From contig NW_024104554.1 in NCBI RefSeq assembly GCF_003945595.2, positions 4,447,242-4,511,241 on the forward strand: DNA of 64,000 nt, written 5' to 3'. Under the pieces are notes generated by a model, which worked only from the letters and a program-made list of their open reading frames with translations, was not told where the DNA came from and did not search any database. Origin of the DNA: Pipra filicauda (lineage: Eukaryota; Chordata; Aves; Passeriformes; Pipridae). This document shows, piece after piece, positions 1 to 64,000 of this stretch (position 1 is the stretch's first letter; each line of letters opens with the position of its first letter). The translations under genes were made by a program, and so were the position numbers.

Positions 1-2642
1 TCATCAATTTCTTAATTCATGTATTTTCTGTAATTAACTCAAGTATCCAGCATAGCTATATAATTATATATTAAACAAAACCTACATTAATTTGATCATG
101 AATTTGCTGTACCAGAAGAATATTTAAGTGTTTTCAGCAAAGCTGAAGCAATTAAAACTTATTTCACACTGCACTGTTCCCCACTTCAAAGAAATTAAGG
201 TAAAAATAATAAACAAGAAGCTTACACCATTTTTCAGATGGTGTAATGAAACCACAGTGGCTTAGTTTCAGTAACTCGTTAAACAGCTAGGGAAAAAAAA
301 AACCCTAAAAAATTTTAAGATGGCAAATTTTCCAATGAAAGACAAACAAAATTTTCTAAAGTCCAGGTATAAATTCAAAGTGAACAGATAAGGTTATAAC
401 CCTCTCTCCAGAACTCAGTTTTTATGACTGTGAATAAGGAGTTTATTTCTAAGCTCTGCTTCATTATCTGTAAAATGGTACATAAAAATTCTTTACTAGT
501 ATCATTCACACAGATTAATTAACAAGTATTAATAGTGGCAGAGGTGCTAAGAAAATGGTGCTTTTTGTTGTTACAGCTGTTCTCAGCCTACCACTGTAGG
601 GGCATTGTAAAAGGAAAACCAGGGTATACCCCCTTCTTGAATTTTGAAAGTACACAGAAATGAGTTAACATCCAAACTAGATTTCTGCATTCCCTAAATT
701 TTTTAAATCCTTAAGGAAAAAAGTAATCAGTTATTTATAGCTCAAAATAGGACATATTTTTTCTGAAGCTGGTAAGACCTAGACTGTCACCAGGTCAGAA
801 GTTTGTAAGAAGCTGATGATGCAGATGAACAAAAGCAGAAGCAGCTTAACATCACAAATACCATTTTGAGTTTACTGTAGAAGTATAGCAAAATCGGAGG
901 TGTTTGTTCAGCAATGAATAAGGTCAAGCAAACATACTATTATATGAATATCTTGTGTAATGTCCTTACGGTTAAACCCCATTCCTTTTATTATATAAAT
1001 ATATTGCTCACTATTCCCGCACCTGTCTTGTACAAAACAGGCTCAGGAGGCATATTCTCTCTGAGACAGGTGCACAGCATGTGGCTCACAACTGGGTTAA
1101 AAGAAAAGCATGCATATGTATGTTGCTGAGCACAGGGAGAAAGGAAAATGGATGAAAGTTGATCTGATATAAGAGAGGCATGAAATGAAAGAACATACAA
1201 CACATGGAAAGGGGACGGATGCATGAGTACACTAAATAGAAAAGGAAGTTCTGTGCATCAACAGCAAAGAAAGTTCTGTGCATTAAAATGGAGAGTATGC
1301 TAAAATTATTACTCCCTTACATATATAAGAAAGAGGATTTTCTTTGAAATTAATTACAATTGTCAATAGGTTATAGGATGCTATTTCTCTTAAACAAAAG
1401 AGGAATATTTCAAATAAGGACTCTTTTGTGAATGAACTGAGAAACAGATAAAAGAGCTGAACTCAGAGGGAACCCAAACAGAAGATGCACTAACAAGTTA
1501 GGAAAAAAAACCCTCTCATGTTCCTTATCACTTCATCTTTAGCAAAGTCCATCTGTACAAGAGCTCTCATTTTTCTGCTAAAGAAAGGTTATACAATGAT
1601 TAGAAGCAATCATATCAGCAGAAATCCCACAATGAATCAAGATGACAAGTCAGCATTTTCTCAGCTCACTTGAAGGAGTAGGAATGAATTTTCAAAAGCA
1701 CTGGAGAGATTAGCATACCTCTACATTGTATTCAACTGCTTTTTGTTTTCTAGATATGTCCTGTCCAAAGTCTGTGCATCATACACGAGCCTACAAAAAG
1801 AATGAAAAAAAAGCAACCAAATAAATTATTTGCTAAAGCTAAAAGGCAATTTACAGAGTCAACTGAGTTTATCTGTTTTTCAAATGTACATATTTTGGAA
1901 ATAAAGAGTTATATAGCCTCATATTAAAGAAGTATTCTTTACCTGCAGTTCTTCACAACTCCATGGCAATCTCTCATAAGTTTCAAGACAAATACAATTC
2001 AAATCAACAATGTACAGTTAGAAAAACGCAACTACAATAAGCTTTGAAGCAAACTCTCTACCAGCATTTCCTTTAAAGATATTCTTAGAAGACAAAGTGT
2101 CATGCATAGTCTCCTTTAGTAACTTCCAAGTGCAATTGAATGTTAACATTATAAAATGCATAAGGAGGTTGACAGTAGTTGGGATGTTCACCTATTTTCA
2201 GTTTTATGCTATTTTCTGTTTTGGTATAAAACTTCAGAATTCTACCTGTGGCTAGACTAATAAATGCACAAACTATTCAAGCAAACGTTTGCTAGTTGTT
2301 TCAATTCTGGAGAATTAAGAGTATTTTTTTTTAATAAAAATAATTTCTGCTGTTTTCTTGAAAATCCACTTTACACAAATAATTTTTGCAAAACAGTACA
2401 TACAGGAAAAAAATACACAGGTCTTTCAATGAAGCTGACTGTCATTCTGGGGGTGGGGTGGCAGCAAGGCTGTTCTATCTAAACATTTCAATTTTTTTCA
2501 TGGGTTAAAGAGAGCCTGTATTTCTTTTTTACCTTCAGTGTATGCTACATATCTTGTAGCATGTGATCACGCAGGCAGGAACACACCAGTCAGGCTCACG
2601 GATATTAGATACACACAGTTATTAGTTTCAGCAGTGTCCTAT
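1..2642. other. AT-rich non-repetitive stretch, mostly no recognisable gene
   Basis: No transposon tail and no long reading frame was recognised. Two minus-strand exon-like segments lie here. One runs about 1792-1722, with a T-rich acceptor tract, the peptide LVYDAQTLDRTYLENKKQ and a stop, followed by a GTATGC donor-like site. The other ends near 1947 at CTGCAG followed by GTAAAG. They could be downstream or alternative exons of the candidate gene described at 2.6-9.5 kb, or chance. Nothing else is visible. Confidence 0.35.
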
Positions 2643-2713
2643 TTACAGAATAACAGATATGCATTGTCCATTGGCTTCTGCACAGCCATGCTCTGAGCCA
2701 ATCCCACTGCACA
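2643..2713 (-). CDS. Candidate terminal coding exon of an unidentified minus-strand gene
   Basis: On the minus strand a textbook acceptor precedes position 2713: a TGACTAAC branch-point-like motif, then ATGTTTTCAG. The frame that continues from the exon at 3282-3178 (which ends with one spare base) reads VCSGIGSEHGCAEANGQC and stops at about 2643. A second frame is also open, includes AVGLAQSMAVQKPMDNAYLL and stops about 4 bases later. A GTAAAA donor-like site follows at about 2533, so this could instead be an internal or non-coding exon. I do not recognise the protein. The splice signals and phase match are seen; gene status is inferred. Confidence 0.3.
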
Positions 2714-3177
2714 CTGAAAACATGTTAGTCAACAAATAACTGCTCAGCAGATGCGAGTCACCTCATATTATAGTACAGAGTCAAACCAGCTATGAAAATA
2801 TCCCACTTTATCCCATTGCTACATTCTGTCATGGTTTGTTTGCAACTAATGGCCTTGTACATAAAAAAAGCGTAGACAAGAGCAAAGCGATTGGACCTTT
2901 GTTAGGAAAAGTTAGAAAAGTTTATTATATTTGGGGAATTGGTAGAAATCAGTTTTGAGTTTTTACAGTCTCTACTAAGTAAACTCATTACCTTCAAGTT
3001 AAAAAAAAGTAATCTTAGAGCCAAGTGAAATACCACTTATCCAATACAGAAAATCCATGAGGAAAATAGACATCAACAGCCTAGAAATCCACTTGTTTAT
3101 AAAGCACGGTCTACATGGCATATCCAACACTGAGAAAACGCAGATGAGGAAAGAGGTTTCTGTTGGGAAGACTGTAC

Positions 3178-3282
3178 CTTCAACCACATAATCCTCCTGT
3201 AAAACAGTATTTGGAGGATGCATTGTAATGTCTGGCATATGAAACGTATTTGTTACTCCATGCACCTGAACTCTGACATAGT
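3178..3282 (-). CDS. Candidate internal coding exon, unidentified gene
   Basis: The minus strand shows a T-rich acceptor (TTTTATTTTAG) directly before 3282 and a donor reading GAAG/GTACAG after 3178. The 105-bp interval is open in the frame needing one base from the previous exon and reads YVRVQVHGVTNTFHMPDITM, then a segment containing HPPNTVLQEDYVVE. The composition, with alternating hydrophobic residues and few rare ones, looks coding, and both boundaries fit splice consensus. I do not recognise the family. It ends with one spare base, compatible with the exon at 2713. Chance is possible because the surrounding DNA is AT-rich. Confidence 0.35.
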
Positions 3283-3484
3283 CTAAAATAAAATTATCAG
3301 TAGGAATTTAATCCCTATTTTTACAGAAGGTGAAGTGTTATTGGGAGGGAAGTCAGCCACAAGGAAGATAAGCAGGATGTAAAGCAGGATGGGATGTAAC
3401 TTTTCTATTTCTAAGAGACCTATTACCAAACTATTTAATTGGTCAAGTAGTATGTAGAATAAAATAGACAGCCATAGAGTGATC

Positions 3485-3764
3485 AGTGACAGAAGTCAAG
3501 GGAATGGTATGGAGCTGTGCCAGGGAAGGTTTAGGTTAGATACTAGGAAAAGGTTCTTCACCCAGAGGGTGGTTGGGCAGGGGAACAGGCTCCCCAAGGC
3601 AATGGTCACAGCACCAAGCCTGACAGCGTCTGAGAAGCATTTGGACAACAGTTTCAGGCACATGATGTGACTCTTGGGGATGGTCTTGTGCAGGACCAGG
3701 GGTTGAACTTTGATGATCCTAGTGGATCCCCCTTCCAACTCAGGATATTCTGTGATTCTATGAA
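3485..3764 (+). mobile_element. CR1 LINE, 5'-truncated 3' end
   Basis: This is the tail of a CR1 non-LTR retrotransposon. The plus strand contains the usual end of the reverse transcriptase reading and the 3' UTR: a segment reading RFRLDTRKRFFTQRVV, then a GTTGAACTTTGATGATCCT-like UTR and the diagnostic terminal octamer repeats (ATTCTGTGATTCTATGA) at about 3748-3764. Only about 280 bp remain, which is typical of CR1 5' truncation. It is non-functional. Confidence 0.9.
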
Positions 3765-5876
3765 AGAATCCAAACTGAAAATATGTATATTGTTAGCATT
3801 GTTGTTACCGAGAAGCTACTTTGACATCAATGTTCAATTTTCCTGGTTTTTACTAAGCAGCTATTCATAAGCAGTCAAACTCCTCATTGGCTAGATAAGT
3901 AATAGCTTGTACACAGTCAGTTCTGAAAAACAACAGAATTTGTGCTAGCTAGCCCTCTATGGGAAAAAGAAAAAAAAACAAAACAACAAAACAACAGAAG
4001 AAATAATAATCCATACAAAAATCAGCACGACATAAGATAGGGAAAAAAACCCAATGTTTATGTACTTTTCTCCTTTCAAACCTCTTTCTTTTTTTTCTTT
4101 TCCTCTGCCCTCCTCACACACATCCTGATGGCTCTTCCCTCTTTTGTCTAGTGCTTCAGAGCACACAGTGTTTGCTTCTCAATAGTGCTATGCTCATTTT
4201 CTACTCCATTTTCTAGCTGCTGGCATTTTTCTCTTTTCCTTTTCCCTTTCCTATTAATGTCCAGGTGTTTCTTAAAGCTCACCAAGTTCTACTACACATA
4301 ATATCTTTAACTACCAACACTTTAGTACTATCCTGAAGGCTGTATTAGTATTTCATTCACAAGAATCAGCTGACTGTTATGAATTGTCTACATAGAGTGC
4401 CCTTACCCATTCAAAATAATATCCTAATTTCTTTTCTAAGAAAAACAGAAAACAAATATAAAAGTGCATCTTTTTTCATTTACATAGTTTATAATAAAAA
4501 TGACAGTAACAAAGTAGGGCGATTTCATAGGGGGCTGGGAGGAAAAGAAAGGTAAGTGGGAAATGCAGTATAAAACAAGAAGTCTTTTTTTTTCCCTGCA
4601 GTTTGCTGCAGAACTTTTTTTTTCCTCCTTCTTTTCCTTATTTTTTTCTAGACACGGTCCAGAAATCTAATAGTATATTCAAAGAGAAATTTTTTTATTC
4701 ATGTTTTTCTGTTATTCCCATTTTTCCTTCTTTAAAATGACTAAATGAGGACAAGTGTGGAAGTGAAGGACAAGTGGGAAGTCTCTTTCAAAGAGAAGAA
4801 ACTTCATTTCTGGCAAATATAGACAGTATAGGGTACAATCTGAATGAAGAAACAAAAAAACCCCAAACATTAGAAAAGAGGAGGCACTGTCTTTGGAGTA
4901 TTGGGAAAATGGGCACAAAACATGAAGATATTTCTCGTCCCAGATCCATTTACTACTGTATAAAAATCTGAAATATCCTATCTTGAAATAATTACACCAC
5001 AATCCAATTTATAACTTAGTCAGAGTAAATAATGTTCATGAACAAATGCAGGCAGTTCTACAGTTAGAACTGTAAATAACACATTAAGTATCAAAGACTG
5101 AAACACACCCTGTCACACAGGCCTGATGATACTTCCTCACTTCCCATCTCAATCTCTCACATTTTAACTCCACTGTTTCTCTTGTTGCGTCTCCCTCTCA
5201 CAATGACCTCCAGCATTTCAAGTCCTACATCCTTCCATAATATATGAGTTACTGGCTTCCACAAATAAAGGCAAAAATTACATTTTGACATAATTTAAGT
5301 AGGTGCTATATAAACTAGTTCCAGAAGTAAAACTGAGAATAGAGTAAAAAATAATTTTTCTAACTGTTAGAAGACTTTAATGTGGGCTATCAAGAAGGAT
5401 ATGCAATATAATATTTATCTATGCACATCTTGGACAAAGGAAAAGACAAGTGTAGGGCTGTGAAAAAAATATTTGCTTTCATTTGCCTGCTAGCAGTGTC
5501 CCGAATACGTGTGTTCCTTTCAAAGCCAGCAACTGAGCAGTTCAGAAAAAAGCAGCTGTTTATTTTTCCTGGAAGATGGAACCATCTGCAGTGAATGCAT
5601 CTGCAGTCCCCAACAAAACCTGTGAATTCTATGTACAAATATGCTTCTGACATAGCTGGGGCAAGGACCAGTATGCCCACAATAAAGAAGAATATGAGAG
5701 CAGGGGAAAGATGCACAAAAGCAATCACGCTTCAGAGATGATGAAAAGAAAGATATTTTTCCAGGGATCAGACAGGATCATCTATAATTTGCTGCAACTC
5801 AGGGAGCCTCTGAAAGTCACCAAGATAAGACCAAGACTAAAAGACTGACCTGTGAAGACACAGTTGGTGAGAGGAA
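3765..5876. other. Non-repetitive AT-rich DNA, no supported gene
   Basis: The stretch contains polypurine and polypyrimidine runs at about 3960-4130 and 4560-4660. The minus strand at 5390-5728 has a 112-codon open frame with an acceptor-like GCCCCAG inside it. No good donor and no recognisable domain were found, so it is not called as a gene. Confidence 0.4.
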
Positions 5877-6008
5877 GATGTGCTGTGTTCTGTTTCACCC
5901 AGCTGATGCATTTCTCTCTGCATTACTTACCTTGTTATGGTGATCAATAACAAGGTAAGTAATGCAGAGAGAAATGCATCAGCTGGGTGAAACAGAACAC
6001 AGCACATC
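5877..6008. repeat. 62-bp perfect inverted repeat with 8-bp spacer at an RTE 5' junction
   Basis: The left arm is 5877-5938 and the right arm 5947-6008. They are exact reverse complements, separated by GGTGATCA. The outermost right-arm bases (ACATC) overlap the first recognisable RTE bases. The left arm ends exactly at the end of the left copy of the RTE target-site duplication. The right arm therefore looks like an inverted copy of the host DNA upstream of the cut, added at the 5' end of the RTE during insertion. It could form a strong cruciform or hairpin. Confidence 0.92.
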
Positions 6009-6309
6009 AGCCTCGGCCATATTGATCACCACAACTGGTCTACTCTGGCCTCAAATCGGGAGGCCTGGAGACACACCATCTATAACACAGCTGTCTCCTT
6101 TGAGAACACACGCAGGATCACTCTCGAGGAGAAAAGGCAACGCAGAAAGAACTGTGTATTGCAGAATGCACCATCTAAGGAGTCTTTCTGCTGTGCCTTT
6201 TGCAATCGGATTTGTCTGTCACATATTGGCCTCATAAGCCACCAGCGTGCCTGTAGCAAATGTGGATAGAGCCTTCCCAAATCTTCGTTCGCGAAGCCCA
6301 GCCATGATG
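6003..6309 (+). mobile_element. RTE-clade LINE, short 3' insertion with 14-bp target duplication
   Basis: This is the last ~300 bp of an RTE-type non-LTR retrotransposon, homologous to the 3' end of the long element at 60984-64000. In frame it reads DHHNWSTLASNREAWRHTIY, later ITLEEKRQRRK, and ends in a cysteine/histidine segment (CCAFCNRICL...SHQRAC) with a stop at 6267-6269. A ~40-bp 3' UTR ends in AGCCATGATG. The 14-bp direct repeat ACTTACCTTGTTAT is present at 5925-5938 and 6310-6323 and is interpreted as the target-site duplication. Confidence 0.9.
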
Positions 6310-6323
6310 ACTTACCTTGTTAT
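6310..6323. repeat. Right copy of the RTE target-site duplication
   Basis: ACTTACCTTGTTAT here matches 5925-5938 exactly. It directly follows the RTE 3' end and is followed by an A-run. A third, inverted copy lies inside the right arm of the palindrome. Confidence 0.9.
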
Positions 6324-7205
6324 AAAAAAAGGTTTTCATCAGAAATAGGTTTTGAAGATTTTTTTGTGTATACCCACTTTAAGGATGGGGACGGGCAGAA
6401 CAATATCAGAGTAATTACCAACTCAAGAATCCCATCAGAATTAGAAAACGTTGTGTGTTCAGCATTTACATTGCTCATGAGGTTAGTAGTCCTAAACTAT
6501 TAGTAATGGCACGATATTTCACAATAAGATGTTAAAACTTTGCAGTTTATTCTACTACCTTGTATTTTAAAAAAGTGGAAAGAATAATGTTATTAGAAAC
6601 CTTAAAAAACATATTTTTTGGTTTTGCCTTCACAGCCAAGATTCCCAATTTAGCATGCTCCCAAAGCAACAGTCAGATGAAAATCTGACATGAGGCTGTC
6701 ACAAGGTTAGGTATCTTGTGAATCAATATGGCTAGAAATTCGACATTTGGATTGTTAGCTTCCACATGCAAAACACTATGTAAAAACATGCCATGCTTAA
6801 GAACTAAATAATCTTGGTATTTTAGAACTATAAAATATGGATCTAACCACACAGCAGGAGTGCATATCTTACACCGTTTTCTAATGATACTTCCGTGTAT
6901 GTCAGTGTTGTGTAACAGACAGGCTTTGTGCTTCAGTCTGTTCTATTCTTCTCTGTGCTTCCTAATACTAATAAGTAAAAGATTCAGAGTCAATCTCCAA
7001 AATAGTTTCACCAAAAAGCATGCACTGCTGTTTGGATGGCTGCAGCTATTTCATCATCACTGAGGACAGAAAAATACATGTTACTTTCGAAAACGACATA
7101 AAGTAAACCAGATTGACTGTTTTGGCTGTATGTTTATAGCATTTTTTTAAAGCCAGGTTTCGCTTAAAAAAACCAAACAAACCCCAGAACCCACAAAACA
7201 CCAAA
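6324..7205. other. Non-repetitive AT-rich DNA
   Basis: No transposon signature, RNA gene or supported reading frame was recognised. A low-complexity A/C-rich patch lies just before the next CR1, at about 7165-7205. Confidence 0.4.
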
Positions 7206-7833
7206 GGATTGGGGACAGTCCTGGAGAACACCAAGTTGAACATGAGCCAGCAGTGTGCTGTTGGGGCAAAGAAGGCAAGTGGTATTCCAGGCAGCGAGGC
7301 AGAAGTCTGTAATCCTTCCTCTCAGCACTGGTGAGGCCACTCCTGGAGCACTGGGTACAGTTCTGGACTCCTCAGTGCAAGGAGGACATGGACATACTGG
7401 AGAGGGTCCAGCGAAGGGCCACAATGGCGAAGGGACGAAAATATCTCTCCTTGGAGGAAAGGCTGAGAAAGCTGGGAGTGTTCAGCCTTGAGAAGAGAAG
7501 GTTCAGGGGGATCTCGTTATGTATGTAAATACCCCAATTGCAAAGAGGACAGAGCCAGACTCCAGTGGTGCCCAGTGACAGGATCAGAAGCAACAGGTAC
7601 AAATTGAAATGCAGGAGCCTCTGTCTGAACATCAAGAAACACTCTGTTACTGTGGGGGTGATCCAGCAGTAGCCCAGAGAGGTCGTGGAATTTCCCTCCT
7701 TGGAAGATAATCAAAAGCTATGTGGGCATGGTCCTGGGCAACTGAAACTAGACGACCCTGTTTGAGCAGGGGGGTTGGACCAGATGACCTCAAAAGGTCC
7801 CTTCCAATCTCAACTGTTCCGTGATTCAGTGAC
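7206..7833 (+). mobile_element. CR1 LINE fragment (end of RT and 3' UTR)
   Basis: Plus-strand CR1. It begins in the reverse transcriptase C-terminal region (a segment like LNMSQQCA is recognisable as AACATGAGCCAGCAGTGTG), continues through the conserved stretch equivalent to [17 protein letters not shown], and ends with a degenerate octamer tail (TTCCGTGATTCAGTGAC). It is about 630 bp long, 5'-truncated, with frameshifts and stops. The tail is more diverged than that of the copy at 3.5 kb. Confidence 0.9.
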
Positions 7834-8658
7834 ACATGGAGGATTCTTTCTCTACATAGTGCTAATCACCTGTAGGATTGTGCTTAACACTTCTAATTGC
7901 AGTCTGGAACTTATTGCTTGGAAACATTCTTTCTGGGGACAAATGTTTTAAAAGAATAGCTACAACACTAAGCAGAGATATGTTTGTCATTTTAGGCCAT
8001 GTCTATTACAAAGTAATTTCTCTACAGGGGAAATTTTCTTTCTAGTCACTTGAATTTTCGCAGAGGATGTCTCTACTGTGCTCCTTTCCCCTGGCAGGGG
8101 TTTGTTCAAATGTTGTAAAATGTAAGATTGCAGAGTTCAGATATTAAGAGACCTTTGCTGACTACTGAATGTCACTGGAAGTCCATGTGTACATAAATCC
8201 TGAATTAAAAGATACATTGCCTTTATTTTATATATGCATACAGAAGAGGAGCAGGTCAGGGACTTAAAACATATTTCAAAGAAAGAGAGGCACATAAAAG
8301 AAAGGTAAGTGACACATAGAGAAGGTGAATATGACGTATCAAATTAATTATTAATCTGCAACGAAAAGAAATGCACTTCCGTGTTGGTTCAGTCTCGAAC
8401 TATAAATTATGTCTTCATTTGTGGAACAGAAATATGCAGAAAAGATCAAATCACGAGATCCTATTTTTAAACCAATAAGATACTGAAATAAGGGTACTGC
8501 ATGCAGGAGAGTGAAATCTCCACTGGTATCGCACACTGAATAAGAGTCTAGCAGCTCCTTTCCTTCCAGTTGATCTCTGATGCTATACAACAAATTTAGC
8601 CATGTGATAGAGGTTTTGATTTGAAAAGGAAGTAAGCATGAAAGCTTGCAAGCCTTAC
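7834..8658. other. Non-repetitive DNA, presumed intronic or intergenic
   Basis: No transposon tail was seen. A 118-codon minus-strand open frame (8351-8707) overlaps the candidate exon at 8713-8659, but in a different frame from the phase-consistent reading. It is not called. Confidence 0.35.
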
Positions 8659-8713
8659 CCATAGTATCAGTGATTGTAGCACTTTTATAGAGACCAAACA
8701 CAGACATTCTTCA
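8659..8713 (-). CDS. Candidate 55-bp coding exon, unidentified gene
   Basis: On the minus strand an acceptor (ACTCCTTTCCAG) precedes 8713 and a strong donor (ATGG/GTAAGG) follows 8659. With two bases carried over from the exon at 9489-9249, the reading is EECLCLVSIKVLQSLILW with no stop, ending in phase 0. The two exons match in phase, and the other two frames are closed. The protein is not recognised. Splice signals and phase are direct observations; that it is a gene is inference. Confidence 0.38.
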
Positions 8714-9248
8714 CTGGAAAGGAGTAAGTGCAAAACATTACCCATTTCCCTTCTTCTAATACCACACTTAAAAACTTTTGGGTTTTTTTAAATGTCAGGT
8801 ATCACTACATAGGAGAGTCTTAGTGCCAAACCTATGCCTGAGGTACCTCAGAAAGATTTTTCTCTCACTCAGTAAAAATATTTTGGAAGCCCTCTGGATT
8901 GAACCTCTATCAGAACACACTTATGTTTAATCGAGGCATACAAGAGAGTAGTGATCTTGGAATAAGATTATGCAATAAATATCTATTAAGCCCTTCAAAT
9001 ATGCTGTGTCTTAACCAATACATATTTTGTTACAGCTACATGTTTCACAAATATAGCCATATTTGGCACAAGTAAATTCATGCCTACTCAAAAGTGTCAT
9101 GTGTTTACAAATATATTTTGCAAATGCAGGCAAAATTCACACTTTCTAGAAGAATGCAAATTCCAGATTTGTGTGTCTTAACAGGAGTTTAAAATACTGC
9201 AACTTTTTAGTGGGATTCAGCTTTCTTCTGATTTGCTGTGAAAAATAC
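8714..9248. other. Presumed intron between two candidate exons
   Basis: AT-rich, with no repeat recognised. On the minus strand it starts with GTATTT and ends with CCTTTCCAG, as an intron would. Confidence 0.3.
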
Positions 9249-9489
9249 CTACTGCAGTCATGCAACAACATGATGTACCATAGCAGCAGATTAGATGGCA
9301 GGAAAGGGGCAACAATAAAGCCACAAGATACATCCTTTAAGGTGGAGCCTTCCTCATATTCTAAACGATGTCTTTTGGACTCACTGAGGCAGCCAGCTTC
9401 AGCTGCATATGATGTTATGTCTTTGAGAGGGCAAAATTGTGGTAAAAATACAGCACTTGGCAGTCTCCCTTTAGACTTATTAATATAGA
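9249..9489 (-). CDS. Candidate 241-bp coding exon, unidentified gene
   Basis: The minus strand has an acceptor (ACCTCTGATTTTAG) before 9489 and a donor (GTAG/GTATTT) after 9249. The interval is open in a frame that needs one base from upstream and leaves two downstream. It includes LPSAVFLPQFCPLKDITSYA, then a charged stretch (SESKRHRLEYEEGSTLKD) and a hydrophobic end (APFLPSNLLLWYIMLLHDCS). The minus-strand frame is open for 141 codons (9146-9571), long for DNA this AT-rich. A plus-strand frame is also open here, so chance cannot be excluded. No known domain is recognised. Confidence 0.38.
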
Positions 9490-11616
9490 CTAAAATCAGA
9501 GGTATTTTTTTTAAATAAAAATGTGCATTGCACATTAAGTCTATATTTGAAATCAGCAGGGTTTTCTTCATTATATTCCCATTTTTGAAGGGAAATTTAA
9601 TGTCTTTCTGCAGAAGTAGTTTAAGCTGTATTTTAACTTGTGTATGGAATCTTTTAGTTCACAATATCAACTTTTTTTTTTTTTATTCTAGCCTTTTAAG
9701 AAACTATTCCAAATTAAGAAGTGAAACTGCGAAAAAAAAAAAATTTTAACTTTAGGAGAGAACATCTCTGCATGCAAGTTTCACTGTAGTAAAAGCCAAG
9801 ATGCATTTATTTTAAGTGTAGAGTTCAGTTCTACTGGTGTAGGTAGCCTGTGCAGCTATGTTAAGTAGAACACTGATGTGTTTTGCCAGCTTTAATCACA
9901 CTGAAAACCTCACAATACCTGATACTTTACTTTAAAAGCTAGATGCAGCAGAGAATGAAAAGTCTCATGTGTTTGAAGAAACCCATTTTCCATTGAAATA
10001 CTTTGAAAATAATTCTTTTTCATACAGTGCTTGAGCATCAGGATCTCTAACACCAGTTCTACATGCAGTTCACTACATCCTAAAGGGCACTTGAAAGCCT
10101 TTCCAAAACTCCCACTGAAACTGTGCTCCATCCTTTACTTACTCCCCCTCCCTGAACTCATAACTGTTAAGGAAAACAGCAATGCCATTAAAGCTCACTA
10201 GAAGGTTAAGTTTTTAAGAACTGGAAGACAGGAAATAAAAGAAAGTTAAGTATAAAAAAATTCTTAAATCACTGTGGGAATTTTTTGTTTTCTTTTCGCT
10301 TATGGTTTCTGAGTACTTAAGGAATAATAGCTATGAGGGTAATTATCACTGCTTCTAGGATACTCACATGTGTGCAGAAGAAATAAAGAACTGGTGTTTT
10401 TCCAGTTATTACCATTTTCAGCTAGAATGAAAAAAGATTCTCCATGTAAGGAACCATGTTGCTTTTGGGGTTTCTGTAGAAATGAGAATCTCTAACATAT
10501 GGCACCTTTTCCCATCTAAATACAAGCACTGGTTGGAAGTTTGCAGCAGAAAAAAGAACATGATCATGTATGTAGCTCCAAGAAATGTGTGTTTTACTAA
10601 AACTCTGCAGAAAAGGACCCCATATGTTGCTTTACCTACACGCACAACAGAAAACTGTCAGCCTGTGGGAGCAGGCCAGGGAACCCCCAACACGTGTTCC
10701 CAGCTGAGACTCGTGGACAGCCAACTCTGTGTTCAAACTGACCTGCACATGGGCGGGGTTCCCCACATGTTTACACAGAGCCCTGAGACATACCTACCAA
10801 AAGGCTTGCAAAATGTCAGTCAGCAGCTGAAGATATCACTTGTCCTGACAAAAAGATGAAGAAAACAAAGAATCCCAGAGCAACCCCCAATAACTGAATT
10901 AAGAGGGGCAACAAGCAGGTATCATTCCTTTCAAGGGCTAACTGCACCGATGAATTGATGGATTACTTTAAACACTCAGATCAGTTTATTTACAGAACAA
11001 ATAATGAGGTTTTAAAGTTCTATTCAAACCCTGTGAAAAGGCAAAACTTAGGGAACAAAATATCTAAAGAATTCTGAAAAGCCATACAGAATGTCTCCAT
11101 AGGTTATGTGCCACCACCTGCTTCATGTGAAGACACAAAGGAAAGGAAGGAATAGGCAGATGATGCCTTAGAATGACAGGTGAGCCCTTCCCAATTAACT
11201 TACATGATTAATAACAGGAATGCAGTCTCCTTCTGTAACTGGTGCCTAGCTGGTCTCTTTCCCATATCAGTACAATGTTTCTTGTATGATTTCAGCCACA
11301 GACAGACCACAAAAAAATAAAAATGTATGGCATTCCAAGGCAGTTCCATGTAAACACAGCCATTCAGCTCCCATGGAGGAAGCTGGCTTTAAGTTGATCC
11401 CCACCTCAGTGCAGTTCCGTTTGTTAAAGAGGAACGAAATTAAGGCGGCTGACAGAAATCTCTCAAGACCATCTTTGGGACTGTACAGTCAACTAAAACA
11501 CTTATTATTAACCACACTGTTTCTAAGTAGAGACTGTTTTCACTACGTCTTTGAGCATGAAAGGCTGAAAATGCTGGTTTTGTCCGAGGCACTGCCTTTC
11601 CCTCCTCACAATTCTG
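9490..11616. other. Mostly unique DNA, possible additional exon
   Basis: A minus-strand open segment at 10131-9919 starts with ATG in AAAGGATGGAG and ends at a TATCAG/GTATTG donor-like site. It could be an exon, but its phase does not match the exon at 9489. Plus-strand frames of 125 and 128 codons (10482 and 11286) have no recognisable features. No transposon was seen. Confidence 0.3.
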
Positions 11617-11835
11617 TCATTTTAAGGCAATATTGCCACGGCCCCTCAGAGGGTCTATCACCTTCCGCCTGAACTTCTCCAGGACCGCCTGAAGTTTATC
11701 TCGTTTATTTACAGACTCCACAAATCCTCCCACACCTTTACTTCTCTTCCTCCCCCGAGAGTCTTCAAATGTTTGAAAATACCGTGCAATGCCTCCCCAG
11801 TTCGGTCCCCGGACTCCCTCGCCCTGTCTCCTCAC
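11617..11835 (-). CDS. Candidate first coding exon beside a CpG-rich block
   Basis: The minus-strand open frame starts at ATG 11835, at the edge of the CpG-rich region. It reads through GGIARYFQTFEDSRGRKRS and VESVNKRDKLQAVLEKF to a stop at 11617. A donor-like AAG/GTGATA lies at about 11662. It could be the start of the minus-strand gene whose exons are proposed at 9.5, 8.7, 3.2 and 2.7 kb. The sequence is basic and of no known family. It may equally be 5' UTR or chance. Confidence 0.22.
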   Translation of the reverse strand: MRRQGEGVRGPNWGGIARYFQTFEDSRGRKRSKGVGGFVESVNKRDKLQAVLEKFRRKVIDPLRGRGNIALK

Positions 11836-12550
11836 GCTGCCGCGCGGGCTGTGGCGCCACAGCCCCGCGCCCTCCCCTTAAAGGAGCGGCCGCACCGAGG
11901 AGCGAACTTTCCAGCTGGGTTTCTCACCAGGGCAGCAGGAAAACGGCGATCCCGGAGTTCCGTACGGGCCCATCCACCCAGCATACCGTGCAGCCTGCCT
12001 GCACTCACAGCATGTCAGGGCACACGCAGGGATGGTTCCCACAGCTCAGACGGGTGCAGTTCCCGTCTGCCTGGCAGCAGCGGGACAGGGCAGCCGCTCT
12101 CCAACACTCTGCTACAACAGCGTCAGCAGAAAGTGAAAGAAGGAGCTGGAGTTTGTACAGAAAGGGCCCAAAACTGTTTACAGGCCCGTCTGACCATAGA
12201 CCCTCCCATGTGGTGAGGGTAAGGAAGAACGTTCTGGAAGGGGGCATCTGTCCATGGGACTCCCTGTCCTTCCCATTTGAACAGTAAACTTACTTTCTAC
12301 TCTGCTTGGCCTCGAGCAGCTGTACAGCAGAAAGCTGAGCAGGGCTGTGAGAAGCAGCTGCCTAACTCACATCTCAGCTCCAGCCTCGCTCCCTCTCATA
12401 GTGCCTTTCGTGGTGGTGAGGGCGAGGGAGGCCAGAGGCACAGTGCCACGCACAGGCAGCGCCTGCGTGGAAAGAGGCCGCAGGGCACAGGAGCAGACAG
12501 GGGAGCTTGCCAGCAGCCAGCAGCCCCTCTGCTGGGGTAAGTGGACAGCC
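11780..12550. promoter_or_regulatory. CpG-rich block, likely promoter, possibly bidirectional
   Basis: This is the most CpG-dense part of the window. It includes GCCGCGCGGGCTGTGGCGCC near 11840 and a GCGGCCGC site at about 11886, against an AT-rich, CpG-poor background. Such islands usually mark vertebrate promoters. Exon-like segments lie to the left on the minus strand. On the plus strand a strong donor (GGG/GTAAGTGG) sits at about 12537, so transcription may run both ways. Overlapping plus-strand frames of up to 172 codons are explained by low stop density in GC-rich DNA. Confidence 0.55.
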
Positions 12551-13148
12551 ATTCCTGCCCCTGGCACCTCCCTGCTGTGTGTAAGAACTTCCAACAGACC
12601 TTGAAGGCAGGTCTGGTCTGCCAAAACTGGGAAATATGAACAAAGACTTAAAAAGTCAGAGGCATGTGACATCTCTGAGGAGTTCCTGGAAATCCAAATG
12701 GTGGTTTTTAATGCATACAACTGGCAGTGTGAGTGGTTGCAGGTTTACAGCACTTGCACAGCTTTCACAGGTGATTCTATCTTCATGTTCTCCCACAGTC
12801 AAGGCCATATTTCATGCATCTGCAGTGACGTTGTGCACTCTTTTCATGTCTCTGATGCCATGTGCCAGTAGCAGCTGTTCAGTGCATATTTTAGTTTGCT
12901 GTGACTGTACCTCGGATATTGGTTTATATATTATATGAGAGGCCACAGCTCCTTACAACACTGGAACAAAGCAAGGAGGCATTTCCTACTAGGACCCCAG
13001 TTTAAAGAGGCCTTCATTAACACTTTGTTGCAGCCTAATACTGAACACCCCACCACCACCCATAAGCCCTTACGTGTAAAAGCATGCCATGTATCCCACT
13101 GCTTCCTATAGAGGGAACACAAGGCACTTCACAGTACGTCGTTTGAGT
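12551..13148. other. Unique DNA between CpG block and CR1
   Basis: No repeat tail and no reading frame with recognisable features was found. Confidence 0.4.
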
Positions 13149-13697
13149 CATAGAATCATAGAATGCGTTGAGTTTGAAGGGGCCTTATCTAATTTCAACC
13201 CCTCTTGCCATGGCAGGGACATCTTCCACTAGACTAGGTTGCTCAGAGCCCCATCCAACCTGGCCTTGAACGCTTCCAGGGATGGGGCATTCACAACTTC
13301 TCTAGGCAACCTGTTGCAGTGCCTCACCACCCTTGCAGTAAAGAATTTCTTCTTAGTGTCTAATCTAAACCTACTCTATTTCAGTTTTAAGGTGTTTCCC
13401 CTTGACATTCCTTGACATTCCTATCATTCCTCTTGTAAATAGTCTCCATCTTTCTTGTGGGCTCCCTTCAGGTACTGGAAGGCCACAATTCGGTCATCTC
13501 GAAGTCTTCTCTTTTCCAGGCTGAACCATCCCAATTCTCTCAGTCTTTCCTCATAGGAGAGATGCTCCATCCCTCTAATCATCTGGGTAATCTCCTGTGG
13601 ACTCACTCCAACAGGTCTGTGTCCTTCCTGTGCTGGGGACCCCAGAGCTGGATGCAGTACTCAAGGTGGGGGTCTCACAAGAATAGTGCTTTTACAC
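13149..13697 (-). mobile_element. CR1 LINE fragment, minus strand
   Basis: The minus-strand CR1 begins at its 3' tail (plus strand CATAGAATCATAGAAT at about 13149, the reverse complement of the octamer repeat) and extends about 550 bp into the end of the reverse transcriptase. The minus strand reads [20 protein letters not shown] and [14 protein letters not shown], both standard CR1 C-terminal motifs. It is 5'-truncated. A 10-bp tandem duplication (CTTGACATTC) sits at about 13401-13420. Confidence 0.93.
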
Positions 13698-13999
13698 CCT
13701 AGAAAAATTTATCTTAATTCATTAAAGAACACTGAAGATTCAGAGGGATCCATTGGCAGCTCTGTATTTTAGAGAGTACCTTAGATTTAATTTTCTAGTA
13801 TAAAGCTCTGATTCAAAGCTTTGTGAACTCCATTACAATCCTGTTTCTGGCAGGCACAGGATGAATTTAGCTCTTAATTTAGCTCACCGACCATCCTGAT
13901 GTCAGGTCACAGATCCAATTTAGTTCTGACTTCCACTTTCCCTAGTTAATCCCCTCATTTGTGAGTATTTCCAGCAGTCAGGAGTTAGACACTCCTGTT

Positions 14000-14194
14000 T
14001 GTGGTGGGTTGACCCTGGCTAGATGCCAGGGTCCCACCAAAGCTGCTCTGTCATTCCCCCTCCTCAAGTGGACAGGAGAGAAAAAATAGAACAAAAGACT
14101 CGGGAACAAGATAAGGACAGGAAGATCACTCAGCAATTATTGTCCGGGACAAAATAGACTCAACTTGGGGACACTAGTATAATCTATTACCAGT
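14000..14194. mobile_element. Left part of an interrupted LTR (family X, outer copy)
   Basis: It starts TGTGGTGGGTTGACCCTGGC and matches the first ~195 bp of the LTRs at 32752 and 54675. The missing remainder resumes at 16469. The pair is bounded by a perfect 5-bp duplication CTGTT at 13995-13999 and 17228-17232, as expected for an ERVL-type insertion. The break falls where a composite LTR has inserted. The family name is not known to me. Confidence 0.75.
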
Positions 14195-14759
14195 TGCTCT
14201 GTTTTAACCCCAACTGGCTGCTAAGCCCCTACAGTCACTTGCTCACTCCCCACCTGTGGAATGCAGGGAGAAAATCAGTAGGGTGAAAGTGAGACATAAA
14301 GTTGACATAAAGCCAGTTTGATAGGTAAAGCAAAAGGTTGTGCACAAGCAAAGCAAAACAAGGAATTCATTTACTCATCACATCTCGTGGTCAGGGAGGT
14401 GTTCAGCCATCCCCAAGAAAGCAGGGATCCGTCACTCATAACACTGATTCGGGAAGACAAACGCCATCACTTTGAACGTCCCCCTCTCTTCTTCCTTCTT
14501 CCCCCAGCTTTATGTGCTGAGCATGATGTCATATGGTATCAGATATCCCTTGAGTCAGTTGGAGTCAGCTGTCTGGCTGCGTCCCCTCACAACCCCTTCT
14601 GCATCCCCACACGCTGGTGGAGGAGCAGAAAAGCCCTTGACTCAGCAATAGCAAAAACATCCCTGAATTGTCAACACTGTTTTGGTCACAAATCCAAAAC
14701 ACAGCCCCATACCAGCTAGTATGAAGAAAATTATCTCTACCCTACCAAAAACCAGCACA
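14195..14759. mobile_element. LTR of family Y inserted in the outer LTR
   Basis: It is homologous to the LTR at 59620-60190. Shared blocks include TTTAACCCCAAC near the start, CTTTATGTGCT...GATATCCCTTG in the middle and ATCACAAATCCAAAAC near the end, terminating in CCAGCACA. The left boundary (TGCTCTG) is diverged from the TGTCATGG start of the other copy. It directly abuts family X sequence at 14761. Confidence 0.72.
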
Positions 14760-14760
14760 C

Positions 14761-15818
14761 CTGGCTGGATGCCAGGTACTCACTACAGCCTCTTTCACTC
14801 CCCTCTGCAACTGGACAGGGGAGAGAAAAAAATCAGCAAAGGATTCATGAGTTGAGATAACAGCTGGGAGAGGTCAGTTACTGATTACCTTCACGGGCAG
14901 AACAGACTCAAAGTGGGACATTACTTAAATTTATTACTAATAGGATCAGAGCAAAAGAATGAGAAGTGAAAGAATCTTAAAAATACCATCCCCCCACCTC
15001 TCCTTCCTTCCCTGCGGTGCAGGGGGATGGGGAATGGGGTTTATGGTCAGTTGTTTCTGCTGCTGCTCAGAGTGAGGAGTCCTTCCCTTGCTCCTGTGGG
15101 ATCCCTCCCACGGGAGACAGTCCTTCACGGACGTCTCCAGCATGAGTCCATCCCTCCGGCAACAGCCCTTCACAAACTGCTGTCCCATGGGTCACTCCTC
15201 CATACGGTGCAATCCCTCATGAATGAGCTGCTCCACTCTGGGTCCCCCACAGGGGCCACAAGTCCTACCCCAGAAAAACCTGCTCCAGCGTGGGCTTCCC
15301 TCTCCATGGCCTGCAGGTCTCCGGCAGGACCCTGCTCCATCTTGGGCCTCCCATGGATCACAGCCTCCTTCAGGCATCCACCTGTTCCAGCAAGGGCTCC
15401 TCCATGGGCTGTAGGTGGGTCTCTGCACCCCGATGGTCTTCCATGGGCTGCAAGGGCACAGCTGCTCCACCATGGTCTGCACCACAGGCTGCAGGGTCCT
15501 GAGCTCTGGCCCCTGGAGCATCTCTTTGCCCTCCTTCTGCACTGACCTTGGTGTCTACCCTGTTGTTCCCAAGTTCTCACTCCACTCTTCCCTGGCTGGA
15601 ATTTTTACTGCGCAACAACCTTCCATTCTTAAATACGTTATCATGGAGGTGTTCCTATCATTCCTAATTGGCTTGTCCTTGGCCAGCAGCAGGAAGCCCA
15701 TCCTGGAGCCAGCTGGCATTGGCTCCACCAGGCAGGGTAAGCTTCTAGCAACTTGCAACAGAAGCTCCCTCTGTAGCCCCCCCAGCTACCAAAACCCAGC
15801 CACAGAAACCCACTACAC
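14761..15818. mobile_element. LTR of family X, second copy, lacking its first ~15 bp
   Basis: It resumes at CTGGCTGGATGCCAGG, which is about position 16 of the outer LTR, and runs to CCCACTACACA. It contains the family's imperfect internal repeats built on CCATGGGCTGCAGGGGCACA-like units. Open frames of up to 172 codons (for example 15027-15545) result from the GC-rich, CTG-rich repeats and are not called genes. With family Y at its left it forms a unit flanked by near-identical 5-mers (CCAGT at 14190, CCAAT at 16469). Confidence 0.75.
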
Positions 15819-15821
15819 ACA

Positions 15822-16463
15822 TGTGCTGGTTTAAAAGTTAACCAGTAGGGGAAATGAACTCAACTCAAAAGAGAGATTATAAGTCAGAATAACAATTTAA
15901 TAAAATAATACAATAAGTACAATTATACAAACAAACAATTGGTCTTAACCCACAAAACCCAAATATATACCCCAGCACCCTGGGGCATGAACAAAGTGGT
16001 GTTCCTTGGGCCCCTCCTGAGTCCAAAGTAAAGGGAGAGGGGAAAAACCTGCTGGTGGGAGAGCTGTTGCAGTCTGGTCAAAAGTGGTGATTGCAGTCCA
16101 TTTGAGGGTGGTGGTCTCAGTCTGGTTGAGAGCAGTGAGCTGCAGTCTTCCTCTGGATCGCATGAGTGGTAAAAAGGTTCCAAAACTCCAAGTTTATATA
16201 TTCTCCAGTTCAGGCAGGAATGCTCAGTCCTTCCCTCAGAGCGGGGAATTCCATAAAAGGGTGTGAGGACAGGAACATCTTCCTATCTCGCAGGCCTCTT
16301 AACGCCTAGTTTATGGCCTGAGGAGTCAGGCTGCTCTGGGCAGAGGGTGTAAATGTTCTATTGATAACAGTTTCTGGGAAATGGCATGGAAGGCTATAGA
16401 ATACACAGTTTTGGGTTACACCCATCCAGTGATGAATTGATCCCAGCTGTTCTAACTAGGACA
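15822..16463. mobile_element. Solo LTR of family Z with 5-bp target duplication
   Basis: The 642-bp LTR runs from TGTGCTGGTTTAAAAG to TTCTAACTAGGACA. It is flanked by ACACA at 15817-15821 and 16464-16468, a 5-bp duplication. It lies exactly between the end of the inner family X LTR and the resumption of the outer one, so it is probably the youngest insertion of the nest. No internal viral genes accompany it. Confidence 0.72.
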
Positions 16464-16468
16464 ACACA

Positions 16469-17227
16469 CCAATCAAATCAGAATAGGATAATGGAAAATA
16501 AACCCAAATTTTAAAACACCTTCCCCTCACCCTTCTCTTCTTTCTGAGGTTAACTTCACTCCCAATTTTCTTTACCTGTAGCACAGGGTATGGAGAATAG
16601 GGGTTGTGGTCAATTCATCACACGTTGTCTTAGCTGCTACATCCTCCTCATGTGGGGGTTCCTCATAGTCTTTCCCTACTCCAGTGTTGAGTCCCTCTCA
16701 TGGAAGGCAGTCCTCCAGAAACTTCTCTAACATGAGTCCTTCCCACAGGCTGCTGTGCTTCAAACTGCTACAGTGTGGGTCCCTTCCACGGGGTGCCATT
16801 CTTCAGGAACAGGCTGCTCCGTTGTGAGCCCCTGCGGAGTCACAAGTTCCCCCATGGGCTGCAGGGGCACAACTGCATCACCATAGTGTGCACCACGGGC
16901 TGCAGGGCAGTCTCTGATCCAGCATCTGGAGCACCTCCCCATTCTGTACAGATCTTGATGTCTGCAAAGCAGATTCTGTCAGAGAATCTCGCTCCTCTCT
17001 CTGGCTGTTGTTCCTCCCCAGCATGGTTTTTTTCTTCCCTTCTTAACTGTATTATCTCAGAGGTGCTGCCCCCATCGCTGATGGGCTCAGCCTTGGCCAG
17101 TGGTGGGTCCATCAAGGAGCTGGCTGTCATTGGCTGTGTTGGACATGAGGGAAGCTTCTGGCAGCTTCTCACACAAGCCACCCATGTAGCCTGTCCAACC
17201 AAAATCTGGCCATGCAAACCCAATATG
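16469..17227. mobile_element. Right part of the interrupted outer LTR (family X)
   Basis: It starts CCAATCAAATCAGA, homologous to the position where the left part at 14194 stops, and ends AACCCAATATG. The CTGTT duplication follows at 17228. It has the same internal CTG-rich imperfect repeats as the copies at 14761, 32752 and 54675. Without the interruption the outer LTR would be about 954 bp. Confidence 0.75.
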
Positions 17228-17232
17228 CTGTT

Positions 17233-20200
17233 TTAAGATTTATTGCAGAGGATTCTCTTTAGGGACATGATATATATGGATTCCAGATTTCAGTGATTTC
17301 ACCTATTTAACTTTCATTTTCTTGTTGTGTTTAGTTATCTTGTTATTTTCAGAAGCAGGAATCTTTAACTATGGATGGTTATATTTGTGTAATGCACTGA
17401 AGTACCAGTTTTTAATTTACAGTAGTTGCTCATTCATTTTAAAAAGATTATTAAAAAATATTTAAAAAAATCTAAAAAATGCCCTTTCTGGCCTTTGGTC
17501 TGCAGAACCCTGTCATAATTTCTCACTAAATTATGTCATACTTAATATCACGTAAAAGTTTTATAACACAGAGACAATTAGATTCTTGTGTATTTTATGG
17601 ATGGAAAAGAAGAGTTACAACAATAATAAACACCTAAAATAATTTTGTATGAATGAACCAAAATCCTAAAAGGGTGCTCACAGAGTGTAGCTTGGAATGA
17701 GAGGCCTTTCTGTATTATTCCTTATCATGTCATCCACTGAGGAGAAAGGGAAGGGGAGAGAACTATGGCTTAGGTAATGTGTTTACCTCTATTTGGGAGA
17801 TGTTGGCTCTCTTTTTGACTCCATCTATCACTTTTGTATACGGTAAAGAACATTCAGTGTCATATTTTCTTTTACATTTGTATTCATGAAAGGCCAATGA
17901 GAAACTGATTCTTAGATTATAAGTGAAGAAATATATAAAATCATTTTTACTAGTCTGTGAAACTTTGAATACATATATATTGTTATTAATGTATACTTAA
18001 AAATTTATGTGGTTTGGTACTTTTTGTATATTATGCTGTGGTGATTCAAATAGTACATATGTGTATACTGGACATGATGAATGTTTCATGTCCATAAGAT
18101 GCTCAAATAAACAATATTAATAATTTTCTCTTAACCATGCCAGTTTGTCTGTCTTTGGCTATTTATATAATTGGAGGTTTACCAGGGTTTACTTACTGAG
18201 AATGCAAATCAGATACCAAATTCAAGTATCATATAGCGAGAATTACTTAAGCATGAAACTCTACTCACCTAGAACTCTTTGGCTTATTTGTTGAACCTTA
18301 GCTTTGTCCATGTTTTTCACTATGTGGGGAAAACAATGAAAATTTTTATCACAATAACTAGAGATAAATTAGACTTATCCACCATGGACCACTGTCACAA
18401 ATACCAGTTGCAAAAGCAGTGAGTGAAACAAAATAGTCCTTCTTGAAGTCAGTAGTTTTTTTAAGAATTAGCAAGTATTTCTAACATTAATATCTTGCTT
18501 TTAATATGTTAAATGAGTGGTCATTTTCTGTTGTTTTTCCTTTGATTTTCAGCTGCAAAAAGCAACAGAGATCAAATAAAGGAACCTTGACCACGTTTCT
18601 GAGCCCTTATATTCAGTGAATAGTAGTCAGCTCTTGTAAATTAACAATATTAATCAATATTAAGAGGGTGACAAAGCAAAGGAGTAACTCTATCTTGCAG
18701 CAAGACCCAAAAGTTTTTGTGTCTAGGCAGGATGCATGAAACCAAAGCATTCAAAGAAGAGGGAACCGGACAGTTTTAGCTGCATGATGACTAAAGTCCA
18801 TTTGTGTTGTGCTGACAGTTTTTATACATGCCCAAATCAGTATAATCAGTGTTTTATACCATCTGTTCACTTGGTAACACTTGACTTACTGCTCGGGTCA
18901 GTCTACTATGCATTGATGTAGTTTTTCACCACAAAAGAATGGATAGTGGTCATATCAGCCAAGTGCAGACAGTATTTTCATTTTTTAAGGTGGGAAGCAG
19001 TAGCTCATTATTAGAAAGATGTTCTGTGAAAAAGGCTACTGGACACTTAAAATTACTTCTAAATTTCCCTTTTGGCTCTGGCACTCGTCTTTGAATTGCC
19101 TTGGTGATGTGAGCAGCCATAAAGGTGGCCAGATAAGAAGTCAAATAATACTGAACAAAAGAAATTTTCTGCTGAAAAATACTGGCATCTTTAAAAAGTG
19201 CAGCTGGTCACTTTCAAGTGCAGCCAGGGTATCTAGAAACCAGAGATACCATGGATAAACACAAAACCAAGCGACCTTAATGACAATTTATAATCTGACA
19301 ACGTGGAAAAACACCTGGAAAAATAGCTCTGAAAGAACAGAAAATAGCATAATTTATTGGCTGTTACAAGCAGAAAATCAAAATTACAAGTGGTTATTGG
19401 TTGCTCAGAGTAGGATATCCTACACCATCTCAGGTGTTTTATAAAAAGGATTCTATTTTTCTTCAAAATGGAGCCTCCTCTTGGTCTCTGAGAACTTCAC
19501 AGTTGAATCTCATGTGAACTTTATATCAGCTTTCAGACTCTCACTGGGAACACCTGCCTGACTCTAGACTTAATGATGTGGATCAGTTTTGAAGGGAGAC
19601 TGTTACCTTATGGGTTCACTCTGTCCTCCCCTCTTTTGGGGGTGGCTAGATCCCTCTGGAATCCATCTCACCTCTTTTTGGATAGTGTGGCCCCTTCTGA
19701 AATCTGTCTAATTCGCTTCTTATCGATATTATATATATATTCTTATAAGTAACCTATCATAAGTGTATCTGGTGTTATAGTGCTGATATGTTAGCTTCAC
19801 TAATGATAAGTTGTAGTAACCTGTAGTAGTGTGTAACTATTTGGTTGTTGCTAATAGTGGTTGTAATGCAATACTAATTGATGCTATTATTGATTGATAA
19901 CATACTATTGATTTATACTGTATTATTGATTGCTGACAGTAATTTATAAATAGCTTGGTGTATATATATTTATTCATATTCATTTATTAATTATATGTGT
20001 ATTGGCTAGTGGTGATGTTTGTGGTATTTGGAGTAATCAGTAATAGAGAATTTTAGAGGCTAAAGCCTTAGTGTTCTTGTGTATTACAAGACCCTATGAA
20101 CCCATGGTTGTGAGTGTACACACTGGAAGGCCACGTAACACTTCAGGTTGTAACACTTGGGAAAATCACTTCACCTCCTATGCTCCTTCCCTCTTTCTAT

Positions 20201-23200
20201 AAAATTGTATGAGTTAAAACTTTGTAGATTTCCAACTTTCTGTCTTAGTCTTCCTTCCTGACTTTCTGTACCACGGAAAGAGGAGGAAAATTTTTACAAT
20301 GCCACCGATAGAGAAGAGCAAGGGGAGAATAGTCTAAATACAAGACCTTATAATTTACAGTTTCCCATGCTTTACACAGGAAAAAGGCAATACTTCACAT
20401 CTAGAGACTTCAGATGTCTCTCTTATGGAACAGAAATGCGTATTAACATTTTTCTGTCTACCATAAAAATGCTAGTCATGTAGAATGACCTACTACATAT
20501 AACATTTTCGTTTCCCACGAGAGAAAACAGAGAAGCAAACACAACATCTCTATTAGATATTGATAAAACCCAAAGAATAATATTTACTGTAAAAAAGAAA
20601 ATATTCCTACAGTAACAGTGGGATAGAATGAGATTACAAAATTAAATTTATACATGCAAGTAACGTGTAAAGTCCTTCCCTTCTAGTCAAAGATTTTTTT
20701 TCTGCCTTTTTAATTCTAATTGCATTGATAAGATAATAGTGATTTCTTTTGGACAAAATATAATCGTGCTAATGATTTATTAGAATAACATTATTCAAAG
20801 ATCATATATTTATCATATGTTAACAGAAGATGTGGTGGTTTTGTTAATATCTTGCATCTTTACTGAGTATTGAAAATAATTCCTTTTCTTATTCAGAAAC
20901 CTTTTTAGTACACACATTCACCTAAAGTTACTTCTGTATAAATCAGTTCAATAAAAATAATGGAGCTGGTGATGTTTTTGCCTCCTCGTTTGCCTCAAAT
21001 TTCAGGAACCAAGTGGTCCAGAAGACAGTGCACTAGCTGATGAGAAGTTTACACTTGGGTTCTTTTATGGACTTGCTGTAAATTTTCTTGCTGTTTTTTC
21101 ACCTCTTTCAATTATCTGATATTTCAAGCAGTTTGGGGAAGATGCATTCTACTGTGTTTCTATAATCCCTGGCACAATTAGGACTTAATGTTACTTTACA
21201 GATATAACATGATTTTAAAATTAAAAACCACAAGTCAAGTAGGGGCAAGCTATTTTATATTTTAAACTTGATTTTGGCATACTGGTGTAAAAGCTAATAT
21301 GGGTATCAGGTGACATATATTGCATGAACCAGTAGATCTTTTCCACGTATTCACTACATACCTATGGAACTTGCAAGTCAGCGTGTTCGTGTGAAGAGAA
21401 GTACAGAATCAAAGAAGCCATAGAGCAAAGACTGGGATCCACATGGTATGATAAAGCTTTAAATGGACATCTTGAGAAGCACAGAAACATTGAAAACAAG
21501 TGGAATTAACTTATCACAGAAGGTTTTAAAAGGTATTAAGTATGCATAACCAGTATCAGAAAAGTTCTTTTCTTTTGATACCTGTAATAGATTTAGCACT
21601 TTGTTTTTCCACAGTGTTTTGCTGTAAAGAATTTCTTTATTGCATTAAGGTCTGTAGTCTTAAGGGCTAATTTCAGCTAGACAGGCTTTTCTCCTAAGAC
21701 TCTATTGACAAATGATTCTTCTGAAGGGCCATTCAGAGCCTACTTCATGTGCTTTGAATTAGTTTACTGAAGGAACCTTTTTCTCTCCATTGACTGTCTG
21801 CCCTGGAAGAAATAAGTTAGACAGACCTCTTCAGTGTAAGCTTAGTCTTCAGTGAATATATGGAAAACCCTTTTAGCATTCAGACCATGACTCAGAATAA
21901 CTCTTTTTAGGTCACATTATTTATGAAAATTTTTATTGTGTTTTCACGGCTTGATAACAGAGTAAGATGTACTCTTGGAATCAGCCATCTCCCACCCCCT
22001 GCAAGTCCTATGCAGATCTTACAGATGCTAATATTGGGCCTCATATCTTTGTACCATCTGCTTTAGTCTCTTCATTTTTCAGAGGAGTCTGAAGCACATC
22101 AGCAGTATTTGATTGCTATCTGCTGTGCAATTGCACTGGTCCTGACAGCAGCCAGTAAATGCCACTTCCTGATCATAATCATTTCACTGAAACTCCATTC
22201 ACAAAAAGCTATCTAGTAGGAGTTTCTTGGAATCACAAGCAGATTTATCTGGGACCCCTTATAAGAAAGGAAAAAAAACCTGAAATGCATGTATTATTCT
22301 AATTTTGTACAACTATCTCACCTAGGAAAAGCTTCAATATAAAACAATGGGATACATAGCAGTGCCTTGCTGGACAAGACCATCCTTTGTGGGAAGGGAT
22401 GTTTATTGGTTGAGAGCACTTTGCTCAGGAAGCTCTTAAGGATAAAGCAGTTCACTTTACATGAAATAAACATGAAATCAGGATTCAAAGAATATTTTCA
22501 CTCTAGAGAGAGCTTTAAGATACAAAGCTTGCTTCAAGCTGTACATGGAACTGGGATCTTGATTCCTGTCTTCAGTCAACAGATGATGTCATCACTCAGA
22601 TCACACAATTTTACTTTCAGAAGAGCATTTGGAAAATCCTTCACAAGAAACTTGCCATTCTACAATAAAGTCTATTCTTTTAGAATCCTGTCAGAAGTGC
22701 CTTGATAACTGTTAGAGAGCAGATGTGATGAGATAAGCTTTCTTTTTTTAACCTGAGCTATTCTGACTACTTTAGCTGTATTTAAATCTGTAACCTTTCT
22801 GTTTTGTGTTCAAACACTACCCTCACCTATGACTAGAATTCTTTTGCACTATCACAGTACAGCTGAATTCTAGAGCAACTGAACATGCAAGATAAAATGA
22901 AACAAAAATGGACAGAAATAGCAAATAAGCAAATAACAAAACACTATTCTGCACATGATTTTTCAGTTTGGTGAAAACATTTTGCCTAACTGTATAAGTG
23001 AATCACAGAATTTTTACAGTTATATTACTTGATATGTTTCCAGCCTTTGTAGAACTGCTTCCAGTCTTTGTCCTTAGCTATGATTGTGGCATTAATCTAA
23101 TATTATTTAATATAATAATGCTAATTGATACAGTAAAAATTACCTTGATTAAACAACTTAGGGTTTTGTGCCTGCTTTGCAAGATAAGCATTCCTAATAC

Positions 23201-26200
23201 AAAACACTCTTCATTTCTTTTTGCTGGATCTTCCAGCTCTGGTCATGTGCAAGAACTAGGCAACCCCTAATTGGACAGAAGTGCATTTAAGAGCTGAACT
23301 TAGGCTGATCAATGCCCATGGCATTTCAATTGAGTTTGTACTGTGGATGTTAACTTCAACATTCTCATAACAGTTGCATTTGATTCTGTCTCTCCTCCTG
23401 TTATTATTGCTAGCTAAATTAGATGCTGGATTTCACTGCAGGATAAAGGAAGGAACAACAACCCATTCTAAAAAATCCACAAAGAAATAAAGTTATCCCA
23501 AGACAGAGTTGCATGCAGTAATCTGAGCACATGGATAACAACACAGCTGCTGGACCATAACTGTATGCATTTGTCAGCAGTGGAAATCCCCCATTTGCCT
23601 AATACCCTTTTACAAATAAATATATTGTCAGAAAAATTTGCAAACTCTACCTACAGCTTCGTTTTTAGTGAATTATTCTTTTTGTACTTTGTAAGTGGAG
23701 TTTAAATTTAATACTAGATATTCAGTGAATCAGTACCAGTGACACAGTAGCTGTTATTCTCTCCAGTTATACTCACCTGTCCAACAGAAACAGGTCTTAT
23801 ATTACTTTGTATACACTCACAGGCATCTCTCATCTCTTTAAACTTTTGTTCCTGAATGAAATTCATATTCATCAGTAAAAATGGTGTAAGTAATTTAATT
23901 TGAATTAAGTTGTATTATGCTTTAAAATCCTGTCTTCAGATTTAGGTGGCAAAAACACTGACTGGGAAACAGTGTCAAATATCTGCAAAGAATGAAATTT
24001 TACATGACTTTCAGTGGAAGTGGAGCTTAGGAATAGTCCTTACGTTTATGTTTGTAAAAGGCAGAATTGGTTAGAATACAACCAAACCATAAAAAATTAT
24101 TCTAAGCTGACAGAGTCCTCAAGCTGCTTAATAAAGCAACCTAGGTGAGGTGTGGCATTAAGCACATTCTCAAGTATTTTGATTTTCTTAGGGGGTCCTT
24201 TTGGCCTAAAAGATGAGTATTTGTATAAGCCACTAACCTCAATGTACACTAGAATTTATTGCATAACCTTTATTTTCTTCAAAATTGATTTGCTCTGCAG
24301 ATGTCACTGAAATTTTAATTTAGAATCAGCAGACTTTATATGTACAGCTTACACTAGATGAGCTATATAATGAGAATATGTCTCAAAAATAAATCACATA
24401 AGATAAAGAGTAAATTAAGTCATCCTCCTTAGCTTTCCACCACCTGCTTCTTGAGGCTGTGTTGTTGCACCGTATGGGGTTTTTTTGTCTGGTATTTCCT
24501 CTTGCAGTTCTCTGGTAGCTGCATACAACCAGACCATGTCATTCATGTCTTTAATGACTTTTAGCTTGCACACTCCAAATACTTGGAGGAAACCATCCAT
24601 GAGTTCTAGACAAATATCATACTAGTTAGCACAAGTGAAAGTATATGTGAAATATCACTCGTGATTAAGTATTTATGGTGTGCCCATGTCTGACTGAGAG
24701 AATATGCATGTTGCTCTAGTGAGCTTCAGAGGGTTAGGTCTGAAGCTCCAGCTGCAGCAAAACTTGTTTAGCTTTTAGGTTTTCATTCAGATCCTGCATG
24801 TTGGATGAGGTGCAATCATCACAGAAGAAAACAACACAAAAATATCTCTTCGCACCTACTTCTTGTTAATGGGTATTATAAGCAGAGACCACCTCCATCA
24901 GCTCCAGGGCCGGGGATTCCTCTGTCCGGCCACTGGATTCCAGCCTAGAGATGCAGGGGTCTCCATCTGAAGCTGATAGACATGGCTACTTCTTTCCCAT
25001 TTTCAGATTTAACCAATAATGTTCTGAAGACATGTACAGACACACAGAGAAAACAGACAAGCCTGTGCTCAAGCTTAAAAAGTATTTGTATAGGAAATTA
25101 ATGTCTAAAGTGTTCTGTTTATAATTTTTTCACCAGCCTCACCAGGTAACCACTTTGTGAACTAGTTGACCACTTAGTATGAATTCCCATGTAAAGGCAC
25201 AATATTGCTTTTTTTATGCATGGTTCAGTTACAATCAGTGCATAAAGAGAAAAATGTTTGAAGTTGCTCACATACAAAGGACTGCTACAGGTTCTGGTAG
25301 ACACATTCTCCATGCACTACACCATGTACAGAAATGTGTTTAGCAATCCATTAATGGCCTTAGATAATGCAACCACTCTGTCAAGATAAGGAATATGGAA
25401 GCTAAAATAGGCAACTTGAATCACTGTAAGAAGAAGAGGTAGCTTGCAGCTCCATACTACACTATGCAAAAAATAGACATAAAAGAGCTGCTGCCTATTT
25501 TTTTCATTCTGTTGCAGTACAGCAAACAAGCCCCCAAATGTCTGTAAATAGAGCTTCTTTCACACTGAGACTGACTTTTCCAGTCATAGAAACCTTTGCA
25601 CTTTTAAAGGTGAGATAGTTACAGATGTAGAATCAGTAACAGTCAAATGAAGAAAGAGAGGACATGGTTCCTAAGATGTAGAGAAAACTGTATAAAGCCA
25701 AAAGTAATCTTCTTGGCATGTTTTTACAGATGTTATACTGAGAAGGAAACCTGCACTTTGTATGCTATCCTCTATTGCTGACATGAAGCTTTAGCTGCTG
25801 ATCTAGCCTTTATGTAACCAGATTTGTTTGACTCCTGAATAAAGGAATCATAATGCTATCATCAAACCACTTAAACTATCGAATATTGAACTTTGGGGAG
25901 AATAAGATTCTTCATCCTGTATCTGTGTTGTCAACATGATCTACCTTTTTGGGATAAGGCTTATGTATATGTGTCTGTGTACAAAAATCTTCCCTCTGTC
26001 ATTATTTTGTTGTGTAGCCTGGAGTAGATCCCATACTTCAGGAGGGAGTGAAATCCTGGCCCTGCTACCAAGAACGGGAGTCTTGGTCTTCAGTAGGGTC
26101 AGGACTTCACCCTGCATCTAATATTCTGAAGCTGTGTAATGAAAACATGGATATAATAAGTCCCTGCCTCCTTCACAAAACTATTGGAAGTTGAAGTGTG

Positions 26201-27609
26201 GGTAGGTTCACTTGAGTAAAATTAATGAATTTTGTTAATTAACTTTATTTTTTTCCATACACAGAATTCTAAAAAAAAAATAAATCTTTTTTTATATAAT
26301 GAGAATTACCTAAACAAAATGATCCCTTCCATCTCTACCTCTATTCACATTTTTTTCGGTATTTAATCCCTACTGATAAAATAAGTATAGTGTAATCAGA
26401 TGGTTTAACTACTTTCATAATACATTTTGCATACAGTTTCTGAAAAAAAAACTCATTACTTTAATTGTGTCTGAGTCAACATAATTTCAGGGACAAACTA
26501 GAGGTAGCTTTTAATTTCTTTTTGGACTAGTTGAATATTTTTTACTGAGTGTTCCTTATAACAATAATAATAATTATAATGGTAATGACAATAATGTTAT
26601 TACTCTTATTTTCATATTCATTGTCTTCACCATCATCAATATTATTTTAAATTGCCTGTTTTTTATGGAAAATGTTGATTTTTTAAAAGCTAAAAGTTTC
26701 ATTTTACCGAAACAAATAGTTTTTGAAAATGCTGTTTATAACTTAGCTTTTTGTTTATTTATGAGAAGAGGGTGTAAGACCCCAGACCCAAAGCCACAAG
26801 CTCAACTGGGAGTATTACTTTTAAAAAATATCCAAGACTCCAAAAGTTTGCCTACTGAACTGTTGCAGAGCCTTCAGTTCTTTAATACGTTGAGGTAGCA
26901 TAAAGAGAGAATGCTGCACACATTTTCCCAGGAGACTTATAATTTTAGATGAAATATGGGACAAAATAAGGATCTTGGCAAAATTTTAAAAGGGGTAACG
27001 TACAACCAAAACAAAGCATTCCATCGAACTATGACTTGCACACACTAACGCGCCCTGTGGACTCCGGCCTGGCTCTTCTCCACACACACACACTTGAGTT
27101 GGTTCCAACCCAATAATTAAATAATCCTCTGTGAGATTCAAATCCAGTGTCTCACACAGGGTGAAGAAAATAATGTTGCAAATACTAAATTCTATCTAAT
27201 GGGCAAGGTATAGTCCTTCACTAAGCATATTCCCAAGCCAGAATACATCCTCACAAAAGTACCAGTGAAATCGAGACTACAGTGAATTATAGAAGAGGAG
27301 AGACTAGAATGAACAGAAAGAATGGGAGCATAAAGATCTAACAGGGAGCTTGAATCATCCAAATGCAAATTTTTGGGGTTTTATCACAATAGTAGCTTCC
27401 TTGGGTCATACAGCTGGAATATTTATTTTTCCCTAAGGATGACTAAGGATGACCCTAAGGAATCTTACTGTTTTTTAATTGTCATACTGTGGCTGATTGG
27501 AAGTTCTGAAAGATTACGATGTGTGTTAAATATATTATGGAGTGAACTGTATCTGGGAGCAGGTTAAGTATAACTATTTTCTATTCTCTTCAGTTTGGTG
27601 AATGTTCTG
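17233..27609. other. 10-kb AT-rich stretch with no recognised gene or young repeat
   Basis: Minor points: an AT-rich patch with TATATA runs and repeated TATTGATT motifs at about 19725-19995, and an (ATA)n-like patch at about 26560-26650. A 61-codon minus-strand frame at 24600-24415 contains MDGFLQVFGVCKLKVIKD and looks coding-like but is unassigned. A GC bump lies at about 24890-24970. No CR1 tail or LTR ends were seen. Confidence 0.4.
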
Positions 27610-27890
27610 TCACAGAATCACGCAATGGGTCAGGGTGGAAGGGACCACAGTGGGTCATCTGGTTCAACTTCCCTGCTCAGGCAGGACCATCCTAGAGCAC
27701 ATTGGACAGGATTGTGTCCAGGTGGTTCTTGAATATCTCCAATGAGGGAGACTCCACAACCTCTCTGGCCAGTCTCTTCCAGTGCTCAGTCACCCACATA
27801 GTAAAGAAGTTCTTTCTCATATTTGAGTGGGACTTCCTGTGCATCAGTTTCTGCCTGTTGCCTCTTGTACTAACTGTCCTATTAGATGCA
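27610..27890 (-). mobile_element. CR1 LINE fragment, minus strand
   Basis: On the plus strand, TCACAGAATCACGCAATGGG is the reverse complement of a degenerate CR1 tail, followed by GGTGGAAGGGACCAC, a UTR block characteristic of CR1. About 280 bp reach the last reverse transcriptase codons (AAGAAGTTCTTTCTCAT block). The UTR differs from the copies at 13.1 and 58.5 kb, so this is a different CR1 subfamily. Confidence 0.85.
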
Positions 27891-30160
27891 GAACATTTAA
27901 AATGGTATTAGGGCAAGAAACTAATGCATGCAATATAAATATTGAGAAAGATAAAACAGAAAAAGAAAACATATGTATTAGGAAAATAAATGGTAATTTT
28001 CCAAGTCCAATATGACCATGAAGCTAGGATGCTAGAACAGTAAAAGGGTATAGGCTTCTGAATATTTTTAGCAGGTAAAACTAATAATTCTTCTTCATAT
28101 TTTTGCACTTTTAAAAACTGCTTGCAAATTTCAGGAAAAAATGGGAAGCAAGATGCATAGGATATCTTAGCAAAACTCACAGCAGAGAAACTGTAGGGTT
28201 GTTAAAATATAATAAGGGAAATCAGAGCTGTAAAAAAGGGGTGAAGGATTCCAGAATGAACAACAATTATAAAAAGGGCAAAATGATACAAAATCATGGT
28301 ACAGTTTTGGTAAAATATCAGTTAGAAAAAATATCTGGAGACATTCAGAAATGCTGAGAGGTTCAATAAAGTACAAATTTCTAAAGTGTGTATAAGCAGC
28401 ACATACTGTGGAGAAAAGAGAGGTAGAAAACTTTTCTTTCTTTCTTCCATTCAGATGAGCATAGCCACTGTTCAATGGTTCAAAACCCGTCCAGTACTCA
28501 AACTGAGATTATAGGAGTATGACCTTATAATGTCAGAACATGAAAACGGTAGAAGACAAAGAAATAGATTATAGCAATAAATAGTTTGAAATAATTGGCT
28601 ACTTCTGTTAATTGTTGCACTATAATTTCTAATATTTTTTCTCATCCACATTGCAACAGCTTTTACAACCTCCTCAAAAAGTTCATATTTTTGGATTTAG
28701 AAGACATGTCTCTTTTTAACACTTAATTTAGACTCAACTTTTCGTTGTATATTTGTAGATTGTATTAAAAATTCCTTCTTCCTACTTCCTGTCTTCTCTT
28801 CAAAATCTTAGGATTTTTTGCTTATACCCCTTTGTCAGTGATTGATTGAAACTGTTGAAGAAAACTGGGAAAAGCTTTTTTGAAAGATAAATGTAAGAAA
28901 TAGTTATGGTGGATTCTTTATTAAGATATTGCAATGAAATAAACCAGTGCCCAAAGACAAGTTTGATCAGAAGCACATCCGTGTCATGCTATATTGACAT
29001 TCGTTGCAAAGGGAGGGAGTTAGTCATAATTGGTTTGGTTTCCCAAAGATATACAGACAGCCTGAACAACATGGGAGTGGGACATAGAGAAAACTCAGAA
29101 GGACCATTTTGATAGAATGTAGTAAAAAACCAACCAAACAAAAAAAACCCTAACCAAACAAAAACACCACCATCCAAAACCAAAAAAAAGCTGAGAGTCA
29201 TGGAAAAAGAAATTTCTCCTGATTTCATTCCTATTGTCTTTAGTGTCATGAGAGAAATAATGTGACTATGCAGTTTCAACTTATAAAACTGACCTGTAAA
29301 ATTAAAATACTGATTAATTGTTCATGTTAGAAGTAGGAATGTTTCTCTAGGTCTTTGCATTTTTAGGACACAGCAATCTAATTCTTTTCATATTTATTGT
29401 CTTACACTTCAGTTTCTTCACTGCCTTGACTAGTGTTCTCCCAACACTTTGTAGACTTCTGACATTTCTTGATGCCCACTGCTTCAGAGCTCACCTCAGT
29501 GATCCCACTCAAGCATTTATAGGAAGAGAGAATCAGCTTCTGGATATGACACTACATATGTAAGCTGAAGCCCCTTTTATTGTGCTAAATTTATCATCTA
29601 TGACTGTCCATATATTTCATTCGATATTAATGTTTTTTGGATATGGTTTGTCAATTTGATAAAGACATCCACTTGAAAAATAATATTTGTATTTTAGTAT
29701 ATACTTTTTATTTTCAAAAGTTTACATTTGTGATATATACTAGCGGACTTTTCTGTGGGAAATGACAAAACAAGTACTGACTTTTAGCAAAACCACAGTA
29801 AATATAGCTTTTTCATTTTCAAATTGAAATTTCATTTTGTTTTTTGATATCACTTCATGAAAATGACTTTGGACTTTTCACATCTACTTGAATTTGATTT
29901 GCTGACCTGGGCTTTTATTTTACCTCTTTTCCTTCCCTTGATCTCACATCTTGACACTAGCTTTTTTCCTTTTAATACTATCTGCACATTTAAGTTCTGG
30001 TGTTATTAATAGCACTTTCAAAAAATAATCTTCTGGTTGTAATTGGACTACTCTCAGGAATTAAATCTGCTGACAATTTTGTAGATCTGAATATCAGATA
30101 CAAAGGCCAAAGGGTCAGGCCTCCTGTACACAAAGGAGGTCGTGTGCCACACCTTCCACT
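27891..30160. other. Unique AT-rich DNA
   Basis: Nothing recognisable. A low-complexity A/C stretch lies at about 29125-29190 (AACCAAACAAAAA-like). The segment 30060-30160, just left of the RTE fragment, is more GC-rich and of unknown nature. Confidence 0.4.
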
Positions 30161-31055
30161 CAGCGTTGATGGAAGCGTTCTAAGAGTCGCAGGTGGTGGC
30201 AGTAAATGACCCATGATTCGGACCCATATAAAAGAGTAGACAGTACAATGGCTTTGTAAACACTGATCTTTGTACTTTTCTTCAAGTGTTTATTTCGCCA
30301 AACTCTTATGGAGTTTTCCCAAAGCTCTATATGCCTTTGCTAACCTGTTGTCTATCTCTCTGTTGATCTTACCATCCAAGGAGATGAGGCTACCAAATAA
30401 TTAAACTGCTGGACTGACTTGAGCTCTGATTCACCAATGGTGATATGGGGATGATGGAAGACTTCCTGAGGTGCAGGGTGATAGAAGACTTCTGTCTTCT
30501 TTAAGCTGACTTCCAGCCCAAAAAGCTCAGCAGCATCTGCAAAGCAGGATGTTAAAAGCTGCAGAGCTGCTTCTGTGTGGGCAACGAGGGCAGCGTCATC
30601 AGCATAAAGCAGCTCCCGGACAAGATGGTTTAAGGTCTTAGTGTGGGCCTTCAGTCGCCTTAGGTTGAAAAGGCTTCCATCAGGACAATATCAAATGTAG
30701 ATACCATCTTCTTCATTGAGGTCTGCCATGGCCCTGTGGAGCATCATGCTGAAAAAGACTCTGAATAGGGTTGGTACAAGAACACAGCCTTGTTTCACAC
30801 CACTGGTAATCAGAAAGGGCTCAGAAAGTGCATTGCCATATCTGACTTGGCCGTGCTGATCCTCATGAAGTGAGATGATCATTTTAAGGAACCTGGGGGG
30901 ACATCCTAAACCTTCCAAAATCTGCCACAGACCTTTTCTGCTCACAGTATCGAAAGCCTTGGTGAGGTCAACAAAGGTTACATAGAGACCTTTATTCTGT
31001 TCCCTACACTTCTCTTGCAGTTGTCTGAGAACAAATACCATGTCTGTGGTATTCA
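30161..31055 (-). pseudogene. RTE-clade LINE internal fragment (reverse transcriptase), both ends missing
   Basis: Minus-strand RT core homologous to the element at 61-64 kb. It shows LYVTFVDLTKAFDTVSRKGL (palm aspartate motif), then VKQGCVL. Past an in-frame stop it shows LLYADDAALVAHTE with the catalytic YADD intact. The stop is TGA at 30693-30691, where the other copy has CGA, so a CpG-type transition is likely. It starts about 540 bp inside the 3' end of the longer copy and breaks at GTCTGTGGTATTC on the 5' side. Lacking a 3' end, it cannot be a simple target-primed insertion. Confidence 0.9.
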
Positions 31056-32751
31056 ATAGGAGGGTGGTAACTTAATCACTGAGAAAAATATTTATTGGTA
31101 GGCTAAATCTGTGAGGTTGTTTAAGACTAAATGTAAAGGATCATCCTGAGATGACCTTCTGATAACTTTTTGGCTCTGTTTTTCCTTCCTTTTCCTACTG
31201 TTTTGAATGCCTTTTTTTTTTTTAAGCAAAAAGTGAGCAGTTCCAAATTTGGTTCTTAATAAACATACATTCACTGCTAAATTGCCATTAGCTACACCAA
31301 ATCACAGTAACTTTGTGCTAAAAGTTGTTGTACATTCCTATTTATTGTTATCTTTTGTTCACAGAAGATCTTCGGGATAGTTAATTCTGTCATGTGATGG
31401 TGTTCCTATCCAAGATGATTTGAATTCAGAATACAAGAATTAAGAAGACAATATCATCAACATTGTGTCATTCCATTTGAGTTTTTTGCTACCTAGCCAT
31501 TGTCTCTTGTATTACAGGTTCTTGAAATCTGCGTTACTACAGTACTTTACAAAAATTAAGTTCGTGATAAGGATTGCTCTATAATACAGTAATACATGGT
31601 GTATATGTAATAGAATATCTTAAATATGCAGGGTATATATGTTGCATCAGCTGTTACTGATTTGGCAGTTCTGTTGAAAGCTGTATCTAGAGGCCAGATG
31701 TGGCAGGTAAGAGGCGAAGAATCTCAGGTGGTGTAAATAATGACAGCTTCATTGCCCATAATAGAGCCATGACAATTTATTCTGGTGGAGCAACTGACTG
31801 TAAGAGCTAGAATCCCTGAATTATTCTGATCTCAGAAGCTTCACATCTCTGTGAAAGGGCAATATTATTATTCCTGAATGACAGTGTCAGGTGGATTCAA
31901 TTTGCTCCAATCAGGCTGGGAGATGTGTTACAGTCTCTTTGAAATTAAGGTCCTGGAAAAAAGACCTTAGGATCAAGAATGGGGCAGAAGTAAATGACAG
32001 ATATTTCCTGCAAATTGACATGTGTAGATTCTTTATGTATTTGCTTTATTTAGAGTTTTAGGGTCAAAGATTTTATGGGATGGATTATTCTTAATTTTTC
32101 ATCATGTAGTTTATGTGTCTTTTTGTTTTGTTTTTTGAAACATATAGTCAGGTATTTTACAGGGAAACTACTCTTGCAGTATAGCAGTGTGTCACGTTTT
32201 ATTTCACTGAAGAGGAATACCACATTTGCTTCTCTGACTCCTCTGATATTTCCACTGTTTTCTATGATTTGATGAACTATTTAGTCAGGTGATGAACTAT
32301 TTGATGAACTATTTAGTTATTGAAAAAACTGCAATGATTCTTCATGTTTTGCTATTAATTAGTCCAAATAGTCTTTTTTATCTTTTTGTCGACAGCTATA
32401 GTTGCACAAATCTTCGTTTCGTTTGATTGCACTTCCTGCTATTATTGTTCTTTACAACAGTTTCCCATGGGTTGCTTCTTGCAGGAGCCCCAACCTGTGA
32501 GTTGGACAGTACATTACAAAAATAAGTGTTGGAGAACACTGAGGAGAAGATCAAGACAGAGTAACAAGATTTTTCTACTACAAAAGCTTAAATCAGCAAA
32601 AATTTTTATGGAATCAAAATGGAATCTTATCTGAATCATACTAAACATCTACACACAATACTTCTCATCTTTGCATTGCTCACTAAAAGTGGGTGATTTA
32701 CTATTATATCTTAATATAGTTGAATATATCCACCTTACCTATTAGAGTACT
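31056..32751. other. Unique AT-rich DNA with a small tandem repeat
   Basis: No gene recognised. Three copies of GATGAACTATTT lie at about 32270-32318, the last two directly adjacent. Confidence 0.4.
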
Positions 32752-33746
32752 TGTGGTGGTTTGAGCAGCTGGCTGCCAGGCACCCACCCAGCTGCTCTTT
32801 GACTCCCCTCCTCAACAGGACAGGGGGAGAAAATAAGACAGAAGGGTTCATGGGTTGAGATAAAGACAGTGAGATGACTTAGCAATTAGCACTGTGGGCA
32901 AAACAGGCTCAACAAAATTGATTTAATTTATTGCCAATTAAAGTTGATGTGTACAATGAGAAACACAGACAAACTAAAACAACACCTTCCTCCACCCTAC
33001 CTTCTTTCTTTTGCAATGTTCAATTTCACTCCATCATTGCCAATTCCTCTACCTCTCCCCACCCCAATCCCTGCCCCACATGGTGCATGAGGATGGGGGA
33101 ATGCAGGCTGTGGTCAGTCCATAACAGCCCCTCTCTGCCACTCCTTCCTCCTCACACATTTTCTCTGCTCCAGCATGTGTCCTTCCCATGGAGGACAGTC
33201 CAGCAGGCCAGAGTGCTCCAACATGGCTGCACTACAGGCTGTAGGTCCTGCCAGTAAACCTGCTCCAGTGTGGGCTTCTCTCTCCTCAGGTCTACAGGTC
33301 CTGCCAGGAGCAGGGCTTGCCACAGGATCACAATTTCCAGCATTGGTCCTGCACAGGCTGCAGGTGGATCTCTGATCCACTATGGACCTCCATGGGCTGC
33401 AGGGGCACATCTGCCTCACCATGGTCTTCACCATGGGCTGCAAGGGAATCTCTGCTCCAGTGCCTGGAGCACCTCCTCCCCCTCCATCTGCACTGACCTT
33501 TGTGTCTGTAGAGTTGTTCCTCCCACATATTCTCCCCCCTCTCTCTCTCTCACACTCTGCAGCATTTTCCCCTGCTTCTTCAATAAATTTCCCCAGCTCA
33601 GCTGTGGGCTCAGCCATGCACTTCGGTGGGTGTGTTGAAGACAGCAGGAATTGACTGTGTTCACAGCATGGGGCAGCCCCGGCCTCCCCTCACAGAGCCC
33701 CAGAGTAGCCCCTGCTGCCAGTGCCTGGGCATCCACATCCAGTACA
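32752..33746. mobile_element. LTR of family X, nearly complete
   Basis: It starts TGTGGTGGTTTGAGC and ends near ATCCAGTACA, about 995 bp. It shares with the copies at 14.0 and 54.7 kb the order of blocks: GGTTGAGATAAAGACAG, the ATTTATTGCCAATTAA region, a TTCACTCC-rich segment, and the imperfect CATGGGCTGCAGGGGCACAT repeats. A short CT run lies at about 33540. GTAC occurs at both edges but a clean target duplication is not clear. No viral internal region adjoins it, so it is probably a solo LTR. Confidence 0.72.
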
Positions 33747-34501
33747 GGTCCTCTCTTTCTGTAGTATTTTTCTCAATGCTAATAGAAGTTAGAGATCAAA
33801 AGTATCTTTAATTTGTATTATATTATTGAGATCACTTAGTTAATATTTTGGGGCTTTTCTTCTTCTGTAGCCTTCTTGACCTCACATCCTCATGCTGAGG
33901 AATGTGTTCTGTGAAAGTTTTAAGAGATTTTGTGGACAAATCATGCCTACTTGGTCATCAAGCAAAGCACACCATGAAACTATTTCATCACTTCAGGTCT
34001 CTCAGGAGGCTCTCTGGATCACTCCATGCCTTGCCCGTGTCTTACAGTCTCACCAACATAATCAAAGGGATCGTGCCCATCACAAAAACAATTTTATGAA
34101 ATAAGAAACTTTCTTGATACTTATTCTGAGCTACTGTCATGAAGGTAGTTGGGATACCATGGAGCATGTCTTGCTCCATGGATGTCTTCACACAGAAGAT
34201 AAAAGAATAATTAATTTCTCTCTAAATTACTTTTCTCTCTGATTCACTATAGACCTTGGCTCCTAAACTACTACTCTTAGTGACATTCCATGATATGATA
34301 CCATACTCAACCTTGAACCTTGATTTAGAGCTACTTCTGACCTTCAGAAATAGGATTTCAGTGACACTTCTAAAGTATATATGTGTGGAAGAGCAGGAAT
34401 CAGAATGGGAACGGTTCCAGGAGTGCAAAAAGATATACAGCAATTGAAAGGACTTTATTATATGGACTTTACAGTTATTATGTGTTTATAAATATGCGCA
34501 T
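33747..34501. other. Unique DNA between two LTRs
   Basis: No reading frame with recognisable features and no repeat tail. Confidence 0.4.
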
Positions 34502-34868
34502 TGTATGATTCCCCCTACACTTGTAATACTCAGGCTTGCCCAGACATGCCTCATGGTGCCTATTCCCTGCTTCCCTGCTTCTCCCTCTGATTGGCTGAGA
34601 AAGCTGCAGTGTGGAGAGAGCTACCATTCATCCTTTCCTCTCCCGGTTCCTCCCCGGTTCCTCCCCAGTTCCTTCTTCTTCCCCTGAGTCCCTATCCCTA
34701 TTCGTTCCCTGGTTGTCTGTCTCATGCTCCACCCCATTTTCTGGTGCATTCCACACCAGAGCTTATAAAACCCTTGCACACCCTCATTAAACCAGCATTG
34801 CACCTCAAAGCTCGCTTGAACCCCTTTGTGCAGTGCCGCGATCCTTTGCCCCTCCCCTACAGACCGTG
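34502..34868. mobile_element. Probable solo LTR (family W)
   Basis: This is a GC-richer block with a promoter-like layout: a tandem CGGTTCCTCCC-like repeat at about 34643-34672, GCTTATAAAACCC (TATA-like) at about 34760, then ATTAAA about 25 bp later. It starts TGTATGATTCC after GCAT, and GCAT also follows the right boundary at 34869. The right end lacks the expected CA, so the boundaries are tentative. It is identified from architecture only. Confidence 0.5.
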
Positions 34869-35040
34869 GCATATATGTGAAAATGCTGTGTGTGGTTATT
34901 CAAACTTCTTTGGAATTCCGTCTATCCATTTAGTCATCCCTGACAAGTCAGTCTCTATTACCTGTATCTAAGATGTGTTTTAATGGTGAAAGTAACAGGT
35001 TGAGTTAATAAAAATTCTGGCGGTGACACCAAGGAATGCT
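34869..35040 (+). repeat. Unnamed dispersed repeat, copy A part 1
   Basis: This segment is homologous, in reverse orientation, to 41093-40900. Shared blocks include CATTTAGTCATCCCTG, AGATGTGTTTTAATGGTGAA and GACACCAAGGAATGCT. Copy A continues at 35235 and again at 39246 after inserted CR1 elements. The nature of the repeat is unknown; part 3 contains an ACTCAATAAA stretch, so an old LTR is one possibility. Confidence 0.8.
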
Positions 35041-35234
35041 TAGGTGGTGAAGCACTGGAACGGGTTGCCCAGAGAAGCTGTGGATGCCCTATCCTTGTAG
35101 GTGTTCAAGGACAGGCTGGATGGAGCTCTGGGCAACCTGGTCTAGTGAAAGGTGACTCTGCCCATGACAGAGGGTTTGGAACTAGTTGATCTTTAAGGTC
35201 CCTTCCAACCCAAACCGTTCTATGATTCTATGAC
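35041..35234 (+). mobile_element. CR1 LINE tail inserted in repeat copy A
   Basis: About 195 bp of CR1 3' end. It starts in the GTGAAGCACTGGAACGGGTT block near the end of the RT frame and finishes CCGTTCTATGATTCTATGAC. The uninterrupted homologous sequence in copy B shows the insertion point precisely, after GGAATGCT. Confidence 0.92.
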
Positions 35235-35310
35235 TTTAATAATCTAAACAATAGTGACCTTAGGAGAGCTTTGCGTCTCTCATGGGTCCCTGCTAGGATC
35301 AGCCAAATAA
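35235..35310 (+). repeat. Unnamed dispersed repeat, copy A part 2
   Basis: It shares AGTGACCTTAGGAGAGCTTTG, CTCATGGGTCCCTGCTAG and CAGCCAAATAA with copy B (minus strand, about 40900-40825). It ends where the long CR1 begins. Confidence 0.8.
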
Positions 35311-35316
35311 ACCCAG

Positions 35317-35712
35317 ATGAGGGATATTAGTAGGAGACTCCCTGAGCTAATCTGGCCCTCTGATTATTATCCACTGCTAGTGGCCCAGGCTGGCAGCAAT
35401 GAAATTAATGAAAGCGGTACCAGGCTAATTAAAAAGGACTTCAAGGCGTTGGGTCAATTAGTTAATGGGACAGGAGCACAGGTGGTGTTCACCTCAGTTT
35501 CTGCAGTAGCAGGGATGAACGAGGAGAAGAGTAGGAAAATTCATCTTATCAATAAAGATTGGTGCCACTGGCAGAATTTTAGTTTTTTCGATCATGGGGC
35601 AAATTATATGGTACCTAGCCTGCTAGAATCATATGGGCTTCATCTATCTTGCAAAAGCAAAAGGACTCTAGCGCATAAGTTGTCGGGGCTGATCAGGAGG
35701 GCTTTAAACTAA
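35317..35712 (+). pseudogene. CR1 ORF1 C-terminal part, SGNH-esterase-like
   Basis: The open segment has the last ~130 residues of a CR1 ORF1 protein. An SGNH/GDSL-type esterase domain is known in CR1-like ORF1 proteins. Visible motifs are LLVAQAGSNEIN (block with the conserved Gly and Asn) near residues 22-33, and ESYGLHLSCKSKRTLAHKL near the end, equivalent to the DGLHLS...G block with its His. The catalytic Asp of that block is Tyr here. It ends LIRRALN-stop. The N-terminal part with the catalytic Ser is missing. Confidence 0.7.
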
Positions 35713-35739
35713 GTTTGAAGGTGGAAGGGGTTGAAACCA

Positions 35740-36135
35740 TCTGAATCTCTTTCCCCACATGGTGTGGGGTGCACCAGTTCTAGTTCCATTTCCATATGAG
35801 GTACCATTTCCGACGGCTGAATGTGGATAGGGAAGGGGAAAACTCCAGCGCCAGGGGTTTCTTCTGGTCCTTACCCTCCCCCAACAAATTATAAGTCTCA
35901 AGGGGCTTACAGGAACACCCAATCGCAGGAAGGGGTTAACAACCAATAGGAAGGGGTTAACAAGGTCCAATGAGAAGACCTCAGGACATCTTCCCAGGAC
36001 ACTCCTGTATGGGAGATAACTGAGTCCTTCACAGAAGGTGTCAGGAAGAAGGAGCAGTGACTTCGCAGAAATACAAAAACCCATTTTGAAACATTTAAAC
36101 CACAGTTTCTCATATAATGCAGATTTACTGCCATA
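35740..36135 (-). mobile_element. Solo LTR of family S, minus strand, 6-bp target duplication
   Basis: The 396-bp LTR is the reverse complement of most of the copy at 37749-38253. Its ends read TATGGCAGTAAATCTGC and GAGATTCAGA on the minus strand. The target duplication is AAACCA at 35734-35739 and 36136-36141. It lacks about 110 bp covering the TATA and polyadenylation region of the other copy. Six-bp duplications fit ERVK-type (class II) integration. Confidence 0.85.
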
Positions 36136-36141
36136 AAACCA

Positions 36142-36837
36142 GGCTCTCCAGAGATGAGCCTAAGGATGGAAAGTCAGAGTTAGAAGGTCCTGGTGGGAGT
36201 CTGTTACAGACCACCCAACCAAGATGATGAGGGTGATGAATTATTCTACAAGCAGCTGGCAGATATCTCAAAATTGCCAGGTCTTGTTCTTGTGGGTGAC
36301 TTTAACCTGCCAGACGTCTGCTGGAAACTCAGCACAGCAGAGAAGAGGCAGTCTAGGAGATTCCTAGAATGTATAGAGGATAATTTCCTAGTCCAGCTGG
36401 TAAATGAGCCTACCAGTGGTGGGACCCCACTAGATGTTCTGTTCACAAACAGAGAGGGGCTGGTGGGAGATGCGGTGGTTGGAGGCCGTCTAGGGCACAG
36501 TGACCATGAAATAATAGAGTTTTCAATACTCAGGGATGCAAAGAGGACCATCAATAAAACTTCTATCCTGGACTTCCACAGGGCAGATTTCGGCCTACTC
36601 AGAAGACTGGTTCACAAGGTACCTTGGGAAACAGCCCTTGAAAACAAAGGGATCCAGGAGGGATGGACATGCTTCAAGAAGCAAGTCTTGAACGCACAGG
36701 AGCAGGCTGTCCCAGTGTGCCAAAAGGCAAGCCAGCGGGGAAGATGGCCAGCCTGGTTAAACAGGGAGATTTTAAAGGAAATTAGGGGAAAAAAGAGAGC
36801 TTATCGACTAGGGAAAAAAAGGGCTGGCTACTCATGA
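36142..36837 (+). pseudogene. CR1 ORF2 endonuclease domain, 5'-truncated
   Basis: The open stretch reads GVCYRPPNQDDEGDELFYKQ, then VLVGDFNLPDVCW (the GDFN catalytic block of APE-like endonucleases), TPLDVLFTN and GRLGHSDHEIIEF (the SDH block with catalytic His). These are the second half of a CR1 endonuclease. The residues normally before GVCYRPP, including the N- and E-containing blocks, are missing. It then runs into a basic linker and stops at about 36837, with a frame change into the RT region. Confidence 0.88.
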
Positions 36838-36856
36838 AGAGTTTAGGAATATAGTT

Positions 36857-37748
36857 ATGACACGTAGAAAGAAAATTAGAGAGACAAAGGCACACTTTGA
36901 ACTCAATCTAGCCACTTCTGTTAGGGATAAAAAGAAGTGCTTCTACAAATACATCAATAGCAAAAGGAGGGGCAAGGAAAACCTCCAGTCGTTGTTGCAC
37001 ATGGGGGGAAACATAGTCAGCAAAGATGAGGAAAAGGCTGAGGTACTTAACATCTTCTTTGCCTCAGTTTTCAACAGTAAGACAGGTTGTCCTCAGGACC
37101 ACTGACCTCCGGAGTTGGTAGACAGAGGCAGGAAACCGAATAACCCCCTGTAATCCAGGAGGAAACAGTTACCTGCTGAGCCACTTGGATCCTCACAAGT
37201 CTATGGGACCAGATGAGATCCATCCTAGGGTGATGAGGGACCTGGCCAAAGAGCTCACCAAGCCACTCTCCATCATTTATCAACAGTCCTGGCTCATTGG
37301 GGAGCTCCCAGATGATTGGAAGTTGGTGAATGTCACGCCAATCCACAAAAAGGTCTGCAAGTAGGACCTGGGAAACTTACAGGCCTGTCAGCCTGACCTC
37401 AGTGCCTGGCAAGCTTGTGGAGCAGATAATTCTAAGTACAATCACACAGCACCTACAGGATGGACAAGGGATCAGACCCAGCCAGCACACATTTAGGAAA
37501 GGCAGGTCCTGTCTGACCAACCTGATTTCCTTTTATGATCAGGTGACTCGCCCGATGGGTGAGGGGAAGGCTGTGGATGTGATCTATCTGGACTTCAGCA
37601 AAGCCTTTGACACTGTCTCCCACAGCACACTCCTGAAAAAGTTGGCAGCCCATGGCTTGGACAGGGGCACCCTGTGCTGGAGTAAGAACTGGCTGAAGGG
37701 CCGGGCCCAGAGAGTGGTGGTGAATGGGGCTACATCCAGTTGGTGGCT
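36857..37748 (+). pseudogene. CR1 ORF2 reverse transcriptase, N-terminal half
   Basis: Two offset frames. The first (to about 37105) has KKCFYKYINSKRRGKENL and LNIFFASVFNSKT. The second (from 37330) has LVEQIILSTITQHL, then DVIYLDFSKAFDTVSHSTLL with the first catalytic Asp block, and ends GATSSWWLV, where a solo LTR splits the coding sequence. At least one frameshift and stop lie between about 37105 and 37370. Confidence 0.9.
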
Positions 37749-38253
37749 TGTAGCAGTAAACCTGCATTATATGGGAAAACTCTGCTTTAAACATGCTTCA
37801 AAATGGCTTTTTGTAGTCTCTTTGCTAACACATGCTTTCTTCTTCCCAAGACCCCCGCGACAAGTGTTATCCCATGCAGGAATGTCCTGAGGAGATATCC
37901 TGAGGTGTTCTCATTGGCCCCTTTTAACCGCTTCGTATTGGTTGTTAACCCCTTCCTGCAACCTGTAATTGGTTACTCTGTGAATCCTCCGAACCCTTAT
38001 AAATGTAACCCCCCCAAAAATAAACACTCTCTTGCCTCCTCTCCATGCCCGGTGTGGTGTCTCTGTGCCTGCCATGAGACCACATGGGTGGAGGGAGGGG
38101 AAAGCACCTCTCCCCTCCAGGCTCAGGACCTGAAGAAACCCCTGGTGCTGGAGTTCCCTTTCCCTATCCACCTCAAGCTGTCGGAAATGGTTCCTCAGAT
38201 GGAAATGGAACTAGAACTGGGCCACCCCACGCCATGGGGGAAAGGGATACAGA
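37749..38253 (+). mobile_element. Solo LTR of family S, plus strand, 6-bp target duplication
   Basis: The 505-bp LTR runs from TGTAGCAGTAAACCTGC to AAAGGGATACAGA, flanked by GTGGCT at 37743-37748 and 38254-38259. It contains a TATA-like TTATAAATG at about 38000 and AATAAACACTC about 25 bp later, the usual spacing of promoter and poly(A) signal in a short LTR. It interrupts the CR1 RT between WWLV and [12 protein letters not shown]. No internal viral sequence remains. Confidence 0.88.
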
Positions 38254-38695
38254 GTGGCTGGTCACTAATGGTGTCTCCCAGGGATCAGTGTTGGGCCCAG
38301 TTCTATTTAATATCTTTATTGATGATCTGGATGAGGGCATTGAATGTACCATTAGGAAATCTGCAGATGACACCAAGTTGGGAGGGCGTGTTGATCTGCT
38401 GGAAGGCAGAAGGGCTCTTCAAAGGGACCTGGACAAGCTGGAGAGATGATCTGATTCCAACAGGATGAGGTTCAACAAGGCCAAGTGCAAGGTCCTGCAC
38501 TTTTGGTCACAACAACCCCATGCAGTGCTGCAGGCTGAGGACAGAGTGGCTGGAGAGCAGCCAGGCAGAAAGAATCTGGGAGTTTGGATTGACAGGAAGC
38601 TGAACATGAGCCAGCAGTGTGCCCAGGTGGTCAAGAGGGCCAATGGTATCTTGGCCTGTATCAGGAACAGTGTGGCAGCAGGACCAGAAAAATGA
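38254..38695 (+). pseudogene. CR1 ORF2 reverse transcriptase, C-terminal half
   Basis: It continues the RT after the LTR with [20 protein letters not shown] and then a motif reading SADDTKLGG at about 38360. CR1 has FADD here, so the aromatic residue before the catalytic aspartates is Ser. It continues with LDKLERW-like and KCKVLHF blocks in another frame. Inactive. Confidence 0.88.
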
Positions 38696-39245
38696 TTCTT
38701 CCCCTGTACTCAGGGCTGGTGAGGCCACACCTGAAGTACTGTGTCCAGTTCTGGGCCTCTCAGTTCAGGAAGGATATTGAGGTGCTGGAGCAGGTCCGGA
38801 GAAGAGCAATGAGGCTGGTGAAGGGACTCGAGCACAAGTCCTATGAGGAGAGGCTGAGGGAGCTGGAGTTGTTTAGCCTGGAGAAGAGGAGGCTCAGGGG
38901 AGACCTCATCACTCTCTACGACTATCTGAAAGGAGGTTGTAGCCAGGCAGGCGTGGGTCTCTTCTCCAAGGCAGCTATCAGTAAGACAAGAGGGCACGGT
39001 GTTAAGCTGTGCCAGGGGAGGTTTAGGTTGGATATTAGGAAGAAATTTTTTATGGAGAGAGTAATCAGACATTGGAATGGGCTGCCCAGGGAGGTGGTGG
39101 ATTGACCGTCCCTGGAGGTTTTTAAGATGAGACTGGATGTGGCACTTAGTGCCATGGTCTGGTAACCACAGTGGTAGTGGATCAAGGGTTGGACTTGATG
39201 ATTTTGGAAGTCATTTCCAACCCAGTTGGTATTTTGATTCTATGA
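38696..39245 (+). mobile_element. CR1 terminal ORF2 codons and 3' UTR
   Basis: The segment contains [20 protein letters not shown] and [15 protein letters not shown], the conserved end of CR1 ORF2, then [17 protein letters not shown] short UTR follows, ending GTATTTTGATTCTATGA. Same layout as the isolated tails at 3.5, 7.2 and 13.1 kb. Confidence 0.9.
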
Positions 39246-39295
39246 ATTATTAAAGGGAGCTAACTCAATAAATACAGTGGCAACTATTGTGGATG
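39246..39295 (+). repeat. Unnamed dispersed repeat, copy A part 3
   Basis: It shares GGAGCTAACTCAATAAATACAG-like sequence and ACTATTGTGGATG with copy B (about 40825-40778, minus strand). This shows the CR1 lies inside the repeat. Confidence 0.78.
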
Positions 39296-40777
39296 AACCG
39301 AAATTCCTCTGAACTATTGAACTACAGTTTTGAGCACATAGATTTCCCTCTGAACATGCATCAGGCCAGACTTCGTTTCTAGTGTATCAGTTCGTTAGAA
39401 TATTTTCTCATGTCAGAATAGAGTTGTGAGTCCTCAGTTCAACTAACACAGTGTTAATCATAATTGTGTAATCAGTATAGATGGAAAAGATACAAACATA
39501 GCAGGAAACAGTCAATTGAGATTAAACCCTATGGAAATTATGGGGTTAATCACAATCAACACACATCTTGATAGTAAACTCAAATTGTTCCCGTTGACAC
39601 TGATTTTCAGTCTGATAATTATCAGACATGGCTCCCTTTTTTTCTTTTAACCTACTTTTCTAGTGAAAACATTTCCAAAGAGAAGCTAGAGGCTGTGACA
39701 AAGAGGTCTTAGGGAATTGGCCACTGAATTAAAATTTGCCTTTATGTAAATAAGCCACATCCTGGGAGAACTACCTGTATCTACATGTAGTATCTACGTG
39801 TATTACTTTTTTTTTTTACCAGTGCATGTCTATTTTATTTAGAGGGCAAGAAGCTTTCTGTTTTGAGTGACTTAGCTGAGACTACTTATATCTGTGACAG
39901 ATATGCTGCTGTGAGGCAGAAGAGAAATTGTCAAGCAAATGTATAGTCAGGATAGAAGAGCACCTATATTCTGTTTTCTTCACTATGATGAGCTTAAGAG
40001 GGCAAAATCCTTCATGTCCAAGCCCTGCCTCCCCTGTACATCTGACACATATGCCATTTCACTGAGCAGATAACAGAGAACATGGTTTTTATGGCACCAT
40101 TTTTTGCACCATAGTTCACATAGTCACTAATGGTTCTGTGAACATGTACTATTAAGAAAACAGATTTCAGTCAAAATCAAGATGTATCAATTTGGGGAAC
40201 ATTTCATGAATCACTTCTATTTGAAGTCAGGGTTGTGGACAAGTATTATTGGAATGTTGTACAAATACCATGTGTTTACACAGTAAAACCTGACCAAACC
40301 AACTCTTTCAGTCTGGCATCCACATTTGCCCTAATCCCCATGAGCACAGCCATATTCCTATCATACAACCTGTGGCCTCCATTGTCCCTAGAAGACACAT
40401 GAAACTGAATCTGGTCTTTGCTTAGAGTAGACTGTCCCCAGTGTAAGGGAGATAAATCTACCCTGAAATCTACCCATCCATACGTTTGGAATCAAATACG
40501 AAATTGTATCTGAGTTTTGTTTTTTTGTGCAGTTCAAAGCCCTTCATAAATATGACTCATACAGTATTTGGCCTGTAAGATTCAGGTAGGGGTTGTTTTA
40601 GTGTTCACTTGAGTTTTTTTTAAAATCCTTGGTAATGCAAATTGAAGTAGTGATACAAAAATTTAAAAATAAAAAAAAAAAAACAAAACCCAAAACCAAA
40701 CAGCATGAAGAGTTTCAGAAAATTCATATCCAAAAAAATCAAAGCTGAAAAATATCTATAATGCATTTATATAATAA
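39296..40777. other. Unique DNA between inverted repeat copies
   Basis: No gene recognised. An A-rich stretch lies at about 40650-40700. Confidence 0.4.
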
Positions 40778-41093
40778 CATCCACAATACTTCCCACTGTG
40801 TTTATTGAGTTGGCTCCTTTTTATAATTATTTGGCTGTTTCTAGCAAGGACCCATGAGAAGGAGGAACAAAGCTCCCCTAAGGTCATTATTTTTCAGATT
40901 AGTAAATTCCCAGCATTCCTTGGTGTCACTGCCAGCATTTTTACTAAGTCAACCTGTTATTTTCACCATTAAAACACATCTTAGTAGATACAAGTAATAG
41001 AGACTGACTTGGCAGGGATGACTAAATGGATGGATGGAATTCAAAGGAAGCTTGAATAACCGCCACGCAGACAGCATTTACACACACATGCTT
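40778..41093 (-). repeat. Unnamed dispersed repeat, copy B (inverted relative to copy A)
   Basis: An uninterrupted ~316-bp copy. Its reverse complement matches copy A through GCATGTGTGTG...TTATTCAAGCTTC, ACATCTTAGTAGATACAAG, the GACACCAAGGAATGCTGG region and GGAGCCAACTCAATAAACAC. It contains ATTATAAAAAGG then CAATAAAC, a layout like an LTR promoter and poly(A) signal, but no clear TG...CA ends. Either an old LTR family or an inverted duplication. Confidence 0.75.
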
Positions 41094-43083
41094 TAGAAGT
41101 CTCACTAAAATCCTACATCCAGGTGAATAATAAATAAAAGCATTTGTTCTTTTGGTGGTTGCTGGTGGCTCTGTTTTATTATTTTCGTGATGGATGGCTA
41201 AAAAGTAGAAAGCGTGACAGCAGGACATCGTTATGATAGGTGAACATCTGAAAATGTACAGCTTTACCTAGGTATGCCTAAGCTTCTTCCTTGCCCAATT
41301 AAAGGTTCAGCCTTTGGTATCTACTAAAATTTGGATGAAAGTTTCATGTGAGCAGGCTGTCTCTCAGGATTTCTATACAGTATTTTCTGCTCTCGCTTAG
41401 GCTGAATAGGCACAGAGAAGAGTAAGGGATAATAAAAACAACAGGGAGAGTAGCACTGGCTATATAAAAGCTATATAATTTCAATAATTGAAATGGAAAT
41501 TAACTAATAATAAAAATAATAATTAGCATCCAAATGCTTTCTTTCCTTTGTCCTCCACAAATCCTTGGAACTCCTTTTGTCTTAATTCCTTGTCTTACTC
41601 TTACTTTCCAGTGCTCAGTAATGTATGTTTCCTTTGACCTTTATTTGTAAAGCTAGGCCAATATTTTTAATCAAGTGTTTACAGTCAGATGCCTAAATCT
41701 ATACTAAGCATCGAAATAAGGCTTGCATTTTAAATGAGCCAAGCACCCAGTCAATAATTGTTGTGGCCTCTCACTACTACTGAAAAATAGCCCAGCTTTT
41801 TAGGTGCCCAGTACTCTGCCCAAAAGCTGGAAAATGTTTGAAGCCATTTTGGTATAATTCTTACCTTCACTGTGCAGTATAGTCCTTATGTTAAGAAAAA
41901 TTCTGCTATCGTGCTGTACCTTTGGTATAAGAACACTGGAGCCTTCATGGCTAACCCACGTATTAGAAATAACTATACATCTCACAGACATTTGTGTATT
42001 TTGTGGTTACACTTGCTGTTACAAAACCACTCGAAATCTTATAATTCTGTTGTGTTCAGTGCATGATAAAAAGCTGACTATACAACAAGAAGAAAACCAT
42101 TATATTATTTTGCTTTTTGTTAGGGAAATAACGTATTATGGATAGGCGCTCTGCTTCTGCTGAAAATGTTTGTTCACCTCTTGGATATGATCCTCATACT
42201 ACCTGTCTTCCAGCTGTCAGTTCATGATTGAGGCAGGAGCTTGCAGGGATATGTGCGTTGGCTGGAGGGGATGTCTGGAGGAGCTGGGAAGCAACCAGAT
42301 GACTGACAGCGATTCAGGCGAGACTCGACATGGAGGGGGTAGGTACAGAGAAAAGCTAATCCTATAGAGGGAGTTGAAGGCTTTTTTGAGGGAGGATGAG
42401 GGAGGTAGAAAGCATCTGAGGGATTTGCTTTAGAGAGAATTTAAGGTTACATCTGCATCTCTCTGCAGCTGAAGGAGCCTGAGAGCAAGTTAGCACAGCA
42501 CATATTATCAGTTACACCGCCACAGTGAAGCTGATATGGTTATGTGAGCGTAGCAACCCATGTGAACACTCTTATTCCAGAATTATTAATTCTCTCTTTT
42601 CCAGTTTAATGTAAATATTGTGTAAAGCTGAAATGTTGATATGGGCTTTTCTTTAAAAAAAGAAAAAGGAAAAAAACAAGCATTTTTGCCAGTAGAGTTA
42701 ACGACACAGGAATTTAATTTTATGTAACTGAAGCTGTTTAATTCAGCCCTTGCAGTATCTTGGTGTATTTCCAGCATGTGGACAGCTCTGAGTATACGGT
42801 TTTCCTTGCAATAACGTTAATATTAGCTAGAAATGGAGACCTGCTGGAGATAAAACCGATGGCAGATGAGCTTAGCTAAAAGCAAAAGCTACAGTCTCTC
42901 AGATAATACCACAAGACAGCTTGAAAGGCTAATATATCATGCAAATGGTGGACCAGAATCATTTAGGCATAGATGGTCTGTGGGCTGTACAGAAGGAGTG
43001 AATCTTTCTGTATTCAGCTGTGCGTGTGTGTGTGTGCGCGTCTCACTCCCCCTCCACCCGCTCCTCTCCCTCTTTCTCTCCCA
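41094..43083. other. Unique DNA
   Basis: No repeat tail. A purine-rich segment at about 42200-42460 resembles 5' UTR sequence but nothing specific is visible. A (TG)n run of about 8 units lies at 43021-43040, followed by a CT-rich tract leading into the candidate exon. Confidence 0.35.
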
Positions 43084-43259
43084 GACAGGCGAACAGACCT
43101 GCTTCTTCCTTTGTGTTGCCAGTCAGGTCCTCCCTCTGCAGTCTTACACAGGAAGAAGATTTATAACAGCTGCATGCAATGCCAGTGTCTCAAAGAGACA
43201 GTATCACGCCATGTGGAGGATTTTCATATGGGGTTTAACTTTGCTCCACTGAATTGGAA
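43084..43259 (+). other. Candidate exon (possibly 5' UTR plus start codon), unidentified
   Basis: A ~40-base pyrimidine tract ending CTCTCCCAG precedes 43084, a near-ideal acceptor. A donor GGAAAG/GTACAT follows 43259. The segment is GC-richer than its surroundings. One frame reads ...NASVSKRQYHAMWRIFIWGL..., then stops. Another remains open through the donor (HMGFNFAPLNWK). No family was recognised. It could be a first or second exon of a gene continuing to the right. Confidence 0.28.
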
Positions 43260-46200
43260 AGGTACATTTTTTTAATCTTGATTATTTTAAACACTTAATT
43301 CCTGTGACTTTTATCTCCTGCTAAATTGTGACCTCCAAATACTAGCATCTTTAAATCACAATCTGTTGTCACAGTACTGTAATGGCTGTGATGTCTTAAT
43401 TGAAAACATGGGGATGTAAGGATTTCAAAAGTATAATTAGGGCACATTTCAATGTGAAGCTGTGAATGCTGTTCTGTGAGATGGGCATCTGATATTTCTG
43501 CCATACTGTATCAGAAATATAAGATTCAAACTAGAAAATGAAAATACAGCACACATGCAATGCAACCGTGTACCATATGTTAAGAAATGTGCACCTCGTA
43601 AACAGCGGGCTAATTAGCTAGAGAAAACAGAGATGTCTGAATGATGATGCTAGAAATAAAAAGGATAATGAAATATCGAGACAGACTTGTGTAGGAGATC
43701 CACCTGGCAGCAACTTGCCAGGTTTATCAAATTAAATGAAATCAAAGGAAAAATTATAGGTGAGAAAAAATGAAAATAACAGCACTGTTTCCCTTTGTTT
43801 TAAGCTCTCAGTTGCCTGCTTCTTACCTCCCTGACTAGTGGCATGTGTTATAATTAACGATGAGTGAAGCATCAGAGTCAGAAAAGCCCAAAAGCTTAGA
43901 CATGTTCCCTAGGCTTGGGGAAAATCTCTATAAAATTTGACAAGGGACAGTTTCTTGGGTTGTCTCTCTTCTATCTCTCTAACAACAAGAATACAAAATT
44001 AAAATAGACTTCCTTTTGGCATTCCACTTCTTAGCCTCCGTGCTTCCCAAAAATGAACACACAAAGTTGAATTATTTGATTTCGAGAAATTCCTAAAAGG
44101 GCTAGCCACTGCCAGTGTCTGGGTTCTATGTTAGTAGCAGATTCCGTCTTCAGAAGTACCTAAAATCAGAAAATATAAATCCTGGATAAAAAGATCAGGA
44201 ACAGAGGCAGTTGCACTATGAGTCTTAAAACACTGCACAGCAGGCCATGGTAGGGAAGAGTCTGTATCTAGTTCTTCTAACTCAAATACATACACTAGTT
44301 TCCTGTTTCCACCCTGTTTTCCCTCATCCCACAAAAAGCATATATAAACATGTTGTATGCGATTTGCCTTAGGAATTCTCTTCCCAGGGTCAATGAGCTC
44401 CAGAAGAGTGTTCACTGTATTCACTCCCTGTTGGTTTTCAGCAGCAGGAGGTCCAAGATATGCTTATTCTTCTTTTTGGAGAAACATAACCAGGATCTAA
44501 TTCCACTATTCACTCAAACATCTGGTTTTCCTCAAATATTGTCCACCCAAAACCACTCTTGTTGTATTGCTCTTGAAATCTACTATTATCCAGTGTTATC
44601 AGTACAATGCTTGCTTTTATTCCTCCTGATTACCAGAGCCTTTTGCCTCCAACTTCTACAGCTAGTCCACTGGTAGTTTTGGTTGATGAAGGCTGCAGGT
44701 GGGCTGGCATAAAAGATTCCTGCCCAAGTGTCAAGTTAAGTTCATATGCTGACAGCTGTTTAACCTGTAACAGTGACTGTATCCATTCTAGTGTGCTAGG
44801 AATACTGTGTTACACAACTCGGAGTAACATTAGCAAAAGTCCCATGACATCAGGGAATTCAGTCTACTACCTGGCTATTATAGAATTGTTTGTTATTGTT
44901 TAAAGAAGCTTAGAGCTGGTCAACAGAAAGGCTTCCACAGAATGAGCTTAAAACCTGACAGCCTACAGAAATTGTTCATAGCTGTGTGGTCTGCTTTTAG
45001 TGTAGGATGTAGCTTTCTCCACTGCTAATTAAACCTGTACTGTCTGAACTATTCACATGACATTCTTTCTGCAAATTACTCTGATGCAACAGATAAATTT
45101 ATGCACACTGTTTACATATGAAACGAAACCTCAACATTTCTTAAGTCTACATGTACATCATCACAGTGAGATGTCATTTTTGATCTGGAAAACAGTATCC
45201 ATAGGGTTATCTTCCCTTATCTCTGGTCCACTGAGGTTTACGCTGCCTACATACATCACAACTTTTGAGATCTTTTGGGGACAAGATTTGGACAAGCGTC
45301 TCATTGAAATCTGTACAGAAAAGGTGACTGTACACAACAGCTCACTTGAAAAGTACCAAACACAGTAAACAATGAAGAGGGACAGAAGTTATACACAAGG
45401 CTTCAGCATGCACGTACAGAGACACAATGTCTGTGCATGCATTTGCATTATGCCTACATAGCCATAATGCTAAATAAACAGAGCTTGAATTTCAGCACTG
45501 GACCGCTGGTTTTCACACTGCTTGACTTTGTTCTGCTCAGTTTGCCTCGTGCAAACCAGCACCCTTCCAGACAATGCCCAGGCATGGGGATAGCATTTGC
45601 CAGGAATCATTCCCAATACCCAACATCATCCTTGATGGTTTCTCTAAAACTGTCTTGGAAGTTTGGCACCATGACACACTCCTCCTGCCACACACCACAG
45701 TGTGCTGCAAATTCTCTGTTTCATACTAGAAAAACCCTGTGCTAAAAACCTGCAATGTGACCCTCACTTTATTTCAGACACTTTGTCCCCTTGAGGCGAC
45801 ACTCAAGGCCAAGTGTTATGCAGTGTGCCTGCAGCCACTCTGTGCCATTTAGCCTCACGGACAGAAAGCAGCCCTTAGTCCTATTTTATTTAGTGACATA
45901 TATAGCCAACAAGACCTTCTGAGTTAAAAGTTACGGAACACTGAATGAGTGCAGTGTTGAGCCACGAGAAAGAAATAAAACTAAGACAAATGGCATATGT
46001 CTCATATATTTGTCAGAAAGGTTAAAAAAAAGTATAGACCATATGAGAGACAAATGTTTGCTTCCTTTTGTGCCTTGGAGCACCAAAATATCTCAGTGGG
46101 ATAAGTTGAGTTTTTCTACAGACTTGTCACACCACAACAAAATGCTTAATCTCCAGAGAAATCACAATCAGACATCTAATGCTCAATTGACTAGGAGAAT

Positions 46201-47273
46201 ATTCATGCTGATGTACAAGAGTATATTCACAGAACCAGAACAAAGACCTTCCTATGCAGTTTATGTTATTGAATGAAACTATACAAGTTTCCTCTTTCCA
46301 TGTCAGAGATAAATCTGGTGTTTATAAGGGGGAAACAAAAGAAACAAACGAACCACCCCACAACCTTAAACCTTATCCCACAAAGAGTTGGGATTAAAGT
46401 ATAGGGTTGAAGTATTCTGTTTAAATGAATACAACTGTAAGAACTTTGGTGATGCCAACAACCCACTTTATATGAGATGTGGAAATATTTAACCAGGATT
46501 AGTCTCAACCAGAGTATGTGCATTTTGCAGCAACAATAGAAACACTGGGAATGCATATAGTTCTAAGAATTCCACATAAGAATAAAATCTCTTCTGATTC
46601 ATGTCACATATAAAGAGGAATGCTAGCAATAGAACAATGTTTGCAAATAGGGTTTATAAAAGAAATGAAGTTGTCTAATAGAAGCTATCAGCCCACCAAG
46701 CTAAACTACCAAGACTGGAAGCCCAGAAAGGATTTAGCTGATTCCATTCAGCAAACCTACTGTTGGTAATGACTGATGTAGATGTATTAAAAAATGTGTT
46801 AGATGATGGCCAAAAGACAAACTATGTCAGAAGTATTAATATGTTCTTGAGGACAAATAGTATTAAATAGCATTGTAAAAAACACTGTAGTAACATATCA
46901 ATTCAGCATACAATCTAGAATTCTCATAAATAAAGCTTCAACCAGTGTTCATGAAACTGCTAAAAGTAGCATGACGTTCTTCATGTTCTTTTTGTAGTTA
47001 AGACAACATTTGTGTTGTAGTTGCATGAAATCTGTAACCCGCAATTGCAGAAGTTAAAAAATGCTTCTTTTAGAAACAGCCACAGATAATAGTTTAAGAC
47101 TTCATCATCAAAGATAAGAAGTTCAAAATCTAGATGATTTCAATGTGTTAAAATAGCTGGAAACACCAGGGCATTATGGAGTTTTGGAAAATAACACCAA
47201 TGAAACAGCTTTACCTGAAATAAAAGAGTATATTTCCTCTTGTTTCAGAAATAAAAGGATTTTTTTTTTAATA
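43260..47273. other. Unique DNA, no supported gene
   Basis: Open frames of up to 108 codons occur on both strands but lack recognisable domains or paired splice signals. No LINE tail or LTR ends were seen. Confidence 0.4.
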
Positions 47274-49076
47274 GTGTCATAGGATACTTCAGGTTGAAAG
47301 GGACCTCAGGAAGGATTTACTGTAAACTCCTGCTCTAAACAGATTTGCTTAGAGATTTACACACCCTGGTCTTGAAAACCTCAAAGTAGAGGCTCAGAGC
47401 CTCTCTGAGCAACCTACTTCACTTCTTGGCTGTCCTTATGCTGAAAAAGTTTTGCCTTGTAATCAGCTGGAAACATTCTTTTTCTCATTCATGTCCATTG
47501 TTTCTAGTTCTCCTGACATGTATCACTGGAAAACCTGCTTCCTCCTTTTCATAACTTCCTCCTGGGTATTGGAACGCTGCTCAGAGTTCCCCCCAAAGCT
47601 GTTTCTTCTTCAAACTAGACAAGTCTATTTCCTTCTATCTTTCCGTAAGGGGCTTTTATCCCCTGACCTTGTTGATCTGTTCATCCCATAGGTTCCTCCA
47701 AAAGGCAACCTGCCCCTCAAGCCCTCCAACTGCAACCTCCATTTGGGTTTCATCTGAAAACTTAATGAGAGTACTCTCCATTCCGTTGTTACTCTGCTTC
47801 AGGTTGCAAGAAATATCTTCCTAGAGGATTTGCTCTGGTTTTTTGCCAGACATTAAGACAAGTAAGGCTGAGCAGCTTGTAATCCTCTAGGTTGTCCTTT
47901 TAGAACCTTTATAAAGATTTGATGCAGCTTGTCGGGTACATGAGCATTTACGAGTTGAGTTCTCATAAGTAATTCCTGACTTGATCCTTATCTGCTGCTA
48001 GTAGTTCCTCTCTTCTCTCTCATGCACAGAGACCTCAAAGAACAAGGCATTGAGCACTTCAGCCTTACCAGAGTCCACTATTGCTGAATCATCCTTTTCA
48101 TTCAGCAACCATTACATATTTTCCTTGTTCAGCCTTTTATTAGTAATGTACAAGCTCTTCTTGTTGCCTTGATATCCCTAGCAAGTCTCAATATCATCTG
48201 AGTTTTGGTTTTGCTGACACTAGCACTACATACTAGTGCAGTGTTTCAGAAATTCCTCCATTGTAGCCTGTCCTTGCTTCCATCTCCCTTATGCTGCCTT
48301 TTATGGTGGATCTCTGCCTTGAGTTGGTCTATTGTTGAGAGTACTTGACTTCCTGAGCATCAGGATGAACCACTCATGTGGTTGAAGGAAGAAGTCCTTA
48401 CAGACCTGCTAGATTCTCTGCATTCATTTGCTTGCCAGAGCTGTCTCCCATGGAATCCCACCTTTCAACTTCCCAGATAAGCTGAAGTCTGCCCTCCCAA
48501 AGTGCAGGCTCTGTGCTGCACAGCTTGCCTTCTTCTACCTCCTCAGGATCTTGAAGTCCATTATTTTGTGGTCACTACAGCCAAGGTTTCTATTGATTAT
48601 CACATTCCCAAACAGTTATCACTAGATAGTGAATGACAGGTTCACCTGGCTGGCCCCTCCAGTGTCTGTATCATAAATTTACCCCCAATACAATCCAGAA
48701 GCCTCCTGGATAGCTTGCTTCTTACCACAGTGCCCTTCCAATAGATTTTAAAATTCTTATAAGAACCAGCGTCATAGGATCAAAAGACTTCACTGAGTGT
48801 TTCAAGAAGACTTTATCCACTTCCTCTGACCACATTGATCAGGTGGTTGATAACACACTTTCTCCACAGTGGCACCTTCACTGGCCTCTCTGAGACCCAC
48901 AAGCTCTCATCCATCTCCATGTATTTGAGCTGCTCCTTCACATAGACAATAATACTCCTTGCCTTCTCTGCCTGTCTTTCTCGAAGATCTTGGATCAGTC
49001 TATCCTACCACTCCAGCCACCTGAGCTATCCTGTCATGACTCATTGCTTTGATCACAGGTCCTACCACATTATTTC
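47274..49076 (-). mobile_element. Ancient CR1 LINE, ~1.8 kb, minus strand
   Basis: The left edge (GTGTCATAGGATACTTCAGG) is the reverse complement of a decayed CR1 tail, followed by GTTGAAAGGGACCTCAGG. Further right, recognisable antisense CR1 blocks include TTTCATCTGAAAACTTAATG, TTTTGTGGTCACTACAGCCA and CTCCTGGATAGCTTGC. All frames are closed by stops. It is much more diverged than the 35-39 kb copy, indicating an old CR1 subfamily. Confidence 0.8.
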
Positions 49077-50499
49077 TGTAAGAATAAAACTAAAGTCTCA
49101 CTTTATAAATGGAACATCACACAAGGATCAGAATAAAACCACTTTTACATGGGAGACTAAAATTACATGAATCCATAAGTTAAAGTACTACTGCAGTTTT
49201 GAATTAGACTGAAAATATTGCATATTTATAATATCTAATATCCCTAAATATCCCTACCAGTAAACAGTCAGTGGCATATAACACAAATAAAACAGAAAGG
49301 CAGCAATCAGCAGAGACTTCTTCAAAATTTAATAAAAAAACCTTTTCCTCTGAATGATTCATGAAAAAAAAAATAATTTAAAAATTCTAAGCAACTTTTC
49401 AATGTACATTTGTTAGTAAAATTATGTTATAATGATGTCTATAGCTGCAAAACTATTAAACTTAAGGTTATATAGTGCTACCATCATCTTGTTTGAAGTA
49501 ATTATATGACACCCAGCATTCTGTTTAAGTATTTTTAATAAGTTATTGGAGGGTGCAGAACAGGCTCTACACAAAGTGCCTGTACCACCAAGTCCACTTG
49601 GTCTTGCAAGTCTAAGCAAGAAGATCCTTTCAATACTGTTCAAAGGCAGGTTAGTCAGCACTGTTAGCATAGAGAAGTGGGAGGGTTGGAGTATGGCAGA
49701 GTTGGTAGAAAACTTGATATCCAAGGGCAAAACAGTGTCCTAAGTACTTTGCCCACAGCATTTTTGTCAAGCAGTAAAACATGTGATAAAGAAGGAGAAA
49801 ACCACACCAAGTAGTGCTTTAGTGACTTCCAAATACTTTCAAAAAAGGGCAGGGATAAACTCTTTCTACTTTATTATGAAATTGAATACATGAGATACTG
49901 AAATGTGCCAGCTTAGTGTGCCAGTCTGCAAGAAGGTCATACAGGCAGTAAGAAGGGGATTACAGGCCTAAACCTTAGACTAACTATCATAAGCTCCTGA
50001 TTTAGCCAGAGGAGACTCAGATATTTAACAGATTTGCAGTGAAATTAATTGAGAAATTAATGTAGAGGCTATCAGTGTAAGGTAGGATATAAATGGGAAA
50101 ATTAATATGTACTCTTGTTTCATTTTCATTTAGGTTCTGTGAGTGGATTAGTCTGGCTTATACATAGCTGTGTATATTTAGGTATGGTGACAAATATTTC
50201 CTAACAGAGGAATATTTCAAATGAACACAGCCTCTTTCCCGAATGGTAGGCCTTATAAATGTAGAAAAATTGGCTAAAGAATTCAGATTCGTTAATATTG
50301 CAGGAAGAAGGGAAGTAAACACAAGTGTTCATGATCCTGGACTTTCAAGGACAGGCTGGCAGGTTAACCAAAGGAACAACTAATCAGTTAGGGTAGCCAC
50401 TTTTACCAAGACTCTTGTTTTCTTGATCACAGTGTGGCTTCTGTTATATAAACTCTCTGCCTTTATAGCTGGTAAGTTATGTTTCTCTTGAAGCCAAGA
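49077..50499. other. Unique AT-rich DNA
   Basis: Nothing recognised. Confidence 0.4.
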
Positions 50500-50843
50500 G
50501 GTTCTCAGTACATAATTAAAGGTGAGGTATGACAATAGACTTCAAATACATGAAAAGCTAACACAAAGAGGAAAGCAACAATTTGTTCTGTGTATCATCA
50601 GTAGGTGAGGCTGAGAAGTAATGGACTTAAATTACAAAGTTAGGTGCTAGGAAGCAAATTCCAGTCCTAAGGACAGAGAGAGCCAGGAAGATAATGGCAT
50701 GGGAGATTGTAAAGACTCCATCATTGGAGATTTTTAGAATAAACACCAGTCAGACAGATATAAGCACAGTTTAGTTTGCATTAGAGCTGGAAAATGGAAG
50801 AAATGTCCTCTTGAAGTCCTTTCCAGGCCTGTGATTCTATTAT
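50500..50843 (+). mobile_element. Ancient CR1 LINE tail, plus strand
   Basis: Degraded but recognisable CR1 order: GCAACAATTTGTTCTGTGTA, AGAAGTAATGGACTTAAATT, TTAGGTGCTAGGAAG, a CTCCATCATTGGAGATTTTT block, then TCCTTTCCAGGCCTGTGATTC and the tail TTCTATTA at about 50842. The left limit is uncertain. Confidence 0.7.
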
Positions 50844-53800
50844 TCAAAGTCTGCTTCAAAGAGTAACAGTCTTTAATGTGTTTCAAATGGAATTACATCT
50901 CATTCGGATATTTGTGAAATAGTGAAATTAAACGTAAGACTCACTAAAACCTGAAAACTGACATGAGTGCACTACATTAATCTCTCAAGTAGTTCTTTGA
51001 CCTCTTATGTTTTTCCTTTGGCTTATTCCTGGCATCATGCTTGAGAAAGCTGCAACTTGATAAATACGTAGATAGCTGGCAGTGACTCAAGCTCCTCCAG
51101 CTGTGCTCATGCTCGGCCTTCCTTTTCTTAAGAGTTTCATTTCATTTTTAACCAGTCATTAAGCTCATTGACTAGTGTTTAGAGACTAGTAAGTGACAAG
51201 CTTAGAGATGGTAAATCATAAAGAAAGTCTGTGTACAAATAAAATGTGTTGCTTATTCATGGTAGCACTTTTTTTTTCTACAATATCTGGCCCCATCTTT
51301 GAACAGTGCATGTACTGACACCCAGCATATTGCATTTGAAAGCTAGAATTTGAATAGATTGGGCCAGGTAATGAAATATCAGGAAACTGGACATTTCCTA
51401 AATAAAGATTCATACTTGCTTCCTGGCCCTGAGTAAGACATAATCCCTTTCCTCCTGTTTCCATTTTTCAGTCAGTAAACTGCTTTGTAGTTTTCCTCCA
51501 GATTCAGCTGTAGCAGTCATGATTGACTTCTCAGTTGAAGTCAGTAGCAGGCATGCAAGCTTCTTCCTCACCATTAGATAACACTGTAATCAATAGAAAT
51601 TATTTGTCTTCTTAAAAAGAACAAGGCTTTTCTAAGAAAAAAAAATTAACCATCTATACAAAATTGAAAGGAAATGAATAAGCTCTTTCCAGGTCAGTTA
51701 AGCACAGGGGATTCTTCACCTTGTACCAGAACACAGAGAAGCTCCTCCTCTTCTACCTAGCCTTGCTATCCTGTAGATAACATCCTGTTGTTCTAATGCA
51801 GATTTATTTAATTTTTACTTTTAATACATTTCACTGAAACAGAGTGCCACTGAAGGAGAAATAATAAGACAACTCTTAAAAGTCTAAATAGAAAAGAATT
51901 TTCAACTTATTAATGTTAATCAGGAAAAATAATCACCTAGATTTAAAGCATTATGAAATAAATCCTGTCATATTGAAATCATATGTTTAGTATAATGCTT
52001 CATGCTATAGAACGTTTAGGACTCACATATTATTGATCCTGGTTTTGTGAACAGCAGAATAAGTCAGAGAGACTTCCATTAACAGCAGTGAACTTGCACC
52101 TCTGTTACAGTGAATGAATTTATACCAGAAGAAAATCAGGAAATTTACAATAAGAGCCAAGACAATTAGTTACACAGTGAGTGGTGATAAAGATAGCAGC
52201 CTGTGTGTCTAAGTGTGGACTTTACAGAAGAAATGTGAGCGTTCTCACTTCAGTTAAACTATTTAGAGATGTCAAGATTCAGAGCATTGTATTAACTCAA
52301 ATCTAAATCAGAAAAGTAGGTTAAGACAAAGTAAAATATCAGATTAAAAGAAAATGTTTTGGAAAAAAAAGAGTAGATGAGACAAGCCAGAAAGCCCTAT
52401 ATTCTTCAGTTCTACCATATGCCATAAGAAAAATATATTACGGAAATACTGTGGAAAAATAGCAATTTGGAGAATAAGAAAACATGGAATCTCCCCAAAA
52501 GTGAGAGAGGCAGCATTTTAGAGGGAAGAAAAGATCTGAAATATCTCATAATTAAGGAATCTTCACCAGAAAGTATAAAATACACTTTTCCTAGAAGGCA
52601 TCCACCACTCAGTGCACAATGACTTCTGGATTCTATTTAGCATTCTTCAAACAAGTCTTTTCAGTTAACCAACAAGGGTTTGATTCAGACCAAAAAAAAC
52701 CTTAGGTTTCTTTTGTTAATTTAAAAAAAGAATTGGCCAATAATCTAGTCTAGAGTAGATTCCTTCTCAATGGACACAAATCAACACTTCCAGAGGGTAG
52801 TACATCCCACTTTTCAAATTCCTTTCTTATACACCTCTAAAGATTGATTTGTCCCATCTTTGATCTTTCCATGCCCACTGAGGAAATCTAGAAAATTAAC
52901 TTAACCAAGACACCTATACTACTACTAAAGATCACCCTAAAGATCAGCTTTGTCTAAAGGTCTTTCTATAGATACAGCCTCTTGAGGTTCCGCATCTACA
53001 ACATGTAATTGATTTCCTTCTAATTAATAAATATGCTAAACCTCTGAGGTAAAAGAAAAGTTGGATTTCCATCACTAACAGTCTTTTGGACTCAAATTCA
53101 TGACTGTCTCATTGCAATGGGATTTATTCATTGTGCTGGTACACCTTTGCAAAGGCAATGTGCAAACTAACAGGCATGCTCCAGGAATTGAACATGAAGG
53201 GAATTATGATCCCTTCTATAAATTAGATCTACAGTAGTATGAAAGACTAAAGATATTCGAAAACAGGAAAATATAATTTCTTCCAAGTAATGCCATGGTA
53301 TGGATTCTTGTGGTATGGAGCCCCTCCTTGCCACACCACGTGCACAGTAATATTTTTATTTGCTTCACAGTAATATTTTTATTTGCTTTTGGGAACAACT
53401 GAAGAGACAAAGTATTGTGAGTTTAAGTTTCTCTGTATTAAAAGTCTGTAAAAATCTGTTCTTTGCTTGAAGTCTGTAAGAAACCACAAGCAACTCCATA
53501 TGTCCCTTTCTTTTGTGCTACTTTTGTGCTTTTTATTTTGCAGTGTAAAAAATCATCACTGGAACCTAGTGACAAACCTTGATTAACTGTGCTTAATCTT
53601 TTTTCCAGACAAAATTTGAACGAAGAAAGTGTTCTAAAACAAGATAATAAAATGTTATCATTTCTTCATTCTCATTTTATTAAATATGCTCATCTTATTT
53701 GCAGAGTCAATCTATCCAGTTGGCATCTTTGTGACGAGACAGAATGCATAAGGAAAAATGGTTTTGAAGCATATGTTTACATAATCTATCTGCAATGGTA

Positions 53801-54674
53801 ATCTTACTGACAGACATTTGTCACTGATCGTTCTGTTGTGGTACAATATAATTTGTGCTCCTTTTCTCTTTGTTACTGGAAGTTAAATGGGAAAACAGAT
53901 AACTGTAGAAAAGCCTGTAACTTTTTTTTTTTAACTACCATTCATCTCTTAAGTCAGGAATTCCTCCCAATATCCATGAAGTCCTTTGTGACTGTACTTT
54001 TTGTTTTCTAGCACAAGAACAGAAATACTCAATGAATTCAAAAGGGGACAAATTTTTGCTGATAAAACAAACCGTTCTCTCACTCTGTAACAGGGCTTTA
54101 ATTTTCATCAATGTCACAGAATGCTGTTGAAGGTTATAGTTGAGTAAGTTTTAGAGGATTGTTAGATGTTTATATGCCTAGCAGGAAAATATAATATCAG
54201 AATATTTACTAACAACAATAGAGTATTTGAAAGGGAGATCAAAATTCACACTTCAGGCCTTAAGCAAATCACAAACTTAAGGAATAGAGATGAGCCATTT
54301 AATGAAGCATTTTTCCCATGGTTTACTTCACATATCTTCCTGTGGGAAGCTTGTTGCTAGTCCTCAGACTCTGAATGGCGGACCTAGATAACCTGTTCTA
54401 GCAAGATGATTCCTGTGTCCTTATGTAAAACTCTGAGAAGGTGCCATTAATGGTCTCTGCCATTATCTACCCTTGCGCACGCGATATTTTGCCCTAGGAA
54501 GATGATAGATGTGTAGGGGTAAGAGAAAAGAATTGAAAGCCTGGAGCTGAATTGGTCTTCTTTTATAGTCAATGGGATGCAAAGGAGAAAAAAAAATTCA
54601 AAGGATACCTTTCAACAGACCCAAAAGTCACATCCTTTTTTCACTCACAATAGGTAAGAAAAGCCCTTGGTATA
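50844..54674. other. Unique AT-rich DNA with one short tandem duplication
   Basis: A 23-bp unit starting CACAGTAATATTTTTATTTG is present twice in tandem at 53343-53365 and 53366-53388. No gene or transposon was recognised. Confidence 0.45.
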
Positions 54675-55641
54675 TCTGGTGGGTTGACCTTGTCTAGCCA
54701 CCACATGCCCACTAAACCTCTCAACTTGACTGTGGACTGGGGAGAAGAAAATATGATAAAAGTCTAGTGGGGCAGGGTAAGGACAGGGAGATCACCGTAA
54801 CAGGCAAAACAGACTTGACTTGGAGATATTAGTTTATTTTATTGCCAGTTAACAGTGAATTAAGATAATGAGGAATAAGACCAAATCTAAAAGCACTCTC
54901 CTCTCACACCTCTCTTCTTCCTGGCTCAGCTTCACTCCCGATTTCTCTATCTCCCTCTCCCAAGCAGTCCAGAGGAATGGGGAATGAGGGTTGTGATCAG
55001 CTCATTACATTTTGTCTGTGCTGCTCCGTCCTCCTTGCACTCTTCCCCTGCTGCACTGTGGGGTCCCTGCTACAGGAAACAGTCCTCCATGACCTTCTCC
55101 AACCTGAGAGCCTTCCTATGGGTTGCAGTTCTTCACAAACTGCTCCAGCGTGTGTCCCTTTCATAGGATGCAGCCCTTTCAGGAGCAGATTGCTCCAGCG
55201 TGGGCTCCTCTTTCCACAGGGCCATCTTTTGGGCACCCACCTGACCCTACATGGGGTTCTCCATGGGCTGAAGGTGGATTTTGCTCCATCTTGGACCTCC
55301 ATGGACTGCAGGAGACAGCTTACCTCACCATGGTCTGAACCACAGGCTGCAGGGGAATCTCTGCACTGTCCTTGGTGTCTGCAGGGTTATTTCACTCACT
55401 TATTCTCACCCCTCTCTCTGGCTGCTGTTGTGCAGCAGGTTTTTTCCCGCTTCTTACCTTTGTTATCCCAGAGACACTACCACTGCTGCTCATGGGCTCA
55501 GCCTTGGAAAATGGCAGGTCCGTCTTGGAGCCGGCTGACATTGGCTCTGCCAGACATAGTGTAAGCTTCTGGCAGCTTCTCACAGAAGCCATCCCTGTAG
55601 CCCATCCTGCTACCAAAAGCTTGCCACATAAAGCCAATACA
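54675..55641. mobile_element. LTR of family X, nearly complete
   Basis: The 967-bp copy starts TCTGGTGGGTTGACC (first G of the expected TGT mutated) and ends AAGCCAATACA. It contains the family's TTATTGCCAGTTAACAGTG block and the CATGGGCTG-type imperfect repeats. A long open frame (54977-55564, 195 codons) begins at the same MGN position as one in the copy at 14761 but carries no known domain. Flanking 5-mers GTATA and ATACA are only partly similar. Confidence 0.75.
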
Positions 55642-58465
55642 ATACAACTTTTTAAGTACCCCCTGATCTTTTCATGTCCATATCCTTTTCTATTACAACC
55701 ATGTTGCTGTATAGTCTACGTAATGGCACCACTTCAACTGTCATACCTTGTCTGTTGCACAAAGGTTTCAAAAGCTTCATTTGATACATTTCCAAAATGC
55801 TTTTTCTTGATCTATACAGTATTAATTTAGGACTAATATAACTTGATGTATTTAAGAATTTATGTGATACATTATATATTCAAGGATATATAAAAATTAA
55901 AATATAATTTGTATATATGTATATAATATATATATAGTTTCTTCTTTTCCCTTAGTTGTATGTAGATTTCTCTAACGGAATAGAGAGCTTTCACTCCAGA
56001 TGGAATAATCAGGTAAGCCAGAAAGCCACTTAAATTATAATATATTTGTAAATAATATATTTATTTGTGCATAATTTAATATATTATATATTATATGCAT
56101 TAAATATAGAATGTTTAATATATTATATAAAATATAATCATGGTAAGAGTTTGGTGGGACAACTGGGAAGCTAATCTGTAGGCATAGGTCTGGAATGCCA
56201 TCTGAAGCATTTCTTGAAGTATTCCCTAAATATTGAACCAGGTTTAATTGTGTAAGCATGAAATTCCCTCACAATGTAATCAAGAGGTAGTACATACTTG
56301 GTTAGAAAATAACAGCCCAGTGACAATAGGACCTTCTAACTGGCTTCTAACTGGTTGCTTGAGCTATACTCTAACTTCAGCAGTTCTTCCAAGCTCTCTA
56401 TTCATTTTTCTTTGATTTTTTTGGTAAGTTTATACAATGCAGATATTCTATCTTTTTCTATCCCCATATATTTTTCTTTTTAAAATTGTCTCTAATTCTT
56501 TTCATTGCTATAATTTCTCTTTTTAAAATTAGCTGTTTTTCTTTGATATCAATGCAAAAAATGGTCTAAACTTGATCTTCAGTTGCTTCAGCTGCATGCT
56601 TCATCACTGGCCTTTCTTGCTTTTCCTTTATTAATTTAATCTGAAATGCTGGTCTAGTAATCATCTACATTATGGACAACCTCTATTATGATCTATTCAT
56701 TAACCTCTCATTATCTTCATTCCTGACTTCCAAACTCTGCATAACTCCACTCTCATTATTGGCAATTTTCTCTGCAGTTTCTTAGCTTTGTCCTTGTCTC
56801 CTCTAAGTTGTGTCCCCTTCAGTTTATTGTTTTGTTCTTGTCTGTAGGCCCCAAAATTTGGGGAGTCTTTGGATGTCTGAATCAAGGGTGAACAACAGGT
56901 CAAGAGTCAAAGTGCTTGCAATCAAATAAACTCTCTATTAGGAATAGTCATGGAAATTTTTAAAGATTTTCAAAGATTCTTCACACTTCACACACACATC
57001 TTTTCTGCACAGTTAAAATACTTAGCATTTTTGGTTTCTGTAGTTCTCAAGGTGTTACAAAAGGTGGGTAGAGCTTGTTAGCCTAATTTTTAAAGTGCTA
57101 AGGTAGGGTAAACCTAGCATAAGTGGTGGCAAGATCAAGCAAGATCATATCTTGCGAAGGGTAAAATGGCAAAATAACAGTAGAAATTAGATTAGAATAT
57201 CAATTAGTATTGTAAACTCAGATTATCTACCTGGGAAGATAATCCCAGGTTAACGTTTCCTATCAGCTGTTCATGTCAACTTAAATACATCCTCTTTTAC
57301 TTTAAAGTAGAAAGTTATGAAAGCACTGCTCATCCTTCACTGGGATACAGTGATATTATACTCAGAGAAGCAGAGAGTATTCCTGTGTTCAAAGTTAAAA
57401 ATATTTTCCTTTCAAGATGCTGCCATGGAAGACAATCAGGATCAAAACTCACTGCTGAGCTCAGTAATAGAAGGGAGTACTTTCTTACAGTCAAAAGGCT
57501 TTTTTTTTCCTTCACTGCACCTGCAGATGAGATAGGTGAACCAATACTGGCCTTCAGATATATTAAATTATGTTTCATTGATGGCAAAATCCAGTTCCCA
57601 GCTAATATTCCATTTAGTAGATGGCTTAAAGTGCACCTTAATCTGCATCATGCCCCAGGTTTGACATTATTTGTGTAGGGCATCACAGGTTGATAGTATT
57701 TTTTTTCTGCTGACAGGCACAGTTCTCTTCTCCATTAAAGCTTATGGATATTTATAACTCAAAGTGTTCTTGTAGTAGCTGGTAATATAGAACACTTCTC
57801 TGCAGTCTACTATTTGACAGCTTCTATTTACTGAGATCTTACTGATGAGAACATCCACAGCTCTCTTAGTTACCAGATAATTGTACCAAGGTGATCCTGA
57901 TCCCTGAACTGAAGGAAGCAAAGAAACAAAAAGCTGCTTTCTCTGCCCAAATTCTTGTGTCAGATTCTTACTAGAAGTAATAGACACCACCTTACTCAGA
58001 TAAATAACAAATCAGTTCTAACTTCTTCACCATTTTTTCCTGTTTCTTCAAAATAAATGTAGACTTCCACCATCCCAGACAACAACACTGCCTACATAGA
58101 TACAAGTGAAAGTACATTTTCTTCATTCTTAAGAACATGGAAACAGTATAAAACTCCACTGCATTAAGAAGTAGAAAATTAGAATCAGAACAAGGGAATC
58201 ATTGGAAGGATCTTTGGATTATTTCATCCAACCTCCTACTCAAAGCAGGAATATTGCTAACACTAAATCAGATTCACTTTATCGTGTCCTGAAAACCCAT
58301 ACGAGTGGAAACTCCACAACTCCTCTGTGTAATCTTAGTGCTGTGCTGAACTACCATTTTTCAGCATTCCAGTGCTGGAAAATATATTCATAATGCCCTT
58401 CTTGAACCTCTCAAGCTGCAGTTTGTGGCCATTGCCTGTCAGCAAGTCCAGGTACAGAATGAATC
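55642..58465. other. Unique AT-rich DNA
   Basis: A (TA)-rich segment lies at about 55900-56130. No gene recognised. Confidence 0.4.
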
Positions 58466-59619
58466 ATAGAAAGACTTGGTTTGGAAGGGACCCTAAATAT
58501 CATCTAGTTCCAACCCTCCAGCCATTGGCAAGGGATACCATCCACTAGATCAGGTTGCTCAGGGCCCCTTCCAAACTGGCCTTGAACACTGACAAGGATA
58601 GGGCACCCAAAAGTTCTCTAGGCAACCTGTTCCAGTGTGTCACTACTCTCTGAGTAAAGAATTTCTTCCTAACATCTGATTTAAACCTGCTCTCTTTCAA
58701 TTTAAAGCCTGTCCTGTCACTATCTGCCCATATAAAAAGTCCCTCTCCCTCCTTTCTTATAAGCCCTCTTGAGGAACTGGGAGGCCACAATGAGATCTTC
58801 TCTTCTCCAGGTTGAACAACCCCATCTGTCTCATCCTGTCTTCATAGGATAGGTTCTTTCTGACAGGGACTCTCCAGTTTCTCCACATCAGCCTTGAATA
58901 AGGGGACCAAAAGCTGGATACAATGGTTGAGGTGTAGCCTCACAAGGTAGTAGTGAATAATAAGTTCCTTCAAAAATTCTCCTAACTTAAATCAGTACGC
59001 AGTTTGCCTCATCTCTAATGAGAACACACTGGGGCCTTAGATTCAGCCACGTATTTGCTACACCTCCATGGCCATTTGGTCAGCTCACAGCTGTACTGAG
59101 TTATTCTGTTCCAGAAACAGAACTTTGAACTTGTCAAATGTGAGCTGCATGGCCTTCCTTTTGGCCCAGTCCTCCAACATCTTAAGATGTCTCTGAATTG
59201 AAGTTTTAATATTTACTGTGTGAAACATTTACTTTGATTTAATATCTTCCACAGATTTACTGAGAATTCTTGTCTCATCATTGAGGTTGTTGACAAAGAT
59301 ACCAAATAGTCGTGGAGCCATTGTCACCCCACTGGGTCTAGTGCTGATTACCAGCTTCCACTGGACATCATATGACTGATTACTACCCTCTGAGCACAGA
59401 AGTCCAGCCAATATTAAACCTACCTAGGTGTACATTCATACAACTCATCCCTCTTCAATTTACATGTGAGAGTGCTGCTGAGGGCCCCAGCAAAGTTAAG
59501 GTGTATTACATCCACTATTGTCACTTCATTCACATCACTAGTCACTTTATCACTGAAGACAATTGATTTAATAAGCATGATCAGTCCTTGGTTAACCTTT
59601 GTTTCTTGTTCTTCAGTGT
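58466..59619 (-). mobile_element. Ancient CR1 LINE, 3' half, minus strand
   Basis: The tail complement (ATCATAGAAAGACTTGG) is followed by GGAAGGGACCCTAAATATCATC, the CR1 UTR, and the C-terminal RT codons (FKSDVRKKFFTQRVV on the minus strand). Further right the minus strand still shows decayed RT blocks: RLFGIFVNNLNDETRILSKS, equivalent to LFNIFINDLD...LSKFADD, and VTIVDVIHLNFAGALSS, equivalent to VDVVYLDFSKAFD. Catalytic residues are lost. It continues at 60191 beyond an inserted LTR. Confidence 0.85.
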
Positions 59620-60190
59620 TGTCATGGTTTAACCCCAACCAGCAACTAAGAACCACACAGTCATCACTCCCCCCACAGCGGGATGGCAGAGAGAATAAGA
59701 AGAGTAAAAGTGAGAAAACCTGTGGATTGAGATAAAGACAGTTTAACAATAAAACAACAAAAATAATAGTAAGGAAAAGGAAAAAGATAAGAGAGAGAGA
59801 GAAAATAAAACCCAAGAAAGGCAAGTCATAAAAATGAAAATGATTTCTTACCATCAACCGACCAATGCCCAGTCACTTCCCGAGCACTGGCCCCCCTGGC
59901 ATCCTCCCCCCCATCTTTATGTGCTAAGCATTATGCTGTATGATGTGGGATATCCCTTGGATCAGTTGGGGTAAGATGTCCTGATTGTGTCCCCTCACAA
60001 CTTCTTGTGCACCCCCAGCCTCCTCATTGGTTCGGAGGGGTGAGTAGCAGAAAATACCTTGATGCTGTGCAAGCACTGCTCAGCAGTAACAAAAACATCC
60101 CTGTATTATCAGCACTGATTTGATCACAAATCCAAAACATGGCTCCATATTAGCTACTCTTAAAAAACCTGTCTATCTAGACCCAGCACA
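59620..60190. mobile_element. Solo LTR of family Y inserted in the ancient CR1
   Basis: The 571-bp LTR runs from TGTCATGGTTTAACCCCAAC to CTAGACCCAGCACA, with near-identical 5-mers AGTGT (59615-59619) and ATTGT (60191-60195) at its edges. It is homologous to 14195-14759. A purine-rich internal stretch with a (GA)n run lies at about 59770-59800. The start sequence is typical of an abundant avian LTR group. Confidence 0.82.
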
Positions 60191-60850
60191 ATTGTTTAGA
60201 AATACCATCTAAGAATCTGTTTTCAGGGACTGAGATGAATCTGACCAGCCTGTAACTCCCAAATGGTTATTCCTGACATTTATATAGCTGGGCATATTAT
60301 TTTCATTTGTAAGAGACTTTTCCAGATTGCTTCAATTTCTTTGGCCACAGGTAAGTAGCAGCTTTACAATCACCCCAGCTGTGTGCTTCAACACTTTCAG
60401 ATGAATCTCACCCAGGCCCAGGGATTTTAGCACATCAGGATCCTTCAAGTAGCCCCTAACCTGTGACAATTCCACTCTTGACTGCTCTTCTCCTTCCCAA
60501 GCATGACTGGCTTGTGCAGTGCTCTGGTCTCAGGCTTTTCCTAGAGGGACTGAGGTAGGGAGGTGGAGAAGGCATCAAGTACTTTAGTTTTATCCATGTC
60601 ATCCATCACTGCGCTGTCTTCTCCCTTTCATCAACAGTGCCACATTTCCTCTGAACTTTTTGCTCTGAACATTTTTCTATCAGCAAGCTGACAGAATTTC
60701 TTCTTATTACTCCTTGTGTCACTGGGCAATTTTAAGTCTAGTTGGGCTTTGGCCTTCCATTACTCTGTGAGTAATGTTTCTCTCTCATATCCATCCTTCT
60801 TTGCAATTTCTTGTGTGCTCTCTAGGGTAGCTAATATCAATTTGATAATC
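60191..60850 (-). mobile_element. Ancient CR1 LINE, 5' continuation, minus strand
   Basis: Antisense CR1 RT sequence resumes after the LTR: AGCCTGTAACTCCCAAATGG, CACCCAGGCCCAGGGATTTT, and the TCAAGTAGCCCCTAACCTGTG block correspond to the region upstream of the catalytic RT domain. All frames are interrupted. The right limit is approximate. Confidence 0.75.
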
Positions 60851-60983
60851 ATGAAAAAACAATGGTTTCCTGTGTTATTGTATTGCTATTTGCATTGCAT
60901 TAGTTCTGTGCAGCCTGTGTTTGGTCACAGTTTATGTTCTTGTGCCATGTTTAATAAAGTAATAGCAGATTAACATAGATATC
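60851..60983. other. Short unique spacer before the RTE element
   Basis: Contains TTTAATAAAGTAATAGCAG and nothing else of note. It directly abuts the RTE 3' end at ATCATGGCT. Confidence 0.4.
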
Positions 60984-61020
60984 ATGGCTAGGCTTTGCGA
61001 ATGAAGATTTGGAAAGGGCT

Positions 61021-61650
61021 CTACCCACTTTTGTTACAAGAACGCTGGTGGCTAAAAAGGCCAATACGAGATAGGCACATCCAGTTGGAAAAGGCACAGC
61101 AGAAAGACTCCATAGGTGGTATATTCTGCAAGGCACGATTCTTTCTGCATTGTCTTTTCTCCTCAAGAGTGATCCTGTGTGCTTTCTCAAAAGAAGCAGC
61201 AGCGTTATAGATGGTGTGTCTCCAGGCCTCCCGATTGGAGGCCAGAGTAGACCAGTTATGTTGATCAATATGGCCAAGGCTGAGATGTTGTTTCAGGGAG
61301 TCCTTGTATCTTCTATTTGGGGCTCCTCTCGTGCAGCAGCTGGTGGCGAGTTCACCATAAAGCAAGATCTTAGGGACGCGGTGGTCCTTCATCCTTGAGA
61401 CGTGCCCTTCCCAGCGCAGCTGTGTTCTCAGCAACATGGCCTCAATACTCGTAACTGCTGCCTGTTCTAGAACAGATGTATTGGTCACATAATCTGACCA
61501 GTGGATGTTTAGGATTGTACGGAGGCAGCGTTGATGGAAGCGTTCTAGGAGAGGCAGGTGGTGGCGGTAGATGACCCATGATTCAGATCCATATGAAAGA
61601 GTAGACAGTACAATGGCTTTGTAAACACTGATCTTTGTACTTTTCTTCAA
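61021..61650 (-). pseudogene. RTE ORF2 C-terminal region
   Basis: An open 209-codon stretch with KKSTKISVYKAIVLSTLSYG, ESWVIYRHHLPLLERFHQRC, QLRWEGHVSRM and, near the end, SFCCAFSNWMCLSRIGLFSH followed by QRSC, then a stop. The final cysteine/histidine segment is a finger-like motif of RTE proteins. Compared with the copy at 6.0 kb (CCAFCNRIC) the second Cys is Ser here. It is separated from the RT by frame changes at about 61650-61900. Confidence 0.88.
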
Positions 61651-61868
61651 ATGTTTATTTCACCAAACTCTTTTATGGAGTTTTCCCAAAGCTCTATATG
61701 CCTTTGCTAACCTGTTGTCTATCTCTCTGTTGATCTTACCGTCCAAGGAGATGAGGCTACCTAGGTAATTAAACTGTTGGACTGATTTGAGCACTGATTG
61801 GCCAATGGTGATATGGGGATGATGGAAGACTTTCTGAGGTGCAGGTTGATAGAGAACTTCTATCTTCT

Positions 61869-62441
61869 TTAAGCTGACTTCCAGCCCAAAAACTCAGCAG
61901 TGTCTGCGAAGCAGGATGTTAAACACTGCAGAGCTGCTTCTGTGTGGGCGACAAGGGCGGCGTCATCAGCATAAAGCAGCTCCCGGACAAGATGATTTAA
62001 GGTCTTAGTGTGGGCCTTCAGATGCCTTAGGTTGAAAAGGCTTCCATCAGTACGGTATCGAATGTAGATGCCATCCTGATCATCGAGGTCTGCCATGGCC
62101 CTTTGGAGCATCATGCTGAAAAAGACTATGAATAGGGTTGGTGCAAGAACGCAGCCTTGTTTTACACCATTGGTTATTAGAAAGGGCTCAGAAAGTGCAT
62201 TGCCATATCTGACTTGGCCGTGCTGATCCTCATATAGTGAGATGATCATTTTAAGGAACCTGGGGGGACATCCTAAACGCTCCAAAATCTGCCACAGACC
62301 TTTTCTGCTCACAGTATCGAAAGCCTTGGTGAGATCAACAAAGGCTACATAGAGACCTTTATTCTGTTCGCTACACTTTTCTTGCATTGTCTGAGAACAA
62401 ACACCATGTCTGTGGTACTCCTGTTGGCTCTGAAACCACAC
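61869..62441 (-). pseudogene. RTE ORF2 reverse transcriptase core
   Basis: It shows LYVAFVDLTKAFDTVSRKGL, GNALSEPFLITNGVKQGCVL and LLYADDAALVAHTEAALQCL, so the palm Asp and both YADD aspartates are present. The frame is lost after about 61895: the copy at 30.5 kb has AAAAAGCTCAG where this has AAAAACTCAG, a 1-base deletion. A second 1-base difference (TTGCATTGTC versus TTGCAGTTGTC) shifts the frame at about 62385. The residues before MQEKCSEQNKG are therefore out of frame. Confidence 0.92.
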
Positions 62442-62487
62442 TGGCTTTCGAGTAGAATTCCTTCTGGTATAGCGGGTATTAGTCTGT

Positions 62488-62799
62488 TCAAGAGTATTCT
62501 TGCCAGGATTTTACCAGCAATGGAAGCAGAGTAATACCACAGTAATTTGAACAGTCTGATTTAATTCCTTTCTTTTTATATAAGGTGATGATGACTGCAT
62601 CTCGAAGGTCTGATGGTAGTTCACCTAGTTCCCAACAGCGCACTATAAACTCATGAAATTTAGCACGGAGTGCAAGGCCCCCATGTTTCCAGACTTCAGA
62701 TGGAATTCCATCAACCTCAGCTGCCTTGCCGATTTTCACCTGCTGTATGGCCTTGAGGGTTTCTCCTAGAGTGGGGGCAGTATCCAATTCATACTTCAC
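62488..62799 (-). pseudogene. RTE ORF2, N-terminal RT region
   Basis: The open segment reads QQVKIGKAAEVDGIPSEVWK, FIVRCWELGELPSDLRDAVI and ITLYKKKGIKSDCSNYCGIT, the standard block before the catalytic RT palm. In related elements the last block is NYRGITLL; an Arg to Cys change (CpG type) is seen here. It is continuous with the linker upstream apart from small indels. Confidence 0.88.
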
Positions 62800-62880
62800 C
62801 AGTTGTTGTGTGATGGACTGAATAGCTGAGTCTTGGACTGCATGGCTAGTGCTGAAAAGAGTCTGAAAGTGCTCAGACCA

Positions 62881-63369
62881 TCAATTCAGAATGGAGGTTT
62901 TATCTGTCAGAAGCATTTGACCATCAGCGCTGAGTAGAGGACTTTGAGCTTGATATGTAGGCCCGTATGCTGTTTTCAGGGCTTCATAGAACCCTCTGTG
63001 ATCACCTGTGTCTGTGCATAATTGTGTTTTTTCAGCTAGATCGATCCACCACTTGTTCTGGATGTCGTGGAGTTTCTGTTGGAGCTTGCTGCATGCAAGA
63101 CAAAAGGCTGCTTTTCTTAGGTGACAGGATGGCAGTGCAAGGTGTACTTGGTGGGTGGTTCTCTTCTTCCTCAACAATTCCTGGATCTTTTGGTTGTTTT
63201 CATCAGACCAGTCCTTGTTTTTCTTTAGGGAGAACCCTAAGGATTCTTCAGAGGACTGCAGGATGCTGTTTTTAATATGGTACCAGAGTGTTTCAGGAGA
63301 GGTATCTGTAGAATCTGTGGAATGGTTTTCGAGCCTAGTTTGAAGATTTGCCTGGAATTTGTTTCTCAC
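62881..63369 (-). pseudogene. RTE ORF2 linker between endonuclease and RT
   Basis: A 162-codon open segment with basic, coiled character: ESLGFSLKKNKDWSDENNQK, ELLRKKRTTHQVHL, DIQNKWWIDLAEKTQLCTDT and FYEALKTAYGP. This arrangement lies between endonuclease and RT in RTE elements. It ends at 62881 where an in-frame stop interrupts it. Confidence 0.82.
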
Positions 63370-63429
63370 TGTGGCTGATTGGAAGTCGTTAACTTGGAGT
63401 CTCTTCCTTGGGATACTGCCCCTTTAAGG

Positions 63430-64000
63430 TTTGAATTTAAGTTTGAAGTTAAACTTACAGCGCACAAGACGATGGTCTGTTTGGCATTCTGCACTGGGCA
63501 TCACACAGGTGTGGTGGACATCACGGACATCTCTCTGTCACACCAAGACATAACCAATGAGGTGCCAATGCTTAGATCTAGGATGCATCCAGGTTGTCTT
63601 CAGACTATTTTTCTGCTGAAAGATAGTGTTGGTGATGGTGAGCTGTTGCTCCACACAGAATTCTAGCAGAAGTTGACCATTATCATTGCAGCTTCCAACA
63701 CCATGCTTGCCTAATACTCCTTTCAAGGCTTCAAAATTCTTTCCTACTCTGGCGTTGAAATCATCAAGGATAATGATCTTATCATCTGCAGGAACCTTTT
63801 AGGTAAGGCGGTGCAGGTCAGAGTAAAATTTATCTTTTTCAGCAGGGTCAGCTTGGAGAGTTGAGACATATATACTAAAGAGGACAATGAGTTGCTTGTT
63901 GTGTAGTGGAAGGCGTAGGGAGATAATGTGGTCAGAATGACCTGTTGGCTTCATTAATCATGAAGCTGACTCCTGAGAGATGCTTTTCTGTCCTGGGTTT
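63430..64000 (-). pseudogene. RTE ORF2 endonuclease domain, C-terminal part
   Basis: Recognisable pieces on the minus strand are ILDDFNARVGKNF (the (G)DFN block with first residue Asp instead of Gly), KGVLGKHGVGSCNDNGQLLL and LKTTWMHPRSKHWHLIGYVL. The last block ends LIDYVL in intact relatives, so a conserved Asp is Gly here. Beyond about 63726 the frame shifts. The upstream part of the domain lies outside the window. Confidence 0.85.

What the first reader, a model, noticed from the sequence alone, without database searches (positions are those of the whole stretch)
5877..6323. RTE insertion that copied its own target in inverted orientation (62-bp perfect palindrome ending at the target duplication)
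The RTE fragment (6003-6309) has a 14-bp target duplication (5925-5938 and 6310-6323). Between the left duplication and the element sits an exact inverted copy of the 62 bp of host DNA immediately upstream of the cut (5877-5938), ending precisely at the duplication boundary. The bases ACATC (6004-6008) are shared by the inverted copy and the RTE start. The simplest reading: the 3' end of the first-strand cDNA (ending GATGT) annealed to the host strand at 5877 and reverse transcriptase copied host DNA to the nick, a template jump from RNA to target DNA. The 8-bp filler GGTGATCA also matches the complement of RTE bases at about 6023-6030. I do not recall a described RTE insertion of this form.
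Basis: partly seen in the sequence, partly recalled or inferred. Interest (0 to 1): 0.8.

Follow-up and report, generated by a model that had tools for sequence, protein, structure and literature searches.

The report
Fold-back scar at a LINE insertion
When a bird jumping gene (an RTE-type retrotransposon) inserted here, the broken chromosome end most likely copied a little of the element's RNA, then folded back and copied 62 bases of itself, leaving a hairpin; a rare scar of the same kind has been reported for human LINE-1.

Summary
An RTE 3' fragment (6007-6309) lies between identical 14-bp target duplications. Between the left duplication and the element sit GGTGATCA and a 62/62 exact inverted copy of host DNA that ends at the duplication boundary. 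The fragment belongs to a young AviRTE-like family whose 24-base 3' end has 694 exact genome matches.

The ACATC overlap disappears: 53 of 54 copies read AACATC before TCAGCC, so the overlap is TC. Copying from the cDNA side should also stop at the first nick (5924), but the copy runs to the second (5938).

Better reading: the top-strand 3' overhang (...GTTAT) primed on RTE RNA as in twin priming, copied 11 nt, snapped back on itself (3 bp, 8-nt loop), copied its own strand for 62 nt, then joined the RTE cDNA. GTTATGGTGATCAATA is RTE antisense, 16/16 to a reference copy. Sister copies show inversions, micro-inversions and one 6-nt fold-back.

It is a known kind: PMC10191854 reports fold-back duplications upstream of human L1 target sites (n=3; n=1 with an inversion too). 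Template switching after insertion and assembly error are not fully excluded; no empty site or reads were available.

The parts
5877..5938 (+). host DNA that served as template for the inverted copy (left hairpin arm)
   Evidence: 62/62 complementary to 5947-6008
5925..5938 (+). left target-site duplication ACTTACCTTGTTAT; inferred 3' overhang of the top strand
   Evidence: identical to 6310-6323; begins with A as in 31 of 38 sampled duplications
5939..5946 (+). spacer/loop GGTGATCA, antisense RTE
   Evidence: complement of 6023-6030; with 5934-5938 and 5947-5949 gives a 16-base antisense RTE match, 15/16 to this copy, 16/16 to reference copy L050
5947..6008 (-). inverted copy of host 5938..5877 (right hairpin arm)
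6007..6309 (+). 5'-truncated 3' end of an AviRTE-like LINE; 6007-6008 (TC) shared with the inverted copy
   Evidence: aligns to the last 303 bases of a ~4.6 kb copy at 96.7%; junction compared with 53 other copies
6020..6035 (+). RTE site whose RNA is the inferred template of the twin-priming step
   Evidence: complement of 5934-5949
6310..6323 (+). right target-site duplication

Best explanation
A single complex 5' junction made during target-primed reverse transcription of an AviRTE-like LINE. (1, inferred) The minus strand was nicked at 5924/5925 and primed first-strand cDNA, which reached RTE position 6007. (2, inferred) The plus strand was cut after 5938, leaving a 14-nt 3' overhang ending GTTAT. 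(3, sequence match shown, step inferred) That end annealed to ATAAC (or ACAAC) in RTE RNA and was extended by GGTGATCAATA: twin priming that stopped after 11 nt. (4, inferred) The new 3' end ATA snapped back onto TAT (5936-5938) with an 8-nt loop and copied its own strand from 5938 to 5877; 5877-5924 was double-stranded, so this needed strand displacement or resection. Which polymerase did it, the RT or a host enzyme, is unknown. (5, inferred) The 3' end ...ATC joined the RTE cDNA through TC and the second strand was completed. The product is a hairpin scar; no function is implied.
For: The hairpin lies between the two copies of the duplication, so it is not older than the insertion. The inverted copy begins at the last base of the duplication and includes it whole, as priming from the top-strand 3' end requires. 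GTTATGGTGATCAATA is antisense RTE, 15/16 to this copy and 16/16 to the reference copy; T at the differing base is carried by 44 of 54 copies. The 11-mer GGTGATCAATA occurred in 1 of 2000 shuffles of this copy's tail and 1 of 300 shuffles of the whole element. The copied filler overlaps the non-inverted RTE start by 24 bases; in four sister inversions (L031, L035, L037, L038) the two starts lie 3-23 bases apart. Antisense RTE next to the 5' junction is seen in 9 of 61 copies: L016, L031, L035, L037, L038, L062, L081, L099 and this one. In L023 the whole 6-base extra segment is a fold-back copy of its own flank with a 4-base loop (0 of 2000 random segments; one of eight loci tested). Age fits: 2 to 5 private changes in 303 bases predict about 0.8-2 differences between CpG-free 62-base arms; 0 were seen. 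Precedent: human L1 fold-back plus inversion (PMC10191854).
Against: No empty-site ortholog and no reads. Only one host fold-back of this length was found in the sample, and hairpins are not more frequent at junctions than in 3' flanks (arms >=10 in 2 of 59 against 5 of 273 windows; arms >=8 in 13 of 59 against 44 of 273). The bare 8-mer filler is less rare (20 of 2000 and 40 of 300 shuffles). The second priming site mismatches this copy's own sequence at one of five bases, so a different RNA molecule or a tolerated mismatch is needed. L016, L062 and L099 have inverted pieces far from the non-inverted start. In human L1, 132 of 287 inversions lie within 20 bp; a 24-base overlap is just outside that.
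Confidence: 0.7

Rival explanations
1. Template switching after insertion: the RTE inserted with a plain 5' junction, and a later replication or repair error copied 11 bases of RTE and 62 bases of host in inverted orientation.
For: The same templates would give the same sequence; arms and duplications are identical, so the event could be younger than the insertion.
Against: The first switch would have to fall, by coincidence, on the last base of the duplication and the last at the RTE start. Inverted RTE pieces at sister junctions (9 of 61 with this one) show that antisense copying happens at insertion in this family.
Confidence: 0.12
2. One reading: the first-strand cDNA 3' end jumped from RNA to host DNA at 5877, copied the host minus strand to 5938, then gained the filler and joined the left end.
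For: By symmetry the same letters can be written from the other side; the filler could then come from a further switch that ends in ATAAC and pairs with the GTTAT overhang.
Against: The minus strand is the first-nicked strand, so the template should end at 5924; the copy runs to 5938. The claimed GATGT annealing needs two lost bases relative to 53 of 54 copies.
Confidence: 0.12
3. Assembly or library artefact (chimeric fold-back read).
For: Fold-back chimeras are a known library artefact (recalled). No reads were available to check.
Against: The boundaries coincide with biological landmarks (duplication end, RTE start) and the spacer is RTE-templated. The site lies inside a 5.08 Mb contig, with no N in the window or in the 299,887 fetched bases.
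Confidence: 0.05

Closest known systems
Human somatic L1 insertions with short fold-back inversion 5' of the target site (PMC10191854; section 11 read)
   Same: Inverted duplication of host DNA just upstream of the target site, attributed to extra DNA synthesis of around 52-220 bp; one event (n=1, 0.1%) also has an internal inversion, which is the combination proposed here. 62 bp falls in that range.
   Different: L1 rather than RTE, somatic human cells rather than a bird reference genome; I saw no sequences of those events, so base-level similarity is untested.
Twin priming (5' inversion) of LINEs (PMC12016303 passages; PMC4245944 sections 10, 14, 16 and passages)
   Same: Second cDNA primed by the top-strand overhang on the element's RNA, with homology at the joint; overlap between the two cDNAs is common in human L1.
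   Different: Only 11 bases of inverted element here, followed by host sequence. PMC4245944 saw 5' inversion only for human L1 in human cells, none in chicken DT40 cells for the elements it tested.
Fold-back inversions at yeast double-strand breaks (PMC11724301; abstract and passages)
   Same: A 3' end folds back on short inverted homology, copies its own strand, and is captured by the other end with 0-5 bp (median 2) of homology; here the far joint has 2 (TC).
   Different: Nuclease break, no retrotransposon; most events there are under 14 bp, range to about 150; the hairpin there used 10-bp imperfect repeats and a 41-nt loop, here 3 bp and 8 nt.
AviRTE of birds and filarial nematodes (PMC4844689; passages)
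   Same: ORF about 3.2-3.3 kb, short 3' tail, 13-bp duplication in the paper's example against 14 here, many copies in a bird-like genome.
   Different: No AviRTE sequence was available to compare, so identity is inferred from architecture. That paper found no intact full-length copy in the assemblies it sampled; here one long copy has an open 1098-aa frame.

Membership tests
RTE-clade LINE (AviRTE-like) | APE-type endonuclease plus reverse transcriptase in one ORF | tested here: met
   long copy L050: Exo_endo_phos 1.7e-12 and RVT_1 1.2e-34 over a 1098-aa ORF
RTE-clade LINE (AviRTE-like) | short 3' tail with trinucleotide repeat and duplications of about 10-16 bp that start with A | tested here: met
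   copies end CCATGATG(ATG)n; 38 duplications of 9-16 bp, 31 starting with A
RTE-clade LINE (AviRTE-like) | sequence identity or phylogenetic placement with AviRTE | not tested
   no AviRTE sequence or tree was used; the name rests on architecture and passages of PMC4844689
Twin priming | inverted element segment directly after the left duplication, with homology at the joint | tested here: met
   11 bases after GTTAT; 16/16 antisense match to L050, 15/16 to this copy
Twin priming | inverted segment joined directly to the non-inverted element | tested here: not met
   62 bases of inverted host DNA lie between them; this is why the fold-back step is added
Fold-back inversion at a break | inverted copy of the flank starting at the broken end, short loop, short homology at the far joint | tested here: met
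   copy starts at 5938, 8-nt loop, TC at the far joint
Insertion-time origin | empty site without the hairpin; no plain RTE allele | not testable with these tools
   no relatives of this genome are held; the search for an allele in the assembly did not complete

The most novel reading that the evidence does not exclude
RTE-clade retrotransposition in birds regularly leaves the RNA after a few bases of twin priming and uses the nascent chromosome end as its own DNA template, so hairpin scars and micro-inversions are a standing by-product of this element and a steady source of new genomic palindromes.
Probability: 0.15. Interest if true: 0.6.

Novelty: new member of a known kind. Interest (0 to 1): 0.42.

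Why it matters
It is a base-resolved record of how a chromosome end may behave during LINE integration: RNA-templated extension, release, self-priming and capture can be read in order. If right, it extends a structure reported in a handful of human somatic L1 events to an RTE insertion in a bird reference genome, and the sister copies indicate that this RTE family makes twin-priming inversions. The family is young and abundant (694 exact matches of its 3' end), so frequency and mechanism could be measured from assemblies.

Tried and rejected
Palindrome present before insertion: rejected, because it lies between the two duplications. The ACATC overlap: rejected against 53 of 54 copies. Insertion too old for identical arms: tested, no conflict. 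Chance filler: unlikely for the 11-mer (1 of 2000 and 1 of 300 shuffles), but the bare 8-mer alone turns up in 20 of 2000 shuffles of this copy's tail and 40 of 300 of the whole element.

More hairpins at RTE junctions than elsewhere: not shown. Exact arms >=10 in 2 of 59 junction windows against 5 of 273 control windows; >=9 in 4 against 19; >=8 in 13 against 44. In 224,270 bases of other loci (overlaps included) 21 inverted repeats with arms >=15 were found; I saw 12 rows, 11 from one TA-rich tract in L018 and one at the RTE start of L062.

Limits of the survey: of 69 distinct copies, 8 began within 20 bases of the fetched end, 23 had no duplication scoring >=9 under my rule, and 38 were classed: 24 with at most 2 extra bases, 9 with 3-60, 5 with more. 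L035 and L038 are among the 23, although one search shows an 11-bp duplication for L038. L039 has antisense RTE hits upstream that look like another insertion and were not counted. Extra segments in L098 and L085, and 371 nt in L062, gave no convincing RTE match. The copies were chosen by similarity to this one or by contig order, not at random.

Literature: ten paper searches were answered. No title or abstract start listed there describes an RTE insertion of this form, but most listed papers were not opened. Two look-ups were not held. Kajikawa 2012 and Gilbert 2005 are known to me here only through citing text and reference lists.

Full report
WHAT IS THERE. The window lies in an unnamed 1.08 Gb assembly of 1549 contigs (G000:C905:4447242-4511241). 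At 5877-6323 the order is: host; left duplication ACTTACCTTGTTAT (5925-5938); GGTGATCA (5939-5946); an exact inverted copy of host 5938..5877 (5947-6008, 62/62); RTE 3' end (6007-6309); right duplication (6310-6323). It is the only exact inverted repeat in the window with arms >=15 and spacer <=60. As single-stranded DNA it folds at -77.7 kcal/mol; 200 shuffles average -15.2 and none folds as well.

THE ELEMENT. The fragment aligns to the last 303 bases of a ~4.6 kb copy at 96.7%. That copy, L050, has a 1098-aa ORF with endonuclease and reverse transcriptase domains. In ORF size, tail and duplication it resembles AviRTE, described with a ~3.2 kb ORF, ~800 bp 5' UTR and ~40 bp 3' UTR (PMC4844689, passages); I had no AviRTE sequence to compare. 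The 24-base 3' end has 694 exact genome matches, 347 on each strand. In a 40-copy alignment, 19 copies equal the majority of the 39 others exactly over 303 bases, so the family is young; these 40 were the best matches to this copy, not a random sample. This copy differs from the majority at 10 of 303 positions; two changes are unique to it and three more are shared with one or two others, three of these five at CpG. At 2-5 private changes in 303, two CpG-free 62-base arms would differ at about 0.8-2 places, so zero differences is no argument either way.

CORRECTING THE OBSERVATION. Of 54 copies that reach this point, 53 read AACATC before TCAGCC and only this one reads AGCACA. The RTE part therefore starts at 6007 and its overlap with the inverted host copy is TC. 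The filler match is longer than stated: GTTATGGTGATCAATA, which takes in the last five bases of the duplication and the first three of the inverted copy, is antisense RTE, 16/16 to the reference copy L050 and 15/16 to this copy, which carries C where 44 of 54 copies carry T.

HOW IT MOST LIKELY AROSE. The duplication implies a first nick in the minus strand at 5924/5925 and a second in the plus strand after 5938, so the plus-strand 3' end was ...GTTAT. That end can pair with ATAAC in RTE RNA, and extension gives GGTGATCAATA: twin priming that stopped after 11 bases. Its last three bases, ATA, can pair with TAT at the end of the duplication; self-primed synthesis from there copies 5938 back to 5877, the observed arm. 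The new 3' end ...ATC then joined the RTE cDNA through TC. The sequence matches are shown; the steps are inferred. Template switching after insertion would need its switch points to fall on the duplication end and the RTE start by coincidence.

IS THE FAMILY PRONE TO THIS? I had 69 distinct copies, from loci. In 61 the RTE match began at least 20 bases inside the fetched DNA; 38 of these had a duplication scoring >=9. Antisense RTE next to the 5' junction occurs in L016, L031, L035, L037, L038 and L062 and as very short pieces in L081 and L099; with this locus that is 9 of 61. In L031, L035, L037 and L038 the inverted piece starts 3-23 bases from the non-inverted start; in L016, L062 and L099 it starts hundreds of bases or more away. 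Here the two overlap by 24 bases. L023 has a six-base extra segment that is wholly a fold-back copy of its own flank with a 4-base loop; 0 of 2000 random segments reach that, in a test of eight loci of which the other seven show a run of 0 or 1. L062 has a 21-bp hairpin with a 9-nt loop at its RTE start, which looks like a fold-back of element DNA rather than host. Counting hairpins alone gives no enrichment at junctions (2 of 59 against 5 of 273 windows with arms >=10), so the case rests on anatomy, not on frequency.

COMPARISON WITH THE LITERATURE. [quoted passage not shown] The present locus fits the combined type. PMC11724301 (abstract and passages) describes fold-back priming at yeast breaks, from 2 to about 150 bp with most under 14, and a median of 2 bp homology at the far joint. 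PMC12016303 (passages) gives the spacing of twin-priming ends in human L1: 132 of 287 within 20 bp, overlaps with a median of 12. PMC13295347 (passages) describes RTE-clade duplications that start with A downstream of a T run; here the duplication starts with A after a TTT, as A starts 31 of 38 and TTT precedes 25 of 38 sampled. PMC4245944 (section 16) saw no 5' inversion in chicken DT40 cells for the elements it tested, so inversions in this RTE family are worth noting. No title or abstract start in my ten answered searches describes an RTE insertion of this form.

VERDICT. A real insertion scar, best read as interrupted twin priming followed by fold-back synthesis (0.7). It is a new member of a known, rare kind. 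An empty-site ortholog and long reads remain the direct tests; neither was available.

Noticed in passing
window 60981-62000, minus strand: A second, more diverged copy of the same RTE family (85% over 311 bases); its reading upstream of the tail continues to at least 62000.
   Followed up: partly
L050 125-3421, minus strand: One long RTE copy has an uninterrupted 1098-aa endonuclease/reverse-transcriptase frame, and 19 of 40 aligned tails are identical to the majority, which suggests recent activity; PMC4844689 passages report no intact copy in the assemblies it sampled.
   Followed up: partly
L062 552-1368 (oriented with RTE on +): A very complex insertion: antisense RTE from far upstream (ref 379-769), 371 nt without a convincing RTE match, then a 21-bp hairpin at the start of the sense RTE part.
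   Followed up: partly
L081 709-738 and L099 857-890 (oriented with RTE on +): Micro-inversions at the 5' junction: the duplication ends GGGTG and CC continue into 5 and 12 bases of antisense RTE.
   Followed up: yes
L006 1414-1436 and L014 1469-1504 (oriented with RTE on +): Other 5' junctions with patched extra bases; L014 looks like a short sense RTE piece (ref about 4081-4103, 87% over 23) joined to ref 4293.
   Followed up: partly
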